Below are positions 1 to 64,000 of a stretch of 64,000 bases of DNA, in pieces. Position numbers and translations under genes: made by a program. The notes under the pieces are model-generated. The model searched no databases. It was not told the DNA's origin and saw nothing but the letters and a program-made list of their open reading frames with translations. Every line of letters begins with the position of its first letter. Position 1 is the stretch's first letter. The DNA comes from Phorcus lineatus. Lineage: Eukaryota > Mollusca > Gastropoda > Trochida > Trochidae. The stretch covers positions 15,029,731 through 15,093,730 of the forward strand of contig OV121085.1 in NCBI GenBank assembly GCA_921293015.1, given 5' to 3'.

Positions 1-715
1 AGTTAAAAATAATATACTTTTGAATGCTAATAAGTTTTTTGGTCCTTTCTTTCTTGGGAAGTAGATTGAAATTCATTCGAGAGCGCAGTGGCCTGAATGG
101 GGATCACAAAATCGCCAAATTTGAAAATAAAATCCATCATTACGATGGTATCTGTACAAGAGTTTCAAGTTGATAACGCGATCGGTTATGATATAGAAAT
201 TGATGATATTATTGAAAATAAAAAGGAACTAAGACAAACTAGCATTCTGTACAAGTAAACCTTGCTACCGACACCAGACTTTCCTGTGCTAGCTACCAGC
301 GCCCTTTCTAGCGATTTTTAGTTATCTCCAGTTACCTCACTTACAATGGTCCATCGTCGACGCCGTGTCATTTGCGATATAATCAAAATGGCCGCGCAAA
401 TGAAAGTTGCTTGTGAGATCGGTTTACAAAGAAGTTTGCATTACAAACCTGTCAAACAAGAAGATTTAGTTTATAAATGTATGTTTGTTGTTATTATGAC
501 CGGTTTTGGTAAATACATATCATATGACTGTGCTCCTTATATTTTTCAAAGGGGACTATGTAGGCCCATTTATGGTGGGCAATACCAATATATAAAAACA
601 TTTTTTCATCCAATAAATACAGTTTACACAGTGTTTTTTAAATAGGTGCACAATAATCCTGGAATATTTGTGAACATTTATTGGGGGATAATTTATTTTT
701 AGATCTACAATGAAA
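1..715. other. No gene recognised
   Basis: No recognisable gene. A 99-codon open frame at 346-645 on the plus strand has no recognised domain, no signal peptide and no splice context that supports it. Confidence 0.5.
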
Positions 716-1004
716 AGGTGAGATGAGGTGAGTTGGTGTTTAACGCCGCTTTCGAGATTATTTCACTTATATGGCGGCTTGTAATACAGCAGGGAGAAAG
801 CCTGCATTGTGGCTATGCATTGCGGTTAAACTTGCGAGCATCGTCTTGAACTAGCGAACCATGGGTGGTTCTGCGCTGAAATTCAGTGTAGCATTGCACC
901 CAAGCCTGACTGCAGAATAACTTGCCGAGCCCCTGGCGTAATCGAACCACAGACCTCTTGATCCAAAGCCGAACGCGCTAACCACTGCGCTACCCCGCCC
1001 CTAC
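716..1004 (-). mobile_element. tRNA-derived SINE
   Basis: On the minus strand a tRNA-like head starts near 1,004. It has an A-box-like stretch (TAGCGCAGTGGTTAGCGCG) and a B-box-like stretch (GGTTCGATTACG). An unrelated body follows, and the 3' end reads AAAGCGGCGTTAAACACC, then a CTCAC-rich tail at 716-745. The same 3' ending recurs near 46.7-46.8 kb. SINEs with a GCGTTAAACACC-type 3' end are familiar from molluscan genomes. The head keeps the polymerase III promoter boxes but is fused to a long tail, so it is a retroposon and not a tRNA gene. Confidence 0.75.
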
Positions 1005-2754
1005 AATCAAAAGTATATATTGTCTATGCAATGTGTATTAACAGAGGTGTCCCTATTTTCAGGGTGATTCTGATTCAATTGATAAATTGATATCTGTGAA
1101 GGAAACAAAGTAATATTATCATTACAAGTAATTAAATTGTAGTGATATTAAGATTAGATGAAAACATTTGCAAAACTACGAAAAATATTCTGGTACAGTT
1201 ACTACAAAAGTGGACTTAACTTGTCGTAGTTTTACGGGGCACACCTTTTGTGTTGGTAAATTATAAGCTTTGACACTATATCAAGAACTATTTTCTATCT
1301 TTATCATGTGCACAAATAAAGTCTCATTTTTTATTGTCCAACTGTTCATAAACACATGTACATTGCAAACGGGAAATATTTCATGGAGAGAGAATAATTT
1401 TTATATCAAGGCACATACAGTATTATTTTCAAAAATGAAAATGACTCGGTGAAATCAGTAAAAATGGAAGAAAATATAACAATTATTTTACTTTTTTGAT
1501 TTTTTTGACGACATGATATTAAGATGGCACACATAAAATATCTGGGTTTTTTTTACTGCAAGAAATAACATTAGTTGAGAGAAACATTTACTTTCGTGAT
1601 ACAACGAGGTCGCGGGCTACTACATTTTGAGTGATAGGACATCGAGATATGTTAAAAAAATTTCGGTTAATTTATTAAATTTTTTATAAATTTTACGGTT
1701 CAACTGTTATTTGATAAAGATTTTGAAAGCACAAATGATAAAACAAGCGTACGATGACAGGAGATAATGCATTGCCGGGCGTAGTGCATCGAGTCGGTGC
1801 TTCAAATCAAGGTTAATTTTATCGAGCTTGATTATTTTAACGAAACATTTTAAGAATAATTTCTTTGACAGGCCGTTGTCCGCGAAAGGGTTGTAGCACG
1901 ATAATAACGCAAATTGACTATAAACATAAATGAACTTGAATACATTGTTCATCACTTTGCAGGTGGCACTTTCTCTTCACAAATCTTTCAGTCGACGGAC
2001 TGCGACATGGGCGCAGCGATGTTTGTTCGAGTCCCCGGATGTAGCTTTTGCTAGGACTTTTCTGAATAGGTTATCTAATTCCTTTGAAGTGAGTTAGAGA
2101 GCTAACACAGGAGAGTATTGTGTCGGCAGCAAGGGTTAACTTGGACAGTTCGAGACTGGCAATAGTTATGCTTTGCGTAGGAAGATGAAAATGGAACGGC
2201 ATGGCTTGCCATAAGCCAATCGGACCTTTCTATTTCTGATACTTTTTTAATACATGCCCATTTGTGACGTTACAATTCATTACAACAAAATGCAAAAGCA
2301 TAAAACTTGATTAAACATATAATCTACAATAATGTATTAATCACTAACCATATATTGGCACTTGATGGAACGAATTTGCCTTAAAACGAACGCAAGTGTC
2401 GATTTCGAACTCTAGTTTATAACTGGTGCACAATTAGAAAATTATAATAAATCGCAATGTTGTCACAAGATTTTTACACAGAAGATGTTAAACAGAAGCC
2501 ACATTCTTTCAACAAACAATATCACTTTCTTCGCCCATTTGACCCTCCATCCATAAACTTATCACACTTTTAACATAGTCGGCCTGCCAAGTTCTTATTT
2601 ATAATTATGTAGGTACAATTTACGGTTGGCCGTTTCCATGGCTTCATGCTTAACTATGCTGAGAACAAAAACAAGTTTGGATGCACTATACAATACATAT
2701 ATGAATCTCCTAAACTAAAAGATGAATAAAACTGGATTTTGTTGTTATAATTAC
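1005..2754. other. No gene recognised
   Basis: AT-rich non-coding sequence. The short open frames at 1,270-1,452 (plus) and 1,707-1,955 (minus) show no domain. I see no repeat of known type. Confidence 0.45.
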
Positions 2755-2875
2755 AAGGTTCGCATTCTGAGTTCCGATTTTTAACGTATCCAGTCTGACA
2801 GACACACCGTGTTCCGCTACTGATTTCATTTCCACCGTTGCCATTTCCACAAGGGTCACCTCCATAAATAATTGT
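2755..2875 (-). CDS. EGF-like domain exon
   Basis: A single minus-strand exon of 121 bp, preceded by TTCTGCAG and followed by a GTAATT donor, starting in phase 0 and ending in phase 1. It encodes the second half of an EGF-like module: DPCGNGNGG, then a C-x-C pair (RCVCQTGY), then the last two cysteines (SECEPC). EGF modules often precede FN3 repeats in animal receptors, so this could be a 5' exon of a further member of the receptor family, continuing to the left of the window. No neighbouring exon was found, so the gene and its function are unproven. Confidence 0.55.
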
Positions 2876-5244
2876 CTGCAGAAATATGGATGGCAAGATG
2901 AGATTTATCTATCAAATTAAAATATGTTATCAAATCGATCACTTTGCGATAGAAATAATTATTTTGGCCAAACATGTACTGTCTCATTATAGTTTCCAAT
3001 ATGTTCATGGGTATCTTGTTTCAAAATAAACTTCAACTCCTGCATCCATATTTCACTATGAAATTGAAAAGGAAAAACAGTTTTCCCAATATTTTCAAAA
3101 TCTGCAAAGTAACTTGCCTTGTACGATTTTTTTAAAGAAATTATTGGCGAATAAAATTATACAGATAAAAAATTTCATTCAGTCTCATTATAGTGGACCA
3201 TGCTCATAGGAATAAAACATTCTAAATATTGACATCATCGAGATTGCAACTCGTTTTGCCTAGGGTTTTCCTCTCTTCACGGTCTGACTTCATTTTAAAT
3301 AATGTTGGAGGCAAGGAATGAGATTTGTGAAAATACATTGAAGGATATTTTAATAAAGATTTCTAGATACGTATTGTTGTTCAAGATTTACAATCTCATT
3401 TACATTCAGTATACAAGCATTTATACAATATGGAAATGTGCTCAATCTAAACATAGTATGTGCACAATCCGTAGAATGTTGGGATTGTCTACAAAATGTA
3501 GCCCTCCCCAACTAGTTGTAATTTTCTTCATGGCCCTTCTCATTCAGGTGTATTGTTTTTCATCACCCTCCCCAAAATCGTATATACGAGTACGTAACTT
3601 GTCTTTGGTCTTTTGAAGATTTATGTTCAGTTCTTTGATATATTCAAAAGAGAAACTTCTTTAAAGTTAAGGATGTTCGCTCCTCAGTCACAGTGACAAA
3701 ACTCAAATAACCTTAAATCATAATGTTCTTATATAATAAACCAAATGAAGAATTTCTCAATTTTGATGATTTATGTTTAAATATTCATCAAAATTAAGAA
3801 ACGTAGTATTTTTCATTTTGAAATAATTCACAATTTTGCTGATTCAGCAATTTTTATTGTAACTATCATTTGAGCAAGTTCTATAATCTGTTTTTCTTAG
3901 AAAGTAGATGTTGTCAAAAGAATATGATTTGTATGTATGGGTTCAAGTATATTTTTAGATAATGAGTGGAAGAAGCATGTTTTTAGTACAAAAATAGATT
4001 AAATATCGATAGTTTAATTGAAATGTTTGAATACATGTTGTTCCGTATCGGCTGAAAACCCACAGTAGCACATATATTTTATACTTTTTTCCTGGAAGAA
4101 AATCATGTTAACTCAAACATAGTGATCTTTGTCTTAATACATCTAAAAAAATATCAACACTAACACCCATTTTTCGGGGTTTATATTTGAAGCAAATACA
4201 CTAAACTTTTGAAAAATTACAAGTTAGAAAAAAAGTTTGAGGAACGGACATCCTTAAAATGATGTTGAAAAGAAATAGATTTACCCTTCCATTGATGGGT
4301 CTAACATAATGTGTGTAATTCTAAAGCCTCACTCTTTATTCATTAAAAATATTCAAATCACAACTTCTTTCTATCTATAAAAAAACAAAATAGAGAAAAA
4401 AGAGGAATTATTTTTAAAGATTATCAACTTTTCTATGTGAATTGACTTTCAACAACAATCAAAGGAGCTTAACATATTGCACTTGTATTAAATTCCATCA
4501 AAATACATGTTTAGCCCACATCAGTTCACTGAAAACCTGAAACAATGAATTAATAAATTAATATATCTATGGAAATACCATGGTTAACACGTGTTTCAAT
4601 TTTGGATGCAATCTTCTATAGGTTGGTAGGTAACCTTTTGACGATGATCTCTTCAAATTATTTCTTTTTCAAAATATGCATATAGATATTTTTCAGAAGT
4701 ATTCTTATATTATGAAATTTGAAAAAATCAAGCTATCTGCTAAATATAAACATAATCATCAAAATGTTATTAACTTTACTAGCTGTTTGAACTGTAGTCT
4801 ATTAAATATCAAATATGCATCTTTCTTGTTTAAACATATAGCAAAAGGTAGCAAACACCTGTTATATATTAACTGCTTGTATAAACTCTCAGTCCAACAG
4901 AACTACTTTTCTACTTTTTGTTGTAACGAACAATAAAAAAAGACAGTGAATTCATGGTGACTTTTATATAAGCATCAGTTTTATAATATTATACACCAGT
5001 CTTGTTCAGATCCTTGATCTTTTTTTTCATTTGTTAAGGTTTTATGATAATGTTTCAGCCCTATTTCAATACCCTCTCAAACCTTTAGTATTTATTTTTC
5101 ATGACACTCCCCTGGTGGCTGTATATTTTTTTCTGACCCTCTCCTAAAAACACTCGTCCCACATTCCCGCTATATTAAATGACCGGTCCCTTAAGATCTA
5201 CATTCCTTCGTCTGAAAATAAGAATGACCTTAGCGCTTTATATC
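2876..5244. other. Non-coding, nothing recognised
   Basis: AT-rich sequence with no convincing exon. The open frames at 3,302-3,616 and 4,676-4,936 (plus) are low-complexity and match nothing I recognise. Confidence 0.4.
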
Positions 5245-5475
5245 ATCGATACTATGGTGTTGTAATGGCTAGCGTATTTTCCTATCATGTCAATAGCCCG
5301 GATTCGAATCCCAGTGGTAGCACCAAGTATTTGTAACCTGGTGTTTATGCACATTACACTTCATCTACATTGCACTCACTCTACCCAGCTGTACTATTGG
5401 GTACCTGGAAATGTGATGGTATGGACCTATACGGTCGTGGAAAGAGCTTAATAGGCTTCATCTAAGTAGTTTTCA
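5245..5475 (+). mobile_element. SINE-like tRNA-derived repeat
   Basis: A plus-strand head at about 5,255-5,320 resembles a tRNA, with an A-box-like TGTAATGGCTAGCGTA and a B-box-like GGATTCGAATCCC. The body carries CTACCCAGCTG..ATTGGGTACCTGG, a small hairpin that is common in invertebrate SINE bodies. It differs from the SINE at 716-1,004. The ends are approximate because no target duplication was found. Confidence 0.6.
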
Positions 5476-8440
5476 TCAGGGAAATAATATAATTTGTTGT
5501 TCGACATAAGTTTGACATGAGGACAATATATAAGACTTTTGCGATCATAAAACCGACCACTTTACTTCATACAGATACACGTTAGTAAATATTGATAGTT
5601 ATAACAAATAGTTCCAAGCTAATTGTAAGTTGACTACTGCAAGCAATCTACTGCAATGCTATAATTTGTTTTAACCTGCCTGAGCGGTTGAAAGAATACT
5701 TATCAATAATAGCAGGTTGTACATCCTTATAACAAAATCCCTTCTCAGGTATGGTACTTTTTATCTGCCTAATATCAAAATGTACATGTCCAAGGTGAAA
5801 AATACAGCCTACTTGTGCAACTAGCTTCCTGGTAGATTTTATAAGGATATAAACCACCTGTCAACACGATCTTGAGTTGATATTAAGATACACTATAGAA
5901 ACTGTATATACATGTAGTTTGATTGCTTTTGTAGAGAAAAGACGGCTTTGACAAGGAAGCTTTGTTCATTTTCAAAAGCTATAGGTCCCTAAGCTAACAG
6001 CTATACATTTGAATGTGCTTACGCATTAGTCTTTGTGCTATTCTAAAGAAATTCAAATGCGTATTAAATTCATGCGTTACTCATTGTGTAACCATACGAG
6101 TTTCTGAACATCTAAATATAAAGATATTATAATTACATTTTATGTCTAACTATTTGTGAATAACTGACACTATGATACAGAAGATATGCTTATATGGTAA
6201 TGGTAATATGCCTTTGGATAGGAAAAAGTCATTGAATATAATTCAATTGTCATTGTTATATAATACGCCCCGTATACCGATATTACATCTGAGAATTACA
6301 CACGTTTTCCGTGTCGCACAGGCGCAAACTTAGCCAATCCAATGAGAGCTGACCAAGCACTTTGATTCGCAGGTCAATGCCGTTCTCGAGTACCTCGATT
6401 ACAAAATCCGAATGTTACGGTTGTATCGAAGTGAATTATGTTGAAACATATTGTGGCAGCGTTAATTCTGAGCATTTATCGTTAACACATTGTGTGTGTT
6501 TGTTATTCATTCCTTTGTGCAAAAGTAAATCTCCAAATTGAGATAAACAATAACATCATCAAAAAGTAAAAATATAGACAAACGTAGGTTAAACGTCAGC
6601 ATGTGACAATAACAAGAATGCAAAACAAGCCCATCTTTGATTGGTCGATTTTACTGGTGGTTCAAATGTGGTTAAAGGGTCAGCTGAACATGACCTCAAT
6701 CAGTAATTCACAAGATGAAACGACAGATCATTAAATATAGTTTTAACTAGATTGTGGAAGATGAAATGATTGCACTTTAACATTACCTTTCTATAAAAAC
6801 ATTTTTACCAGATACTGTCTAACTATAGATAATAAACTGCATAAACGTAAGAGAAAATGAAAGGGTTTTAAGAATATCTAGTCCCTTATACATGCCATGT
6901 AACTCATTAAAGGGACGCGATAGCGAAGGCTCTCAAGCCTAATTGACCACAACGAGGCCGTTACTTCAGATTTCAGACAGGCAATGACACAAACTCGGCA
7001 CAGACAAACCCGGCCCTACGTTTGTAGGTTTTTCGTTACCAAATAACCCTTTCCGATCGGGAATCCGCATCATAATTATAACATCTTTTAACCTCCAAAG
7101 GAAAGATTTAAAGCGGGGCATTAGTTGTACTCAATTACAATCAATGGCCAGTTATAAATGATTAAAATATTTTCTTCTTAACAAAGAAGATCAACCGAGA
7201 GGTTGAGACTGTGACAATTGACACAACGTTCTATCTAATTATTTACTTTCACCATATACAAAGTATATTAGCCTTTTTTTAATTTCCATATCAAATGTTG
7301 AAGCGAATCAATCTCGTCGTTGAAGCTGAGTTAAGAACGTTTAATTTCTGTCGATATCTTATCTTATCTAATGAAACTTATTTCATAGTCAATTATTGAA
7401 ATAACATTACAACAGTAAAGTATTGATACAAGTTCAATGGCACATGCTTGCTTTGGTAAATATTTAGACAGGAAGCATACCAAAATGTGAGTGCTACCGA
7501 TTGGCTTTATAACTTTCGCTCTGACATTATCACATTCTCTCTAATTTGTTACCAAATAGCCCGCTAACACTCTGCTTTTACTGCTGATGTTATCATTCTC
7601 TTCCAACTACCCATAAGTTGTCCATGTTATTTTGCTCCGCTTTGTGTAAATTATTCAAAATATGTATTTCTGGCTGCAAAGAAAGGTAACTTATTTTTCG
7701 AAAGGGTTCATGTTATATAACATTTTACAGTTCTCAATATCACACATGGCAAATGTAAAATTCAGCGCTCGTGTAACGTTTTGTATGTTTTCATGCCTTG
7801 TATATGTATGATGGGCCGGTGGCTCCTATACCTGAATAAAAGGAATAACGGTAAGACTCTGCTAAGTAAAAGTGATGGAAGAAGTAAACCGACTAAAAGT
7901 TAATTAATCGTTTATCAATTTATTTTTATAAACAGAATTGTATAAATCTAAACCCAATTTTCTATTTTAACCAACATTTCTTAGAATGATTAGTAAATCC
8001 ACAAAGATGGACACTATAATCGATAGTCATTAAGGGCAAAAAGCTATTACAGAAAATATAACCGTTTTTTGCTTGGGATGGACATCTTCGTGAGAGCCTG
8101 CAATGAATAATGGAATGATACACCATGATCCAGATGAAACCGAAAAGTCAGAAATAAACCACGGGCCGTTTATCAATAAATGGTTTCTATGTGAGCAGAT
8201 TTAATATAGTAGTATATTCTGACGATATGACACATTTTTCAAATTTCATATTTTCATAAACGTTTAGATCCTAACAACTAGAATTTGTAAACGCTAATGC
8301 ATAGGTTACCGTGTTTGAATTAGATAGACGTTACGGCCTACTTTTCACTATATAGCTCGATTATAATATATACTTTGATATCCTCCGTCATTCAGATATC
8401 ATAAAAGCAAATAATATCACAAGACTAATATTTGTTTTAC
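5476..8440. other. Non-coding, with one LINE 3' tail
   Basis: No exon recognised in nearly 3 kb of AT-rich DNA. The only identifiable item is a LINE-type 3' tail at 7,790-7,850, listed separately. A transmembrane or tail exon of a third receptor copy would be expected here downstream of the exon at 8,441-8,531, but I could not find one. Confidence 0.4.
7790..7850 (+). repeat. LINE 3'-end fragment (GGGCCGGTGGC motif)
   Basis: The stretch reads TGATGGGCCGGTGGCTCC, then TATACCTGAATAAAAGG. The same motif, GGGCCGG plus a few bases and then AATAAA, recurs at 38,300-38,350 (plus, with a GACTTT-repeat tail) and at the 3' end of the LINE at 42.7 kb (minus). It is best read as the 3' end of a severely 5'-truncated non-LTR retrotransposon copy. 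Confidence 0.5.
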
Positions 8441-8531
8441 CTTTAACGACAACCGGAAACTCCACTCCACGTACTCTTCTTCCGAACATACAACTCGTGT
8501 ACAGGCGAAGAGACAAAGTCCGTGAATCACT
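8441..8531 (-). pseudogene. Orphan receptor exon, third copy
   Basis: A minus-strand exon homologous to exon 12 of receptor copy 1 (17,832-17,768) and its equivalent in copy 2 (57,518-57,445). It shares the phase-2 acceptor (AG followed by A-GT), the core LFACTRV-CSE and a GTAAAA donor. It encodes VIHGLCLFACTRVVCSEEEY, against VWLFACTRVSCSEGE in copy 1. It is longer (91 bp against 65 and 74), and the extra length breaks the phase needed by the next exon. No homologues of exons 11, 13 or 14 were found nearby. It is probably the remnant of a third tandem copy, though a diverged live gene is possible. Confidence 0.55.
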
Positions 8532-9255
8532 CTACGTAAGACGGACATGCACATATGCATTGAGCCAATCTTTATACTAAAAAGAAATATAAAAGATAGC
8601 AATATCAAACTTTACTATGTTAATCTTATGGATATGTTACAGGTCATGTTGGTGAAAATCAGAATCGGCAGGTTATCCTAACAAAGTGCAGACTGTCATC
8701 ACTATTAGATTGTAATTAACATATACTCATTGGTGTATTAAAACTAACATAATTTACATTCTTGACTTTTGATATCGTAAATGATGCTTAACCCCAAAAA
8801 AGGAAAAACTATCAATTATTCATGTATTTCTTGTGGGATATGAACCATACCCAGAAACTTTTCCCAGAAAGGTTTTATCCAATTATATACTTGCTCTATG
8901 AGGTTTTGGTTTGACGATACAATGTACAGATGAAGATAACAGGATTATATTGTTAACACTTATAACGCTCCGCATTCTGATCCTATCCGAATGTATCCTC
9001 CCTCACAACGACAATCCGATCCCCAACATAAATAGTCGGAAGCCCGACATACAATGCCTTCAATACACTATGGTATTGCATCGATATTGGTCTGTACACA
9101 CAAAATGATAATACATGTTGAGTGTGAGGTATAGAGTTATTTACTAACATTTTACCGTACATAGCTTATAGCTAATGAAAGACAATCGAGTGAAGATATA
9201 TTCTATATAATTTATTTGGACATAAACCATGCCGTTTCGTATAGGTTGCATTAAT
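8532..9255. other. Non-coding gap
   Basis: No exon or repeat recognised. A 65-codon open frame at 8,911-9,108 has no domain. Confidence 0.4.
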
Positions 9256-9290
9256 ATAAACTGACTAACAAAAGAAAGCTAACATCGGAA
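9255..9290 (+). repeat. Tc1 left terminal inverted repeat
   Basis: About 35 bp that pair with the reverse complement of 10,805-10,840. The shared core is AAAAGAA followed by CTAACATCGGA. Confidence 0.8.
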
Positions 9291-9532
9291 TTTTTACATT
9301 ATTTTTTTGGTAACTGACGTTTGCTGTCCTGGAAGTATCTAGAAACGAACGCATAAACGCAACCAACATGTATGGACGTCACCAAGTCCGTGAATTTCCT
9401 GCACTGTTTTTTTCACGCATTTTGTGAAAATCACGTGTTTTTGCAAACAATCAAGAATCATGCATACAAGGGGTATAAAAGGCGGGCATATCGATTGACG
9501 GATGTCACATCCGAAAAAAACCCACTCCAAAG

Positions 9533-10569
9533 ATGCCCAGATTAACAACAGAAGAACGCGAGAGGGCAATCGGTATGCATGCCAAGGGTGCGACTCAAGT
9601 CCAGATTGCACAGACATTCGGTTGTAACCGGGTGACAGTAGCTCAACTCATTCAGAGGTACAACCAGACAGGGCAGACTAGGGACAGGCCTAGGAGTGGG
9701 AGACCACGCGTTCCAACCCCCCCCCCCCCCCCCCCCCCCCCCCACCCCGTGAAGACCGCCACCTGCGAACTTTGCATCTGCGTAACCGGTTCCTTACAGT
9801 GATGTCATCGGCTAATACAGCATTAGGCAGACGTATCAGTCCGTTCACAGTAGCCAGGAGACTACGAGCAGCCGGTATTCGACCATACAGGCCTTTCCGT
9901 GGAATGACCTTGACCCGTCTCCATCGACAGAACAGACTCCGTTGGGCTCGCACTGTGCGACGGTGGCAACGGCGTGATTGGCAGAGGGTACTGTTCACTG
10001 ATGAAAGTCGGTTCAATTTGTTTCATGCTGATGGCAGAGTGCGTGTGTATCGGCGCCGAGGCGAAAGACTGGCACCAAATTGCATCCAGGAGGTCCAGCC
10101 CTTTGGTGGAGGGGGTATCATGGTATGGGGAGGGATCTGTGGCGATAGAAAGACGAATCTTGTCGTCATACGCGGTAACTTGAATGCCCAGAGGTACAGG
10201 GATGAAGTTCTGCGCCCTGTTGTGCTTCCATACCTACGTCAGCAGCCACAAGGTGTTCTCTTACAACAGGACAATGCTAGACCCCACACTGCCCGACTCA
10301 CACAAGACTTTCTTACCAGAAGAAACATTCCGGTCTTGCCTTGGCCGTCTCGTTCTCCTGACCTGTCGCCCATAGAACACCTTTGGGACCACATGGGTAG
10401 ACGTCACAGACAGAGACCACAACGTCCAAACACTTTGGCTGAGCTTGAACAAGCCATTCTGGACGAATGGAACCAGATTCCCAATGACGTCATTAGGAGA
10501 CTGACATCGTCGATGAGACGACGCGTTTTTGCATGCATGACTGTTCATGGAGGTCATACCAGATATTGA
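9533..10569 (+). pseudogene. Tc1-family DD34E transposase, frameshifted
   Basis: The enzyme cuts and joins the transposon ends. The N-terminal part (ATG at 9,533) is a helix-turn-helix region (MPRLTTEERERAIGMHAKGA, then VTVAQLIQRYNQTG) ending in the GRPR hook-like motif. A run of 27 C at 9,717-9,743 shifts the frame. The catalytic part continues in another frame to 10,569. The triad is visible: D in FTDESRF, D in QQDNARPHTA, and E in SPDLSPIEHLWD. There are 34 residues between the second D and the E, which is the Tc1 DD34E signature. The rest is intact up to the stop, so the C-run expansion is the only obvious lesion. Confidence 0.88.
9717..9743. repeat. 27-bp poly-C tract inside transposase
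   Basis: An uninterrupted run of 27 C, followed by A and four more C. It lies where related transposases have a short linker between the DNA-binding and catalytic halves, and it causes the frameshift. Its length may be unreliable because long C-runs are prone to sequencing error. Confidence 0.9.
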
Positions 10570-10800
10570 AGTTGTGTGGTTCTGTTTTCCTGGAACAATT
10601 TTCAATTTGAGAAACCTGCTACCGAACTCCTGAACATGTAAAGTCTCTTTTCTGACCCCTGGCATGTTCGATTGCCAATACAACATTGGACTTTAATGTG
10701 ACATTGATCCTGTCTCATCAGCCGTTTGTATCCATGAATTGTTAATGCAATACACTTTAGTTGATCAAATTCGGGTTTTTAGTTTTTATTTTATTGTCAG

Positions 10801-10840
10801 ATACATCCGATGTTAGGTTTCTTTTGGTAGTCAGTTTATA
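10801..10840 (-). repeat. Tc1 right terminal inverted repeat
   Basis: Inverted partner of 9,255-9,290. It ends TCAGTTTATA on the plus strand. Confidence 0.8.
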
Positions 10841-12177
10841 CACTGAATGATGAAAAATATAAAAAAAACTATCTCTAAAAAACCTATAAAATATGACAAT
10901 AACTTGTATATGTTAACAGCACTGTTATTTTATGAAGCCTTCTTGCTTTACATGTTGAAAAAAACTTCACGTTGTATAGGTGGTAATTGCTATTTTTTCA
11001 TACTGACATGGTTGCATAGACCAAACTGTCACAAGCCTCATTTTTGGTAGAACCCAGAACCTAGTATCCAGTGCAGGCGAACACCTGACCTGGTCTCCTA
11101 TCCTAAACTCTAGGGTGGTGAGTGGTGCGGGAAAGGCATGCACGACATGCAGCATGTGCCTACATACGGCTAGTATCAGCCTATCGGCACTGGCAGTCAT
11201 TTTCAACCGGGTCGTTTCGTCTGCAATGTGAGTTGGATTTTTGAATGTATATTTGATATTGTTTGCATTTTGAAATGTTGTACTTAATGAAATCATGTTC
11301 TTGTACAGAATTATGCACAGAAATGAGCAGTCGTCAACGCTGTAACTCAGGACAGTGAGACTGGTTCTGAGCCCGAGGAACAGAGTATCTGAAGTGGAGT
11401 AAGTATATTTTCACTGGTTTTTAAAGATGAAACTATGAAAATGTAATTTTATTTTAAGTATGTGAATTTGGTTGCATGTGTAAAAAATTATAAATCTGTG
11501 GGGAAAAGGTATCATTGGTGTTATTGTATGCCTATTGTTGGTGTAATAACATTTGATTTGATGTGGGTGGTTTTAATGATATGAAATTAATAATTTGATG
11601 GTGGTGTGTTTTAGTGCATCCATGTCCCATGAGTTCCCAAAGACGTAGCTGTCGAGGGAGAGAGTGACCCGTGAGGATTGGTGATGTACTGGATCCGACT
11701 TGATGCGCCACCGTTGTGTGTGGTAGATGCGCCACCCTTGTGGGCTGTAGATGCGCCACCGTGTGTGTGGTAGATTTATTTTGTGAGATCGTGAGGGACG
11801 CACCGCAAACGTTTATCTTTGCAGCGTCGGGCCCATGTTCCCAGATACGAACTTGTTGATATTTTGCCATGTTTATTGTTTGTGAATCTGTTATGATGTG
11901 ATGTTTAATGTGAATGTGTATTCTTGTGAGATGTGCTAAAGTTTGTTATTCATAATCTTTAAAGATTTCTTAGTCTTCACTGTTTTTACTTATATATATA
12001 TCTGCAGTTGCATAACGCTGATGTACTTTTGACAAGTAAAACGTTACGATGACTATTTTAGTGTTAATCTTATATTATTGAATAACTCTTTGTTAATGTG
12101 AAATGTTTGTTTAAATTGTAATATTGTCCCTTTAGATATGATGCCATAGAGGACTTTTGCAAAACCCCATGTTTAAT
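10841..12177. other. Unidentified repeat-like region
   Basis: No exon recognised. The stretch around 11,050-11,400 is more GC-rich than its surroundings and may be an old element. Open frames at 10,967-11,296 and 11,532-11,870 (minus) have no recognisable domain, and the second overlaps a 24-bp minisatellite. Confidence 0.35.
11702..11772. repeat. 24-bp minisatellite, three units
   Basis: Three tandem units of 24, 24 and 23 bp, each starting GATGCGCCACC and ending in TGTGGTA or GCTGTA, at 11,702, 11,726 and 11,750. Confidence 0.8.
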
Positions 12178-12800
12178 TATACCCCCGCCTTACAGCGTAA
12201 GCGGGGGTATGCGTAAGCGGGGGTATATAGCGTTCATTCTGTCCGTCCGTCTGTCCGTCTTTCCGTCTGTCTGTCTGTCCGTCTGTCCGTCCGTCACAAA
12301 TCTTTGTCCGAAGCATATCTCTTAAACTATACATGCTAGCTTCACCAAACTTCATACACTTATCAGCCATAATCCCCAGATGTGCCTTTTGAGGGTTAGA
12401 CCAACAAATGATTTTTTAATTTTGCGGTTTCCATGGAAACATGACTAAAACAGTGAATTTATGACCAAGTCCTTTGTCCGGAGTATATCTTCTAAACTGT
12501 ACATGCTATCTTCACCAAACTTCATACACTTATAAACCATGATCCATTGGTGCGCCTTTGAGGGTAAGACCAAAGAATGATTTTTATTTTTTTGCGGTTT
12601 ACATGGAAACGTTACTAAAACAATGACTATCTGACAAAGTGCTTTTTCCTGAGCATATCTCCTAAACTATACATGCTAGCTTCAACAAACTTGATACACT
12701 TATCAACCATGATCCCTAAGAGAGCTTTTTGAGGGTTAGACCAAAGAAAGCCAGACTATAGTTTGAAGCGGGGGCGTGTGAGCTGTACTCACTTCTTTAC
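12178..12800. repeat. Dispersed repeat with 170-bp internal tandem units
   Basis: The left edge contains a hairpin, TACCCCCGC paired with GCGGGGGTA, then a GTCC/GTCT microsatellite at about 12,237-12,297. The body is a tandem repeat: CATATCTCTTAAACTATACA at 12,314 recurs in variant form at 12,484 and 12,654, an exact 170-bp spacing. Each unit continues with ATGCTAGCTTCACCAAACTT or close variants. The right edge carries another GCGGGGG near 12,770. There is no coding capacity, so it is probably a non-autonomous repeat family. Confidence 0.7.
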
Positions 12801-15800
12801 TTGTTAAGATTTGTTTTGCAGCTATATTTATCTAAAAAGAAACTAATACCACTTTTGCACTTTTCAGATTGCATGGCATGAGCGCACAGCTAGCAAGCAA
12901 TATCTGATTTTATATTTTCAGGATCTTGGAAGTCTATGGCACCACATCCAAACCCCGCGTCTATTTCCCTTTTGTAACTGACATTTGTTTTTGTCTTAAG
13001 ATAAACTATACGTAACTATTTCATCCTTGTTATTCTTGAGTACCACAGTTACTTTGTGACACAAACATAACCAAAATTTTGCATTCGTCGCCCTGGAAGC
13101 CGTTTCAGACAATGGCAGAAATGTGCACCAAGTATTGAATGAAGTTGACAAGGGTTTCGTTTTAGATTTAAACGTGCGGTGGTCAAAGATTCAATCAAAG
13201 TAACTTTTATTACAATCTTTTTATCGGTATTGTATAGCAACGGTGACCTCGTCAAGTACTCGCTTTTCATATTCAATACATGAAAAGCCAGAAATACAGT
13301 GCAGATATCCACTTGAATGCAGTAATGCGTCGATGAATGCAAACTTTGTAATGATATGTGTACTTGTTTTTGTTTTGTTTATTTCTATACTATTTGTATA
13401 TTATGAATAATTCAACAACGGCACACATATGCGTGTTTCATAACATACATAAGAACATTACCTATTCATGTCCTATATATCTGCTCGAAAAACAGAACTT
13501 TTATGAATGATATTGAGTTTAAACAAAACTTACTGGCATATTTGACATGTTACATTTAAGTTTGTAAAACTGTCTAACTGTGACATGGGATCGACAACAA
13601 ATGATCTACTTTTATAAATTGCGTGTACATAGAAGTCGGTTGTGTGTGTAAAATTATACTAAAAGAGAACTTGCACACATTTTGATTTTGATTTTAATGT
13701 TAAATTATGAAAATATTTAATATTAAGTGCATGTGTTATGTTGATTATTAATAAATTTGGGTAAAGTATTTAAACAAAGAGAAGATAGTAAAACGCTAAT
13801 GTTAAAAATAATCGATGGCTGAGAGATATGTTGAAAGAATCATATACTGAAGAAAGAGCATGCAAAGTAAACTTAGAAAGAACTCTAAGAAAATCAATAC
13901 AGGAGGACACCTTAAGATACCTAAACATATATTCTATAATACATTTCCATTTGTCTGATTCATTGCTTACAACGGAGACTTCTTAAATAAAATATATACA
14001 TGCTATTTTAACATGCCTAAACTTTAACAGTGTCTGTTTGATGGCTTTAAACTCTTTAGATTACAGCTAAACGTATCTTACCGCATAAAAAGATTTTCAT
14101 ATGAGGAGATATTAACGCTCAATATTAATGTTAAATTACGACAGTCACACTCCGTGTACACATGTTGTGACATTTGAGTGTACTTACATGTACATCGAAA
14201 GAGAATTATCCACTACAGGTACCTACGTTTGTATTTGAAGCTGTCATTCTTGACGGATTGTCTTAGAAATGGCGTCATAATCTATGAGGAGTTTTAGGGA
14301 GAAAACCTTATGTTCTGTTGTTCTTTTACACCTGGTGTCAAAAGGGTGAAATAAGATAGTAGTAAAGGCCATAATGACGTCAGGAACAATGCCATAACGA
14401 TATCACAGAAGTAACTTGCACTTAAAACACGTTGCTTGGCTATACATGTGCTCATATTGAAAAAGATATCACCATAAATGATTAATCATTTCGGTAATAA
14501 AGATGAATACTACAAGGCATTGCTAAAGTTGCAAATTTGATAAGTATTACGAGTTCTTCTTTTAACAACTTATTCACCATTAACAGGAGGAGGAACGATA
14601 GTATATTTTCACGATTATCTAATCTGTCTTTTGGGCTGTGTCGCCGATGAATATAATACGAGTAAGTGTGGGAGTGTAGTGGTTTAAAGCCAGAAAAAGC
14701 GTTTTCCTTTTAAGAAGTGAATTTGAATTTGTGTGTTTACAATGAACGGTGTCAAACCCTCCTTCCAATGTTTGTGAGTAAAGCGAACCCATGTCCGCTA
14801 AAAACGAGTATGAAGTGACATTTTGAAAGAAAATATTGTTTATTGAAAAAAAAAAGAAATTGACACAAATTGGCTGATATAAAAAAGCAGTAGGCTATTG
14901 AGCCACTTGGTAACTCGCTATTGGTGTAAAACAATCATAAAGTATCTATTACATAGAATACTATTACAGGTGAGTAGGGTATATTTGATTTATTCAAGGA
15001 AAATTCTAACACATTTCAAATCTCTCAATAGAACGATATACCTACAAAAAGAAGAATGAATATTTTATGTTTTATTTTTGATTATCCAACAACATCATTA
15101 TTTTCGTCGCGGGAAATTCTTTAAAGTCTAATTTAAAATCAACGGTTGAAAAAACTAGCTATGAAAAACACATGACTGGATGAGGGAAAAATCACCAACA
15201 TAAAAGGGGGTTAACTATTATTTCAAGTCAAAGGATTGCCATCCAGATCTAGTCAGTCAGTGTAACTTAGTGTACCAAATATATTCTTTATGGTATTAAT
15301 TGACTTTCCAAAGATACTTTATATGCATTTTACACTTCACAGCCAGGGAAAAATTAATTTTGGAAACTGTAAAAGAAGTAACCACGCAAATGTTGGTCAT
15401 ATTAATAAAAGTTTCTTGGATGATATCGTGTTAAAATATTCATAATTTCAAACAGTTGAGGACATAAATCGCTGATTTCTCAGTCATATGCTTTTACACC
15501 ACGTGAACAATGGTACTTGAAATGTTGAAATCTTAAATCATTTTATTATTATGTGCTTTGTTCATACCAACTTACATACTTTATTGACGAATCAACAAAC
15601 GTACAAAAACCCTAAAACCAAAGAAGATGTTTGCAACTAGGCAGAATCTTTGACAACGTTGGAGTGAGTGAGTTTCCGGTGCATGCTCTTGAGGACAACG
15701 TGAGTAATACACAAATATAAGGACAATCACTAAATCTTGAGTCACACCAAATCTAGTGGACATGACATAATAAAGCATATAATCATATACAAAAGCAACT

Positions 15801-16183
15801 GTACAGGATCATGGATACGCCCTTGAGATTTGTATTTGCTAAATACAGGTTCTACGAAGTTATTACGCAGTTATTACAAAGCTATTACGAAGTCACTGCA
15901 ACATTGATTGAAGACTAAATGGGAAAAAATATATAACGTTTAATGATTTGGATTAGACAATGTGAACTTCGGATTAGACAATTATGACATTTACAATTCA
16001 ATATTAAAAAATTTACATAAGAAATGTTTGTTACATGGTCAGGGTATATACATTAAGCAGTTTGATTGAAATGGGTATAAGGATGACAAATAGAGCACTG
16101 CTAGTGCCAATGGTGTACATTTCCAGCTGGCATCTAACATCTGAAATTGCAAGTGAGCACGCTGACTTAATAAAATGGCTGTA
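12801..16183. other. Intergenic sequence 3' of receptor copy 1
   Basis: No exon or known repeat recognised in about 3.4 kb of AT-rich DNA downstream of the copy 1 stop codon. The 3' UTR of copy 1 must lie in its right-hand part, but I found no canonical minus-strand AATAAA close to the stop. Small open frames at 13,049-13,342, 14,752-14,934 and 15,581-15,778 (minus) have no domain. Confidence 0.4.
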
Positions 16184-16436
16184 TTACGCTTGGGTAGCTT
16201 TGATCCTCCCATAAACATTCTGTCCCACATTACTGTACACTGCAAGCTCATCGTACGTGTTCTCAGGAGGAGGCGGAAAATCCTTAGTGTTGTGGTAGTC
16301 AACTTCCGGTCGGACATCTTTGATAACACATACACAGTTTTCAATTCCAACCTCCTCGTATATGTCCTTTTTAGGAGATGTGTCAGGCGCGTTCCTTGTA
16401 CTTCTCCGTGTTTGACATCGTGGTCGAATCACTTTC
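16184..16436 (-). other. ITAM-like cytoplasmic tail exon, copy 1
   Basis: Last exon; the TTTAG acceptor joins in phase 2 and the frame ends at TAA. After a basic start (KVIRPRCQTRR) come DIYEEV, a proline patch (FPPPPENTY) and the array YDELAVYSNVGQNVYGRI. This reads YxxL, ten residues, YxxI, which fits a long-spaced ITAM. The internal YSNV has the Y-x-N form bound by Grb2-type SH2 domains. The protein ends five residues later at TQA. The same array and the same end occur in copy 2. SH2 binding is inferred from the motif only. Confidence 0.75.
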
Positions 16437-19400
16437 CTAAATGACAATGAAGCTCGATTGATTCAACAATGTAGAGAGGCAAACATGTTATTTTCTGAAA
16501 GGTTACGATGTACAGTATCTTATATATCAATATATCCGGTATTTATACATTTTAGGTAGTCATACTTAATTGTATGAATGAAAAGAATTTAGAGTCATTG
16601 GCTCTGTGGCTCTTCAGGCTATCTATAATCTACTTAACAAATGGTCGCAGGGTCACCATTTGGGGGTCGAGGGGGGGGGGGGGGGGCGGTCATATAATCA
16701 CAATTACAATCCCAGTGAGTTAATGTTTCACAAAGTTTCCGCTTTCTTTGCATTTGGCTTGGAGAAGATGATTGGTTTTAAGGGCGTTGTCCTCTTGGAT
16801 CTCATAAGGGGTAAGAGGATCATGATACCAAAAAAACAGAATCCCCATTAGATAAGGAATCAGTACACAAGGTTTCATCTTTCTATATTTTTCGCACCTG
16901 AAGAAGAATATGAGAATAAATTAGAATCCTCAATAGTCAATGAGTCTATGCACAAGTTTTCAGATTTCCTGATTCAATGGTTCTGGAGAAGAATATGAAA
17001 TAGCTAAAAAATTGCGGACCAACGGAAACCGGACGCCGTGCAGTGCCATATTCCCATTGGGACTTTCAGGCCAGATGAGCTAAATATTGGTTTTAATAGA
17101 AAATATTTTTCTATAAATCCATGTCTATAAATTATGTTTGGTAGGAGTAAGTCAAACCGACCAAAAGAAGGGGAAAAAGTGACAATTAAATTTACATGGT
17201 CATCATTAGCCTAGATAATTCATATTTACTAATGGAGCCGATTACAAAGTTAATGATAAGCTATAGATACACAACATAAAACTAAATAAACTTTCCATAT
17301 ATCAATTCTTTTATCATGATATAATATAGAAGAAAGCGACTATCTGTAAAAATACATAAGGTATAACATACATGCAGACAACCAATAGAACAGATACCAG
17401 CACAACCAGCACAGCACCTCCGGCGATTGCACCAATGATTGGTAATGGCAGAGAATTGTCTGAAAGAAATAGAAGACCAACACCCATTTACTTGTGTTTA
17501 GGAAATCATTTAACCTGACATCAGAAGATAACATCTGATGAAGGAGTTAGAAGGAAATAAAAAAATTAGTGCTTCTCAACAATGTAGAAACTGCAATACG
17601 GAAATCAACGTTATAACGTTTAACATTTCTAAATACCCGTGATAGAATGGAGTCAGATTTTTAAAACAAGTTTATAGGGGATACTTTGGCAATAGCTAGT
17701 GTTAATTGTTAAATCATTGAGTCTCTTCCAACTTAATATGAAATGATAGAATAATGAAAATTATTACCAAGAGTAAACTCCATGTGTTCTCCCTCTGAGC
17801 ATGAAACTCTAGTACAGGCAAAGAGCCAAACTCTGTCAATCGAAAATTAAAGTTAGACAACTTTTACAATGATTATGGGAAAACGCCAACACATTTGTAG
17901 TTGAATCATGAGTGCCATGAAAATGACTTATTATGATTAATACCATGACAATAATATGATTTTCTATGGTAGACCCAACCCATGTATGGAAAAACAATAC
18001 AAGTGAAAAGTGGTTTGCATCAAACCTACCTGTAGGTATGACCAACAGGTAAAGGTCCATTACAGAACCTGCTTTGATCTTGAACTCCACAGCTCTCTTC
18101 ACCAAGAACAAATCTGATCTCATCTGACGCTGAAAATATAGGCTGTACTTACCTAGTGATAAATGTTTTTAATAATATCTTATATTAAGTTCAACTCTCA
18201 TTTTAAGAAAAAATAATGTAACAGGGTCAATACCACAATCATTAAAAGACTTTGTGTCATGTTAGGCTTCAATTTTTCAATAAAAATTCATTAATTCTAG
18301 CTGGATATTTACTTGCAGACGACTCTTAATCTATAACTTCTTCTATTACGTAGGCTGAGGGGCAAGTCACAAGACTTCTACAGCAAGGACATAGATAGTC
18401 TCAAAGAGAAATGGTCAATGTATGTCGAGCTCCATTGAGATCATATTGAAAATAAAATCCATATCACATCCATTGGCCTCTGTTTTATATTCACGTACAT
18501 CAGCTTAATGACTTTCCCCTCGTATGTACTATAAAGAACATATATAATGTTTTTTAATTCAAACGAGTCAATCATGTTACATTAAAACGAATTTATTCTT
18601 TAACTTCAAAGCAATATCAGAAACAAGGTAAAACAGTAAAAGCAACTTTTACCCATTGCATCTTTTATTTCATGTCTATTTGAGAATTAAGTACACCGAT
18701 GTGATACCTTCTTTTCCTTTCAACCAGTCATCACCTGTAGCTCGATACCATGTTGAAAAGCCGATGCCAGTTGTTGCGTCCCAGTTCGGTGATTTCTCAA
18801 AATCTTCTGCTGTCTTCACCTTCCTGGGTTATCGAAGTATTTAAAAATCAGGAAATATTGCCAACAAAGGTTTCTTAGTATGAGTCTGCAATACATATCA
18901 AATAATACCTCGTACACGTGATAAATACCTATCATCCATGAAAACATTTTGACAAATCGCCATGGCAAATTGCTACTAAATCGTATTAGTTCTCACTTAA
19001 TATCAACTCGGATACATGATTAATATTCAACCAAAACTGTCATGCAAGCTAATTTACAATCTATATATTGATTGAAATTGTCAAATCAAAATTGCCGTTT
19101 TACTATTCTTCACTTAGAAAGAATTTTCTCCCAACAGAGGGCGCTGTGGTCACATGCTCCTACTCTACCCTATGTTTTGTTTATAGCACTCCTCTTGCCG
19201 CAAATATTTGAAATATTAACTATCTGCCGAATATTGGCCAATGCCAACATTCCTTGCGTCGAAGGCTTTTTTGCGTAAACGTGTTCACTTAAGGATATAA
19301 ATGTGTTCACTGACACAGGATTTGCGTTGAATCGGCGATTAACTTTGATCAAATCAGTCGTCTCCATTTTAAGGCCATAATGCTCGAATTAAAGCAGAGG

Positions 19401-22400
19401 TTAGCTTCGGTTTGTATACCTTGACTTCCTCTGTAGGACAGGAAGAGTAACGGTAGATACAGATTACACTTTCAAACCAATTTGTCGAGGAGATATAGTA
19501 TTGACTTGTTTCACCAAGTTTAGATTAAAAGTGCTCGTTTACTAAAAAATCTGACACTTTGGTTGAATGCAGTTACCTTAATTTGTTTTTCCAAATTTTG
19601 TTGCACACAAATGTTTTACATTAATGAAAGGGTTGTTTAAATTTATCGTTCAATGATACCAAAATAAGGAAACCATTTGAAAAATGTAAGTCTTACCCAT
19701 ACTAATAAGCATACTTTAATGGCATAATACAATGTAAAGATCAGTAATATCATACAAGTTAACTTACTTATAGGACACTCTCCTTTAGCGCACACGAGTA
19801 TTCCACTTTTAACGATCATGCCATTTGTGTTATCAAGTAAACAAGTTGGACAAATTAAGATCTCAACACTTTGCTCGGTTTCTGTTCCTCTCAGAATTTC
19901 TATTATTGGTTGTTCAGAAGTCACAAATGATGGGGCTGCAAACAACATAAACATGTGTGATTTCATGTTGTACCTCGATATTTATGATACGTTAATTACT
20001 AAGTCTTTTTATACTACTGATTATGTGTAGATTCTTTACACTTTTAGATATTTTTGAAAGATCTCATGCACTTAAACAAATGAGCTTACGTCCTGCCGGC
20101 ATGATCCGTTGGATTGTTGTTGATTTTCCCTTGTGACTGTTGCTGATAAAGACCTATAAACAGAGTTAAAGGAAAACTGTATTGTTGCAAACAATTTGAA
20201 CTGTAGAGAATTAAGATAATCAAAATAGTTCTTTTGCTTATAATTAAAGACATAATAAGACTATTGGAAAATAATATCAACATATACTATACAAAAAAAG
20301 AAACATATAGTCCATTTTTAGGAGAATACATTGTTATATTTCAAACATGTATAACTCATGAACAAATACTGTGAGCATTATAAATTTTCACATGTGGATA
20401 GGAGAGAACGTCTTTCGATTACAATAAGTCTCATGTGGCAATTCAGTTACATTTTTGCCCAACCCTTTCGAAGTGTCAGTACCTATCCATCACGTGCTCC
20501 AATAACAGTTCTCAGCCCGTTTTTTTCTTGAACGGATCAAACGTTGAATAACCTGAAGCTGAAGAATCCTCTTTCACTCCGCCTGAAGAAATGCAGCCAG
20601 CTCTTAAGGGAGTTTTGGGCCGACGTTGATGCTGCCGTCAACGACGATAAGGTTCCTACCATAATTGCTCTATTGCATTAAGATTGTGTGCGGCAGAGAA
20701 GTCCCTTGTTTAAACGCGCTTTGGGCGGTCTTGCGTTGCTTTGCTGAAACAACTGACTTTGAACATCAATTAGTGGCAGGAGGTGTTACTGCTGATGTAG
20801 GATATGACAGCCAATTTCATAACGCTGCCTCCACATAATCTGCCCACCTGGTGTACTGAGTTTAAATCATAACGTTCGCGAGCTCGTCAGTAGACACTGT
20901 TTGGTCAATAACATCTCTTGATGGAACACAGAACTAAGGCGTCTCCAGTTGTGTAGGTCCAATGCTGCCACATTGTTGCACCAACAGAGATGTAGTCCAC
21001 GGTGTAGAAAGGGCTAAACGTAAGGTCCTCTGGCTCTTAATCAAGCTACCCTCAGCCTTTTCCGTCCAGTTTGGCTGGATAACCGCTGGGTCCGGGTACT
21101 CTGCCTGCTGTGCTAACTGATGTGGCTCGGCGATCAAGCAAATGAAGGACCAGGAGGTTATGTTTTGCATTGGTCACTCTGGGTCCCACTGATCATTGAC
21201 GGTCGTCTGCTGAAGCGGTCTGGTTGTAGCGATCTGCAAATCGGCTGATGGTACTCTGAACAGACCGAGAATTAGTCTGATGGCGATTCTCCTTGTGGCA
21301 ATGTCAAGACGTGGCATAATGGTAAGGCGCTTCAACTCACTGAAAACGAATTACATTTCTGAAAGCCACCTGCCTGTTTATAGTTAGGGTATGCATGCTT
21401 CACGTGCTGCAAACTGCACGCACGAAAGACATTCTTGTGTGTTGAGGTGATGTGTTTCATACTTCGAGAAAAAAAATCCTTTTTCTTTTTCAGCTGGTTT
21501 TTTATGGAATGAGGTAAAAAGCATGTTATCTAGACCCTTGTGTAAAATTAATATGAATATGTTAACAAAATAACCTACAGAATATAAAGTACGGATATCC
21601 TAGCACAGAAATACTTACAAATAGACAATTCTGACATATTTCTTGTGTTAATTTGAAAATACAGAATCGGTGATACAAAAGCATCAAACACAAACGAAAA
21701 TTATCTAGAAGAAAAAACCATAACCAGTCTGTTTAAGAAGTGAAAGATAGATAGAATTTCGTTTTTGATATATCTAAGTTCATCTTATATTTTGTGCGCA
21801 AATAGTCATTAGATGTTATGTTCTTGTTAAACAGCGAAAAATGTTCCGTCCACTTTACAGATAGAAAAGTTATATGAAAACATTATCGACTCATTTAAAA
21901 AGAAATTTAGTCATTCATAGAGTAGTTTTCAAAAGATTCCAAAAGATTACAGACACATAATAGTTCTTTTGTAAAATATTATCAACTTTTATTCTGTAAG
22001 CGATCTGCCTCAAAATCTGCTTACCAAAACACAATACTTACAAAACAATTTTGTGCACATTTAACAAAGTAGAATCACGGTAAGATGTCTCAAATACACA
22101 CGAACAACTCTTACATCCATAATAAAATCTAGCTTAAGCTTGTCTGTTATGAGTTTTCGAAAAAAACACTCACCTCAAAGGTATAGTTGAATTCCGGTGT
22201 CACTGTTATTTGTTCACTCCAGGTGCAATCAACATTGTCAAGATTGTGTTCTCCTACTGTTTGGTTTACATCAACTAATTGGGTCTACACAATAAGAATA
22301 AAGTGTTTTTTTAGTTCTCATTTGCGTTCTTTTGAATTGGATGTCAAGGGAAACTTTATAAAAAAATTAAAGGTCTTGTGCAGGAGAAATGTTTTAAATG

Positions 22401-25400
22401 AATAATTTGGTAACTTTCTATTCTATTGATTACACATAGAAACATAATGAATATCCAAAATATTTCAAATATCATTTATAAAATCTACGTCATGTTATTT
22501 TTATATATTTACAAAACTTGATGTGATGACAGTGGCACTTCTTATAACCCCATTCCGTCCATCCTTCTGTTGTGGACATCTCCAGGATAGTTGGTATTGA
22601 TTATACACTCCATCAACAAGTTGAAGTTTAAGGTTCTCGACCGCAATAGGAGCTGTTTACAAGATTTATTCATCGGTTTAAAGTCGTTGTTTACAAAATA
22701 AGTAGTTTACAATCGTCCTACAATTGGCCTCGATCAAAAGAATTGCAAACCTCATCTGATAAAAACATTTGAAAGTGTTGGATTCATGTAGTCATTGTGT
22801 TCTGAATTTAAATGATGATTAATGATCGGTATCGTAAATAGTTATTCGATATGAAGGCAACTTATCACCCACCAAGATGACAATTGTTGATTTTAATATA
22901 ATCGCATAAAATGTATAAATAAGTACATTGTCTGTGTCTCCTAGGGATGAACATAATTTATACATACATTTTGTGTATCTTTTATTCAATTCTAGTGTGA
23001 TTCATAAGTTCTATAGGAATGACTTTGCTTTTGATTTTGCGTTTTTTTAATGTCTTGTGCAATTGTGTTACTATCAACTGGCAATTACAAACCGTTTATA
23101 CTCGTACATATACAGAAATACATCTTACCAGATTCGTCTGTAACGATTTCAGGCCCAGCAACTGTATCTGAAGCACCTTTGCTTGTCTCGGCATACATCT
23201 CAATCCTGTACGTCCAGTAGCTAGCTAGTCCAGTAATGTTTACTGACACATTGTAGAAACCTGAAAAATGCATATCTAATACAATACCTGCATGATTGCT
23301 ATCATACAATAATTACTGTTGGTTTTGTAAACTTCTTCTTATTATCCTTCGAATCGTAAGGGGCTTCCAGAATGTAACGACCTATTATTTAGCATTAGAA
23401 TACTCTGGTATGACATTTCAACTTACTTACCTAATATTGTGCTATTATTCTGCAATCTTTTGTACCGTTTCCCGTCTTCGCCCAACTCGAAAACTGTAAT
23501 AATGTAGATAGTGTCTCCAGGTCTGGGTTCAGGAGGAGTCCATCTCAACTCTACAGACTCGGATGTTTTGCTCATGAAACGGAAATCTGTGGGGTTCCTG
23601 GGCGCTGTACATCGAGAATGTGGCTTTAATTATTTCTTCGAGTTACATCAAATATAAGGACTTAAAGGAGCTGGAAATGTGATGATGCCATGTGAGAAGC
23701 TATGATTTTAAACTCACAATGTACACCACACTGTATGACAATATTGATATTGTCCTTGCATAATAATTTTGATTGACAAAGAAATCTACTAATGATATTG
23801 GTAAGAAATATTCTCCAAAGAAATGTTAACGTTTCTAGTCTATTGGGCGATTTTCATGATATTATTTTTCAAAAACCACATGAAAATAAACTAAGTTCAC
23901 TTTTTTTGAGTGGTACAGTTAATATTACGGTTGTGGCAGTTTCCACTGAATACTCAAAAATATTTGAAAAATTGGTTTTTAAGTTAGAATCAGTAAATAA
24001 TCATTTTGAAGATTCGGGAACATATACTCGGGGACAATTACTCGGGCAACTGATATCAGATATTAAATATGTCCAATTCTTTTTGTTTTTATATTGTGCT
24101 TTGGTATATCGCCCACATGATTTGTTCAGTAATTGATTTCACTTAACAAATTTTAAGTACTATGTTCTCAAATAACAATTTTGTTTGATATTGGCCAGAG
24201 GTACAATAACCATATTTTGATGTGACGACGTTGATCAATTAATCATATTTCTGACAAATACCTTCTTCTTCAGTCACTATAACTTGTTGATCAGTCTGTC
24301 CCTTCCCCTCTTCGTTGTAAGCAGCAACAACCACGTTATAAGCATTAGCTGGTAGCAGGGAAAGGTTGTACTGTACCATAAAATTCAAATTGTTGAGATT
24401 CGACCGGGGAATCACAGTATCAGTCTCATTCTCACAGTTGGTAGCAACTAACTTAGTAATATTCTGAAATGGTAGAGATTAACGCTGTATGTTCTCAATG
24501 TTAAATTGATGCAAGGGGCACAATAAGAAAGTAAAGTGAAAGTAAAATTTAAAATACGGAAAGTCCTCTGACGGGATACTCGTTATAGTGATCAAATTTT
24601 CTAGTTTAACTTTATTGATCACTCATCGATAACTATAATGTTTTTAGTATAAAGGAAACTGTATCTGGAAGTTAGCATAGTCGGATTCATTGTTATTTAA
24701 TACAAAGTGTATCGTTTCAACCATTTAATCCTATCAAACGTATGTGTTTCAAGTACTGTATATTAGTACATACTGACTTCTAAAGGAGGTAGATACAAGG
24801 TGTAATGTTATTCCAGTATCGTATGTAAAATGCCTGACCAATTGTGCGTTTTGAATTCTTGTTCAGAAAATAGTGTTTTAATTGTTTACCATCAATCGAA
24901 GACACTCTGTACACTGTATGTTTATTCTCCGCACACATGTGGAAGAGTTGAACACTTCAACTGTGTACATATACAGAGCTCCTCCTGTGTTGGTTGGACG
25001 TTTCCATGACAGTGATACTGCACGTGACTTGACGTCATAGAAAGAAAAACCAACAACGCTTTCAGTTGCTGCAATACAAACGGATCCATGTGTATAATTT
25101 GAACGCATGATCATCATTACAGTTGGTCATTCAACACCTTGAATAAAGAAATACCGACTACAATAACATGATGTGATAATCAATAAGCCAATTCCTATTT
25201 GACACTACCGAATATCAAAAGGTATGAAAAGTAATGAAGAGCATTAGTATTGTGTTACATATTCTAAGTATCCCATTACCAAAGAGCGTGGCACATGAAA
25301 GAAAGAGAAACGCAAGGTAACTTAAGCCAAATCCGTATCGAGTGGAGTTCTTAAATAGAAATCACCTGATAACCTCAGAACATGACGTAACATGTCCGTT

Positions 25401-26047
25401 TTAAGCAATACGACCAAAAACTCTTATTGATTGTTATCGACTCTTATTGTTTTGGAATTGAAATGCAAGAAGAAAAATATGGTCTGGTGATTTCGTTTTG
25501 TCGAGACAGGATGCAAACTATAATGACTTTCTCGTTGGAAAATCATATACTGTAAAATAACCCATCAAAAAGTTGATTTATTGCATACAAATGTATGAAT
25601 ACCAGACCTTAGCATTTTTTCCTGTGACGTCCTTATCCATGTTATCACAATAGACATTCATGTCAACTGTAAAATTTTATTTTCAATTTGATTGTGATCA
25701 TCTTTATTTCAGTGCGCATCTAGGTAGGTCCCGGAAATTCTTGAAAAGAGGTAAAATCAACAACTAACCCTCAGTCCGAATTCGTATCGTCTTCCTGAAC
25801 GGATAACTGACCACACCGAAGCTGTTGGTGATGATGGTAAGATTGTAATACAAGCCAGCTGATACACCAGAGAAACTTGCTCTCAATATATCCTCATCAC
25901 CAGAAACTCTTTTGTCCACGTTGTAATCATCTCCATTTAAAGTGATATTGTAAGAGTCGGCCCGCCCCGCAGCTTTGTAGAAGTGTATCTCTGCTTTTGG
26001 TTTCACCAGGGAGGTAGCAGGTGCTAGACCTGAAGTTGGTGCAGGCC
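16184..26047 (-). CDS. FN3 receptor with RPTP-like ectodomain and ITAM-like tail, copy 1
   Basis: Minus-strand exons: 26047-25769, 25068-24890, 24463-24262, 23604-23431, 23260-23129, 22652-22513, 22284-22174, 20153-20090, 19935-19768, 18809-18708, 18129-18030, 17832-17768, 17459-17372, 16436-16184. Phases agree across every junction, giving 684 codons and a TAA stop. Exon 1 is one FN3 domain, exons 2-3, 4-5 and 6-8 three more. Exons 9-12 form a membrane-proximal module with the motif FCNGPLP..TYRVWLFACT, like that of receptor tyrosine phosphatases. Exon 13 is the transmembrane helix, exon 14 an ITAM-like tail. It is likely a cell-surface receptor signalling through phosphotyrosine. The signal peptide and any exons before 26,047 were not found. 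Exon 10 uses an unusual acceptor. No phosphatase domain follows. Confidence 0.82.
17372..17459 (-). other. Transmembrane exon, copy 1
   Basis: Encodes DNSLPLPIIGAIAGG followed by about 17 hydrophobic residues (AVLVVLVSVLLVVCM), one helix of about 23-25 residues with a small-residue GAIAGG start. It ends at a GTATGT donor in phase 2, just before the basic stop-transfer residues encoded by the tail exon. Confidence 0.85.
17768..19935 (-). other. Membrane-proximal RPTP-like module, copy 1 (exons 9-12)
   Basis: Exon 9 carries CPTCLLDN, then SGILVCAKGECP, with paired cysteines. Exon 10 carries EDFEKSPNWD and FSTWYRATGDDW. Exon 11 carries IRFVLGEESCG and FCNGPLP. Exon 12 carries VWLFACTRVSCSEGE. 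A Y/F-CNGPL-P-x-YR-V-x-A-x-T pattern just outside the membrane is typical of receptor-type tyrosine phosphatases. The match is made from memory of the family, not from an alignment. Confidence 0.65.
20540..21330 (-). pseudogene. Decayed Tc1-family transposase in intron 7-8 of copy 1
   Basis: More GC-rich than the surrounding intron. On the minus strand from about 21,320 it reads MPRLDIATRRIAI, then in a shifted frame VQSTISRFADRYNQT, then RVTNAKH and LLDRRATSVSTAGR. These match the order of a Tc1 N-terminus: start motif, helix-turn-helix, RVT linker and DR.ATS.STA region. Multiple frameshifts and stops follow. It is older than, and of a different subfamily from, the Tc1 copy at 9.3-10.8 kb. 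Confidence 0.6.
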
Positions 26048-27541
26048 CTGGAACGATTAACGGGTGACAGAAGGATGAATAGGTGAAACCTACTTTGTTG
26101 TGTGGAACATCGGAACAATTTGGTTTAGTTAATAGGATAGTTAATATTTTTATCACTGGACTGATTATTGATCACTGGAATATACATTATCCCTCAAGGT
26201 AGGAGTATAGTCGTTAGACATGGCTTCCATGGCAACTGACATGAAACAGTATCAACAACTGTATACCCTAGACAAAGATGTATTCTTATAATGGTAACCA
26301 TAAAATTGATTTGAACATATGTCTATTTATATATCAGATAAATGATTAATTATTTATTTTTAACAAATCACATTACTATCTCATTGCCTCAGCAACGGAA
26401 TTTGTTTTGTTATTTTAAGGTAGAATTATTTTATTTAACTACTATGTAGTTGAGGGAGTTTCTTATCATCCAGCTTTGACGAACTTTGATCACGTAATCG
26501 TATGCTTTAACAGGGTAAGGCGATGTTTTATTATATCTGATAAAGGAAATCGCAGAACTGTGAAATTTAAATGACCAATTGTTTCAAATAAGGATAATAG
26601 GGTCATATTTTTTCTCTCTCTCCGATTTATGGTCAAAACACTACACTAGATATTTAGGGCCTGAGTTGTCCATTACCAGGTTAATTATTGAGGGAGGAAC
26701 ACAACGTCGATTCTTAGAAAATGAATTATTGACAATAACAGGTAAATATCTGTATATTTCGAAAACTGAGAGACGGAAATATGACTGTTGTAGATTATCT
26801 TAAAGTACTGATATATCATTTTCCAAGTGTAGACATGTGCAATTGTTTTAGTTTAGATATTTCCTATATTTTGATCAAACAGAATAATGTCAAGTTTCAC
26901 TCTAAAAGCATTTCCATCTATTTTCACACACGCATTGTGTGTATATTAAATTAGTGACTGAGTTTTGTAGATAAATGAGGCAGCAAACTAGGCTGTTAAA
27001 GCATCAGCGAAATATCACAAAGTTGTTTAAAATCTGAAAGCTTAAAAGTTAATATATTTTGATTGCCTTTAGTTAATCTAAAATTCGGTGTTCACCAAAG
27101 CGGTAAAAAGGTTATGGAAGTAAAATATTCGGATGAAATGTTTCCCATGCTTCTCCCGCATAACAGCATTCAAACCAACTGTCCTTAATTGTGAAGGGTC
27201 ACTGACAGGGAATGCACACTGGGGGACCTTCTCCCATTAAAGGATATGAATGAGTGAGATTGGTGAGTCCAAAGTGACATCTTCGCAAGACACACGCTTC
27301 CAGCTGGATATAACCCAAAGGGTTGGAATGCATGAAGTCTATTGCGTTGTTGCTTGTACGATTGTACAATCGCTGTTTGATGAAATATTTGACAGCAGGT
27401 TGGGAATCAAATTGTGAAACAAGTGAAGAGCTGACCGAGCTGCTGAATCAGTTTTATTGTTGCCTCTTACACCCATACGGCCAGGAAGCCAGCAATTAAT
27501 TATGTAGCATTAGATACTTGTATTATGAATGTGTTTTTTTC
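26048..27541. other. Non-coding upstream flank of copy 1
   Basis: No exon recognised in the 1.5 kb upstream of the first visible exon of copy 1. It is either an intron or a 5' flank before the foldback structure. Confidence 0.4.
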
Positions 27542-27680
27542 ATTCCTAGATTGTTTAAACAATCTTCAGATTGTGAGACCTGAACAATCTGGGAATGATC
27601 ACAATCTGGGAATTTGCTTGTTTGTAGTATATCCTGCATTATAAAATGAGAATTGTCTAGTTTATTTAGGTTTTTCTTTG
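27542..27680 (+). repeat. Left terminal inverted repeat of foldback element
   Basis: Starts ATTCCTAGATTG and includes the perfect 18-bp palindrome AGATTGTTTAAACAATCT at 27,548-27,565. AGATTGT, or its reverse ACAATCT, recurs several times. Confidence 0.78.
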
Positions 27681-27734
27681 TGTATGCATCCAAATGATGG
27701 AGAATAGTTGTCCAGTCATAGATTGTGACAGGTT

Positions 27735-27845
27735 CCTAGCTCGCCTATATATCAAACTGACGGAGTATAGGGATCGATTCCTAGATTGTGAAGGGCTTAC
27801 AGATCGACATTATATCAAACTGAGAGGGTATAGGGGTCAATAAGG
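27735..27845 (+). repeat. Minisatellite units, outer left arm
   Basis: Nearly two units of the 62-63 bp repeat (AGATTGTGAAGGGCTTACAG and ACTGAGAGGGTATAGGGGTC), cut off by the proline-rich unit. Confidence 0.75.
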
Positions 27846-29124
27846 GGATAGTAAGGGTAAAATAAATAATTAAAAAAAAAAAATTAGATAAAATAAAAAA
27901 TAAAAGAATAAGATAATATGTGAATCGACACGAGAGGTCGAGACCAAGTAGCCCTCCTTTGGCAGGCCCCACGAAAGCCGCGGTCCAAGACCACGCGAAA
28001 AGCGACCCCCCCCGGAAGAGGTCAGGCACCCCAAGGCAAAGGAGAATTACTGATAAAAAATGATAAAGAGAAAAGAAAAAGAAAAGGGGGGGGGGGGGAG
28101 ATTCCATGAGGTCTAGTAGATGGTGGCAGTTGTGAACGGGAATGTGTTGGAGTCTATTATCAGTGTGAAATTCTTTAGTAAGTATGGAAAACTGTCCGGT
28201 GAGCTGTATTAGAGGCTGGATGTAGTAATTCTGCCCGTTAACATTCCTTATGATGAGCAATTCAGGGGACTGGTGTTGCTGTACCGCGTCCTTGAGCGCT
28301 TGTATAGCCTGAATGTCTTTGTTGTCTTTGGGCAGAGGTCTGAGGAGTCCACATGCATCACGGGTGCTGTGAGTGTCGGTGGTGGATTGAGTCGGCGGGT
28401 TGGAGAAAAGTGGATCGAAATCCGATGTGGTGACAGTTGAGTTGGGCTGATTTGGATCCGGTTTTGTGACTTCAGTGTTTTCATTGGCTGTTGGAGTTGT
28501 AGGGGGTAGAGGTTGGGCCGGGGGGGTAGGGGATTTGCTAGGGGGTGAGGGTTGCCCAGTAGAGTTTGGTGTGGGTGGTTTAACTATGGGTTGGGGTTGG
28601 GTTTTGGCTGGGGGTGAGGGAGTGGTAGCATCTTGCTCCATGAAAGTAAAGGAATAATGGCTGAGGTTGGATTGATTGCTAGGGGTGGTAGATTGGGGTC
28701 GGGCAGGGGAGGGGGTAGATTCTACCTTGGGGCGTTTGGTATTGGGTTTGTTGGTTATTACTGACTGAGTTGGGATTTGGGCAGGGGGTAGGGACTGGGT
28801 TGGTTGATCTACAGGTGGGGGTAAGGAGGGAGAGTCATGGTGGGTAGGGAGAATAATGGTGGGTAGTTGCTGAGGGGGTTGTGGGGGTTGTTGAGCATGG
28901 TCGGGAGGTTGATAACGTGAGGTTGGGTTGGGTGCAGTACGGGGGGGACGGGACTTACTTTTGGGTTGAGAGAGATCAAAGTTGATTATTATTGTTATGG
29001 TATCCGTGAGGTAGTCGGTGTTGCTGTTGAAGTTAGAGATCCGGTAGTGGAGGCAGGGTTGAAATGAGTGAATGAGGTGTCTTGGGAGAGCTTTGTCCAG
29101 TGAAATGGTGTCCTGGATCGGCAT
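27781..29124 (-). CDS. Proline/serine/threonine-rich ORF, probably transposon-derived
   Basis: A long uninterrupted minus-strand frame. The ATG at 29,124 (MPIQDTISLDKALPRHLIHS) is preferred over one at 29,274, because the latter lies in the minisatellite array. Residues of about 60-300 are low-complexity Pro/Ser/Thr/Gln. A more ordinary block follows (ACGLLRPLPKDNKDIQAIQA, then YYIQPLIQLTGQFSIL and VHNCHHLLDLMES). The C-terminal part after a poly-G tract at 28,086-28,099 is probably read-through into non-coding DNA. No RT, endonuclease or transposase motif is present. It might be an ORF1-type protein of a retroelement or an accessory protein of the foldback element. Function unknown. Confidence 0.4.
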   Translation of the reverse strand: MPIQDTISLDKALPRHLIHSFQPCLHYRISNFNSNTDYLTDTITIIINFDLSQPKSKSRPPRTAPNPTSRYQPPDHAQQPPQPPQQLPTIILPTHHDSPSLPPPVDQPTQSLPPAQIPTQSVITNKPNTKRPKVESTPSPARPQSTTPSNQSNLSHYSFTFMEQDATTPSPPAKTQPQPIVKPPTPNSTGQPSPPSKSPTPPAQPLPPTTPTANENTEVTKPDPNQPNSTVTTSDFDPLFSNPPTQSTTDTHSTRDACGLLRPLPKDNKDIQAIQALKDAVQQHQSPELLIIRNVNGQNYYIQPLIQLTGQFSILTKEFHTDNRLQHIPVHNCHHLLDLMESPPPPLFFFFSLYHFLSVILLCLGVPDLFRGGSLFAWSWTAAFVGPAKGGLLGLDLSCRFTYYLILLFFILSNFFFLIIYFTLTIPLLTPIPSQFDIMSICKPFTI

Positions 29125-29148
29125 GATGATAGTAGCGTAGCGTGGCGA

Positions 29149-29487
29149 GAGGGGCGGGAATGGAGTCCGCGAGCGCTGGTAACTGTATGCTGTGAGAGCA
29201 GTGAGAGGGCCGTCTGTACCGTGTGACGGCACAGACGATTGTGAAAGTGAGACTGTGAAGGGCTTACAGTTCATCTTTATTTAAACTGAGTGGGTATAGC
29301 AGTCGATTCTCAGATTGTGAAGAGCTCGGATATCGTCATTATGTGAAACTGAGGGAGTATAGGGGCCGATTTCTGGATTGTGAAGGGCTCACAGCGTGCC
29401 TATATGTCAAACTGAGGGAGTATAGGGATCTATTCTCAGATTGTGAAGGGCTCACAGCTCCCTTTTATGTCAAACAGAGGGACTATA
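29149..29487 (+). repeat. Left copy of 335-bp duplication flanking the LINE
   Basis: A 339-bp segment starting GAGGGGCGGGAATGG and ending AGAGGGACTATA. It is repeated at 34,992-35,323 with a few substitutions and small indels. It includes about 110 bp of the 5' end of the proline-rich unit and about 225 bp of minisatellite. Confidence 0.88.
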
Positions 29488-29657
29488 ATAATAATAATAG
29501 TAGTAATAATAATATTAATAATATTCTTTATTCCTCCATTGGAGATTTACAAACACATGGACAGGCGGAAAATGTACATCAAGAGAGAGAGGAATATTTA
29601 AAAAGAGTATATATTTAATCCATTTTGTCAACCTTTATCTGGAATTGACTTGTTAAA

Positions 29658-31471
29658 TCACTTTAAGATCAGGTTAAATTGAGTGTTTTTACAAAGTCTG
29701 TACAGTCCTTGGACAATCAGAGAGGAGTAAATTGTGCTGTCTATATCATCCAGGGGGACACAGGGAGTGCATGAGAGAAGGCTGCATACAACATCCTCGT
29801 CAGATTGGTTGAGTAGAGTCACTCCCAGCTCAACCGGACCAACACTAGAAATTTCAATCCATAATCTGTCGTGTTCACTGCATTTGACTGTGCAGTGACA
29901 TATGGTATGAGTCAACAGGTCATTGAACTGATTGGAGCACAGTTCACATATCCCTTTTGCGCCTCCTGGACGCCACAATGCGCAGAGCTTAACAGCAAAT
30001 TTACACTGTTTTTTTGAGATGAGGGAACTGACGAGCAATGAACCAGGCTTTGTGAGGGGCTATAACTGGGTGAATCTTCAGAAAGTGATTGATTTCTGGG
30101 TCAGAGTCGACACGTTGATGCCAAGCTTCGGTTTCAGAGTCTAATATAGCTTTTTTCTCAGTCTCTTTCGAACGGGAGTATGTGCAAAAAAGACCAGTTT
30201 GATATACGTTTTGAAGATAGTGACTCAGTTTATACTTCTCCAGTATAACAAGGATGTCTGATATGAATCCGCCTGGATCAGCCACACAGTTGTTCCTCAT
30301 GGTGAATATTCTTGTCATCAGTAGCCTGTAGCTTGTGTTTCTGTGAGAAGTGTGGCATAGCCTTCCAAAGAACAGGAGTTTGCACTTGTTAATGTAGGCC
30401 TCTATTGGTAACCATCCTAGCAGAGCATTGCATATATCAGTCCTGGTTTTTCTTGGGAGATCTTGGATCACTTTGACACAGAAGCGTTGTGATCTTTCAA
30501 GGGCTAATAACTCATTTTTTGATAAGCCGGACCACAGTTCACAGCCATAACAAGCTTTCGGGAGACAAGTTGATTGAAGTATCTTTGCGCTAATGATTGG
30601 GTTTAAGGCATCACCATGACAACCAGACTTAATGGCTGACATCATCGAGGCTTTTAATTTAGAACAGGCTTTGAGGGATCGGTTCCATGAGATGAAGTTA
30701 TTTTGAAGATGGATTCCAACATGTTTGATGGAATCTAGGTCCGGAATTGGCTTCCCATAGAGTGTGAGCTTAAGCTGTTGTGCTGCTTTTTTATCTGTGA
30801 AAGTTAAAGCACCACTCTTGGAGGGGGAGAAGCTAAATCTCCATTTACCGCTGTAGTTTTCGCATAGATGTATCAGCTGTTGCAGATTGCAAGTCAGTGG
30901 GCTCAGTAGAGTAATGTCATCAGCTTGGGTTGGAGAAGTGACGTTCACATTCATAACAAGTGCACCTTTACCAGACGAGGTTAGGTTATTTAACAGTTCA
31001 TCGATGTAGACAAGGTATAGTTTAGCAGATAAAATACTACCCTGTCGAACTCCCCTCGAAACACCAAACCAGTGTGAGATGACGTTATTGGCGATTACAC
31101 AACTCTCCATGTTTGAGTACATGTTGTCAAGAACGTTCCATAAAGCATTTGGAATATTCAACAGGTGAAGCTTGTAGAGAAGACCAGCATGCCAGACAGT
31201 GTCGAATGCTTTAGCACTGTCTAGAAACACAGCTTTGAGGGAATCAGACTGTTCTCTGTAATGATGTGCCGTTTCTTGGATCATGAATGAGGTGTTGAGT
31301 GAAGAGAGACCTTTCTGGAAACCACATTGCTGAGAATTTGGGAAACTTTTATATACACCAAAGTGGGGTATGCGTCTCTCAATTATCTTTTCAAAGAGTT
31401 TCATTATGACAGGAAGTAGAGTTATTCCCCTGTGGGATTCTGCTGAGTTTTTTGATTTACCACCCCCTTTT
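29658..31471 (-). pseudogene. LINE ORF2, reverse transcriptase and C-terminal zinc-knuckle part
   Basis: Continues ORF2 after a one-base shift in a G-run near 31,470. RT motifs: QQCGFQKGLSSLNTSF, the first catalytic Asp in FLDSAKAFDTVW, GVRQGSILSAKLY, and ADDITLL, where the usual first residue of the catalytic box is Gln (QADD). A second one-base shift in an A7 run at about 30,010 leads to the end of the protein with a Cys/His cluster (ICELCS, then HTICHC), typical of jockey/CR1/I-type LINEs. The enzyme would copy element RNA at the nicked target. It is inactive as sequenced. Confidence 0.85.
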
Positions 31472-33130
31472 ATGAATCAGTGTTACAAGGCCTCTATTCC
31501 ATGCAGGAGGAAGGAATCCAGTTGCAAGTATGATGTTGAACAACTGGGCAAGGTGTCTGTGTAATAAGGTGCCACCATGTTTTAAGTGTTCATACTGTAA
31601 ACCATCGATTCCCCCAGCTTTTCCATTTTTCAGAGATGAAAAAGTTGAAGTAATTTCTGATTCAGAACAAGGTTTAACAGAGCTTTTGAGATCAGAACAT
31701 CTGATATTGTCTCGTATATGTTGGACTTCGTCTTCAATCACTGTTTGGAATGCATTGTTGAAGTGGGGTTCCTGCAGGTCAGAGAATACTTTCTTTAGGT
31801 GATCAGCAAGTGCATTACAGATATCCTCAGGGCTAGTATAGACTTCATTGCCATCTTTTATGGAAAGTATCTGTTTTGATTTAGTCTTCTTCTTGATGAG
31901 GTACCAAAATAACGTTTGTTCTGTATCACAAAGGTTTTCCACATTCTGAAAGTATTCTCTCTCAAACTTCTCAACACTGTACCTCATGGTTGAACGAAAT
32001 TAATCTTTAGCTTCTTTGTAAAGACGGAAAGAGGAGTGATTCATGCCTCTGGGCTTACCATCATTTATCCAATTGCGTCTTGCTTCTAACATTTTATCAT
32101 GCATAATTTTAGTTGCCCCTTTCCAAAACGGTTTCAGGTGAGGAGAATACTTTTGCACTGGAAGACACTCAACAGCAGATGATCTTAAGGCATTGACGAT
32201 CGTGTCATACAGAGATTCAACATCATTTGGTGTACAGTTATCAGCAGGGATGTTGATACTCCATAGGGCGTTGCTAACAGCAAAAGTAAAATCTTTTACC
32301 CGGCCAGATTGTACAGCCTTGTGCCAGGCTGGTTTCTTTAATAAGCTGTCCGGTATTTGCTCACTCAGGGAAGGGATACTCAAACGACACATAACTGGAT
32401 GATGGTCTGACACATTAAGAGCATTGTCGTCCTTCACTTCAGCTTTGACTACAAATTCAATGAGATCAGCAGGAAGTAGGGTGTGGTCAATGAAAGATTT
32501 GGGGCCGCCATCATACGCTTGAAATGTTGATACTGGACCGGTACAGAGGTTTTGCATATTTACTGATAAGAGTGAATGGTCGTTCAAGAATGATCTCAGA
32601 GCCCTGCTCCTCTTGTCATGAGTGAAAGTAGATCTCGGAACTTCTATTTTAGCATTGATGTCGCCAAGAAATTTAACAGAACCTTTCTGTGAGTACATCA
32701 TTACAATCTGTGCTAAAGTCTGTAGGTGATGTATGAACAAGTCGTCGCCTCTATTTGACGGGGGCAGATATACAGCAAAGATGAAAAGGGAATACTCCTT
32801 GGATATAAACAATTCAAGACCTGTAATACAATCGCAATCAATTTCGATGTTCCTCATCAGATGTCGGAGTTTGATTTTGCATAACAGCGCTGTTCCACCA
32901 CTGCGTTTGTCAAATGCTTGCTCAGGGTTGAGTACAGAGAAATAATTTGGGTTCAGGGAGTCCAGAAACATAGCATTATGTTCCTTCAGTTTGTGATCAC
33001 TCAGTGCACAGATATCGACGTCATTGTTCGCCAGACACGAGTTTAAATACACAACACTTGTCATAACTCCTCGGCAGTTCCAGGCCATCAAAGCTAGATC
33101 TTGCTGGAAAGATGTATTCAACAATTTCAT
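31472..33130 (-). pseudogene. LINE ORF2, AP endonuclease and RT N-terminal part
   Basis: Starts at the ATG at 33,130. The apurinic-type endonuclease shows ALMAWNCRGV, FLGDINAK and the C-terminal SDHHPV signature. It nicks the target DNA. An in-frame TAA at about 32,001 interrupts the linker after LYKEAKD. The same frame resumes with MRYSVEKFEREYF and runs to RGLVTLIHK, where a one-base change in a G-run shifts the frame. Confidence 0.85.
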
Positions 33131-33374
33131 TGAGAAGTAGATTCGGTCCCACCTTCGTACGCATTGTGTCTTTCATTTAACTTCTCAAGAAACAGTCTAC
33201 GACTTAACCATGTTTCACAAAGATATCTTGTGGCCAAAACGAAGGGCTTTCAACAATGTGTTTATCGTGAGAAAGAATGTTTATTTGAGCTGCTGCAACG
33301 TTTCTTTCTGCTTTGTTGAATAATCTCAAATGAGTCACAGTCACTCCCCTTTCTTCGTTCTGTACAGTTCTTGT

Positions 33375-34991
33375 TTATTCTTCCAACATAATATCTGCTG
33401 GTTTTATGGCGTGGTGGGCCAGCACAGAACTCAGTACCCTGTCCCTAGTCGCAGCCCACTGGTCGTTAGATATCTGGGTGGTTATCACACATGAATCATT
33501 TTGGTGATTCATTTTCAGGGCATGGTTGATCTTGAACAAACTTTGTTGTGATGTCTTGGTTTTCTCTAGATGTTCTTTCCTTGTTTTTAACCGGAGAGGT
33601 TGTACACGGGCCAAACATTACCCTGTTCTTAGATTGTTGAATCCTTGACGGTCTTAGACTTGGGTGAGTACTCGTTGAAGCAGCCTTTGTGGGAGTTTGG
33701 TTGTGTAGTGCAATACTCCCAGAGGAGACGAGCCTCTGAGGCGAAACACTTTGATAACTGGTTTCAGAAGGATCTTGTGGGGCACCCACATACTCAGATG
33801 GATTCTCCTTAGGTTGAGTAAGATTCGAATCAGTATCTTGAGTGGTAGACCTTTCGTTATCAGTGACTTGTTTTGTTGCATCAGCATATGATTTGGCCTT
33901 ACTAGATTTCTTCTCCACTACAGATATCTTCTTTTTTTAGCTCTGAGACAGTCGAACATGTTTGTAGACACTTTTCCTCTGAGAGTTTCAAATCTTCCTC
34001 TAACGATGAGAGTCTTTCATTCAATAAAGTTACCTTTGTTTTTAAGGCTGTCACTCCGAGGTTGCGTTCAGATGAGATCCTAGTTATGTCTAGGTAACCT
34101 TCCTCAACTTTACTGGACATGTCAGTTAAGGTTGTTTTGATTTTTTCAGACTTCTTTTCGGACATAGATATCTTATATAACACATCTTTCTGAAAGGCAT
34201 TCTCTTTGCCAGAGAAAGTTTCAAGGTCGCTCTTACATTCTTGTATCAGATTGGAGATTTCATGAGTCTTTGCTTTACAAACCTGAATGTCTATGATTCG
34301 TGCTTTGTTTTCTTCACGTAACTGTTCAACTGCTTTAACAGAGTTAAGCCTCAACTTTTCAACTGTTTCCTTTGTTCTCGCATTTTCTGCTTTGACTGAG
34401 GTAAGCTCGTTAGATAGCTGTTGATTGGATGACTCCAGTTGCATAATCTTTGATTGAAGGTATTCATGCTCCTGCGTGTGTTCACCTTTCAGCGTGGCAA
34501 GGTCTCTGTCTAAGCGAGCTATTGTTTCACGAAATGAACATGCAATGTCAACATCGGAAATGTGAGAATCAATCACCGAGCCTACATGGGATTGTCTGTT
34601 TGAAATTGGGTTAATATTTAACACTTCAATCAAATCATCTGTAGTTTCTTCAACATAACATTCTCTAAAATTCTATTAACGAACACGTCCTTAGCACAAC
34701 ATGACAGTTCATTTGTTATAAAGTTGACCATATTCGAGACAGTAACTTGAGGTGTTTGAAAGTTCAACTCACAGCTTTTGTTCACAGGTTCCGAGATCAA
34801 ACAAATATCATTTTCCCGGTTCCTATTGACATCATTTTGACCGTCTGGGTAGTCAAAATGAACTTGAACATCATTAACGATGTTGCAGTTGCCATAGTCG
34901 TCATAATTCCCTTCTTCAGGGCACAAAATCAAGTTTGTTTCAGAGAGCAGAACTGACACGTCTACATCGTCAGCGATCTTGTTTTCGTCGT
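33375..34991 (-). pseudogene. LINE ORF1, coiled-coil protein
   Basis: The frame is open at the truncated 5' edge (DDVDVSVLLSETN), shifts near 34,650, then encodes about 200 residues of heptad-rich coiled coil (ARLDRDLATLKGEHTQEHEY onward). It shifts again in an A7 run near 33,930, then reads KSYADATKQ and a Ser/Thr/Pro-rich segment. Coiled-coil ORF1 proteins bind element RNA as multimers. I saw no RRM, zinc knuckle or esterase domain. Confidence 0.65.
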
Positions 34992-35323
34992 GAGGGGCGG
35001 GAATGGAGTCCGAGAGCGCTGGTAACCGTATGCTGTGAGAGCAGTGAGAGGGCCGTCTGTACCGTGTGAAGGCTCAGACGATTGTGAAAGTGAGACTGTG
35101 AAGGGCTTACAGTTCATCTTTATTTAAACTGAGTGGGTATAGCAGTCGATTCTCAGATTGTGAAGAGCTCGGATATATGTAAAACTGAGGGAGTATAGGG
35201 GCCGATTTCTGGAATCTGAAGGGCTCACAGCGCGCCTATATGTCAAACTGAGGGAGTATAGGGATCTATTCTCAGAATGTGAAGGGCTCACAGCTCCCTT
35301 TTATGTCAAACAGAGGGACTATA
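34992..35323 (+). repeat. Right copy of 335-bp duplication flanking the LINE
   Basis: A 332-bp partner of 29,149-29,487. It continues without interruption into further minisatellite units on its right, as expected of the pre-insertion locus. Confidence 0.88.
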
Positions 35324-35690
35324 GGGGCCGATTCATAGATTGTGATGGGCTCATAGCTCGCCTATATATGTCAAACTGACGGAGTACATGGGTCGATTTT
35401 CAGATTGTGAAGGACTCATAGCTCGCGTTAATGTCAAACTGTCAGAGTACAGGTATCTATTCTCAGATTGTGAAGGCTCATAGCTCACCTTTATTTAAAC
35501 TGAGAGGAAATAGAAGTCAATTCTCAGATTGTGAAGGGCTCAGATATCGTCATTATGTGAATCTGAGGGAGTACAGGGGTCAATTTCTAGATTGTGAAGG
35601 GCTCACAGCGCGCCTATATGTCAAACTGACGGGGTAAATGGGTCGATTCTCAGATTGTGAAGGGCTCAAAGCTCGCGTTTATGTCAAACG
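35090..35690 (+). repeat. 62-63 bp minisatellite array, inner left arm
   Basis: About nine imperfect units. Typical unit: CAGATTGTGAAGGGCTCA, then a short CGCC/CGCG spacer, TATGTCAAACTGAGGGAGTA and TAGGGGTCGATTCT. This orientation is opposite to the array at 38.8-39.8 kb. Confidence 0.85.
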
Positions 35691-35959
35691 AATGTAGGAA
35701 AAAAAGTAACAGGAAAAAAAGTAACACTTTTTATATAAAGAAACACCTACAGTAGGAAATTAACTTTGAATTCTATTAGGATTATTGTTGATAATCTTGT
35801 CATTAAAGAGGATTATGAAAACCAAGTTTAAAAATCATAATAACATCACATTTAACATCAAAGGTACACTTGTTACCTATAACAACATTATTACATTGGT
35901 ATTAACTGTTTCCTTCTCACCTGCTCAACTATTTCGACAAAATACTTGTCCCTCATTAA

Positions 35960-36115
35960 CGCCGAGAGCCGAGTATATGCGTCAAAATAATGAGATCCTC
36001 ACAGCGAGAGCCGCATATAAGCGTCCGTTAATTAGCAGTTTCTCACAGCGAGAGACGCTTATGTGCGTTAATTGAAAGCACCTATTATTCAGCGAGAGCC
36101 GCGTATGTGCGTCCG
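35960..36115. repeat. Four-unit 41-45 bp repeat (CAGCGAGAGCC)
   Basis: Units begin at 35,960, 36,001, 36,045 and 36,090. Each has C-GAGAG-C-G followed by TAT and GCGT, then GTTAATT in part of the units. Confidence 0.65.
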
Positions 36116-38299
36116 TCTTATAGTATAACAATGAACTTATTTTTAAAATCAGTTTAGCATCCATTAATGTAGATAACAGTTTCGTAAATAAGATGCTATC
36201 TTCAGGAAAGCAATAAGAAATGAAAATCGTTGCTCTTTGTGCAAAAATATACTACGTTTGGTAAAAGAAAACATTTTGAATATGTTGATCTTGGAAGGGA
36301 AAATAAATACTTTAAAAGGAAGGTTTATTAATTCAGATGAAACGATTGGAGTCTTTGTGAAGTAACCAATTTTGAAACATTGTTAGATATATTTTATTTG
36401 TAAAACGCTTTGAATTCATATATCTAAGACGATATTATAAACATTTATGTACATGTATTCATAAATCATTTGTTAAAAATTTGAGGCTATTGAAAGTGAC
36501 ACTTTGATTTTACCTTTACTTCTTGAATGCATCACTTTGGGAATGTCACGTCATGAACTATCAATTTGATAATTGCATGTAATTAATATTTTGTTCTACT
36601 TCGAATACTATTATTAATATAAGAGATTGTTCGAATATTACTTTACGAAACTAGCTGAGCGCATCCTGTATCAAGCACGGTCAGTAGCGGTCCTGTAACA
36701 ACAATAGTTTTAGCATGTACATGTTTTTTTTAAAATTCGACAATATGTCTGCCATTGAATGGATACATACACATGTTAAATTATAATTAGAGTTGACAAC
36801 GGAATAGATCACTTGGTCAATATTGATAATCATTACATTCGTTGATGTTACGTGCTATCTCTTAAATCGGGATATCATTTCCATAAATTCTTAATTATTA
36901 TTCAGATGGTTGAGATACCGACACACTGTATCTGCTCAACATTGTGTGTAGATATGCAGTATTTGTATTTACAAATAGAAATGCATGTACATCAACATAT
37001 GTGAAAATATTAGGTACGTTACGTTTTTATGTGTTAGTTCTTGCAAAGGTGTGTACAATATGCCGCCATCAAATCACTGTAGTGGTAGATTGAGAAAGAA
37101 AATCTAACATGAAGATTGACAAATGCTTATAATGATATTTGGTTATGTATATACTAAATATATATTATGATATGTAAGTGTGTGTCTGAGTATATTATTT
37201 GCGGTTAAGTTTGCTGTTTAAGTACTGTTGTTTAGGTACAAGTAAGAGGAGTGTTACTATTCATGTAGAAGTAAAATGAAAAGTAAACTTATTATCTGAA
37301 AAGTTAATTACACTGAAATTTAATTCTTCATTCTCGCTTATTTGACTTAAGTTAAGTGAGCATAATTACTATCTGTATCAACACAAAACACTTATCTCCT
37401 TTGGTATGAATTACTTGCATAGACACTTACACTTACAAGGTACAATGAAGGAAATAGTCTCGTGATGCTAAAAAGTTTCAAAAATCAAAGACAACAAACT
37501 CTGATCCTTATATTTATTGTTCATTATGAAAACTTGATAACTGTTACCTTTTTCCCTCATTTTCTTCCTTGACCGTGACATTGAAAGTTTTTATACGAAA
37601 GATGCATAAATCGGAAAGTTGCTTAATCTTTTGAATTTGTATATGAACAGTTTTTAAATATATGAATTTATGAAATATATATTACTCGAACAGTTAAAAT
37701 ATTGTGTTGTCGTGAATAATTAGACCAGATGTCTAGCTGGGTCTGCTTATCAAAGCAACGTGTCACCGTGTCGCGTCTCTACTCAGACTTGCGCGTAAAT
37801 TCGCGTACAATCACATCATCTTCCTCTCTCTATTTTGATGTTTATCTATCGCACGATATCAGGGGGCAAATACTTATGCAATAATGAATTGACCGGAGTA
37901 AAATGTTTAATTGCTCTTCGGTCCCACTATCGTCAACATTTTGAACCATGATTTTTCTGTAACGTTTTTAATAGTTTCCGTTATATCGGTTTGTGAAATT
38001 AACAAAGAAATGTTTTATTTGATTTATTTATTATCTGTTCATGATTCAATATTTTAAGAATATTTTGATATGGAGTGGATTATTTACTACGCTGCAAGAA
38101 GAGTCATATAATGGCATCGTCTCTGCTCCGTGCTGCGACCATAGTGACGGGAGTGGCAAACAACTAATTTCATCTGTGTGATTTAAACAGTATTTAATTT
38201 GTTACCTATGCAATGTCCATGAGAGATAATCTGTTAAAATCTATGTTGTAGTTATACTTTGAGATTGAACTGTTTAACTCTATTGCATGTAACTCCAAT

Positions 38300-38350
38300 G
38301 TATATGGGCCGGAGGCCTCTCATACAATAAACATCTTTGACTTTGACTTT
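38300..38350 (+). repeat. LINE 3' tail with GACTTT repeat
   Basis: TATATGGGCCGGAGGCC, then ACAATAAACATC and TTTGACTTTGACTTTGA. Short-unit tails of this kind mark the 3' ends of CR1/L2-like non-LTR elements. Confidence 0.55.
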
Positions 38351-38814
38351 GAACAGTATTTAATTTCCATGAAACATGTAATACACAACATTCAGAATAT
38401 ATATTTGCAATTATTATTTTCCAAAATCAAATTCATATTAAGCATTGTCTACCTTTGCATTTGGTACAGATTTAATAAAAGAGCTATAAAAATCGGTTGT
38501 TATCATTTATGAAATGATATACAGAGGGATTCGTTAGCACTCTGTGACAAGGACTTGTCGCCGCTCAAGGTAGATTATATAATGTTCTATCGTTTTTAAA
38601 AACGTATTGATTTGATCGGAATCTATCATATAGTGAGCATTTAAAGAAGAAATGAAAAGGATCCCCCGAATGTTTCCATAAGAACAGGCGGGATTTACTG
38701 ACAACAATAAGTGGACTTACTTTGTGTATTATACTTTCAATATATTGCTGCCATCTTCATTTTCCATTTTCATCTGTGTAAACATGCTTCTATACTCCCT
38801 ATTGACGAAAAGAC

Positions 38815-39800
38815 GACCTATGAGCCCTTCACAATCTCAGAATCGACACCTATACCCTCTCAGTTTGATAAATAGGCGAGCTATGAGCCCTTCACAATCT
38901 GAGAATCGACACCTATACCCTCTCAGTTTGATAAATAGGCGAGCTATGAGCCCTTCACAATCTGAGAATCGACACCTACATGTGTATACCCTCTCAGTTT
39001 GATAAATAGGCGAGATGTGAGCCCTTCACAATCTCAGAATTGACTCCTATACCCTCTCAGTTTAAATAAAGATGAAGTGTGATCCCTTCACAATCTGGGA
39101 ATCGATCCCTATACCCAAACTGAGAATAGATCCCTATACTCCGTCAGTTGGATTTATAGGCGAGCTATGAGCCCTTCACAATCTAGAAATTGATCCCTAT
39201 AGACCGCCAGTTTGATTTATAGGCGAGCTATGAGCCCTTCACAATCTAGGAGTTGATCCCTATACACCCTCAGTTTAAATAAAGGTGAGCTATGAGCCCT
39301 TCACAATCTGAGAGTCGACCCCTACACTCCCTCAGTTTGACATACAGGCGAGATGTGAGCCCTTCACAATCTGAGAATCGACTCCTATATACCCTCTCAG
39401 TTTCATAAATAGGTGAGCTGTAAGCCTTTCACAATCTGAGAATTGACCCCTATACCCCCTCAGTTTGACATAAAGACGAGCTATGAGCGCTTCACAATCT
39501 GAGAATCGATCCCTATACTCCCTCAGTATGACATATAGGCGAGATGTGAGCCATTCACAATCTCAGAATTGACCCCTATATTCGGACAGTTTAAATAAAG
39601 GTGAGCTATGAGCCCTTCACAATGTATGAATCGGCTCCTATACTGCGTCAGTTTGATTTTTAGGCGAGCTGTGAGCCCTTCACAATCTAAGAATCGACTG
39701 CTATACCCTCTCAGTTTAAATAAAGGTGAGCTATGAGCCCTTCACAATCTAGGAATCAATCCCCTCATTTTGAGAAAGAGACAAGCTGATTGCTCATCAC
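38815..39800 (-). repeat. 62-63 bp minisatellite array, right arm
   Basis: About 15-16 units, with the start of GAGCCCTTCACAATCT at 38,822, 38,885, 38,948, 39,019, 39,081, 39,169, 39,232, 39,295, 39,357 and onward. Spacing is 62-63 bp, with two longer steps (71 and 88 bp) from partial duplications. Orientation is inverted relative to the left arm. Confidence 0.9.
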
Positions 39801-39830
39801 AATATAGGAATCGATTCTTATACTTGCTAA

Positions 39831-39969
39831 ATAGAAAAACCTTAATAAGCTAGATAATTCCCATTTTATAATGATGAAAATACTGCTACAACACTAATTC
39901 CGAGATTGTGATTATTCCCAGATTGTTCAGGTCGCACAATCTGCAGATTGTATAAACAATCTAGAAATT
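39831..39969 (-). repeat. Right terminal inverted repeat of foldback element
   Basis: The reverse complement matches 27,542-27,680. Beyond it, to about 40,030, further ACAATCT/AGATTGT half-sites form palindromes such as ACAATCTGCAGATTGT. Confidence 0.78.
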
Positions 39970-40520
39970 CCTAGATTGTGAGCAAACAATCTGCTCGAAC
40001 AATCTGCAGATTGTGATATACCCCAGATTGTTCGTAACATGTACACGGTTGGGTACTATACATTGAGCTGACCACAATAAGAAGTGATTATTATTATGTT
40101 TCATGATATATACCGATTAAAATTATATGGCATAGTAGACAAACATGGACCGATTTTTCAGCTCTGTATGATTTGTGATGTTAAACAATTCTGCGATCTT
40201 AAAAAGGTTTGGATATACAAGGAAATACTGTTTTATGTATAGCTTTCTCAGAAAATTTAAAACAGGTCGGATTCAAGCAAAATAATATTATCTTCTATTT
40301 ATTAAGTTTACAAAGTTTGCAAAATCTATTTACATTTTGGATTGATTTGAATCTACCACTCGATGAAAAATTTATATTAAGAACACCTAAGTCTACATAA
40401 GGCTATACAAAACTTGTTTATATTAACATACTACTATGAGAGATAGATTTCTTACTCCAAGATACATTTAAACATCCTATAATTCAGGCTGAGGCCAAGG
40501 TTGTTTAAAAGAGACCACAA

Positions 40521-40841
40521 CTATTGCCTGTCTACCGAATCGAAAGCTTTTTCGAAGTCAACGAAGGGGGCATAGATTTTACCAACTGTGGTATTGAAAT
40601 ATAAATTTATTATAATTTGCATTATTAACATATTATCAACTGTTGTATATCCATTCCTAAATCCTGCCTGGGATTCACCGATTTTATTCACTGCCTCACG
40701 CCATGCATTATTGTAATCTTTTGTTAATGATAGCTGTAAAGACCTATCTAAGAATGGTCGAGAGTGTACCCAGTGAACTATATGGGTTATCCAAAATGCC
40801 TTGATTATGGAGATCCCTAACCTGAGAGAGTACACACCCAA
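40521..40841 (-). pseudogene. LINE reverse transcriptase fragment
   Basis: About 60 recognisable residues of RT: ESQAGFRNGYTTVDNM and the catalytic box FVDFEKAFDSVDR. It resembles the LINE at 42.7-44.9 kb (QAGFRKGFRTTDN, FVDLKAAFDSVYR), so it is probably the same clade. Upstream sequence is scrambled, and the fragment is dead. Confidence 0.75.
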
Positions 40842-40929
40842 GGAATTTGGTTATAAAGGAAAACATGACAGACTTTCGTGCATTTAAAATTTACATGGAC
40901 AGATCAGGCGACATTATGTTGTATGCTTT

Positions 40930-41070
40930 TCATAAGTAGTAGAGTTAGTAACGGGAGTGACCCCCATTACATTCAGTTCATAGACATGTCTTCTAATGAA
41001 ATAGGTTAGACGTCGGATGACGTCATTCTGGATACGTTGCCACTTTTTGATGTATTGCCTGTTCAAGGCG
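40930..41070 (-). pseudogene. Tc1 transposase C-terminal remnant
   Basis: WQRIQNDVIRRLTYFIRRHV on the minus strand matches EWNQIPNDVIRRLTSSMRRR at the C-terminus of the Tc1 transposase at 10.5 kb. Only this end is recognisable. Confidence 0.6.
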
Positions 41071-41784
41071 TTGTATGGTGTGGGCGACGACGAAGTAAAA
41101 AATTCTCGATCTGTGACAAGTGCTAGTTTCGGTAAACAGATATTGAACAACGTCGTCGTTATAAATACCTGGATGTTTCAGATATGTGTCGCTTATATCT
41201 ATCCGTGTTCTGATCGTTAACAAGAACACAGAACTTGAGGAGTCAATGAATAGTTAAACAGAATCTTGTCCCTAGGTTTGAATTAAAGTAACTGTGAGTA
41301 ACTGCTGGTCACTTACTTCTAGTACAACAAGTTCCATTGTAGCTGTATCCAGACCAACACAGACGTTGAATTATATATCTCTCGCCAAAATAAAAATACC
41401 GGATTACAGGCTTGCAACTCCGGACTGAAGACCTTTTAAGACGTTGGGTTGATTCTAGGAAGCAAACAAAGAGTTACTGATTATCAACATCATAACTATC
41501 GACAGTTGCACAGTTTCGATTTAGATTTCTACACTACTGCTCTTTGGGTATGGATAAATGATAATTATTATTATATAATCATAAATTAACAAATATTACG
41601 CCCTAAGTCAAGCAAGAACTGCTCAACGGCGCAGGAGAGGGAAAGAAAAGGATAATATACTATGTACAAAAGTCTTTCAGATGTAGGAGATCTGCGGATT
41701 GAGAACAGGTATGTTTTAAAGGTTTTCTTAAAACAGTCTTTGAGAGGCATTTAGAAGTTGGTGAGATGAATAGAGAACAAGTTA

Positions 41785-41855
41785 TATGGATTTACAACTT
41801 CTTTATTGCAGGATATTGCGATGTTTCGGTGTAGATACTAACACCGTTATCAAGC
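41785..41855 (-). repeat. Penelope-type 3' terminal repeat, copy a
   Basis: The reverse complement reads CTTGATAACGGTGTTAG, TATCTACACCGAAACATCGC, then AATAAAGAAGTTGTA. It recurs at 42,105-42,180, about 320 bp away in the same orientation. A hairpin (GGTGT with ACACC) sits before GAAAC. Confidence 0.6.
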
Positions 41856-42104
41856 AAGTGAAATTGGACATGATTTTAAGAAGGAATATAATAGGCTTGT
41901 ACTATTGAGTAGGTTGAAGAACAAATAGTTAATTAAATTATATTGTTAAGGTTAACAAGGTTGATAAGGTTGATGTACAAGGTGATTGGTTGTAGTTACA
42001 GTACAAGTTGCCTAGAGGAAGCCAGATGGACAAATTGAGTTACTATTGATTGGGTTTAATTAGATGGTGATAATGATAATTATGCCTAAGATTAAGGACG
42101 ACAA

Positions 42105-42180
42105 CGATATATGGATATACAACTTCTTTATTACACAGTGGCGACGTTTCGGTATAGATCCTTATACCGTTATCAAGCAT
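42105..42180 (-). repeat. Penelope-type 3' terminal repeat, copy b
   Basis: The reverse complement reads CTTGATAACGGTATAAGG, ATCTATACCGAAACGTCGCC, then AATAAAGAAGTTGTA. The stem GGTATA/TATACC replaces GGTGT/ACACC of copy a with paired changes. Confidence 0.6.
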
Positions 42181-42455
42181 ATGGGAAAATGATGTGTTCA
42201 GTAATTATATATATGATGTACATATAGATAATTAAGACAATAAACAATACAAGGGGTAATATAACAATGAGATGAAAGGGGAATAAAATAGCAGTGTGGA
42301 TACCAGTACTGAGTGGAAGGTGGTAAGTTAATTGGCTATTAGGCAGGGAGTAGCCTAGTTAGGAGGAGGATGAAGCCGGGGTGAGTTGATAGGATTAATC
42401 ATGGGCGGATTAAATGGTTGTAAGCAGATGGGATGAAATAGCCTTGATCTCTGTT

Positions 42456-42700
42456 CATGGAGGCCTTAAATCGAAAAATGTGTATGGAAAACGGCGTTGA
42501 GTGTAATCATGTTTGTTGTTTGTGAGTGTTTTGACTGTGTCCCAGTTGATGTTGTGTTGTGGAAAGTTGGTGATGTGTTCCGAAATGGCTGATTTTGCGT
42601 CGGCTTTGATTGTGGATGTCTTGTGTTCTTTGATGCGAATGTTGAGTGGTCTTGATGTTTCGCCAATGTTGTTGCTGCCACAGTCACAGCTAATGATATG
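42456..42700 (-). pseudogene. Penelope-like element, GIY-YIG endonuclease part
   Basis: On the minus strand from the LINE junction: ISCDCGSNNIGETSRPLNIR, IKEHKTS, SAISEHI and HNINWDTVKTL, ending TFFDLRPP and a TGA. N-IGETSRPL with R-KEH is the GIY-YIG nuclease signature of Penelope-like elements, whose RT is found at 44.9-45.5 kb. The enzyme would nick target DNA. A LINE (42,701-44,915) separates it from the RT. Confidence 0.8.
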
Positions 42701-44915
42701 GTTTATTCAGTAAACAGGCCACCGGCCCACTTCACGTATACATTTCATGATAATATAACATTGTAGCGCCAGGAAATTACAATTTATTTTTTTTGGATGC
42801 AAGAAATACAAATGTTGCCAAACAATTGACTATATTATGATTATTACTATTAAAAAGTTGTACAAGTTTGTGTATAGTTGGGTTGACATAATAATATTGC
42901 GGTAGTAACTGTTTCCGTAAGCTATCGTAAAATGGACACTGTAAGCAGAAATGGTACTCACTTTAAACAAAAGGAATTATACATAATGGACAAAATCGAT
43001 TAAGTCTTTCAATATTTAACATTCTGCCCTTTTCTTTGAGGAGATTATGACCCGAGCATCTTAGATTCGCTAAGGCCTTTCTATAAGCTCCATTAGTCAC
43101 ACAAGATATATAAAATTCAGGATAGAAAAAAGGCTTTACATGGCAGAAAAAATCTAACTTTGGGATATTAATAACTTTGTCATGTCATTGTTGCATATCT
43201 TTGTCTTTACAGCGTTGAACGAAGTGACGCAGAAACATGTTAACATGACATACACCTTGATGGAGCCACACATCACCAAAACCATATTTATAGAGTAAAC
43301 ACTTAACTTCAAATGCCCAACATTTCATACCACTTTCGGCCCTTTTATATTAAAAAAGATATGCTGCTTTTAGTAAAACATTCCTGTGTTGGGTTATCAA
43401 ACGAAGCCAGTATGATAAAATTCTCTTTAAGCGAAAAACCTTCAATGAATTCCTGCCAAGCTCTCCTGTAGCAGACACATTAGGGCTGAAACGACTAAGT
43501 CCAAGTACAAGTTTGCAAAATCTATCATGGATATTTTCAACATTCGGAGCTGGATGGAAACCCCAAACCTCTGAGTCATATAATAAAATTGGTAAGACTT
43601 TCTTATCAAATATATTAAACTGTATACAGACGGGGAGATTACAAAAATTGTGTATTTTGGAGCGTATAATATGAATTACTTTCCAAGCTTGCTGCGATAA
43701 TGTTTTTTGAGTTACAAACCATGAGCCCGAGGAAGAAAAATGAACCCCTATATCATCTGCAAATAGAAGAATAAAAATTTCAACCAAGTCCAAAGATAAA
43801 GCTCTCTGTCCATCGCAACTTGACAACCCTGTCGTAGACCGTACTTACACTCAAAGAAATCTGTATAACTATAATCAATTAATACACACGATTTGACTTC
43901 CTTATACATATTAGCAACCAAATGATATAACCTACCCTTGATACCATTTGTCCAGAGTTTAAAAAGCAAACCATTACGATAGACGGAATCAAAGGCTGCC
44001 TTGAGATCAACAAAAGCACAGTAAAACTTTCCACCCTTGAAGGATAAATACTTATGAACTAGTGTATTAAGAATAAAAACATTATCTGTAGTTCGAAAGC
44101 CCTTACGAAAGCCGGCTTGTTCTTGACTAATAATATCTTCATAGTCTGCCCATCTCAACTTTCCCGCTGATTCTAACAAAGTTATGGGCCTGTAATTACA
44201 AGGAGTATTAGCACATCCTTTATATATAGGTAGAATGACACCGTACGTCCACTGTGAGGGGTATTTACCTGATATTAATATACAATTATAAAGTTTCAGC
44301 AGTATTTCAATACATTGTGGTGGAGCATTTATAATAAATTCAATTGGGAGTCCAGTATATCCAGGTGATTTCCCTTGTTTCATATCACCAAGTGCCTCTA
44401 AGAGTTCATTTAAAGTTATTTCACTGTCTAATGAAGAAGTAATGTCAACACTGTTTGATATAAGTTCTTCTGAAATGGAATCAACAAAATTGTCAATTTC
44501 AGCATACAATTCTAAATACTGAGGACAGTCACCAGTTCCTGAGAAAAGTGTCTTGAAGTGTTGAATCCACTGAGAAATATTAATGTCACTGAACCTGGAA
44601 ATAAATGTTGATTTGTCAGAAACAAGATTCCAGAATAATTTATTGTCATTAGCACCAAGTGCACTTTCTAGTTTCAAAATAAATTCATTAAAAGCAACGA
44701 TAGATTTATTTGAACACAATGATTTATAATGTCTCTGAGCCTGTGTATATAGCTGTCTGTCAAAGTCCGTGTTGCTTCGGTGATATCTGCGTAAACAGCG
44801 GCGAGCTTCCTAACGTGCATCGCCACATTCGCTATGATACCAGTTACCTCCCCTGGCACGGGAAGACGCATTGCTTCCCATTGATGATTGGAAACTACTT
44901 GCACAGGCTTTCATA
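42701..44915 (-). mobile_element. LINE fragment inserted in the Penelope-like element
   Basis: A 5'-truncated non-LTR element on the minus strand. It begins in the endonuclease-RT linker (WYHSECGDAR, then YHRSNTDFDRQL in a shifted frame) and ends with GGGCCGGTGGCCTG and GAATAAA next to the Penelope GIY-YIG coding sequence. Penelope coding sequence ends at GVVYNN on one side and resumes at ISCDCG on the other, so the insertion point falls inside its frame. Confidence 0.8.
43350..44719 (-). pseudogene. LINE reverse transcriptase with internal deletion
   Basis: RT motifs: QGKSPGYTGLPIEF, GVILPIYKG, NYRPITLLESAGK, QAGFRKGFRTTDN, FVDLKAAFDSVYRNG and KYGLRQGCQ, then a break near 43,820. It resumes in another frame with LLFADDIGVHFSS. 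The segment normally found between RQGC and FADD is missing, so about 25-30 residues are deleted. The C-terminal part (LPILLYDSEVWGF, FCKLVLGLSR) is conventional. The clade is probably CR1/L2-like, not proven. Confidence 0.82.
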
Positions 44916-44924
44916 GTGTTATTG

Positions 44925-45540
44925 TTGTACACCACACCTTTGGGCTGTTGTTTTGAAGTGGGTTTCCTACCGTTGGCCCTAATGTAGGTTTTGAGAGGTG
45001 TGGATGTGGAGAAATATGTGTCTATGCCGGCTTTCTGCTTGAGCAGGCGACTGATGTGGTGTGATGTTTTGCCAATGTAGGGAAGTGAGATGCGAATTGG
45101 GGCAGGGGTAGGCTTGCTAGTAGTTGGTTTAGGTGCTGGGTTGAGGTTGGATTTGATAACACGGTCAACAAGTTTAGTAGGATAGTTGTTTAGTTTGGTG
45201 AAGACATGCCGGAGGTGTTCGAGTTCAGCGTTAGGAGTGGCAGAGGATAAGTTGATAGCACGACGGGTGGTGATGATGCCTGTTTTAGTTCTGAGAGGAT
45301 GGTTAGAGTCGAAATAAATGTATTGGTTAGTGTGTGTGGGTTTACGATAAACAGAGGTTTGGATAGTGTTGTTAGGGGTGCGAGTGACTAGCACATCAAG
45401 GAAGGGAAGCTGCGAGTTAGTTTCAGTCTCAATAGTGATTTGGATACGAGGGTGTTGCTGGTTAAGGTGGTTAAGGAGGCCAATTGGGTCGTTAGCTTGG
45501 GGAAGAATGACAAAGGTGTCATCAGCATCAATATCACAGG
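44925..45540 (-). pseudogene. Penelope-like element, RT C-terminal half
   Basis: ADDTFVILPQ (third catalytic box, normally Y-x-DD), then QLPFLDVLVTR, SVYRKPTHTNQYIYFDSNHP and PYIGKTSHHISRLLK, ending at GVVYNN. This order (DDTF, PFLD, YRKPT) is specific to Penelope RTs. The N-terminal half of the RT is missing. The break at about 45,540 abuts the Gypsy remnant on the plus strand. Confidence 0.82.
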
Positions 45541-45559
45541 AACAGGAATCCATAGCAAC

Positions 45560-45760
45560 CAAGCTAACTACTACTGCTTACTCTGTTATAGTGAAGGAGG
45601 ACTCGAGGAAAGATTTAACAGAGATGAAATTCATGTTCAAGGAGATGCAAAGTGAGCGAGCTGAGTTAATGGACACAAAGAAGCACATGCCAGCCCTGAT
45701 TTACCAGCTCCAGTCAGCTCCAATTCCTCAGGGTATTTACACCCATGACGTTACTTGATC
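45560..45760 (+). pseudogene. Gypsy gag remnant
   Basis: About 60 residues, charged and helical (EDSRKDLTEMKFMFKEMQSE), open to 45,758. Assigned to gag only by position before the protease. Confidence 0.45.
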
Positions 45761-46019
45761 ATCGTGTGGATCTCTTAAGGATGTTGTTTAAGGTAAAGAG
45801 CACGAGGACAGCCTTGGACACAACCTCCTCAGAATGACTGGTCAGCACAGCAACATTTTCAGCAGCACTTTCTTCAACCACAGGAAGACGTGGATATGTG
45901 GATACCAAGATCACCTAGCATATGGATGTCGTGTCATTATGGGCTATTGGAAACAGGTTTTTATTACTAACAAGTATATGTGAAGGGGACACACCTAGAC
46001 CGCAAGCTCGTCCTCACCA

Positions 46020-46125
46020 AGAAATCATGGACAGAAAGTCATTATTGATCTTAAGGAAATCGACATCCCTGTGAAAGCTTTGTTGGATACTGGAGCCACA
46101 CTTTGATTTCTGTCAGAGTCCTTCT
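46020..46125 (+). pseudogene. Gypsy aspartic protease fragment
   Basis: VIIDLKEIDIPVKALLDTGA followed by TL, a stop codon and FLSESFF. LLDTGAT is the retropepsin active-site motif. The remainder of the domain is displaced to 47.57 kb by an insertion. Confidence 0.7.
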
Positions 46126-47560
46126 TCACGTGAACCTGATGTTTCGAATACATTCCAAGTATTTCCGTAGTGAACATAAACTAATAATGACAAGAGTTAT
46201 CATTTGCAATTTCATTTAATGATTACTCCCTTTTTTATTCAAATACAACAAACGCTCATTGACAGGAAAGTTACTTCCGGTATTTTGACAGGGCATGGTG
46301 CAGAGAAACGTGGTCGGCTTTTTATTTTTAATGTTGTTGCCTGTTCGCAGCTGGGAAAGATGCACTCTTTAGGTGAATGTCATTATTTGATGCATAGACT
46401 TTGATGATATATGTATTTAATGTTTTAAGTGTCTAAAAATATTGAATTTATGATGATTATGTCATGCCGCATTGCGGTAACTTTGCTTAGGACGATTCCA
46501 TTTCATTTACGTAGGGGTATTTACTATTTGAGTTTTTCTATGCATTTATTTTGAATTATGATTGCTATAGATTTAAAACCCTAAACTATACATTTTTTGT
46601 CTGCTGATTTTAGCGTGACAAAAATAATGTACAACCTGTCACCCCTAATTACGGAAGGTTTCATTTTGTATGCGAGCCGTCGTTTCCCTCTTCTAGTCGA
46701 CCCCTTTCCCCCTGATCTTTCCACTCTCTTTTGGATGCTTGTCATCCACGTGTTTAATAACTGAAATATTGTTCAAAGCACGTTAAACTCCATCTCACCC
46801 ACTCCTTCCAGTGCATTGTTTACAATGTTACAGGTTTCAAGCGTGAAGTATCTTGTAGAATTAAATGAGTGGATTTTAAAGAGAGTTTACATTTGAATTC
46901 AATTTATATTACTGCTCATTGACAAGAAAATAGTTTTTCAATGAAACGTAGGTATTAATTCTGGAATTTAAAGTTTTATCAATCTTTTATAATTTGCTTA
47001 TATCGACACGATTTATGGCAATTTGAAGAGGGCTTTAATATAGTCAGAGTTTGTTTGAGACTTGTATAAAGCAGGTCGTTTCAAAAAGATCATTTTAATG
47101 ATGTGAATGTTTGAGAAAATTAGCATATTTTATCATTGTAATGAAACATATGTTTTTTGTACTTTCAGAATATTCGTTTATGCCTGTACTAAGGAATAAA
47201 CACATTATAGAGACACCAGCTTCGAACTCTTTGTTACTTGTTTTCACACCACCTGAGTCCCATTCATAAATACGATTTTCTACTGGACATTGAACTTGTG
47301 GATAGTAATTTTCCTTCATATCAGGTCTCTTGGTGATTGGCCTCCCCAACAAAAACCTCTTAATTCTGATAGCCTTATCAATCAAATTGAGATCGAATTG
47401 GATGGACTTTCTAAGAGATAGCTAAAGGATTAAACTCATATATGATATTCAAGGTCGGGTTCTCAAAGAACGTTGATGACACAAGACAAAACCATCTTAA
47501 TGAAACATATAATTGAGTTTTAAGATGAGAGAATTATAAAACAGCTGCATATTTTCAGAG
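46126..47560. other. 1.4-kb insertion splitting the Gypsy protease region
   Basis: Gypsy-like coding sequence stops after FLSESFF and resumes at KDYDKLINKP. The AT-rich DNA in between contains a SINE 3' part at about 46,690-46,805 and no recognised protein. A 96-codon minus-strand frame at 47,095-47,385 has no known domain. Confidence 0.55.
46690..46805 (+). mobile_element. SINE 3' part
   Basis: ATAACTGAAATATTG, CAAAGCACGTTAAACTCC, then ATCTCACCCACTCC. This matches the 3' end of the SINE at 716-1,004 (AAGTGAAATAATCTCG, AAAGCGGCGTTAAACACC, CTCACC tail). Confidence 0.65.
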
Positions 47561-47564
47561 AAAG

Positions 47565-48640
47565 ACTATGACAAACTTATTAACAAGCCTACTCTTTATC
47601 CTCCTAAGAGTAAGTTGACTGGATATTCTGAGGAGCGCATTCATGTCACTGGACAGTGTTCTGCTGAGGTAGTACACAAGAATGTTAGGAAAACTTTAAC
47701 CTTTGCTATCACATCTGGAGATCGTCAATCGATTCTTGGATTAAGAGCCTGTGATGACCTCATCCTTGTTAAGCGTGTTCTTACGGTTGACTCAAATAGC
47801 CCTTCTTATAGACTTTCAGTATTGCAGGAGTATTCAGATGTGTTTCAAGGTTTTGGATGTCTACCTGGTGAGCACCATATCAAGGTTGATACCGAAGTTC
47901 CGCCTGTTGCTCAAGCTTGTTGGCGTGTCCCATTTGCTCTTCATGACAGACTGAAGGCCGAGCTTGCGCGAATGGAGAAACTCGAAGTTTTTACTCCTGT
48001 TGATGAAGTAACTGACTGGGTGAGTCCTCTTGTCATAGTTGAGAAAAAGAATAAGCAGTTGCGAGTTTGCTTAGACCTGAACAGGGCCATTAAAAGAGAG
48101 CATTTTAAACTGCCTACTCGAGATGAAATTATGTCCAAGTTCTATCATGCCTAGGTATTCTCTAAGTTGGATGCCTCTTCACGATTTTGGCAGTTAAAGC
48201 TAGATGAACACAGCTCAAACTATGCACGTTTATTACACCTTTTGGACGATACAGGTTTTTGAGATTACCATTTGGCATATCATCAGCTCCAGAAGTATAC
48301 CACAAAACTGTTCATGCTTTGTTTGATTCTGTTGAAGGCGTCGATACCTCAATGGATGATGTCATTGTTTCTGGTGCGACAGTACAGGAACATGACGAAA
48401 TGCTGTTCAAGGTTCTAGATATCGCAAGAAAGCAAAACTTGAAACTTAATCCTGATAAATGTGTGTTCAGGGTTTCAGAGCTCACTTTCCTTGGTGACAT
48501 TGTATGCTGTGACGGAGTTAAACCAGACAGCAAGAAAGTTGAGGCGATCCTGTCCATGCCTCAACCACAGTCAAAGAAGGATATACAAAGGTTCTTAGGC
48601 ATGGTGAACTATTTGGGCAAGGCCATTCCGAATTTGTCTG
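47565..48640 (+). pseudogene. Gypsy reverse transcriptase
   Basis: Starts with the protease-RT linker (KLTGYSEERIHVTGQ). RT motifs: FGCLPGEHHI, WVSPLVIVEKKNKQLRVCLD and FSKLDASSRFWQLKLD, with a stop at 48,154 just before FSKLDA. Two more lesions follow near 48,230-48,260. It then reads MRLPFGISSAPEVY and TSMDDVIVSG. The catalytic box is SMDD where Y-x-DD is expected, which should impair polymerisation. It ends FLGMVNYLGKAIPNLS. Confidence 0.85.
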
Positions 48641-49080
48641 AGAAATCTCAACCTCTCAGAGAATTACTTGAGAAACAGATCAAGGTTTCCTCTGACGCAT
48701 CGCAGAATGGTTTTGGTGCAGTTCTGCTGCAGAAGCATGGAGAAGACTGGTTGCCGGTTGCATATGCCTCTAGAGCACTCACATGTGCTGAAACAGGGTA
48801 CGCACAAATAGAAAAGGAAATGCTTTCCATTACATTTGCTTGTGAACGGTTTCACCAGTTTGTGTATGGTCAGACTGTGTCTGTTGAAACTGACCATAAG
48901 CCTTTGGTCGCCATATTCAATAAATCGCTGAATGAATGTCCCTTGAGGATTCAAAGACTCATGCTCAGAATGCAGAGGTGTGATGTGAAAGTTGAATACA
49001 CACCTGGTAAATATATGTTTACAGCTGACGCTCTCTCCCGTTCTTGTTCAACTAACAGTACCGATGTGACGTCATCCTCG
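48641..49080 (+). pseudogene. Gypsy RNase H region
   Basis: LRELLEKQIKVSSDASQNGF, GAVLLQ, AYASRALTCAETGYAQIEKE, CERFHQFVYG and VETDHKPLVAI. LRELL joins almost directly to KVSSDAS. In intact Gypsy elements a linker of about 25-40 residues lies here, so an in-frame deletion is likely. RNase H normally removes the RNA strand during reverse transcription. Confidence 0.8.
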
Positions 49081-50264
49081 GAGGAGTGTGTCCAGGCCTA
49101 TGTTGATATAGTGTTTCCGTCTCTTCCGGTGTCAAGACATCGCTATGAAGAATTACGGGCTGAGACAAACAAGGACAAGACCATGGACATATTGAAGTCA
49201 ATATTACAGACTGGTTGGCCTGATCGTAGAAATGCATGCCCGCCAGAGGTCTGTGAGTACTGGAATGTCAGAGATGAGTTGAATGTTGTAAATGATGTAG
49301 TTTACAAGGGGAACAGGGTCGTCGTACCAACTTTGTTGAGGCGATACATGCTTGACAAAATTAATTAAGTCATCTGGGTATAGAAAAGTGTAAACGCCGA
49401 GCTCGCGAGTGTTTGTTTTGGCCAAGAATGAACAATGATATAACTAATCTGTTAATGACTTGCTCCACATGTCTCAACCACAGGCATCGACAACAACCGC
49501 TACCTCTACAGCCACATCAAGAGGTCTCACGTCCGTGGCAGAAGGTAGCTGCAGACCTATGGTGTTGTGAAGGAAACGACTATCTGGTAATTGTGGACTA
49601 CCTATCAAACTTTCCTGAAGTGTGCACTTTATCAAAATGACACACTGTCATTTTCGCACTTAATACAGTATTTGCAAGACATGGCGTCCCGGACGTGCTG
49701 TTCACTGATAATGGGCCACAGTTCCGCAGCCGAGAATTTCAGATGTTCACACATGACTGGGATTTCGTTCATGCAACTCCCAGTCCCAATTACCCACAGT
49801 CAAATGGGCTGGCTGAAAAGACTGTACAAATTGTGAAGCGAATCATCCTGAAGGAACGCGATCCACACATGGGATTACTTGTTTATCGCAGCACGCCGCT
49901 GGACAGTGGTCAATCTCCAGCGCAGATACTCATGGGGAGGCGTCTGCAAGTTAACCTACCAGTTCATGATGATCTGCTGAAAGTTCGACGTTCTGGTAAG
50001 GTTTTGAGACACAAGCGAAAGCAGACGAGAGTTTTACCATAATTGAAGCCAGGATACAGAGTTGCAGTTTGCAATGATCAGCGCAAAGATTGGGCGACGC
50101 GAGGCACGGTCGTCGAAGAAGTTGCAACTAGATCCTACCACATCCAGACTGATGCTGGCAAGTTATTCCAACGGAATCGCAGAGACCTCCTACTGACACC
50201 CCCAGCTTTTGATGTAGAGTCGACCCCAAGACTAGCGACCCCGTCCGATGAGACTTGGTATTAA
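49081..50264 (+). pseudogene. Gypsy integrase
   Basis: The HHCC zinc-binding region is split by a stop at about 49,366 and a frameshift near 49,410. It then reads CLFWPRMNNDITNLLMTCST and CLNHRHRQQPL. Core domain: D in KVAADLWCCEG, a stop after EVCTLSK, D in LFTDNGPQFRS, and E in SNGLAEKTVQ. The C-terminal part reads LKPGYRVAV, DWATRGTVVEE and a basic end. It would insert the DNA copy into the genome but has at least three lesions. Confidence 0.85.
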
Positions 50265-50318
50265 TTGTTAATTATAAAGTATTGCACGCGTCATAAATTT
50301 GCGTTTGTGTCTTCTTTA

Positions 50319-50328
50319 AGGAGGGAGA
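50319..50328 (+). promoter_or_regulatory. Polypurine tract
   Basis: AGGAGGGAGA immediately before the LTR, the usual plus-strand primer position in LTR retrotransposons. Confidence 0.75.
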
Positions 50329-50501
50329 TGTAATGATATGTTCCCGGTTCATGATGTCATGCTCCCGAACGCCGTGACTCTGCGCGTGCAGTGCATGTTT
50401 ACGCGTTCGCGTATGTCCTTGTAACCTTCAGTACTGTATTAAACGTTGTGATGTCAACAAGTGTCCTCGTCATCTCTCCAGTGTACGTCCTTAATGTTAC
50501 A
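50329..50501 (+). repeat. Gypsy 3' LTR
   Basis: A 173-bp segment with inverted ends TGTAA...TTACA (starts TGTAATGATATG, ends CCTTAATGTTACA), preceded by the polypurine tract. A TATTAAA at about 50,435 could serve as a polyadenylation-like signal. No second copy was seen in the window. Confidence 0.78.
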
Positions 50502-53500
50502 ATGACCCTCCCTCCCTCTTTCAAAGTACCTGGATCCGCCAGAAGTCCAACATATGTTATTTAGCTACTCTAAGTACGTAACTACTGTATTATAATAAGC
50601 TTTTATACTCTACCTGAACCTAGAATCACACCAATCATTAACAGCATACACATATGAGCAAGCATCTTCATATTACATTATCCCTTCAAGATTCACTATC
50701 AAATGAGGTAAATTGTAACTGCCTTGAAGATATACTGACATATTGCCAGGGACCAAATATATACCCTATTTGTACATTCATCGCCTAGGTTGCTGTTTAA
50801 TATAATGGTGGAAATGTACACTGATATCATTGAGTCAACAAGAGTTTTATTCTAAATGTTGATCTGTTATTCTCCACATTTTCTGTAAGGAATCAATCAG
50901 TAACGGGGTGAATGTAGGAAACATTATTTAAATGTAATACCCTTTTGTATTAGTATTCAAAAGAAAGGATGAATGCGTCAAGTTACGATTATTCGTATTC
51001 AAAGGCCTGTGTTACATAACACGTGTTCAATCTTGATCAAAGTATCACTTTCGTTTATGAATAAAAGTAGTGTGAATGAATATGGTAATCATTTTCTAAA
51101 TGCGTTTTACTAAACATATTCATCACCTTAATACACATTTCAGTTTAAGGGCATACATATGAACATTACTTTATTTATTATGCATTCCTCTTCCGTGAGT
51201 GTACTCGGAAATGCTTTATGAAAATGGTTATCAGCACAGATATTATTAAATTAAAAACCATTACTTTTAGCATTTAGGTTTTAAATACATTCAAGCTGGC
51301 GTACGAAATATACCTTATTACACCGTTAACCTTTACATTTAGGTGAGTGATTTTGTGGATTTTTACTCAAACAGAAATGATACAATCTTTTTTATCTCGC
51401 TATTTAAAGTAATGTTATAAGCATATTTTACAAATATGCACTGCACATTTAGTAATGCGAATGTGACCAATGTGATGACAGATGATAGATAGCTTTAGAT
51501 ATTATTTAGATTAAAATTTCATCAATAACATTTTTAGAGTAAATTCATATCTATACAGAACTTCACGAAAAAGTTTAATAGCAGTTTCCAATACAGCAAT
51601 GAATCAACGTTAAGTGACTGAAGCTTCGTGAAACCAACTTACATATTCACTCAATTGCAATCTATTTAGTTATTATTTTTCACGTAATTCAGTTAAAAAT
51701 TACAGACCATAACTTTACTTCGTCAAGTGTGTGAGGGTGTTTATGCAAAGAATTAAGTTAGATTTCATGTCTTTATCATTCATTAACATCTCACAGATTA
51801 ACCTCTTGTGAAGAATTTTATGACATGACATACGTATAGTAATCCAAAGGGATTGAAAGTACCACAAATGTAGAAAAGGTTATCACGTCGAAAATACATT
51901 TTAAAATGCCAACCTTTCCTATAAGATTAACATCACACAAACTGCTTTGGGTCTTCTCCATTCTTTGTGCATAACGTGAAGACCCACATAAGAGTATCAA
52001 ACAAGGAACGAAATCAATTCAGGGCAGTGCCTCTATTCTACCATTCAGCTATTATGAGTTACCTACTTCCTTGTAGGGAAGGCTTTCTTCAGGTCACGTC
52101 AGCACACATGTATAGTTCCTAATGGCGTTTCCTATTTGTATACTCCCATTGAAAATATTTCTTATCCAGGCTATAAAGAGTTTGTTGCTTAACAGAACGA
52201 CGTACACAACGGCTGGCTTAAAATCGGTAAACATGACACACCCAATGTATCTATTGTGAGACTTTATGATCCTAAATCTTTAAGTAAAATGATAACAAAA
52301 GGAGAATATGACTCAAACTGCTTGTCATTAATAACATTCTATAAATAATTACAATGAATATATTTTATTCAAAAGTTTGAACATATAGGGAATTATATGT
52401 GAAACTTTGAGATTGACCGAAACGTTTTGAAAGTATGATTAATGAAACAATGATTCAAATACTAAATTCTAATCGTCATACAAACTTCCTAATTTTCATG
52501 GTTATTACTTACATCCTATTCTAAATCCAAACATATATCATCCTTTTTGTAAGCATATTCATAAATTGATTTCCTGCTTGTACTTCATACCTGATGTATG
52601 TGTGAACTGTTATGTGTGAAGATATTTAGAGACAAAGATAACTTTTCTACGCGTATCTATTTATTTTTTAGATGCATTTGATACGATTTCAGATGCACGG
52701 CAATATTGTGTTCTTAACAATATATGAAGCTTAAAAGTCAAGGCTTATATTCTAAACCATTATGATGATATGACGAATTCTGTTTCAATTAGTGTTTAGT
52801 TGTGATTATTCAGCTGCGACGATTGACAATACACGTATTGTAAGTACATTTACCTTTATTATTTAAATACCATTTAAAGATGCGCTAATAATAAGCAGTA
52901 GCTTAATAACAGCTAGTTTGACCTCGATTTTTTGTATATGGCTCTGATTAATGTTATTTCTTTGATAAACACAAGTCTTTAACAACAGGACCTGGAATTA
53001 AACAAGTTCGTGTACCTTTCGTAACGAGTCCCTTGCAAATCAGGAAACATGGCAAGGACTGATCGTACCAACGTTTATCCAACTGTTGCCCACGAAGCCT
53101 GGCAGTCGAATTTGTCACAGAAAATTTACTTGTCGGTCTTTCTTTGAGGGTGTGCTTTCGAATCCAACATGGGACTTGGCCCGAAAAGTACAAGAATTAG
53201 TATTTTTACAAATAAAGTGATCCAATAATATCCCTTCACGTTTTTTTTCCATAAGTCCATGGCACATATTTTGTTATACATTAACCTTGGGAGAATATGT
53301 GAATACATATCAATCGTAGAATGTAAAATCAGCATAACAACTGCTTTATCTCAATTTTATTCCAAATGATGTTTAGCCCATTCAATGGATGCACAACTGC
53401 AAGTGGAGATATCGATATTGATAAAACAAAATGATTTTGGAAATTAAGTGAATGACATAAACAAAACATACATTTGTTTTTGTCACATTATTATGAATCT

Positions 53501-56500
53501 GCAAGTCGATCAATTTTTTAATAACTGCATTACAAGGTCTTGTCAATGCCTAGTCTTGGTGAACTGTTGGTACACTAACATTTTTATTTACAACCCTTAT
53601 GAAGAGCATTCAAATCAATAGCAAGAAATATTAATTCGGACAAGTTTCACAATGAAGCTAGTAAGTGGAGATTTACGAGCCTTAAACAAAATCGGTTATT
53701 TAACAGGTGGGTGAAGATCATTCAGATGAGAGCTAACAGATCAGGAAGGAAAGGAAATGGGTTGGGTAAACAGGTGGGAAAATGTTAAGTGTGATATTCA
53801 ATCATTGTTATGCTTGAGAATACAATTTCTTGAAGATATAACTTCATTTAAAAGATTCCAATTTCACTAGTAAATATTTCTATACCAGGGTCTGACGAGT
53901 TGTATGTTTTGATGATGTGATTGATTATTATAGACAAAACAAATTTGATATGATATCGTTCATATTACTCTTCTCTTTGTTGGCTATCTGTCTGAGCATA
54001 AGTTCTAACATGAAAACCTTCTGTGATGTACGCCAAAACCTTAAGTTTCATTCATCATCTACAAAACACACAAAATACATATCCAAACACTACCAGTGAG
54101 GAATGGAGCAAACATTGACTGAAGAGTAAGTGTATAAACAATGTTCTGTTTCCAGTTTGCTGGTAACATGGCTCTGAATGCTTTGCCACATTTAGGTATA
54201 CTCAATACTGAATGGTCTCGCCTGTGTCAGTTCTTAACATATCTTGAATAATGCGATCAAAATTGTCTGTACTTGATGATTTTCTAATACTGAAATGGAT
54301 ATTAATATTCAAATAGAACTGACCACCAAACTCGTTGTTTTTACCGTTTAAATCTTAATTATGCGCTTCCAAATTTTGTGTCAACGATATTTCCAGTCGT
54401 TTAGGTTGCATCTGGTTCTTTGGGTCTGTTACGCTTCGACGACACTACACTGACCAAAAGAATGGCAACATGTAGTATGATTAAACGTTGGAGGGTCGCA
54501 GAAACCATATACAAAAGCTTAGGTTGTTGCTAAGACGATATATAAATTATTATATAAGCAATAAAACACTGATGTTATCTTTCATTTTTTTCAGTCATTT
54601 GTCTGTAATGTAAAATGTCTGGGCTCATTCATTTACTTTACTGTCGCTAATCAGACCCTTTATAAAAACATTTTTAATAAATACAACTAAATGTCAGTGC
54701 TTAACGTCATCAACACTTGTAGCTTTTCTACTCGCTTTGACATTGTTAATGGATATTTGAACACAAAAACACAACAATTGATGGCACAACCTTTCATATG
54801 ATCATATCAAATATAGTAAAGAATGATTGACCTTTTTCAGGTTTTATTAATGCTTGTGAATACTTGTGGAAACTATGACAAACTATGGAGTGCAGAAGGT
54901 TTTCTGTACATTGGTACATGTATTATCAATATTATGGATTTCATAACAACAACAAAAGAAAACAACGCAAAACAGACGCCAACCTGTTATTGTACCAGGT
55001 TAGGTAATGATAAAATTCGTAACAGCACGTACATGTGACACTTCATTGTTGACATTTTCTCCATTTTTGGCAAATTTATCACATTTGAAAAAGTCCGATT
55101 TGACCTTTTAAGTAACGTTAGCAGGTTCACCATAATGAATAGTTTGGAAAAGGGATATGCATTAAATAATAAGTTCTGGACTATCCAAACTATAATCTAA
55201 AATGTAAAATAGTGGTACTTATTACATAAACCTTAACGTGGTACATATATTCTAGTGCACAATAATATATGAAAAATGAATAAACTAAGAGACTACTACC
55301 GCAAACACTAGATAATGTTAACAAAAGTGAGAACAAAATACTAAAATTAAATGTTTATAGTTCGGTGTAATAATATGTTATAACTACACTCAAGTCAAAG
55401 ACCCGTGTATAAACTGGTAGATGAAAAATTAGGAGTTCTTCTTTTAGCGACATGCTCATACTTTAAATGAGAAACGACATTTTTCTAATGAGAGGGTTAT
55501 TTTCAAAATTCACACTTGTAGAATCTGTATTTGGAAGTAGATGAATTAGTGATGTAAAAGACCACGGCTAGTTTTGTCAGCCGCCTTCCGAGGGAATTTC
55601 GATGGGGGGGATTAAAAGGCAAGACGAAATCAACGACATCCTTTTCAATTCTCAAGAGTAAACACATAATCAGAAGTTATGATACTAATTATTATCAAGC
55701 CATAATTTGCTGAGTTTGTGTCCGCCAATTGTGACATACATAATGTGTTAAATTGAAAGTAACTATTTGAGGAAGGACATACTGATTTGTTTTAGGGAAA
55801 ATACAAACACAATTTAAATATATTGACAAACTAATATAAATACAAAGAAAAAAAAACGTTTGGCTATCCAACAACATAATTATTTTCGTAAAGTAAAGAA
55901 ATCGTAAAACAATTGAGTAAACTAGGAAAAAATATGATGGCTTTTACATTGTGAAAGAGAAATATTTACCTATCAAAATAAGGAAATCAATCATTATGGT
56001 AAGTCACAGGATTATGATCGAGATCTAGTAATTTTTTACTCTTTATACTTAATAACGCAGTCTGCATAGTTCAAAACGACAGATCAAACGTTCATAGTAC
56101 GGGTTTGAAACATTACAGCCAGTATCCAAAAACACTCAAGTTAACTAGTGGAAAGGCAGAAGCGATAGAAGATGCAAAAGATATAAAGAGATTTTCGTCA
56201 TAAAAAAGGTAGTTATGACGATTTACTGCAGATATTTTCCAGATCAAACAGCTGAGAAAACAAACCATTCGTTGATAAGAAAGTATGATTTCATACACAT
56301 ACGAAATCATGAACAACCTTTATAGTAGAATCTTTCAATTTGATCCTCTCATTTAGAAGCAATACTGCAATTAATTAATTGAAAATGAAGTCAAAAGACA
56401 TCGTGTTTGAGTAAGACAGTGTTAATTTAGTTTCTTAATAACTTAAAGTTACTGCCAACTGATATCTGAACACTCCATTTCATATAGAGACTACGCTGCC

Positions 56501-56516
56501 TTTAGACAAAGGTGTT
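50502..56516. other. Intergenic or intronic sequence, nothing recognised
   Basis: Six kilobases of AT-rich DNA between the Gypsy LTR and the stop codon of receptor copy 2. I found no exon, EGF or FN3 motif, or known repeat. If copy 1 has its own 5' exons, they should lie on the minus strand here or among the transposons at 26-50 kb, but none were recognised. Confidence 0.4.
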
Positions 56517-56769
56517 CTAAGCTTGGGTGTTTTGTATCTTTGCATAGTCATTCTGTCCTACATTACTGTACACAGCCAACTTGTCGTACGTGTTCTCAGA
56601 ACGAGGCGGAGAATCCTCATCGTTGTAGTTGTCAACTTCCGGTCGGCAATCATCGATAACACTCAGTCTGCCTACATCTCCTATCTTCTCGTACGTGTCG
56701 TCTTCTGGGGACGTGTCAGACACGTTCTTTTCACTTCTTTGTGTTTGAGATCTTGGGCGGATGACTTTG
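56517..56769 (-). other. ITAM-like cytoplasmic tail exon, copy 2
   Basis: KVIRPRSQTQR, then DDTYEKIGDVG, an acidic middle, and the array YDKLAVYSNVGQNDYAKI, ending NTQA and TAG. YxxL-x10-YxxI and YSNV are kept, while surrounding residues differ from copy 1 (for example PPRSENTY against PPPPENTY). Confidence 0.78.
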
Positions 56770-59700
56770 CTAAATGACAAATAAAGCATATGTATTCAAA
56801 AAGTGTCGCAAAAAGGCAAATAACATAAACATCATACTGTAAATCATAATTTTTCAGCGTTGTACTTGATTGCATGAAATACCAGGGCTGTACACTGATA
56901 TATGTTTGTATACTGAACTGGCATGGACTTCCGGAATGAACAGCAGAATAGGTGGTTAGCCTTAAAATTCTTAACATATGCCATAAACACCAGATTAGTA
57001 TGTCATAAATATATGTATGTGACCGTTGATAAAAAATCATGAGGTAACAGGTATAACATACATGTAGACCACCAGGAAAACAGCAACCAGCACACCCAAC
57101 ACAACCAGCACAGCAGCTGTGACTATTGCAGCAAATGTTGATAATGGCATGGAGTTATCTGAAAGACACGACAGGCCGTTATGTATTTGACATTTTCTTT
57201 AACAAAATATCAATATTTGATAATTGAAGATATGAACTGGTTGAAGATGAAGAAGTAAGTATTTAATATTAAAGCTCGTGAATGTGTAAGATAATAATGT
57301 GCAGATTACCAGATATCTTGCAATTTTCATAAACTTCTACATACAGTTCAACATTATTGATGAATACATGTTCTGCATATGAGAATATCCAAACCAAGAC
57401 AACATAATAAGAAATACTATCAAAAGGTCAATTTTCCTTTTTACCACTTATGGCAGTTGTAAACTCTACGTAATCTCCTTCTGAACATGACACTCTAGTG
57501 CAGGCAAAGAGCCAAACTCTGCAAACAAATTGAAGTAATATGAATTAATAATTGACCATCACAAAAGACTTACAAATCTTTATTCGAACCATTAAGCCAT
57601 CTTAAGTACCTCGAAAAAAGGTAAACTAAATTTGACTGTAAGGTACCAAGACATTGATACATTTTAATATGAGTGCGAATAAATATACTACTAATCCATG
57701 ATCATTACGTCACTATTGTGTTACCAGAGTCAACTGCTAATTGATTGTTCTGGTCATTTGAAAAGAGGAGGGGAATCTTGTGACTGAACAAAACACATGC
57801 ACACATAAATTCTTCCACTGTGTGACAAAAGTAGTTAGTGTCAAACCCACCTGTAGGTACGGTCAACAGGTAAAGGTCCATTACAGAACCTGTTTTGATC
57901 TTGAACTCCACACCTCTCTTCACCAAGAACAAATCTGATCTCATCTGACGCTGAAAATATTGGCAGTGAGGTATGAAGAGGTACTTCGTTTAATAATATT
58001 TACTATACAAAATCTTAATGAACAGATGAATTTATATTTTTATAGTTTGCAGAGATAAAACAGGGACAATATGACAAATATATAACAAGACTTCGAATCA
58101 TGAAATGTCAAATCTATTGCTTATTAATAATTCATTATTTTAAGCTTGGACTGTTTTCGTTGTGTAACACGTTTTATCATTGAAATGGATTGCATGCTGT
58201 TTCATTATAAAGAACATTTTAAGTATATTAGGAGTCTATCATGTTTGGTAGTGCAGAATGACGTACAACTATTGAATACCTTCTTTGCCCTTCACCCAGT
58301 CATCCTCTGTGGCTCGATACCATGTTGTGAAGCTGACACCAGATGCTTTGTCCCAACTGGGTGATTTGTCAAAGTCATCTGCTGTCCTCATCTCGGCAAC
58401 GTTTCCTGTTTTTAAGTAGCATTTGTTAATCATTAATTTGAGAAGAAATGCAAACATTTTTGTTTGATCAGATATGAATAATTATCACGTGTTTGCTTAC
58501 AGTGTCACATGAATGATAAAATGATCGGTCTCATTTTCATTTTATTTCGGAAACATTATGAATCTCCATGTCAAACTGGCATACACAAGGTAGCGAAATT
58601 ATCTCGACGACCACCTTCATGAGGCTGGACTAAAATGGAAGGCAAGTCAAAATAGTGATTGATTACATCGAACTACTTTATACTGATGAATATAAACATT
58701 TGGTTTGGAACCAATATGTAAAAGAAGCAGTTTCTCCTTTTTTCTCTCAAATGAGTCGATGAAATGTATATGAATTAATGTCAACAACAGCAATATATCC
58801 CTCCGTCTTCGGAAAATAAAGTTGAAAAACAACGGTTTCGAAAAGCCATGGGAATAGGTTGTGACTGAGGATTTGTCACATAATTTATTTTGAAATGGGG
58901 TCAAATGCTGTACAACTGACTTTGACTGCGTCTAAACATTCCTATTCATTTTTATCCCAAAAAGTTCACAAATTAAAACAGAGGCTAGCGTCGGAGAATA
59001 TAATTAGAGCTACCACTACGAGAAAAAAACACCTATGAAAGCGGTGAATTACAAAAATAGTTTTCAAGAGACACAATATTGTAAAAACATTAGTATAAAT
59101 ATCAATCTTTCCCGTATCAAATGAACAAATTAATGTGGGAGTGTGGCATTTCATTGACCAAACAACGCAGTTTAAAATAAAATAAGGCCTACCTATACAA
59201 ATACACACATTGGATGACAAAATATAAAGTAAAGTGTTTAAGGAAGTAAGATACACAATAGAACTCACCTATTGGACAGTCTCCTTTTGCGCACACAAGT
59301 ATTCCACTTTTAACAATCATACCATTTGTGTTATCAAGAAGGCAAGTTGGACATGTAATGAGTCCAACACTCTTTCCAGTTTCTGTTCCGCTCACAATGT
59401 TTATTATTCGTCTTTCAGCAATCACAAATGATGGAGCTGCAAATCGATCGTTCTATTTAAAACTATACGTCGCGAACATTACATCTAGTTTTAACTTGAT
59501 TGTAAAAATATGAACTTGTTTGATCTAATATTGTAGATAGGTATAGATAGATAAAAACTGTTAATATGAAGTCTTCACATATATATGATGGTGTAAACAT
59601 TCACTAGATTTTTATACATTTTAAACAAATATGCACCTAAAGAAATTGACTTACGTCCTGCTGGCATGTACACTTGAATTATAGACGATTTTCCTTTCTG

Positions 59701-62700
59701 ACTGTTGCTGATAAACACCTATCAAGAGAGGTACATGGAAATTGTATTTTAGCAAAGAATTTAAATGTAAAATAATTAGATCTAGATCATTTACCAAATA
59801 AACAACTTATACATTAGTTTTTTAACATCATAGTTCCATGTATGTTTCATGGAGTTAACCTGTCTTCATCCATCCGTTGTTTGCACATGGTGAGCAAACA
59901 CCATGATTGCGGTTTTCTTGAAGTAACAGCATTGACGTCAAAAACGCTGAATGCTAAGCTTACACAACTTAAATATTCAATTCCCAATTTCATAAAATAT
60001 ATCATATGTTGTAATGATAGACGATAAAAGGCACTATGTTCAGAGGACACATATTACGTCTGAAATTACGTAGAAACGATTATATATCCGGCGATCTTTG
60101 TTCTTTTGTCCATTATGATTCTATAAAATAACGCCATATGAAATCACACTCACCTCAAACGTATAGTTGAATTCCGGTGTAACTGTTATTTGTTCAATCC
60201 AGGTGCAATCAATATTGTCAAAATTGTGTTGTCCAAGTTCTGGATTGACATCAACTAATTGGGTCTACAACGTGAATATATATAACTTTTTTATTCTAAT
60301 TTTCACTACCAATTTTCTTAACATTTATCAATATTATGATTTTAAGGCAGGTAATATCTTTTCAACTCAATAACGTTTGTAATCTCCTAATAAACAACTT
60401 GTACATGTAAGCATATTGAATAATACATTTTGAAGATTTAAGACAAGCTGAATATATTTACAAAACTTGATGTGTTGACAGTGGCACTTCTGATAACTCC
60501 ATTCCGTCCATCCTTCTGTTGTGGACATCTCCAGGAGAGTTGGTATTTATTATACACTCCATCAACAGGTTGATGTTCAAGATTCTCAACTGCAATTGGA
60601 GCTGCCAGGAAAAATAATTGAACGGTTTACAGTTAGTTTTAATATTCTCGCCATATTCACAATAAAAAACGTTTAGCAAATTGTCATTAAATTGACATCG
60701 TTATGATCTCAAAAGACAAGAATTTACTTCTTAACGTTTTAAGTAGTCTTTTTGCCTCTAATATCCTGCCTCTGTGATGTTTTCGTGCACTTTTGTTGCT
60801 ATCATTTTATGACTACCAATCACATTTTGAGTGGAATTTAATAGATAAACATAAAAAATGAATAGAAATATGAATTTACCTGATTCATATGTACTGACTT
60901 CAGGCCCATCAACAGTATTTGAAACTCCTTTGCTGGTCTTGGCATACATCTCGAACTTGTACTTCCAGTAGCTTGATAGTCCAGTAATGTTCATTGACAC
61001 ATCGAAGACACCTGCAATATTATGATCATAAAATGCTTCTCAGACCCTTACCAAATTTTACAATGAATTAAAAACATAATATCATGGCATACTTGTATAG
61101 TTAAAAATGAAAGAAATACCAAAAGATTTGCTTCATAAAAGAGAGCAATCTAGTTATTAAACATAGTCGACCTCTCGTCAATATCGCTTTTGTAATTTTT
61201 GCATGGATGGATGTCTCGCCTTATTGTCAAAAAATGGAACATAGATTCTTAACCTTTATACTTCCGATACATAGCTTTATTGGATTCTGTTGTAATGTTT
61301 TTTTTGACCTGAAATATAATTTTGCTTCATGCTTTGTTACAAAAAATTAATTCCCAATCAGAACAGATAAAGCCAGAGTAACAATGCAAATAGATCGTTA
61401 TTTGTGGTATGACTAAATTAATGTTGAAAATTTAAAATTCTGATTTGAACGTTATCCTATTGTACAAAGTCATCACCATAGAACATGTGTACTTGCTTAC
61501 TAAAAAAGGTACTTAGTCAAACTGTAACCACCTTTGGTTTTTGGGTACTGTTTTTGAAGCTGACTGAAATCGTATACCGATTAGTGTTGGTTTTTGTATG
61601 ATTAGACTAAGTGCCATGTTATAAATAGCGGGCAACAGAAAGACTTTTTTCTTATTACTTTTTGTAGTACATGGACATGACAGTTACATATATGACACAC
61701 AACGTAAATACAATAATATACACATTTGGCAGAATTTTATTACATCATGAAGTACAATATTATTTACAATATATATAATTTATCCAATTAAAGGCATCGC
61801 TTTTAGTTTAAATCTAAGAGGTTTCAAAATACACTTGTACAAAGCTATATCACAATGATATTACTTTAGTCTTGGTTAGTCTTTAAAAAGTAAGGGGGAG
61901 GTTGACCAAAAAGTCATAAATTTCGAGAAGTAGCAAATTGATTAAGCGATGAACTTGTCAATATTGATTGTTCTCTTTAATCTATTTTTGATTTTTTAAT
62001 GATTGTTTCATTCCCGTTTGCTTTGATTTTAAAATGTTGTACTTGACAGTAATACTATAATGTTGAGTTCTCGATTTCTGTATTCGAGATATACAAGGCA
62101 ACTGATTATTTCTGAAAAGTTTATGTTGGTTTTCGTTTCTATCTCAATCAATTTTTTAACTTTGTTTAACATATATGTAACAGACTTATTGCCTCCTCAT
62201 CTTCCTCGCAAAAACTGCATGTATTTTTTATCTTCACAGGAAGACTTTGTTTAACACCTACCATTAGAGAATATAGTATACTGAGATGGCATTTGAAAAT
62301 ACTAACCCTCTTTACTGACATTTTTGAATATGGTGTACTGGTTCCTGTCTTCATCCCACTCGTAAACTTTGATGATATAGACTGTAACTCCAGGTCTTGG
62401 TTCAGGAAGAGACCACCTCAGTTCTACAGACTCAGACGTCTTGCTCATGTAACGGAACGCCGTGGGATTCCTAGGGGCTATATATCGAAGATTTAAATTT
62501 TGGATATTAACAACAGCGAAAACAATGCTAGTGCTAGAGTTATGATTGTGTAATGAGAAACTTGAACAATGTCATGTTTGATTGCTATGTCATAATACGA
62601 ACAATGTACACCGTTTTCCATGGCAGAAATGCTACTTGCTAAATTCATGGAAAAGGATTTTGGTTGATATATATGCTCTCAACCTAGAGCCTTTGTTAAG

Positions 62701-63781
62701 AAAATATATACCCAGGTTAAGACAAATCTTCTGAAACACGACATTATCAGCATTTCCCTTGTATCGAAAGATTTACACTTTAAGTCTGTAAAAAAACACC
62801 TTAACATAAATCTTACGTGATCAAATTGTATGGTACAGATGGTACAGTTTATTTTGTAAACGTCGACGGGTTCGTTATAAACAATTTCACTATTTCTCCA
62901 ATAAATCACTTTCCCTACAGTTACCTTCTTCATCAGTTAGCACAGTTTCCTGATCAGTCCGTCCCTTTCCCTCCTCATTGTAAGCAGCGACGAACAATTT
63001 ATAAGCAGTAGCTGGTAGCAATGACAGGTCGTAGCGTACCAAAAAGTTCAAATTGTTGAGATCCAACTGGGAGATTACCCTATCAGTTTCGCTTTTACAG
63101 CTGGCTTCAGGTGACACAGTAACATTCTAAAATGGTTGAAACAATTGCCACTTATGACCCCACCGTCATATTTAAAATGTTCATATCATCATCTTCAAAA
63201 AGCAACAATCTGATTGAGATATCTATATTTGTAAGAATTCTCTTGCCAAGATGTATATTTTGTATCCATAATAATAGTTAATAACATTATTAAAGTCGGC
63301 TTCATTGTTAATAAATCATAAGCAGAACATTTAGGTTCAAGTATTACATAGACCAATCACTGTGCTATACAAAATACCCGTGTTGCATGCAATCACAAGG
63401 TCGCTGGAATATGTTTTATAATGCTGATACTTATTTCTCTCAAGTCACTTTATATATTTAAAATTTTTGTAAGCTCTCAATCCTTCCGACTTGAATAATT
63501 CTAAATGTAAACAGCTACAAGATTGCATTTTTTTTTCGATAAACCTGTTATGCGAGTCAAAATGTGTAATGTTGTTCACAAAATAATGTTTTCATTGTTT
63601 ACCATTGCTTGGAGGCAGTCTGTACATTTGATGTTTATTCTCTGAACACATGTAGAAGAGTTATACACTTCCATCGTGTACTTATACAGATCTCCTTTTG
63701 TGTTGATTGGTCGTTTCCATGACACAGAGGCTTTACGTGATGTGACGCCATAGACCCTCAGATCATTGACGGCTTCAGATG
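56517..63781 (-). CDS. FN3 receptor with RPTP-like ectodomain and ITAM-like tail, copy 2 (5' end outside window)
   Basis: Minus-strand exons: 63781-63603, 63126-62925, 62477-62307, 61011-60880, 60601-60462, 60264-60154, 59718-59655, 59436-59269, 58405-58280, 57950-57851, 57518-57445, 57158-57062, 56769-56517. All junctions keep phase, giving 604 codons and a TAG stop. The exons match copy 1 exons 2-14 one to one, many with identical lengths (179, 202, 132, 140, 111, 64, 168, 100 bp). Domains: FN3 x3, the membrane-proximal module (CPTCLLDN, TTWYRATEDDW, FCNGPLP, VWLFACTRVSCSEGD), one transmembrane helix and an ITAM-like tail. The equivalent of copy 1 exon 1 would lie beyond 64,000. No lesion was seen, so it appears intact. 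It is probably a cell-surface receptor; the ligand is unknown. Confidence 0.87.
57062..57158 (-). other. Transmembrane exon, copy 2
   Basis: DNSMPLSTFAAIVTAA followed by VLVVLGVLVAVFLVVYM, a single hydrophobic helix with the same phase-2 GTATGT donor as copy 1. Confidence 0.85.
57445..59436 (-). other. Membrane-proximal RPTP-like module, copy 2 (exons 8-11)
   Basis: Same four-exon structure as in copy 1. The exon at 58,405-58,280 has a normal AACAG acceptor and is 24 bp longer at its 5' side than the copy 1 counterpart, adding NVAEMRTAD before DFDKSPSWD. Confidence 0.7.
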
Positions 63782-64000
63782 CTACAATACAAACAGCATA
63801 ACATGATCAAGTGATCATCCATTCAGTATATCATGTGAAACCTTGAATCAGTTAAGACAGACTACTCTTAAATGCGTTGATAATCAATGATGTCAAATGT
63901 TGTGTCATGACAGCATGTGCAGGTCGTCTCAAACAATTTGACCAACTAAGCTTTCGTAACTTTCTTCTTTAATTTAAGATACGATCAAACAATTATGGAC

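Follow-up and report, generated by a model that had tools for sequence, protein, structure and literature searches.

Two genes on the minus strand of a 64,000-nucleotide stretch of DNA (C9:15029731-15093730; hereafter the window) encode predicted single-pass receptors. They combine an FN3 ectodomain that is common to RPTPs with a short cytoplasmic tail that would act as an activating ITAM. On balance we think it probable that these are activating receptors coupled to Syk and Grb2, which would have arisen from an RPTP-like gene by replacement of its end and been spread by duplication. On the sequence evidence the ITAM reading ranks best among the alternatives.

We infer phosphorylation, the binding of Syk and Grb2, activation and any immune role along the following lines. 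Ligand would cluster the receptors, and a Src-family kinase would then phosphorylate the outer tyrosines, those of YDxL and YxxI. Both phosphotyrosines would be bound by the tandem SH2 domains of the genome's Syk-like kinase, and a Grb2-type adaptor would dock at the middle Y-x-N. We also infer the direction of the swap, in which the end of an RPTP-like gene would have been exchanged for a transmembrane (TM)-plus-tail unit of equal intron phase, with duplications following.

Organization of the two receptor genes

The elements of the two receptors, termed copy 1 and copy 2, are listed here in window coordinates, with the basis for each in brackets.

16184 to 16436, minus strand: copy 1, last coding exon, 83-aa cytoplasmic tail and stop (gene model)
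16202 to 16264, minus strand: copy 1, putative ITAM with embedded YxN, ENTYDELAVYSNVGQNVYGRI, tail residues 58-78 (motif patterns, conservation)
17372 to 17459, minus strand: copy 1, transmembrane exon, donor at/gtatgt, phase 2 into the tail (gene model)
17768 to 17832, minus strand: copy 1, membrane-proximal exon e12, VWLFACTRVSCSEG (gene model, exon comparison)
18030 to 18129, minus strand: copy 1, membrane-proximal exon e11, SDEIRFVLGEESCG...CNGPL (gene model, Pfam)
18708 to 18819, minus strand: copy 1, membrane-proximal exon e10, 5' end provisional (gene model, comparison with the L006 gene)
19768 to 19935, minus strand: copy 1, exon e9, where the PTP_tm-like region begins (gene model, Pfam)
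20090 to 26047, minus strand: copy 1, eight ectodomain exons e1-e8, FN3 domains included (gene model, Pfam)
56517 to 56769, minus strand: copy 2, last coding exon, tail and stop positioned as in copy 1 (gene model)
56535 to 56597, minus strand: copy 2, putative ITAM with embedded YxN, ENTYDKLAVYSNVGQNDYAKI (motif patterns, dN/dS)
57062 to 57158, minus strand: copy 2, transmembrane exon (gene model)
57445 to 59436, minus strand: copy 2, membrane-proximal exons e9-e12, PTP_tm-like (gene model, Pfam)
59655 to 63781, minus strand: copy 2, FN3-bearing exons e2-e8, the gene running past the window edge (gene model, Pfam)

Copy 1 forms a single open frame from e1 (26047) through the FN3 exons, the membrane-proximal region and the TM exon into the tail. 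The splice between TM and tail exons falls at consensus sites (at/gtatgt ... tttag/g, the slash marking the junction), and the joined exons read ...VLLVVCM-KVIRPRCQ...ENTYDELAVYSNVGQNVYGRI-KATQA-stop. This agrees with the sequence-only reading of this DNA, which had placed the stop of copy 1 five residues past the motif. Copy 2 (63781-56517, from e2 to the tail) is identical to copy 1 in exon order and phases, and has the identical type of tail. N-terminal exons upstream of e1 of copy 1, and signal peptides, were looked for and were not found.

In copy 1, an 11-nt micro-exon (19430-19420) is required to join e9 and e10 in frame. Because its e10 starts ~10 nt shorter than that of the L006 gene, which lies in the same cluster 15-20 kb outside the window, copy 1 is possibly damaged at e10. 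There is no damage at e10 in copy 2 or the L006 gene. The e10 of copy 1 is seemingly split by ~600 nt (19430-19420 / 18819-18708, minus strand), as would happen if an insertion came to be spliced as an intron. The L006 gene is open from e1 to the tail stop; its e4-e8 are missing between e3 and e9 (C9:15013283-15012708) with the frame intact. Ectodomain length varies, and the tail is retained. As judged from the gene models, copy 2 (within the window), the L006 gene and, given the caveat of the micro-exon, copy 1 are readable throughout.

The ectodomains of both copies give fn3 matches in Pfam. The membrane-proximal regions of copies 1 and 2 match PTP_tm (PF18861) with 20.1 and 22.0 bits (E = 8e-4 and 2e-4), below the cut-off of 26.3. 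The corresponding match in a true RPTP on the same contig, the RPTP sibling discussed below, is of similar strength and likewise below the cut-off (20.6 bits, E = 6e-4).

The tail motif conforms to an ITAM with wide spacing

In a pattern scan the motif of copy 1 reads YxxL-x10-YxxI; E stands three residues before the first tyrosine and YSN lies inside, and [DE]xxYxx[LI]-x10-Yxx[LI] fits the tails of both copies. The ITAM pattern Yxx[LI]-x(6-12)-Yxx[LI] is matched with a spacing of x10 in both, and at the same columns in all eight open tails of the family described below. The strict spacing x(6-8) has no match in the tail of either copy. An acidic residue at −3 of the first tyrosine is part of the ITAM pattern, and it is present as E58 in 8/8 open tails.

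Joint column shuffles (200,000) served to estimate how often such motifs arise by chance. The loose ITAM pattern arose 1249 times for copy 1 and 1246 times for copy 2, and the pattern with the acid at −3 arose 180 and 248 times respectively; the latter appeared in both copies at one column 32 times. A chance motif is ruled out by these shuffles together with the conservation set out below. An ITIM was also considered and rejected, as [SIVL]xYxx[ILV] has no match in either window copy. Splicing past the stop was discarded too. Copy 1 has a GT at its stop (GCGTAATA), but copy 2 lacks one, and in each of the eight open tails the stop comes 3 to 5 residues past the motif.

The tail belongs to a family confined, among the matches listed, to contig C9

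We searched the genome itself (957.8 Mb in 74 contigs) for further tails. The tail of copy 1 as query led to 8 places, and a consensus tail to 11 matches at 10 places among the best candidates scored, two of the matches being pieces of one frameshifted copy. All of the tail matches listed lie on C9. There are eight open tails, one that is frameshifted and one remnant, as follows.

C9 15.009, 15.046 and 15.086 Mb: open tails, the latter two in the window (own-genome search)
C9 12.120, 12.181, 12.222, 12.299 and 27.534 Mb: open tails (own-genome search)
C9:12379927-12380167 (12.380 Mb): tail frameshifted before the motif (own-genome search)
C9:12205191-12205265 (12.205 Mb): tail remnant with an internal stop (own-genome search, E = 0.0035)

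Comparison of the tail with Pfam and with PDB sequences gave nothing meaningful, and no relatives were found in viral and prokaryote collections, as expected of an animal gene. A candidate TM exon lies upstream of the tail at six of seven further loci scanned, phase 2 being built into the search filter, and is absent at L007. The state of the ectodomain differs between loci. In the L004 gene (12.29 Mb) exon e6 is interrupted by a stop, and at L007 the ectodomain is present only as pieces with changed residues. No ectodomain exon passing E = 0.01 was found in the 10 kb upstream at L008, and at L005 there is none upstream on the same strand, with a single one on the opposite strand. The gene at 27.53 Mb is probably readable as well, its exons having been matched individually. 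A lone e12-like exon, LFACTRVVCSEEEYVEW, lies within the window at 8533-8441 (minus strand) with no neighboring exons found, and is probably a remnant of a further receptor copy.

Constraint in the tail is strongest in the motif

Nine residues of the motif (E58, N59, Y61, L64, V66, Y67, N69, Y75 and I78) are present in 8/8 open tails, which are paralogues of one genome. Invariant columns number 16 of 83 in these tails, and nine of the 16 fall inside the motif. The probability that E58, Y61, L64, Y75 and I78 would all be invariant under a random draw of columns is 1.5e-4, a guide rather than a strict test because the tail copies are related. Silent codon differences occur at eight of the nine invariant motif sites, the exception being Asn69. 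The tyrosines on which the sequence-only reading depended thus survive in every open paralogue of this genome. It had also pointed to an internal YSNV; the YxN part holds in all eight open tails, and YxxV in just four, the residue at +3 of the middle tyrosine being V, V, E, V, V, H, H and E.

Comparison of copies 1 and 2 gives dN/dS = 0.10 for the motif (21 codons; 5 non-synonymous and 7 synonymous differences, which are small numbers), 0.83 for the other 62 codons of the tail and 0.35 over 414 codons from nine ectodomain exons, a count that leaves out e1, e10, e12 and the TM exon. The four motif columns that vary between the copies (63, 74, 76 and 77) are all 'x' positions. Pooled over 28 tail pairs, which are non-independent, pN/pS is 0.26 for the motif and 0.58 for the rest of the tail. 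These ratios indicate that the motif is under purifying selection. It is therefore scarcely credible that the genes are decayed RPTPs retaining a meaningless stub. Several members of the family are indeed damaged, but nothing else in the tail is as constrained as the motif, with the low dN/dS and nine invariant residues given above.

A reading that we consider unlikely is that phosphotyrosines of the tail serve as a platform on which SH2 proteins of the Grb2 or Src type dock, for growth or adhesion signaling without Syk, the outer tyrosines binding single-SH2 proteins independently. The middle YxN and the outer tyrosines are equally invariant. A further tyrosine upstream of the motif, Tyr26, is kept with I or V at +3 in 7/8 open tails and could provide another such site. 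Moreover, PTP genes of C9 end in YxN repeats (NIYMN, DIYVN and DIYMN, for example), suggesting that YxN docking is native to the family. On the other hand, the outer tyrosines have L or I at +3 and a fixed separation of 14 residues in 8/8 open tails, which single docking sites would not need, and a Syk-like kinase is probably present.

Two features run counter to an ITAM. One is the x10 spacing, and the other is that YDxL and YxxI double as YxxPhi sorting signals. The tail might thus consist of endocytosis signals, in a scavenger or decoy receptor taken in by AP-2 without kinase signaling. A YxxPhi signal does not include E at −3 or N at −2, both of which are invariant here, and the middle tyrosine has no hydrophobic residue at +3 in four of the eight tails (E, H, H and E), yet this tyrosine and the Asn at +2 are invariant. 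We judge this reading improbable, despite the matches to YxxPhi. In mammals, according to PMC2832619, it is unclear whether CEACAM ITAM-like motifs serve internalization or activation.

No phosphatase exon was found in the window

The sequence-only reading had found no phosphatase domain in this receptor, and searches with patterns and with a domain query lead to the same result. When eight short PTP patterns were run against all six reading frames of the window, isolated matches turned up at three positions (89, 348 and 15512), with stops nearby and none together. A 320-aa PTP domain query taken from C9 had no match at E ≤ 1 in the window, nor in C9:14.9997-15.0297 Mb, C9:27.515-27.555 Mb or loci L036-L040; in the same run it matched at four C9 PTP loci (L016/17, L027, L030 and L032/33). 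In line with the suggestion that phosphatase exons be sought at related loci, none was found around two further tail copies. A genome-wide search with PF00102, in which 150 of 367 candidates were scored and at least 156 matches obtained, has no match at C9:15.0-15.1 Mb among those listed. Clustered matches to PTP-domain exons are found at C25:34.35-34.81 and 37.05-37.78 Mb and at many places on C5, and the genome seems to have undergone a large expansion of tyrosine phosphatase genes.

There are many PTP exons on contig C9, and a longer RPTP gene, with its phosphatase exons further downstream, could in principle use the tail exon as an alternative 3' end. We regard this as very improbable. Copy 2, copy 1 and the L006 gene follow one another, each with its own ectodomain and with no PTP match between them, and the tail query has no match in the examined stretches of the four C9 PTP loci.

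A true RPTP shares and exchanges exons with the ITAM receptors

A gene at C9:12.467-12.489 Mb, the RPTP sibling, has exons e1-e8 that resemble those of the ITAM receptors, and e9-e12 of its own. Its 3' part consists of a TM exon with a phase 2 end, juxtamembrane exons and a complete PTP domain (Pfam Y_phosphatase, E = 2e-76) with the motifs HCSAGVGRTG and QTEKQY, and with WQD replacing WPD; the gene model starts at e10. The coding sequence ends with three Y-x-N repeats and a stop. On the strength of these motifs the sibling is predicted to be active as a phosphatase. The intron between TM and cytoplasmic exons is in phase 2 in the sibling and in both ITAM receptors. Three more loci with PTP domains are found on C9 near 27.33, 27.41 and 27.67 Mb. 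Upstream of these there are e9-e12-like exons at 27.67 Mb, weak FN3 matches at 27.41 Mb and none at 27.33 Mb.

The two halves of the ectodomain differ in their sequence relationships. Over the FN3 exons (e2, e3, e4, e6, e7 and e8) copy 2 has 155/210 positions identical to the RPTP sibling, against 96/210 in the comparison with the 27.53 Mb ITAM gene, whereas over e9-e12 the corresponding values are 42/135 and 69/135. Columns present in all four genes compared were counted, and e1 and e5 were excluded from the FN3 count as they had no match from the 27.53 Mb gene. This contrast was reached in 0 of 100,000 column permutations. The RPTP sibling lies 2.5 Mb from the window cluster, and 0.09-0.35 Mb from the tail copies at 12.12-12.38 Mb.

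One of the latter appears chimeric. At the L004 locus (L039, C9:12290768-12299714) RPTP-type e9-e12 lead into a candidate TM exon of the ITAM class and the tail. Its e9-e12 are identical to those of the RPTP sibling at 35/47, 25/39, 23/31 and 14/19 positions, and to those of copy 1 at 16/32, 9/33, 11/30 and 6/11. TM and juxtamembrane queries from the RPTP had no convincing match at L004, with ~1.5 kb past the tail covered. Of these queries, the second and third juxtamembrane ones did match at the RPTP of 27.67 Mb, and the TM and first juxtamembrane ones did not. The simplest account of the mixing of modules would be recombination or conversion between the receptor classes. These sequence comparisons establish the kinship of the ectodomain with RPTPs and the mixing of exons with a real RPTP. 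The earlier description of an RPTP-type ectodomain is thereby upheld, by the fn3 matches, by PTP_tm (below cut-off) and by FN3 exons in common with a true RPTP.

A candidate Syk-like kinase

The genome was searched with a tandem-SH2 query based on human Syk. It gave four collinear exon matches on the minus strand of C5, from 49521868 to 49517537, covering query residues 3-52, 51-119, 133-186 and 182-229 with E = 2.4e-6, 5.7e-4, 7.7e-4 and 2.1, the last being weak alone. Two kinase-domain exons (PF07714; 133 of 795 candidates scored) lie 10 kb further on the same strand, at 49507725-49506795. In the kinase Shark there are ankyrin repeats between the SH2 domains. The second and third matches on C5 are separated by ~0.55 kb, so that there would be little room for repeats of this type. 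The gene at C5:49.52 Mb is thus a probable Syk-like SH2-SH2-kinase.

The two best matches of the query fall in other SH2 genes, at C1:63.811 Mb and at C39:34.046 Mb, the latter with kinase exons nearby. The tandem-SH2 match at C1:63.811 Mb we take to be a Csk-like gene, and it was dropped as a candidate for Syk.

Relationship to known receptors

The closest known architecture is that of the type-III (R3) RPTPs (PTPRB, PTPRJ/CD148, PTPRH, PTPRO and PTPRQ, and PTP10D of the fly). FN3 repeats and a single membrane pass are common to both, and a membrane-proximal region resembling PTP_tm is likewise present here, below the Pfam cut-off. In contrast to the R3 RPTPs, no phosphatase domain was found in the ITAM receptors, which have the 83-aa ITAM tail instead. 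The RPTP sibling has one phosphatase domain followed by YxN repeats, and FN3 exons in common with the ITAM receptors. We take it to be of R3 type from its single phosphatase domain; its top PDB sequence matches are the double-domain enzymes PTPRS and LAR.

Fc-gamma-RIIA and Fc-epsilon-RI beta are single-chain ITAM receptors, the latter having a third, middle tyrosine. These vertebrate receptors carry the motif in their own tail, with wide spacing or with an extra tyrosine six residues past the first, as here. Their ectodomains are unrelated, and it is in the present family that the middle tyrosine lies in Y-x-N. Draper, CED-1 and MEGF10 are engulfment receptors, of a kind known in invertebrates, with ITAM-like tails that feed Src and Syk/Shark kinases. 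Unlike this family they have EGF-type ectodomains without kinship to RPTPs.

The mammalian CEACAM1/CEACAM3 system offers a further parallel. As described in PMC2832619, its members have, like this family, a common ectodomain with differing signaling ends and an ITAM-like motif in the receptor's own tail, and there too sequence is exchanged between classes. According to that paper, conversion and recombination keep these paired receptors similar to one another, and their ITAM-like motifs may act in signaling or in internalization. The CEACAM ectodomain is of Ig type, whereas that of this family is FN3/RPTP. Moreover, the putative opposite partner here carries a phosphatase domain itself, whereas in CEACAM it has an ITIM that recruits one.

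In PMC5978004 (2018), vertebrate-like Syk/Zap70 homologues are reported only in those invertebrates with CARD-CC/Bcl10, mollusks are named among the species with Bcl10, and ancient ITAM receptors upstream of Syk and CARD-CC/Bcl10 are inferred from gene co-occurrence. Invertebrates are described as having a single Syk-like gene plus Shark in PMC10253181. The coupling to Syk or other SH2 proteins that had been proposed for the tail is consistent with the probable Syk-like gene and with PMC5978004. The family would provide a concrete candidate, with a testable motif, for the inferred invertebrate ITAM receptors, in a genome that probably encodes a Syk-like kinase. A description of an RPTP-type ectodomain with an ITAM tail was not found among the open-access matches listed, as judged from titles and the openings of abstracts, most subscription papers lying outside this set.

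If the ITAM reading is correct, the exchange of one end of an RPTP gene could turn a receptor that is an enzyme into one that activates. The ITAM receptors may be paired with RPTPs having a common outer module. We put forward more tentatively, as possible rather than probable, a design in which one FN3 module is exchanged as exons between activators that contain an ITAM of their own and receptors of opposing effect that bear a phosphatase, the ITAM arm being the missing upstream receptor of invertebrate Syk. In such a pair the phosphatase would itself be the inhibitory partner. Both arms would respond to one ligand, the first by recruiting a kinase and the second, an enzyme, by erasing the same phosphotyrosines, and the system would work without ITIMs or adaptor chains.

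Other elements in the window

A short cysteine-rich, EGF-like open stretch, CGNGNGGNEISSGTRCVCQTGYVKNRNSECEPC, is found at 2878-2741 (minus strand), and may be an N-terminal exon belonging to the gene that follows downstream. There is a long open frame at 9694-10569 (plus strand), presumably resembling a transposase of the Tc1/mariner type. Between the receptor copies lie long open frames at 33172-30001 and 44809-43751 (minus strand), which we take to resemble the endonuclease and reverse transcriptase of non-LTR retrotransposons.
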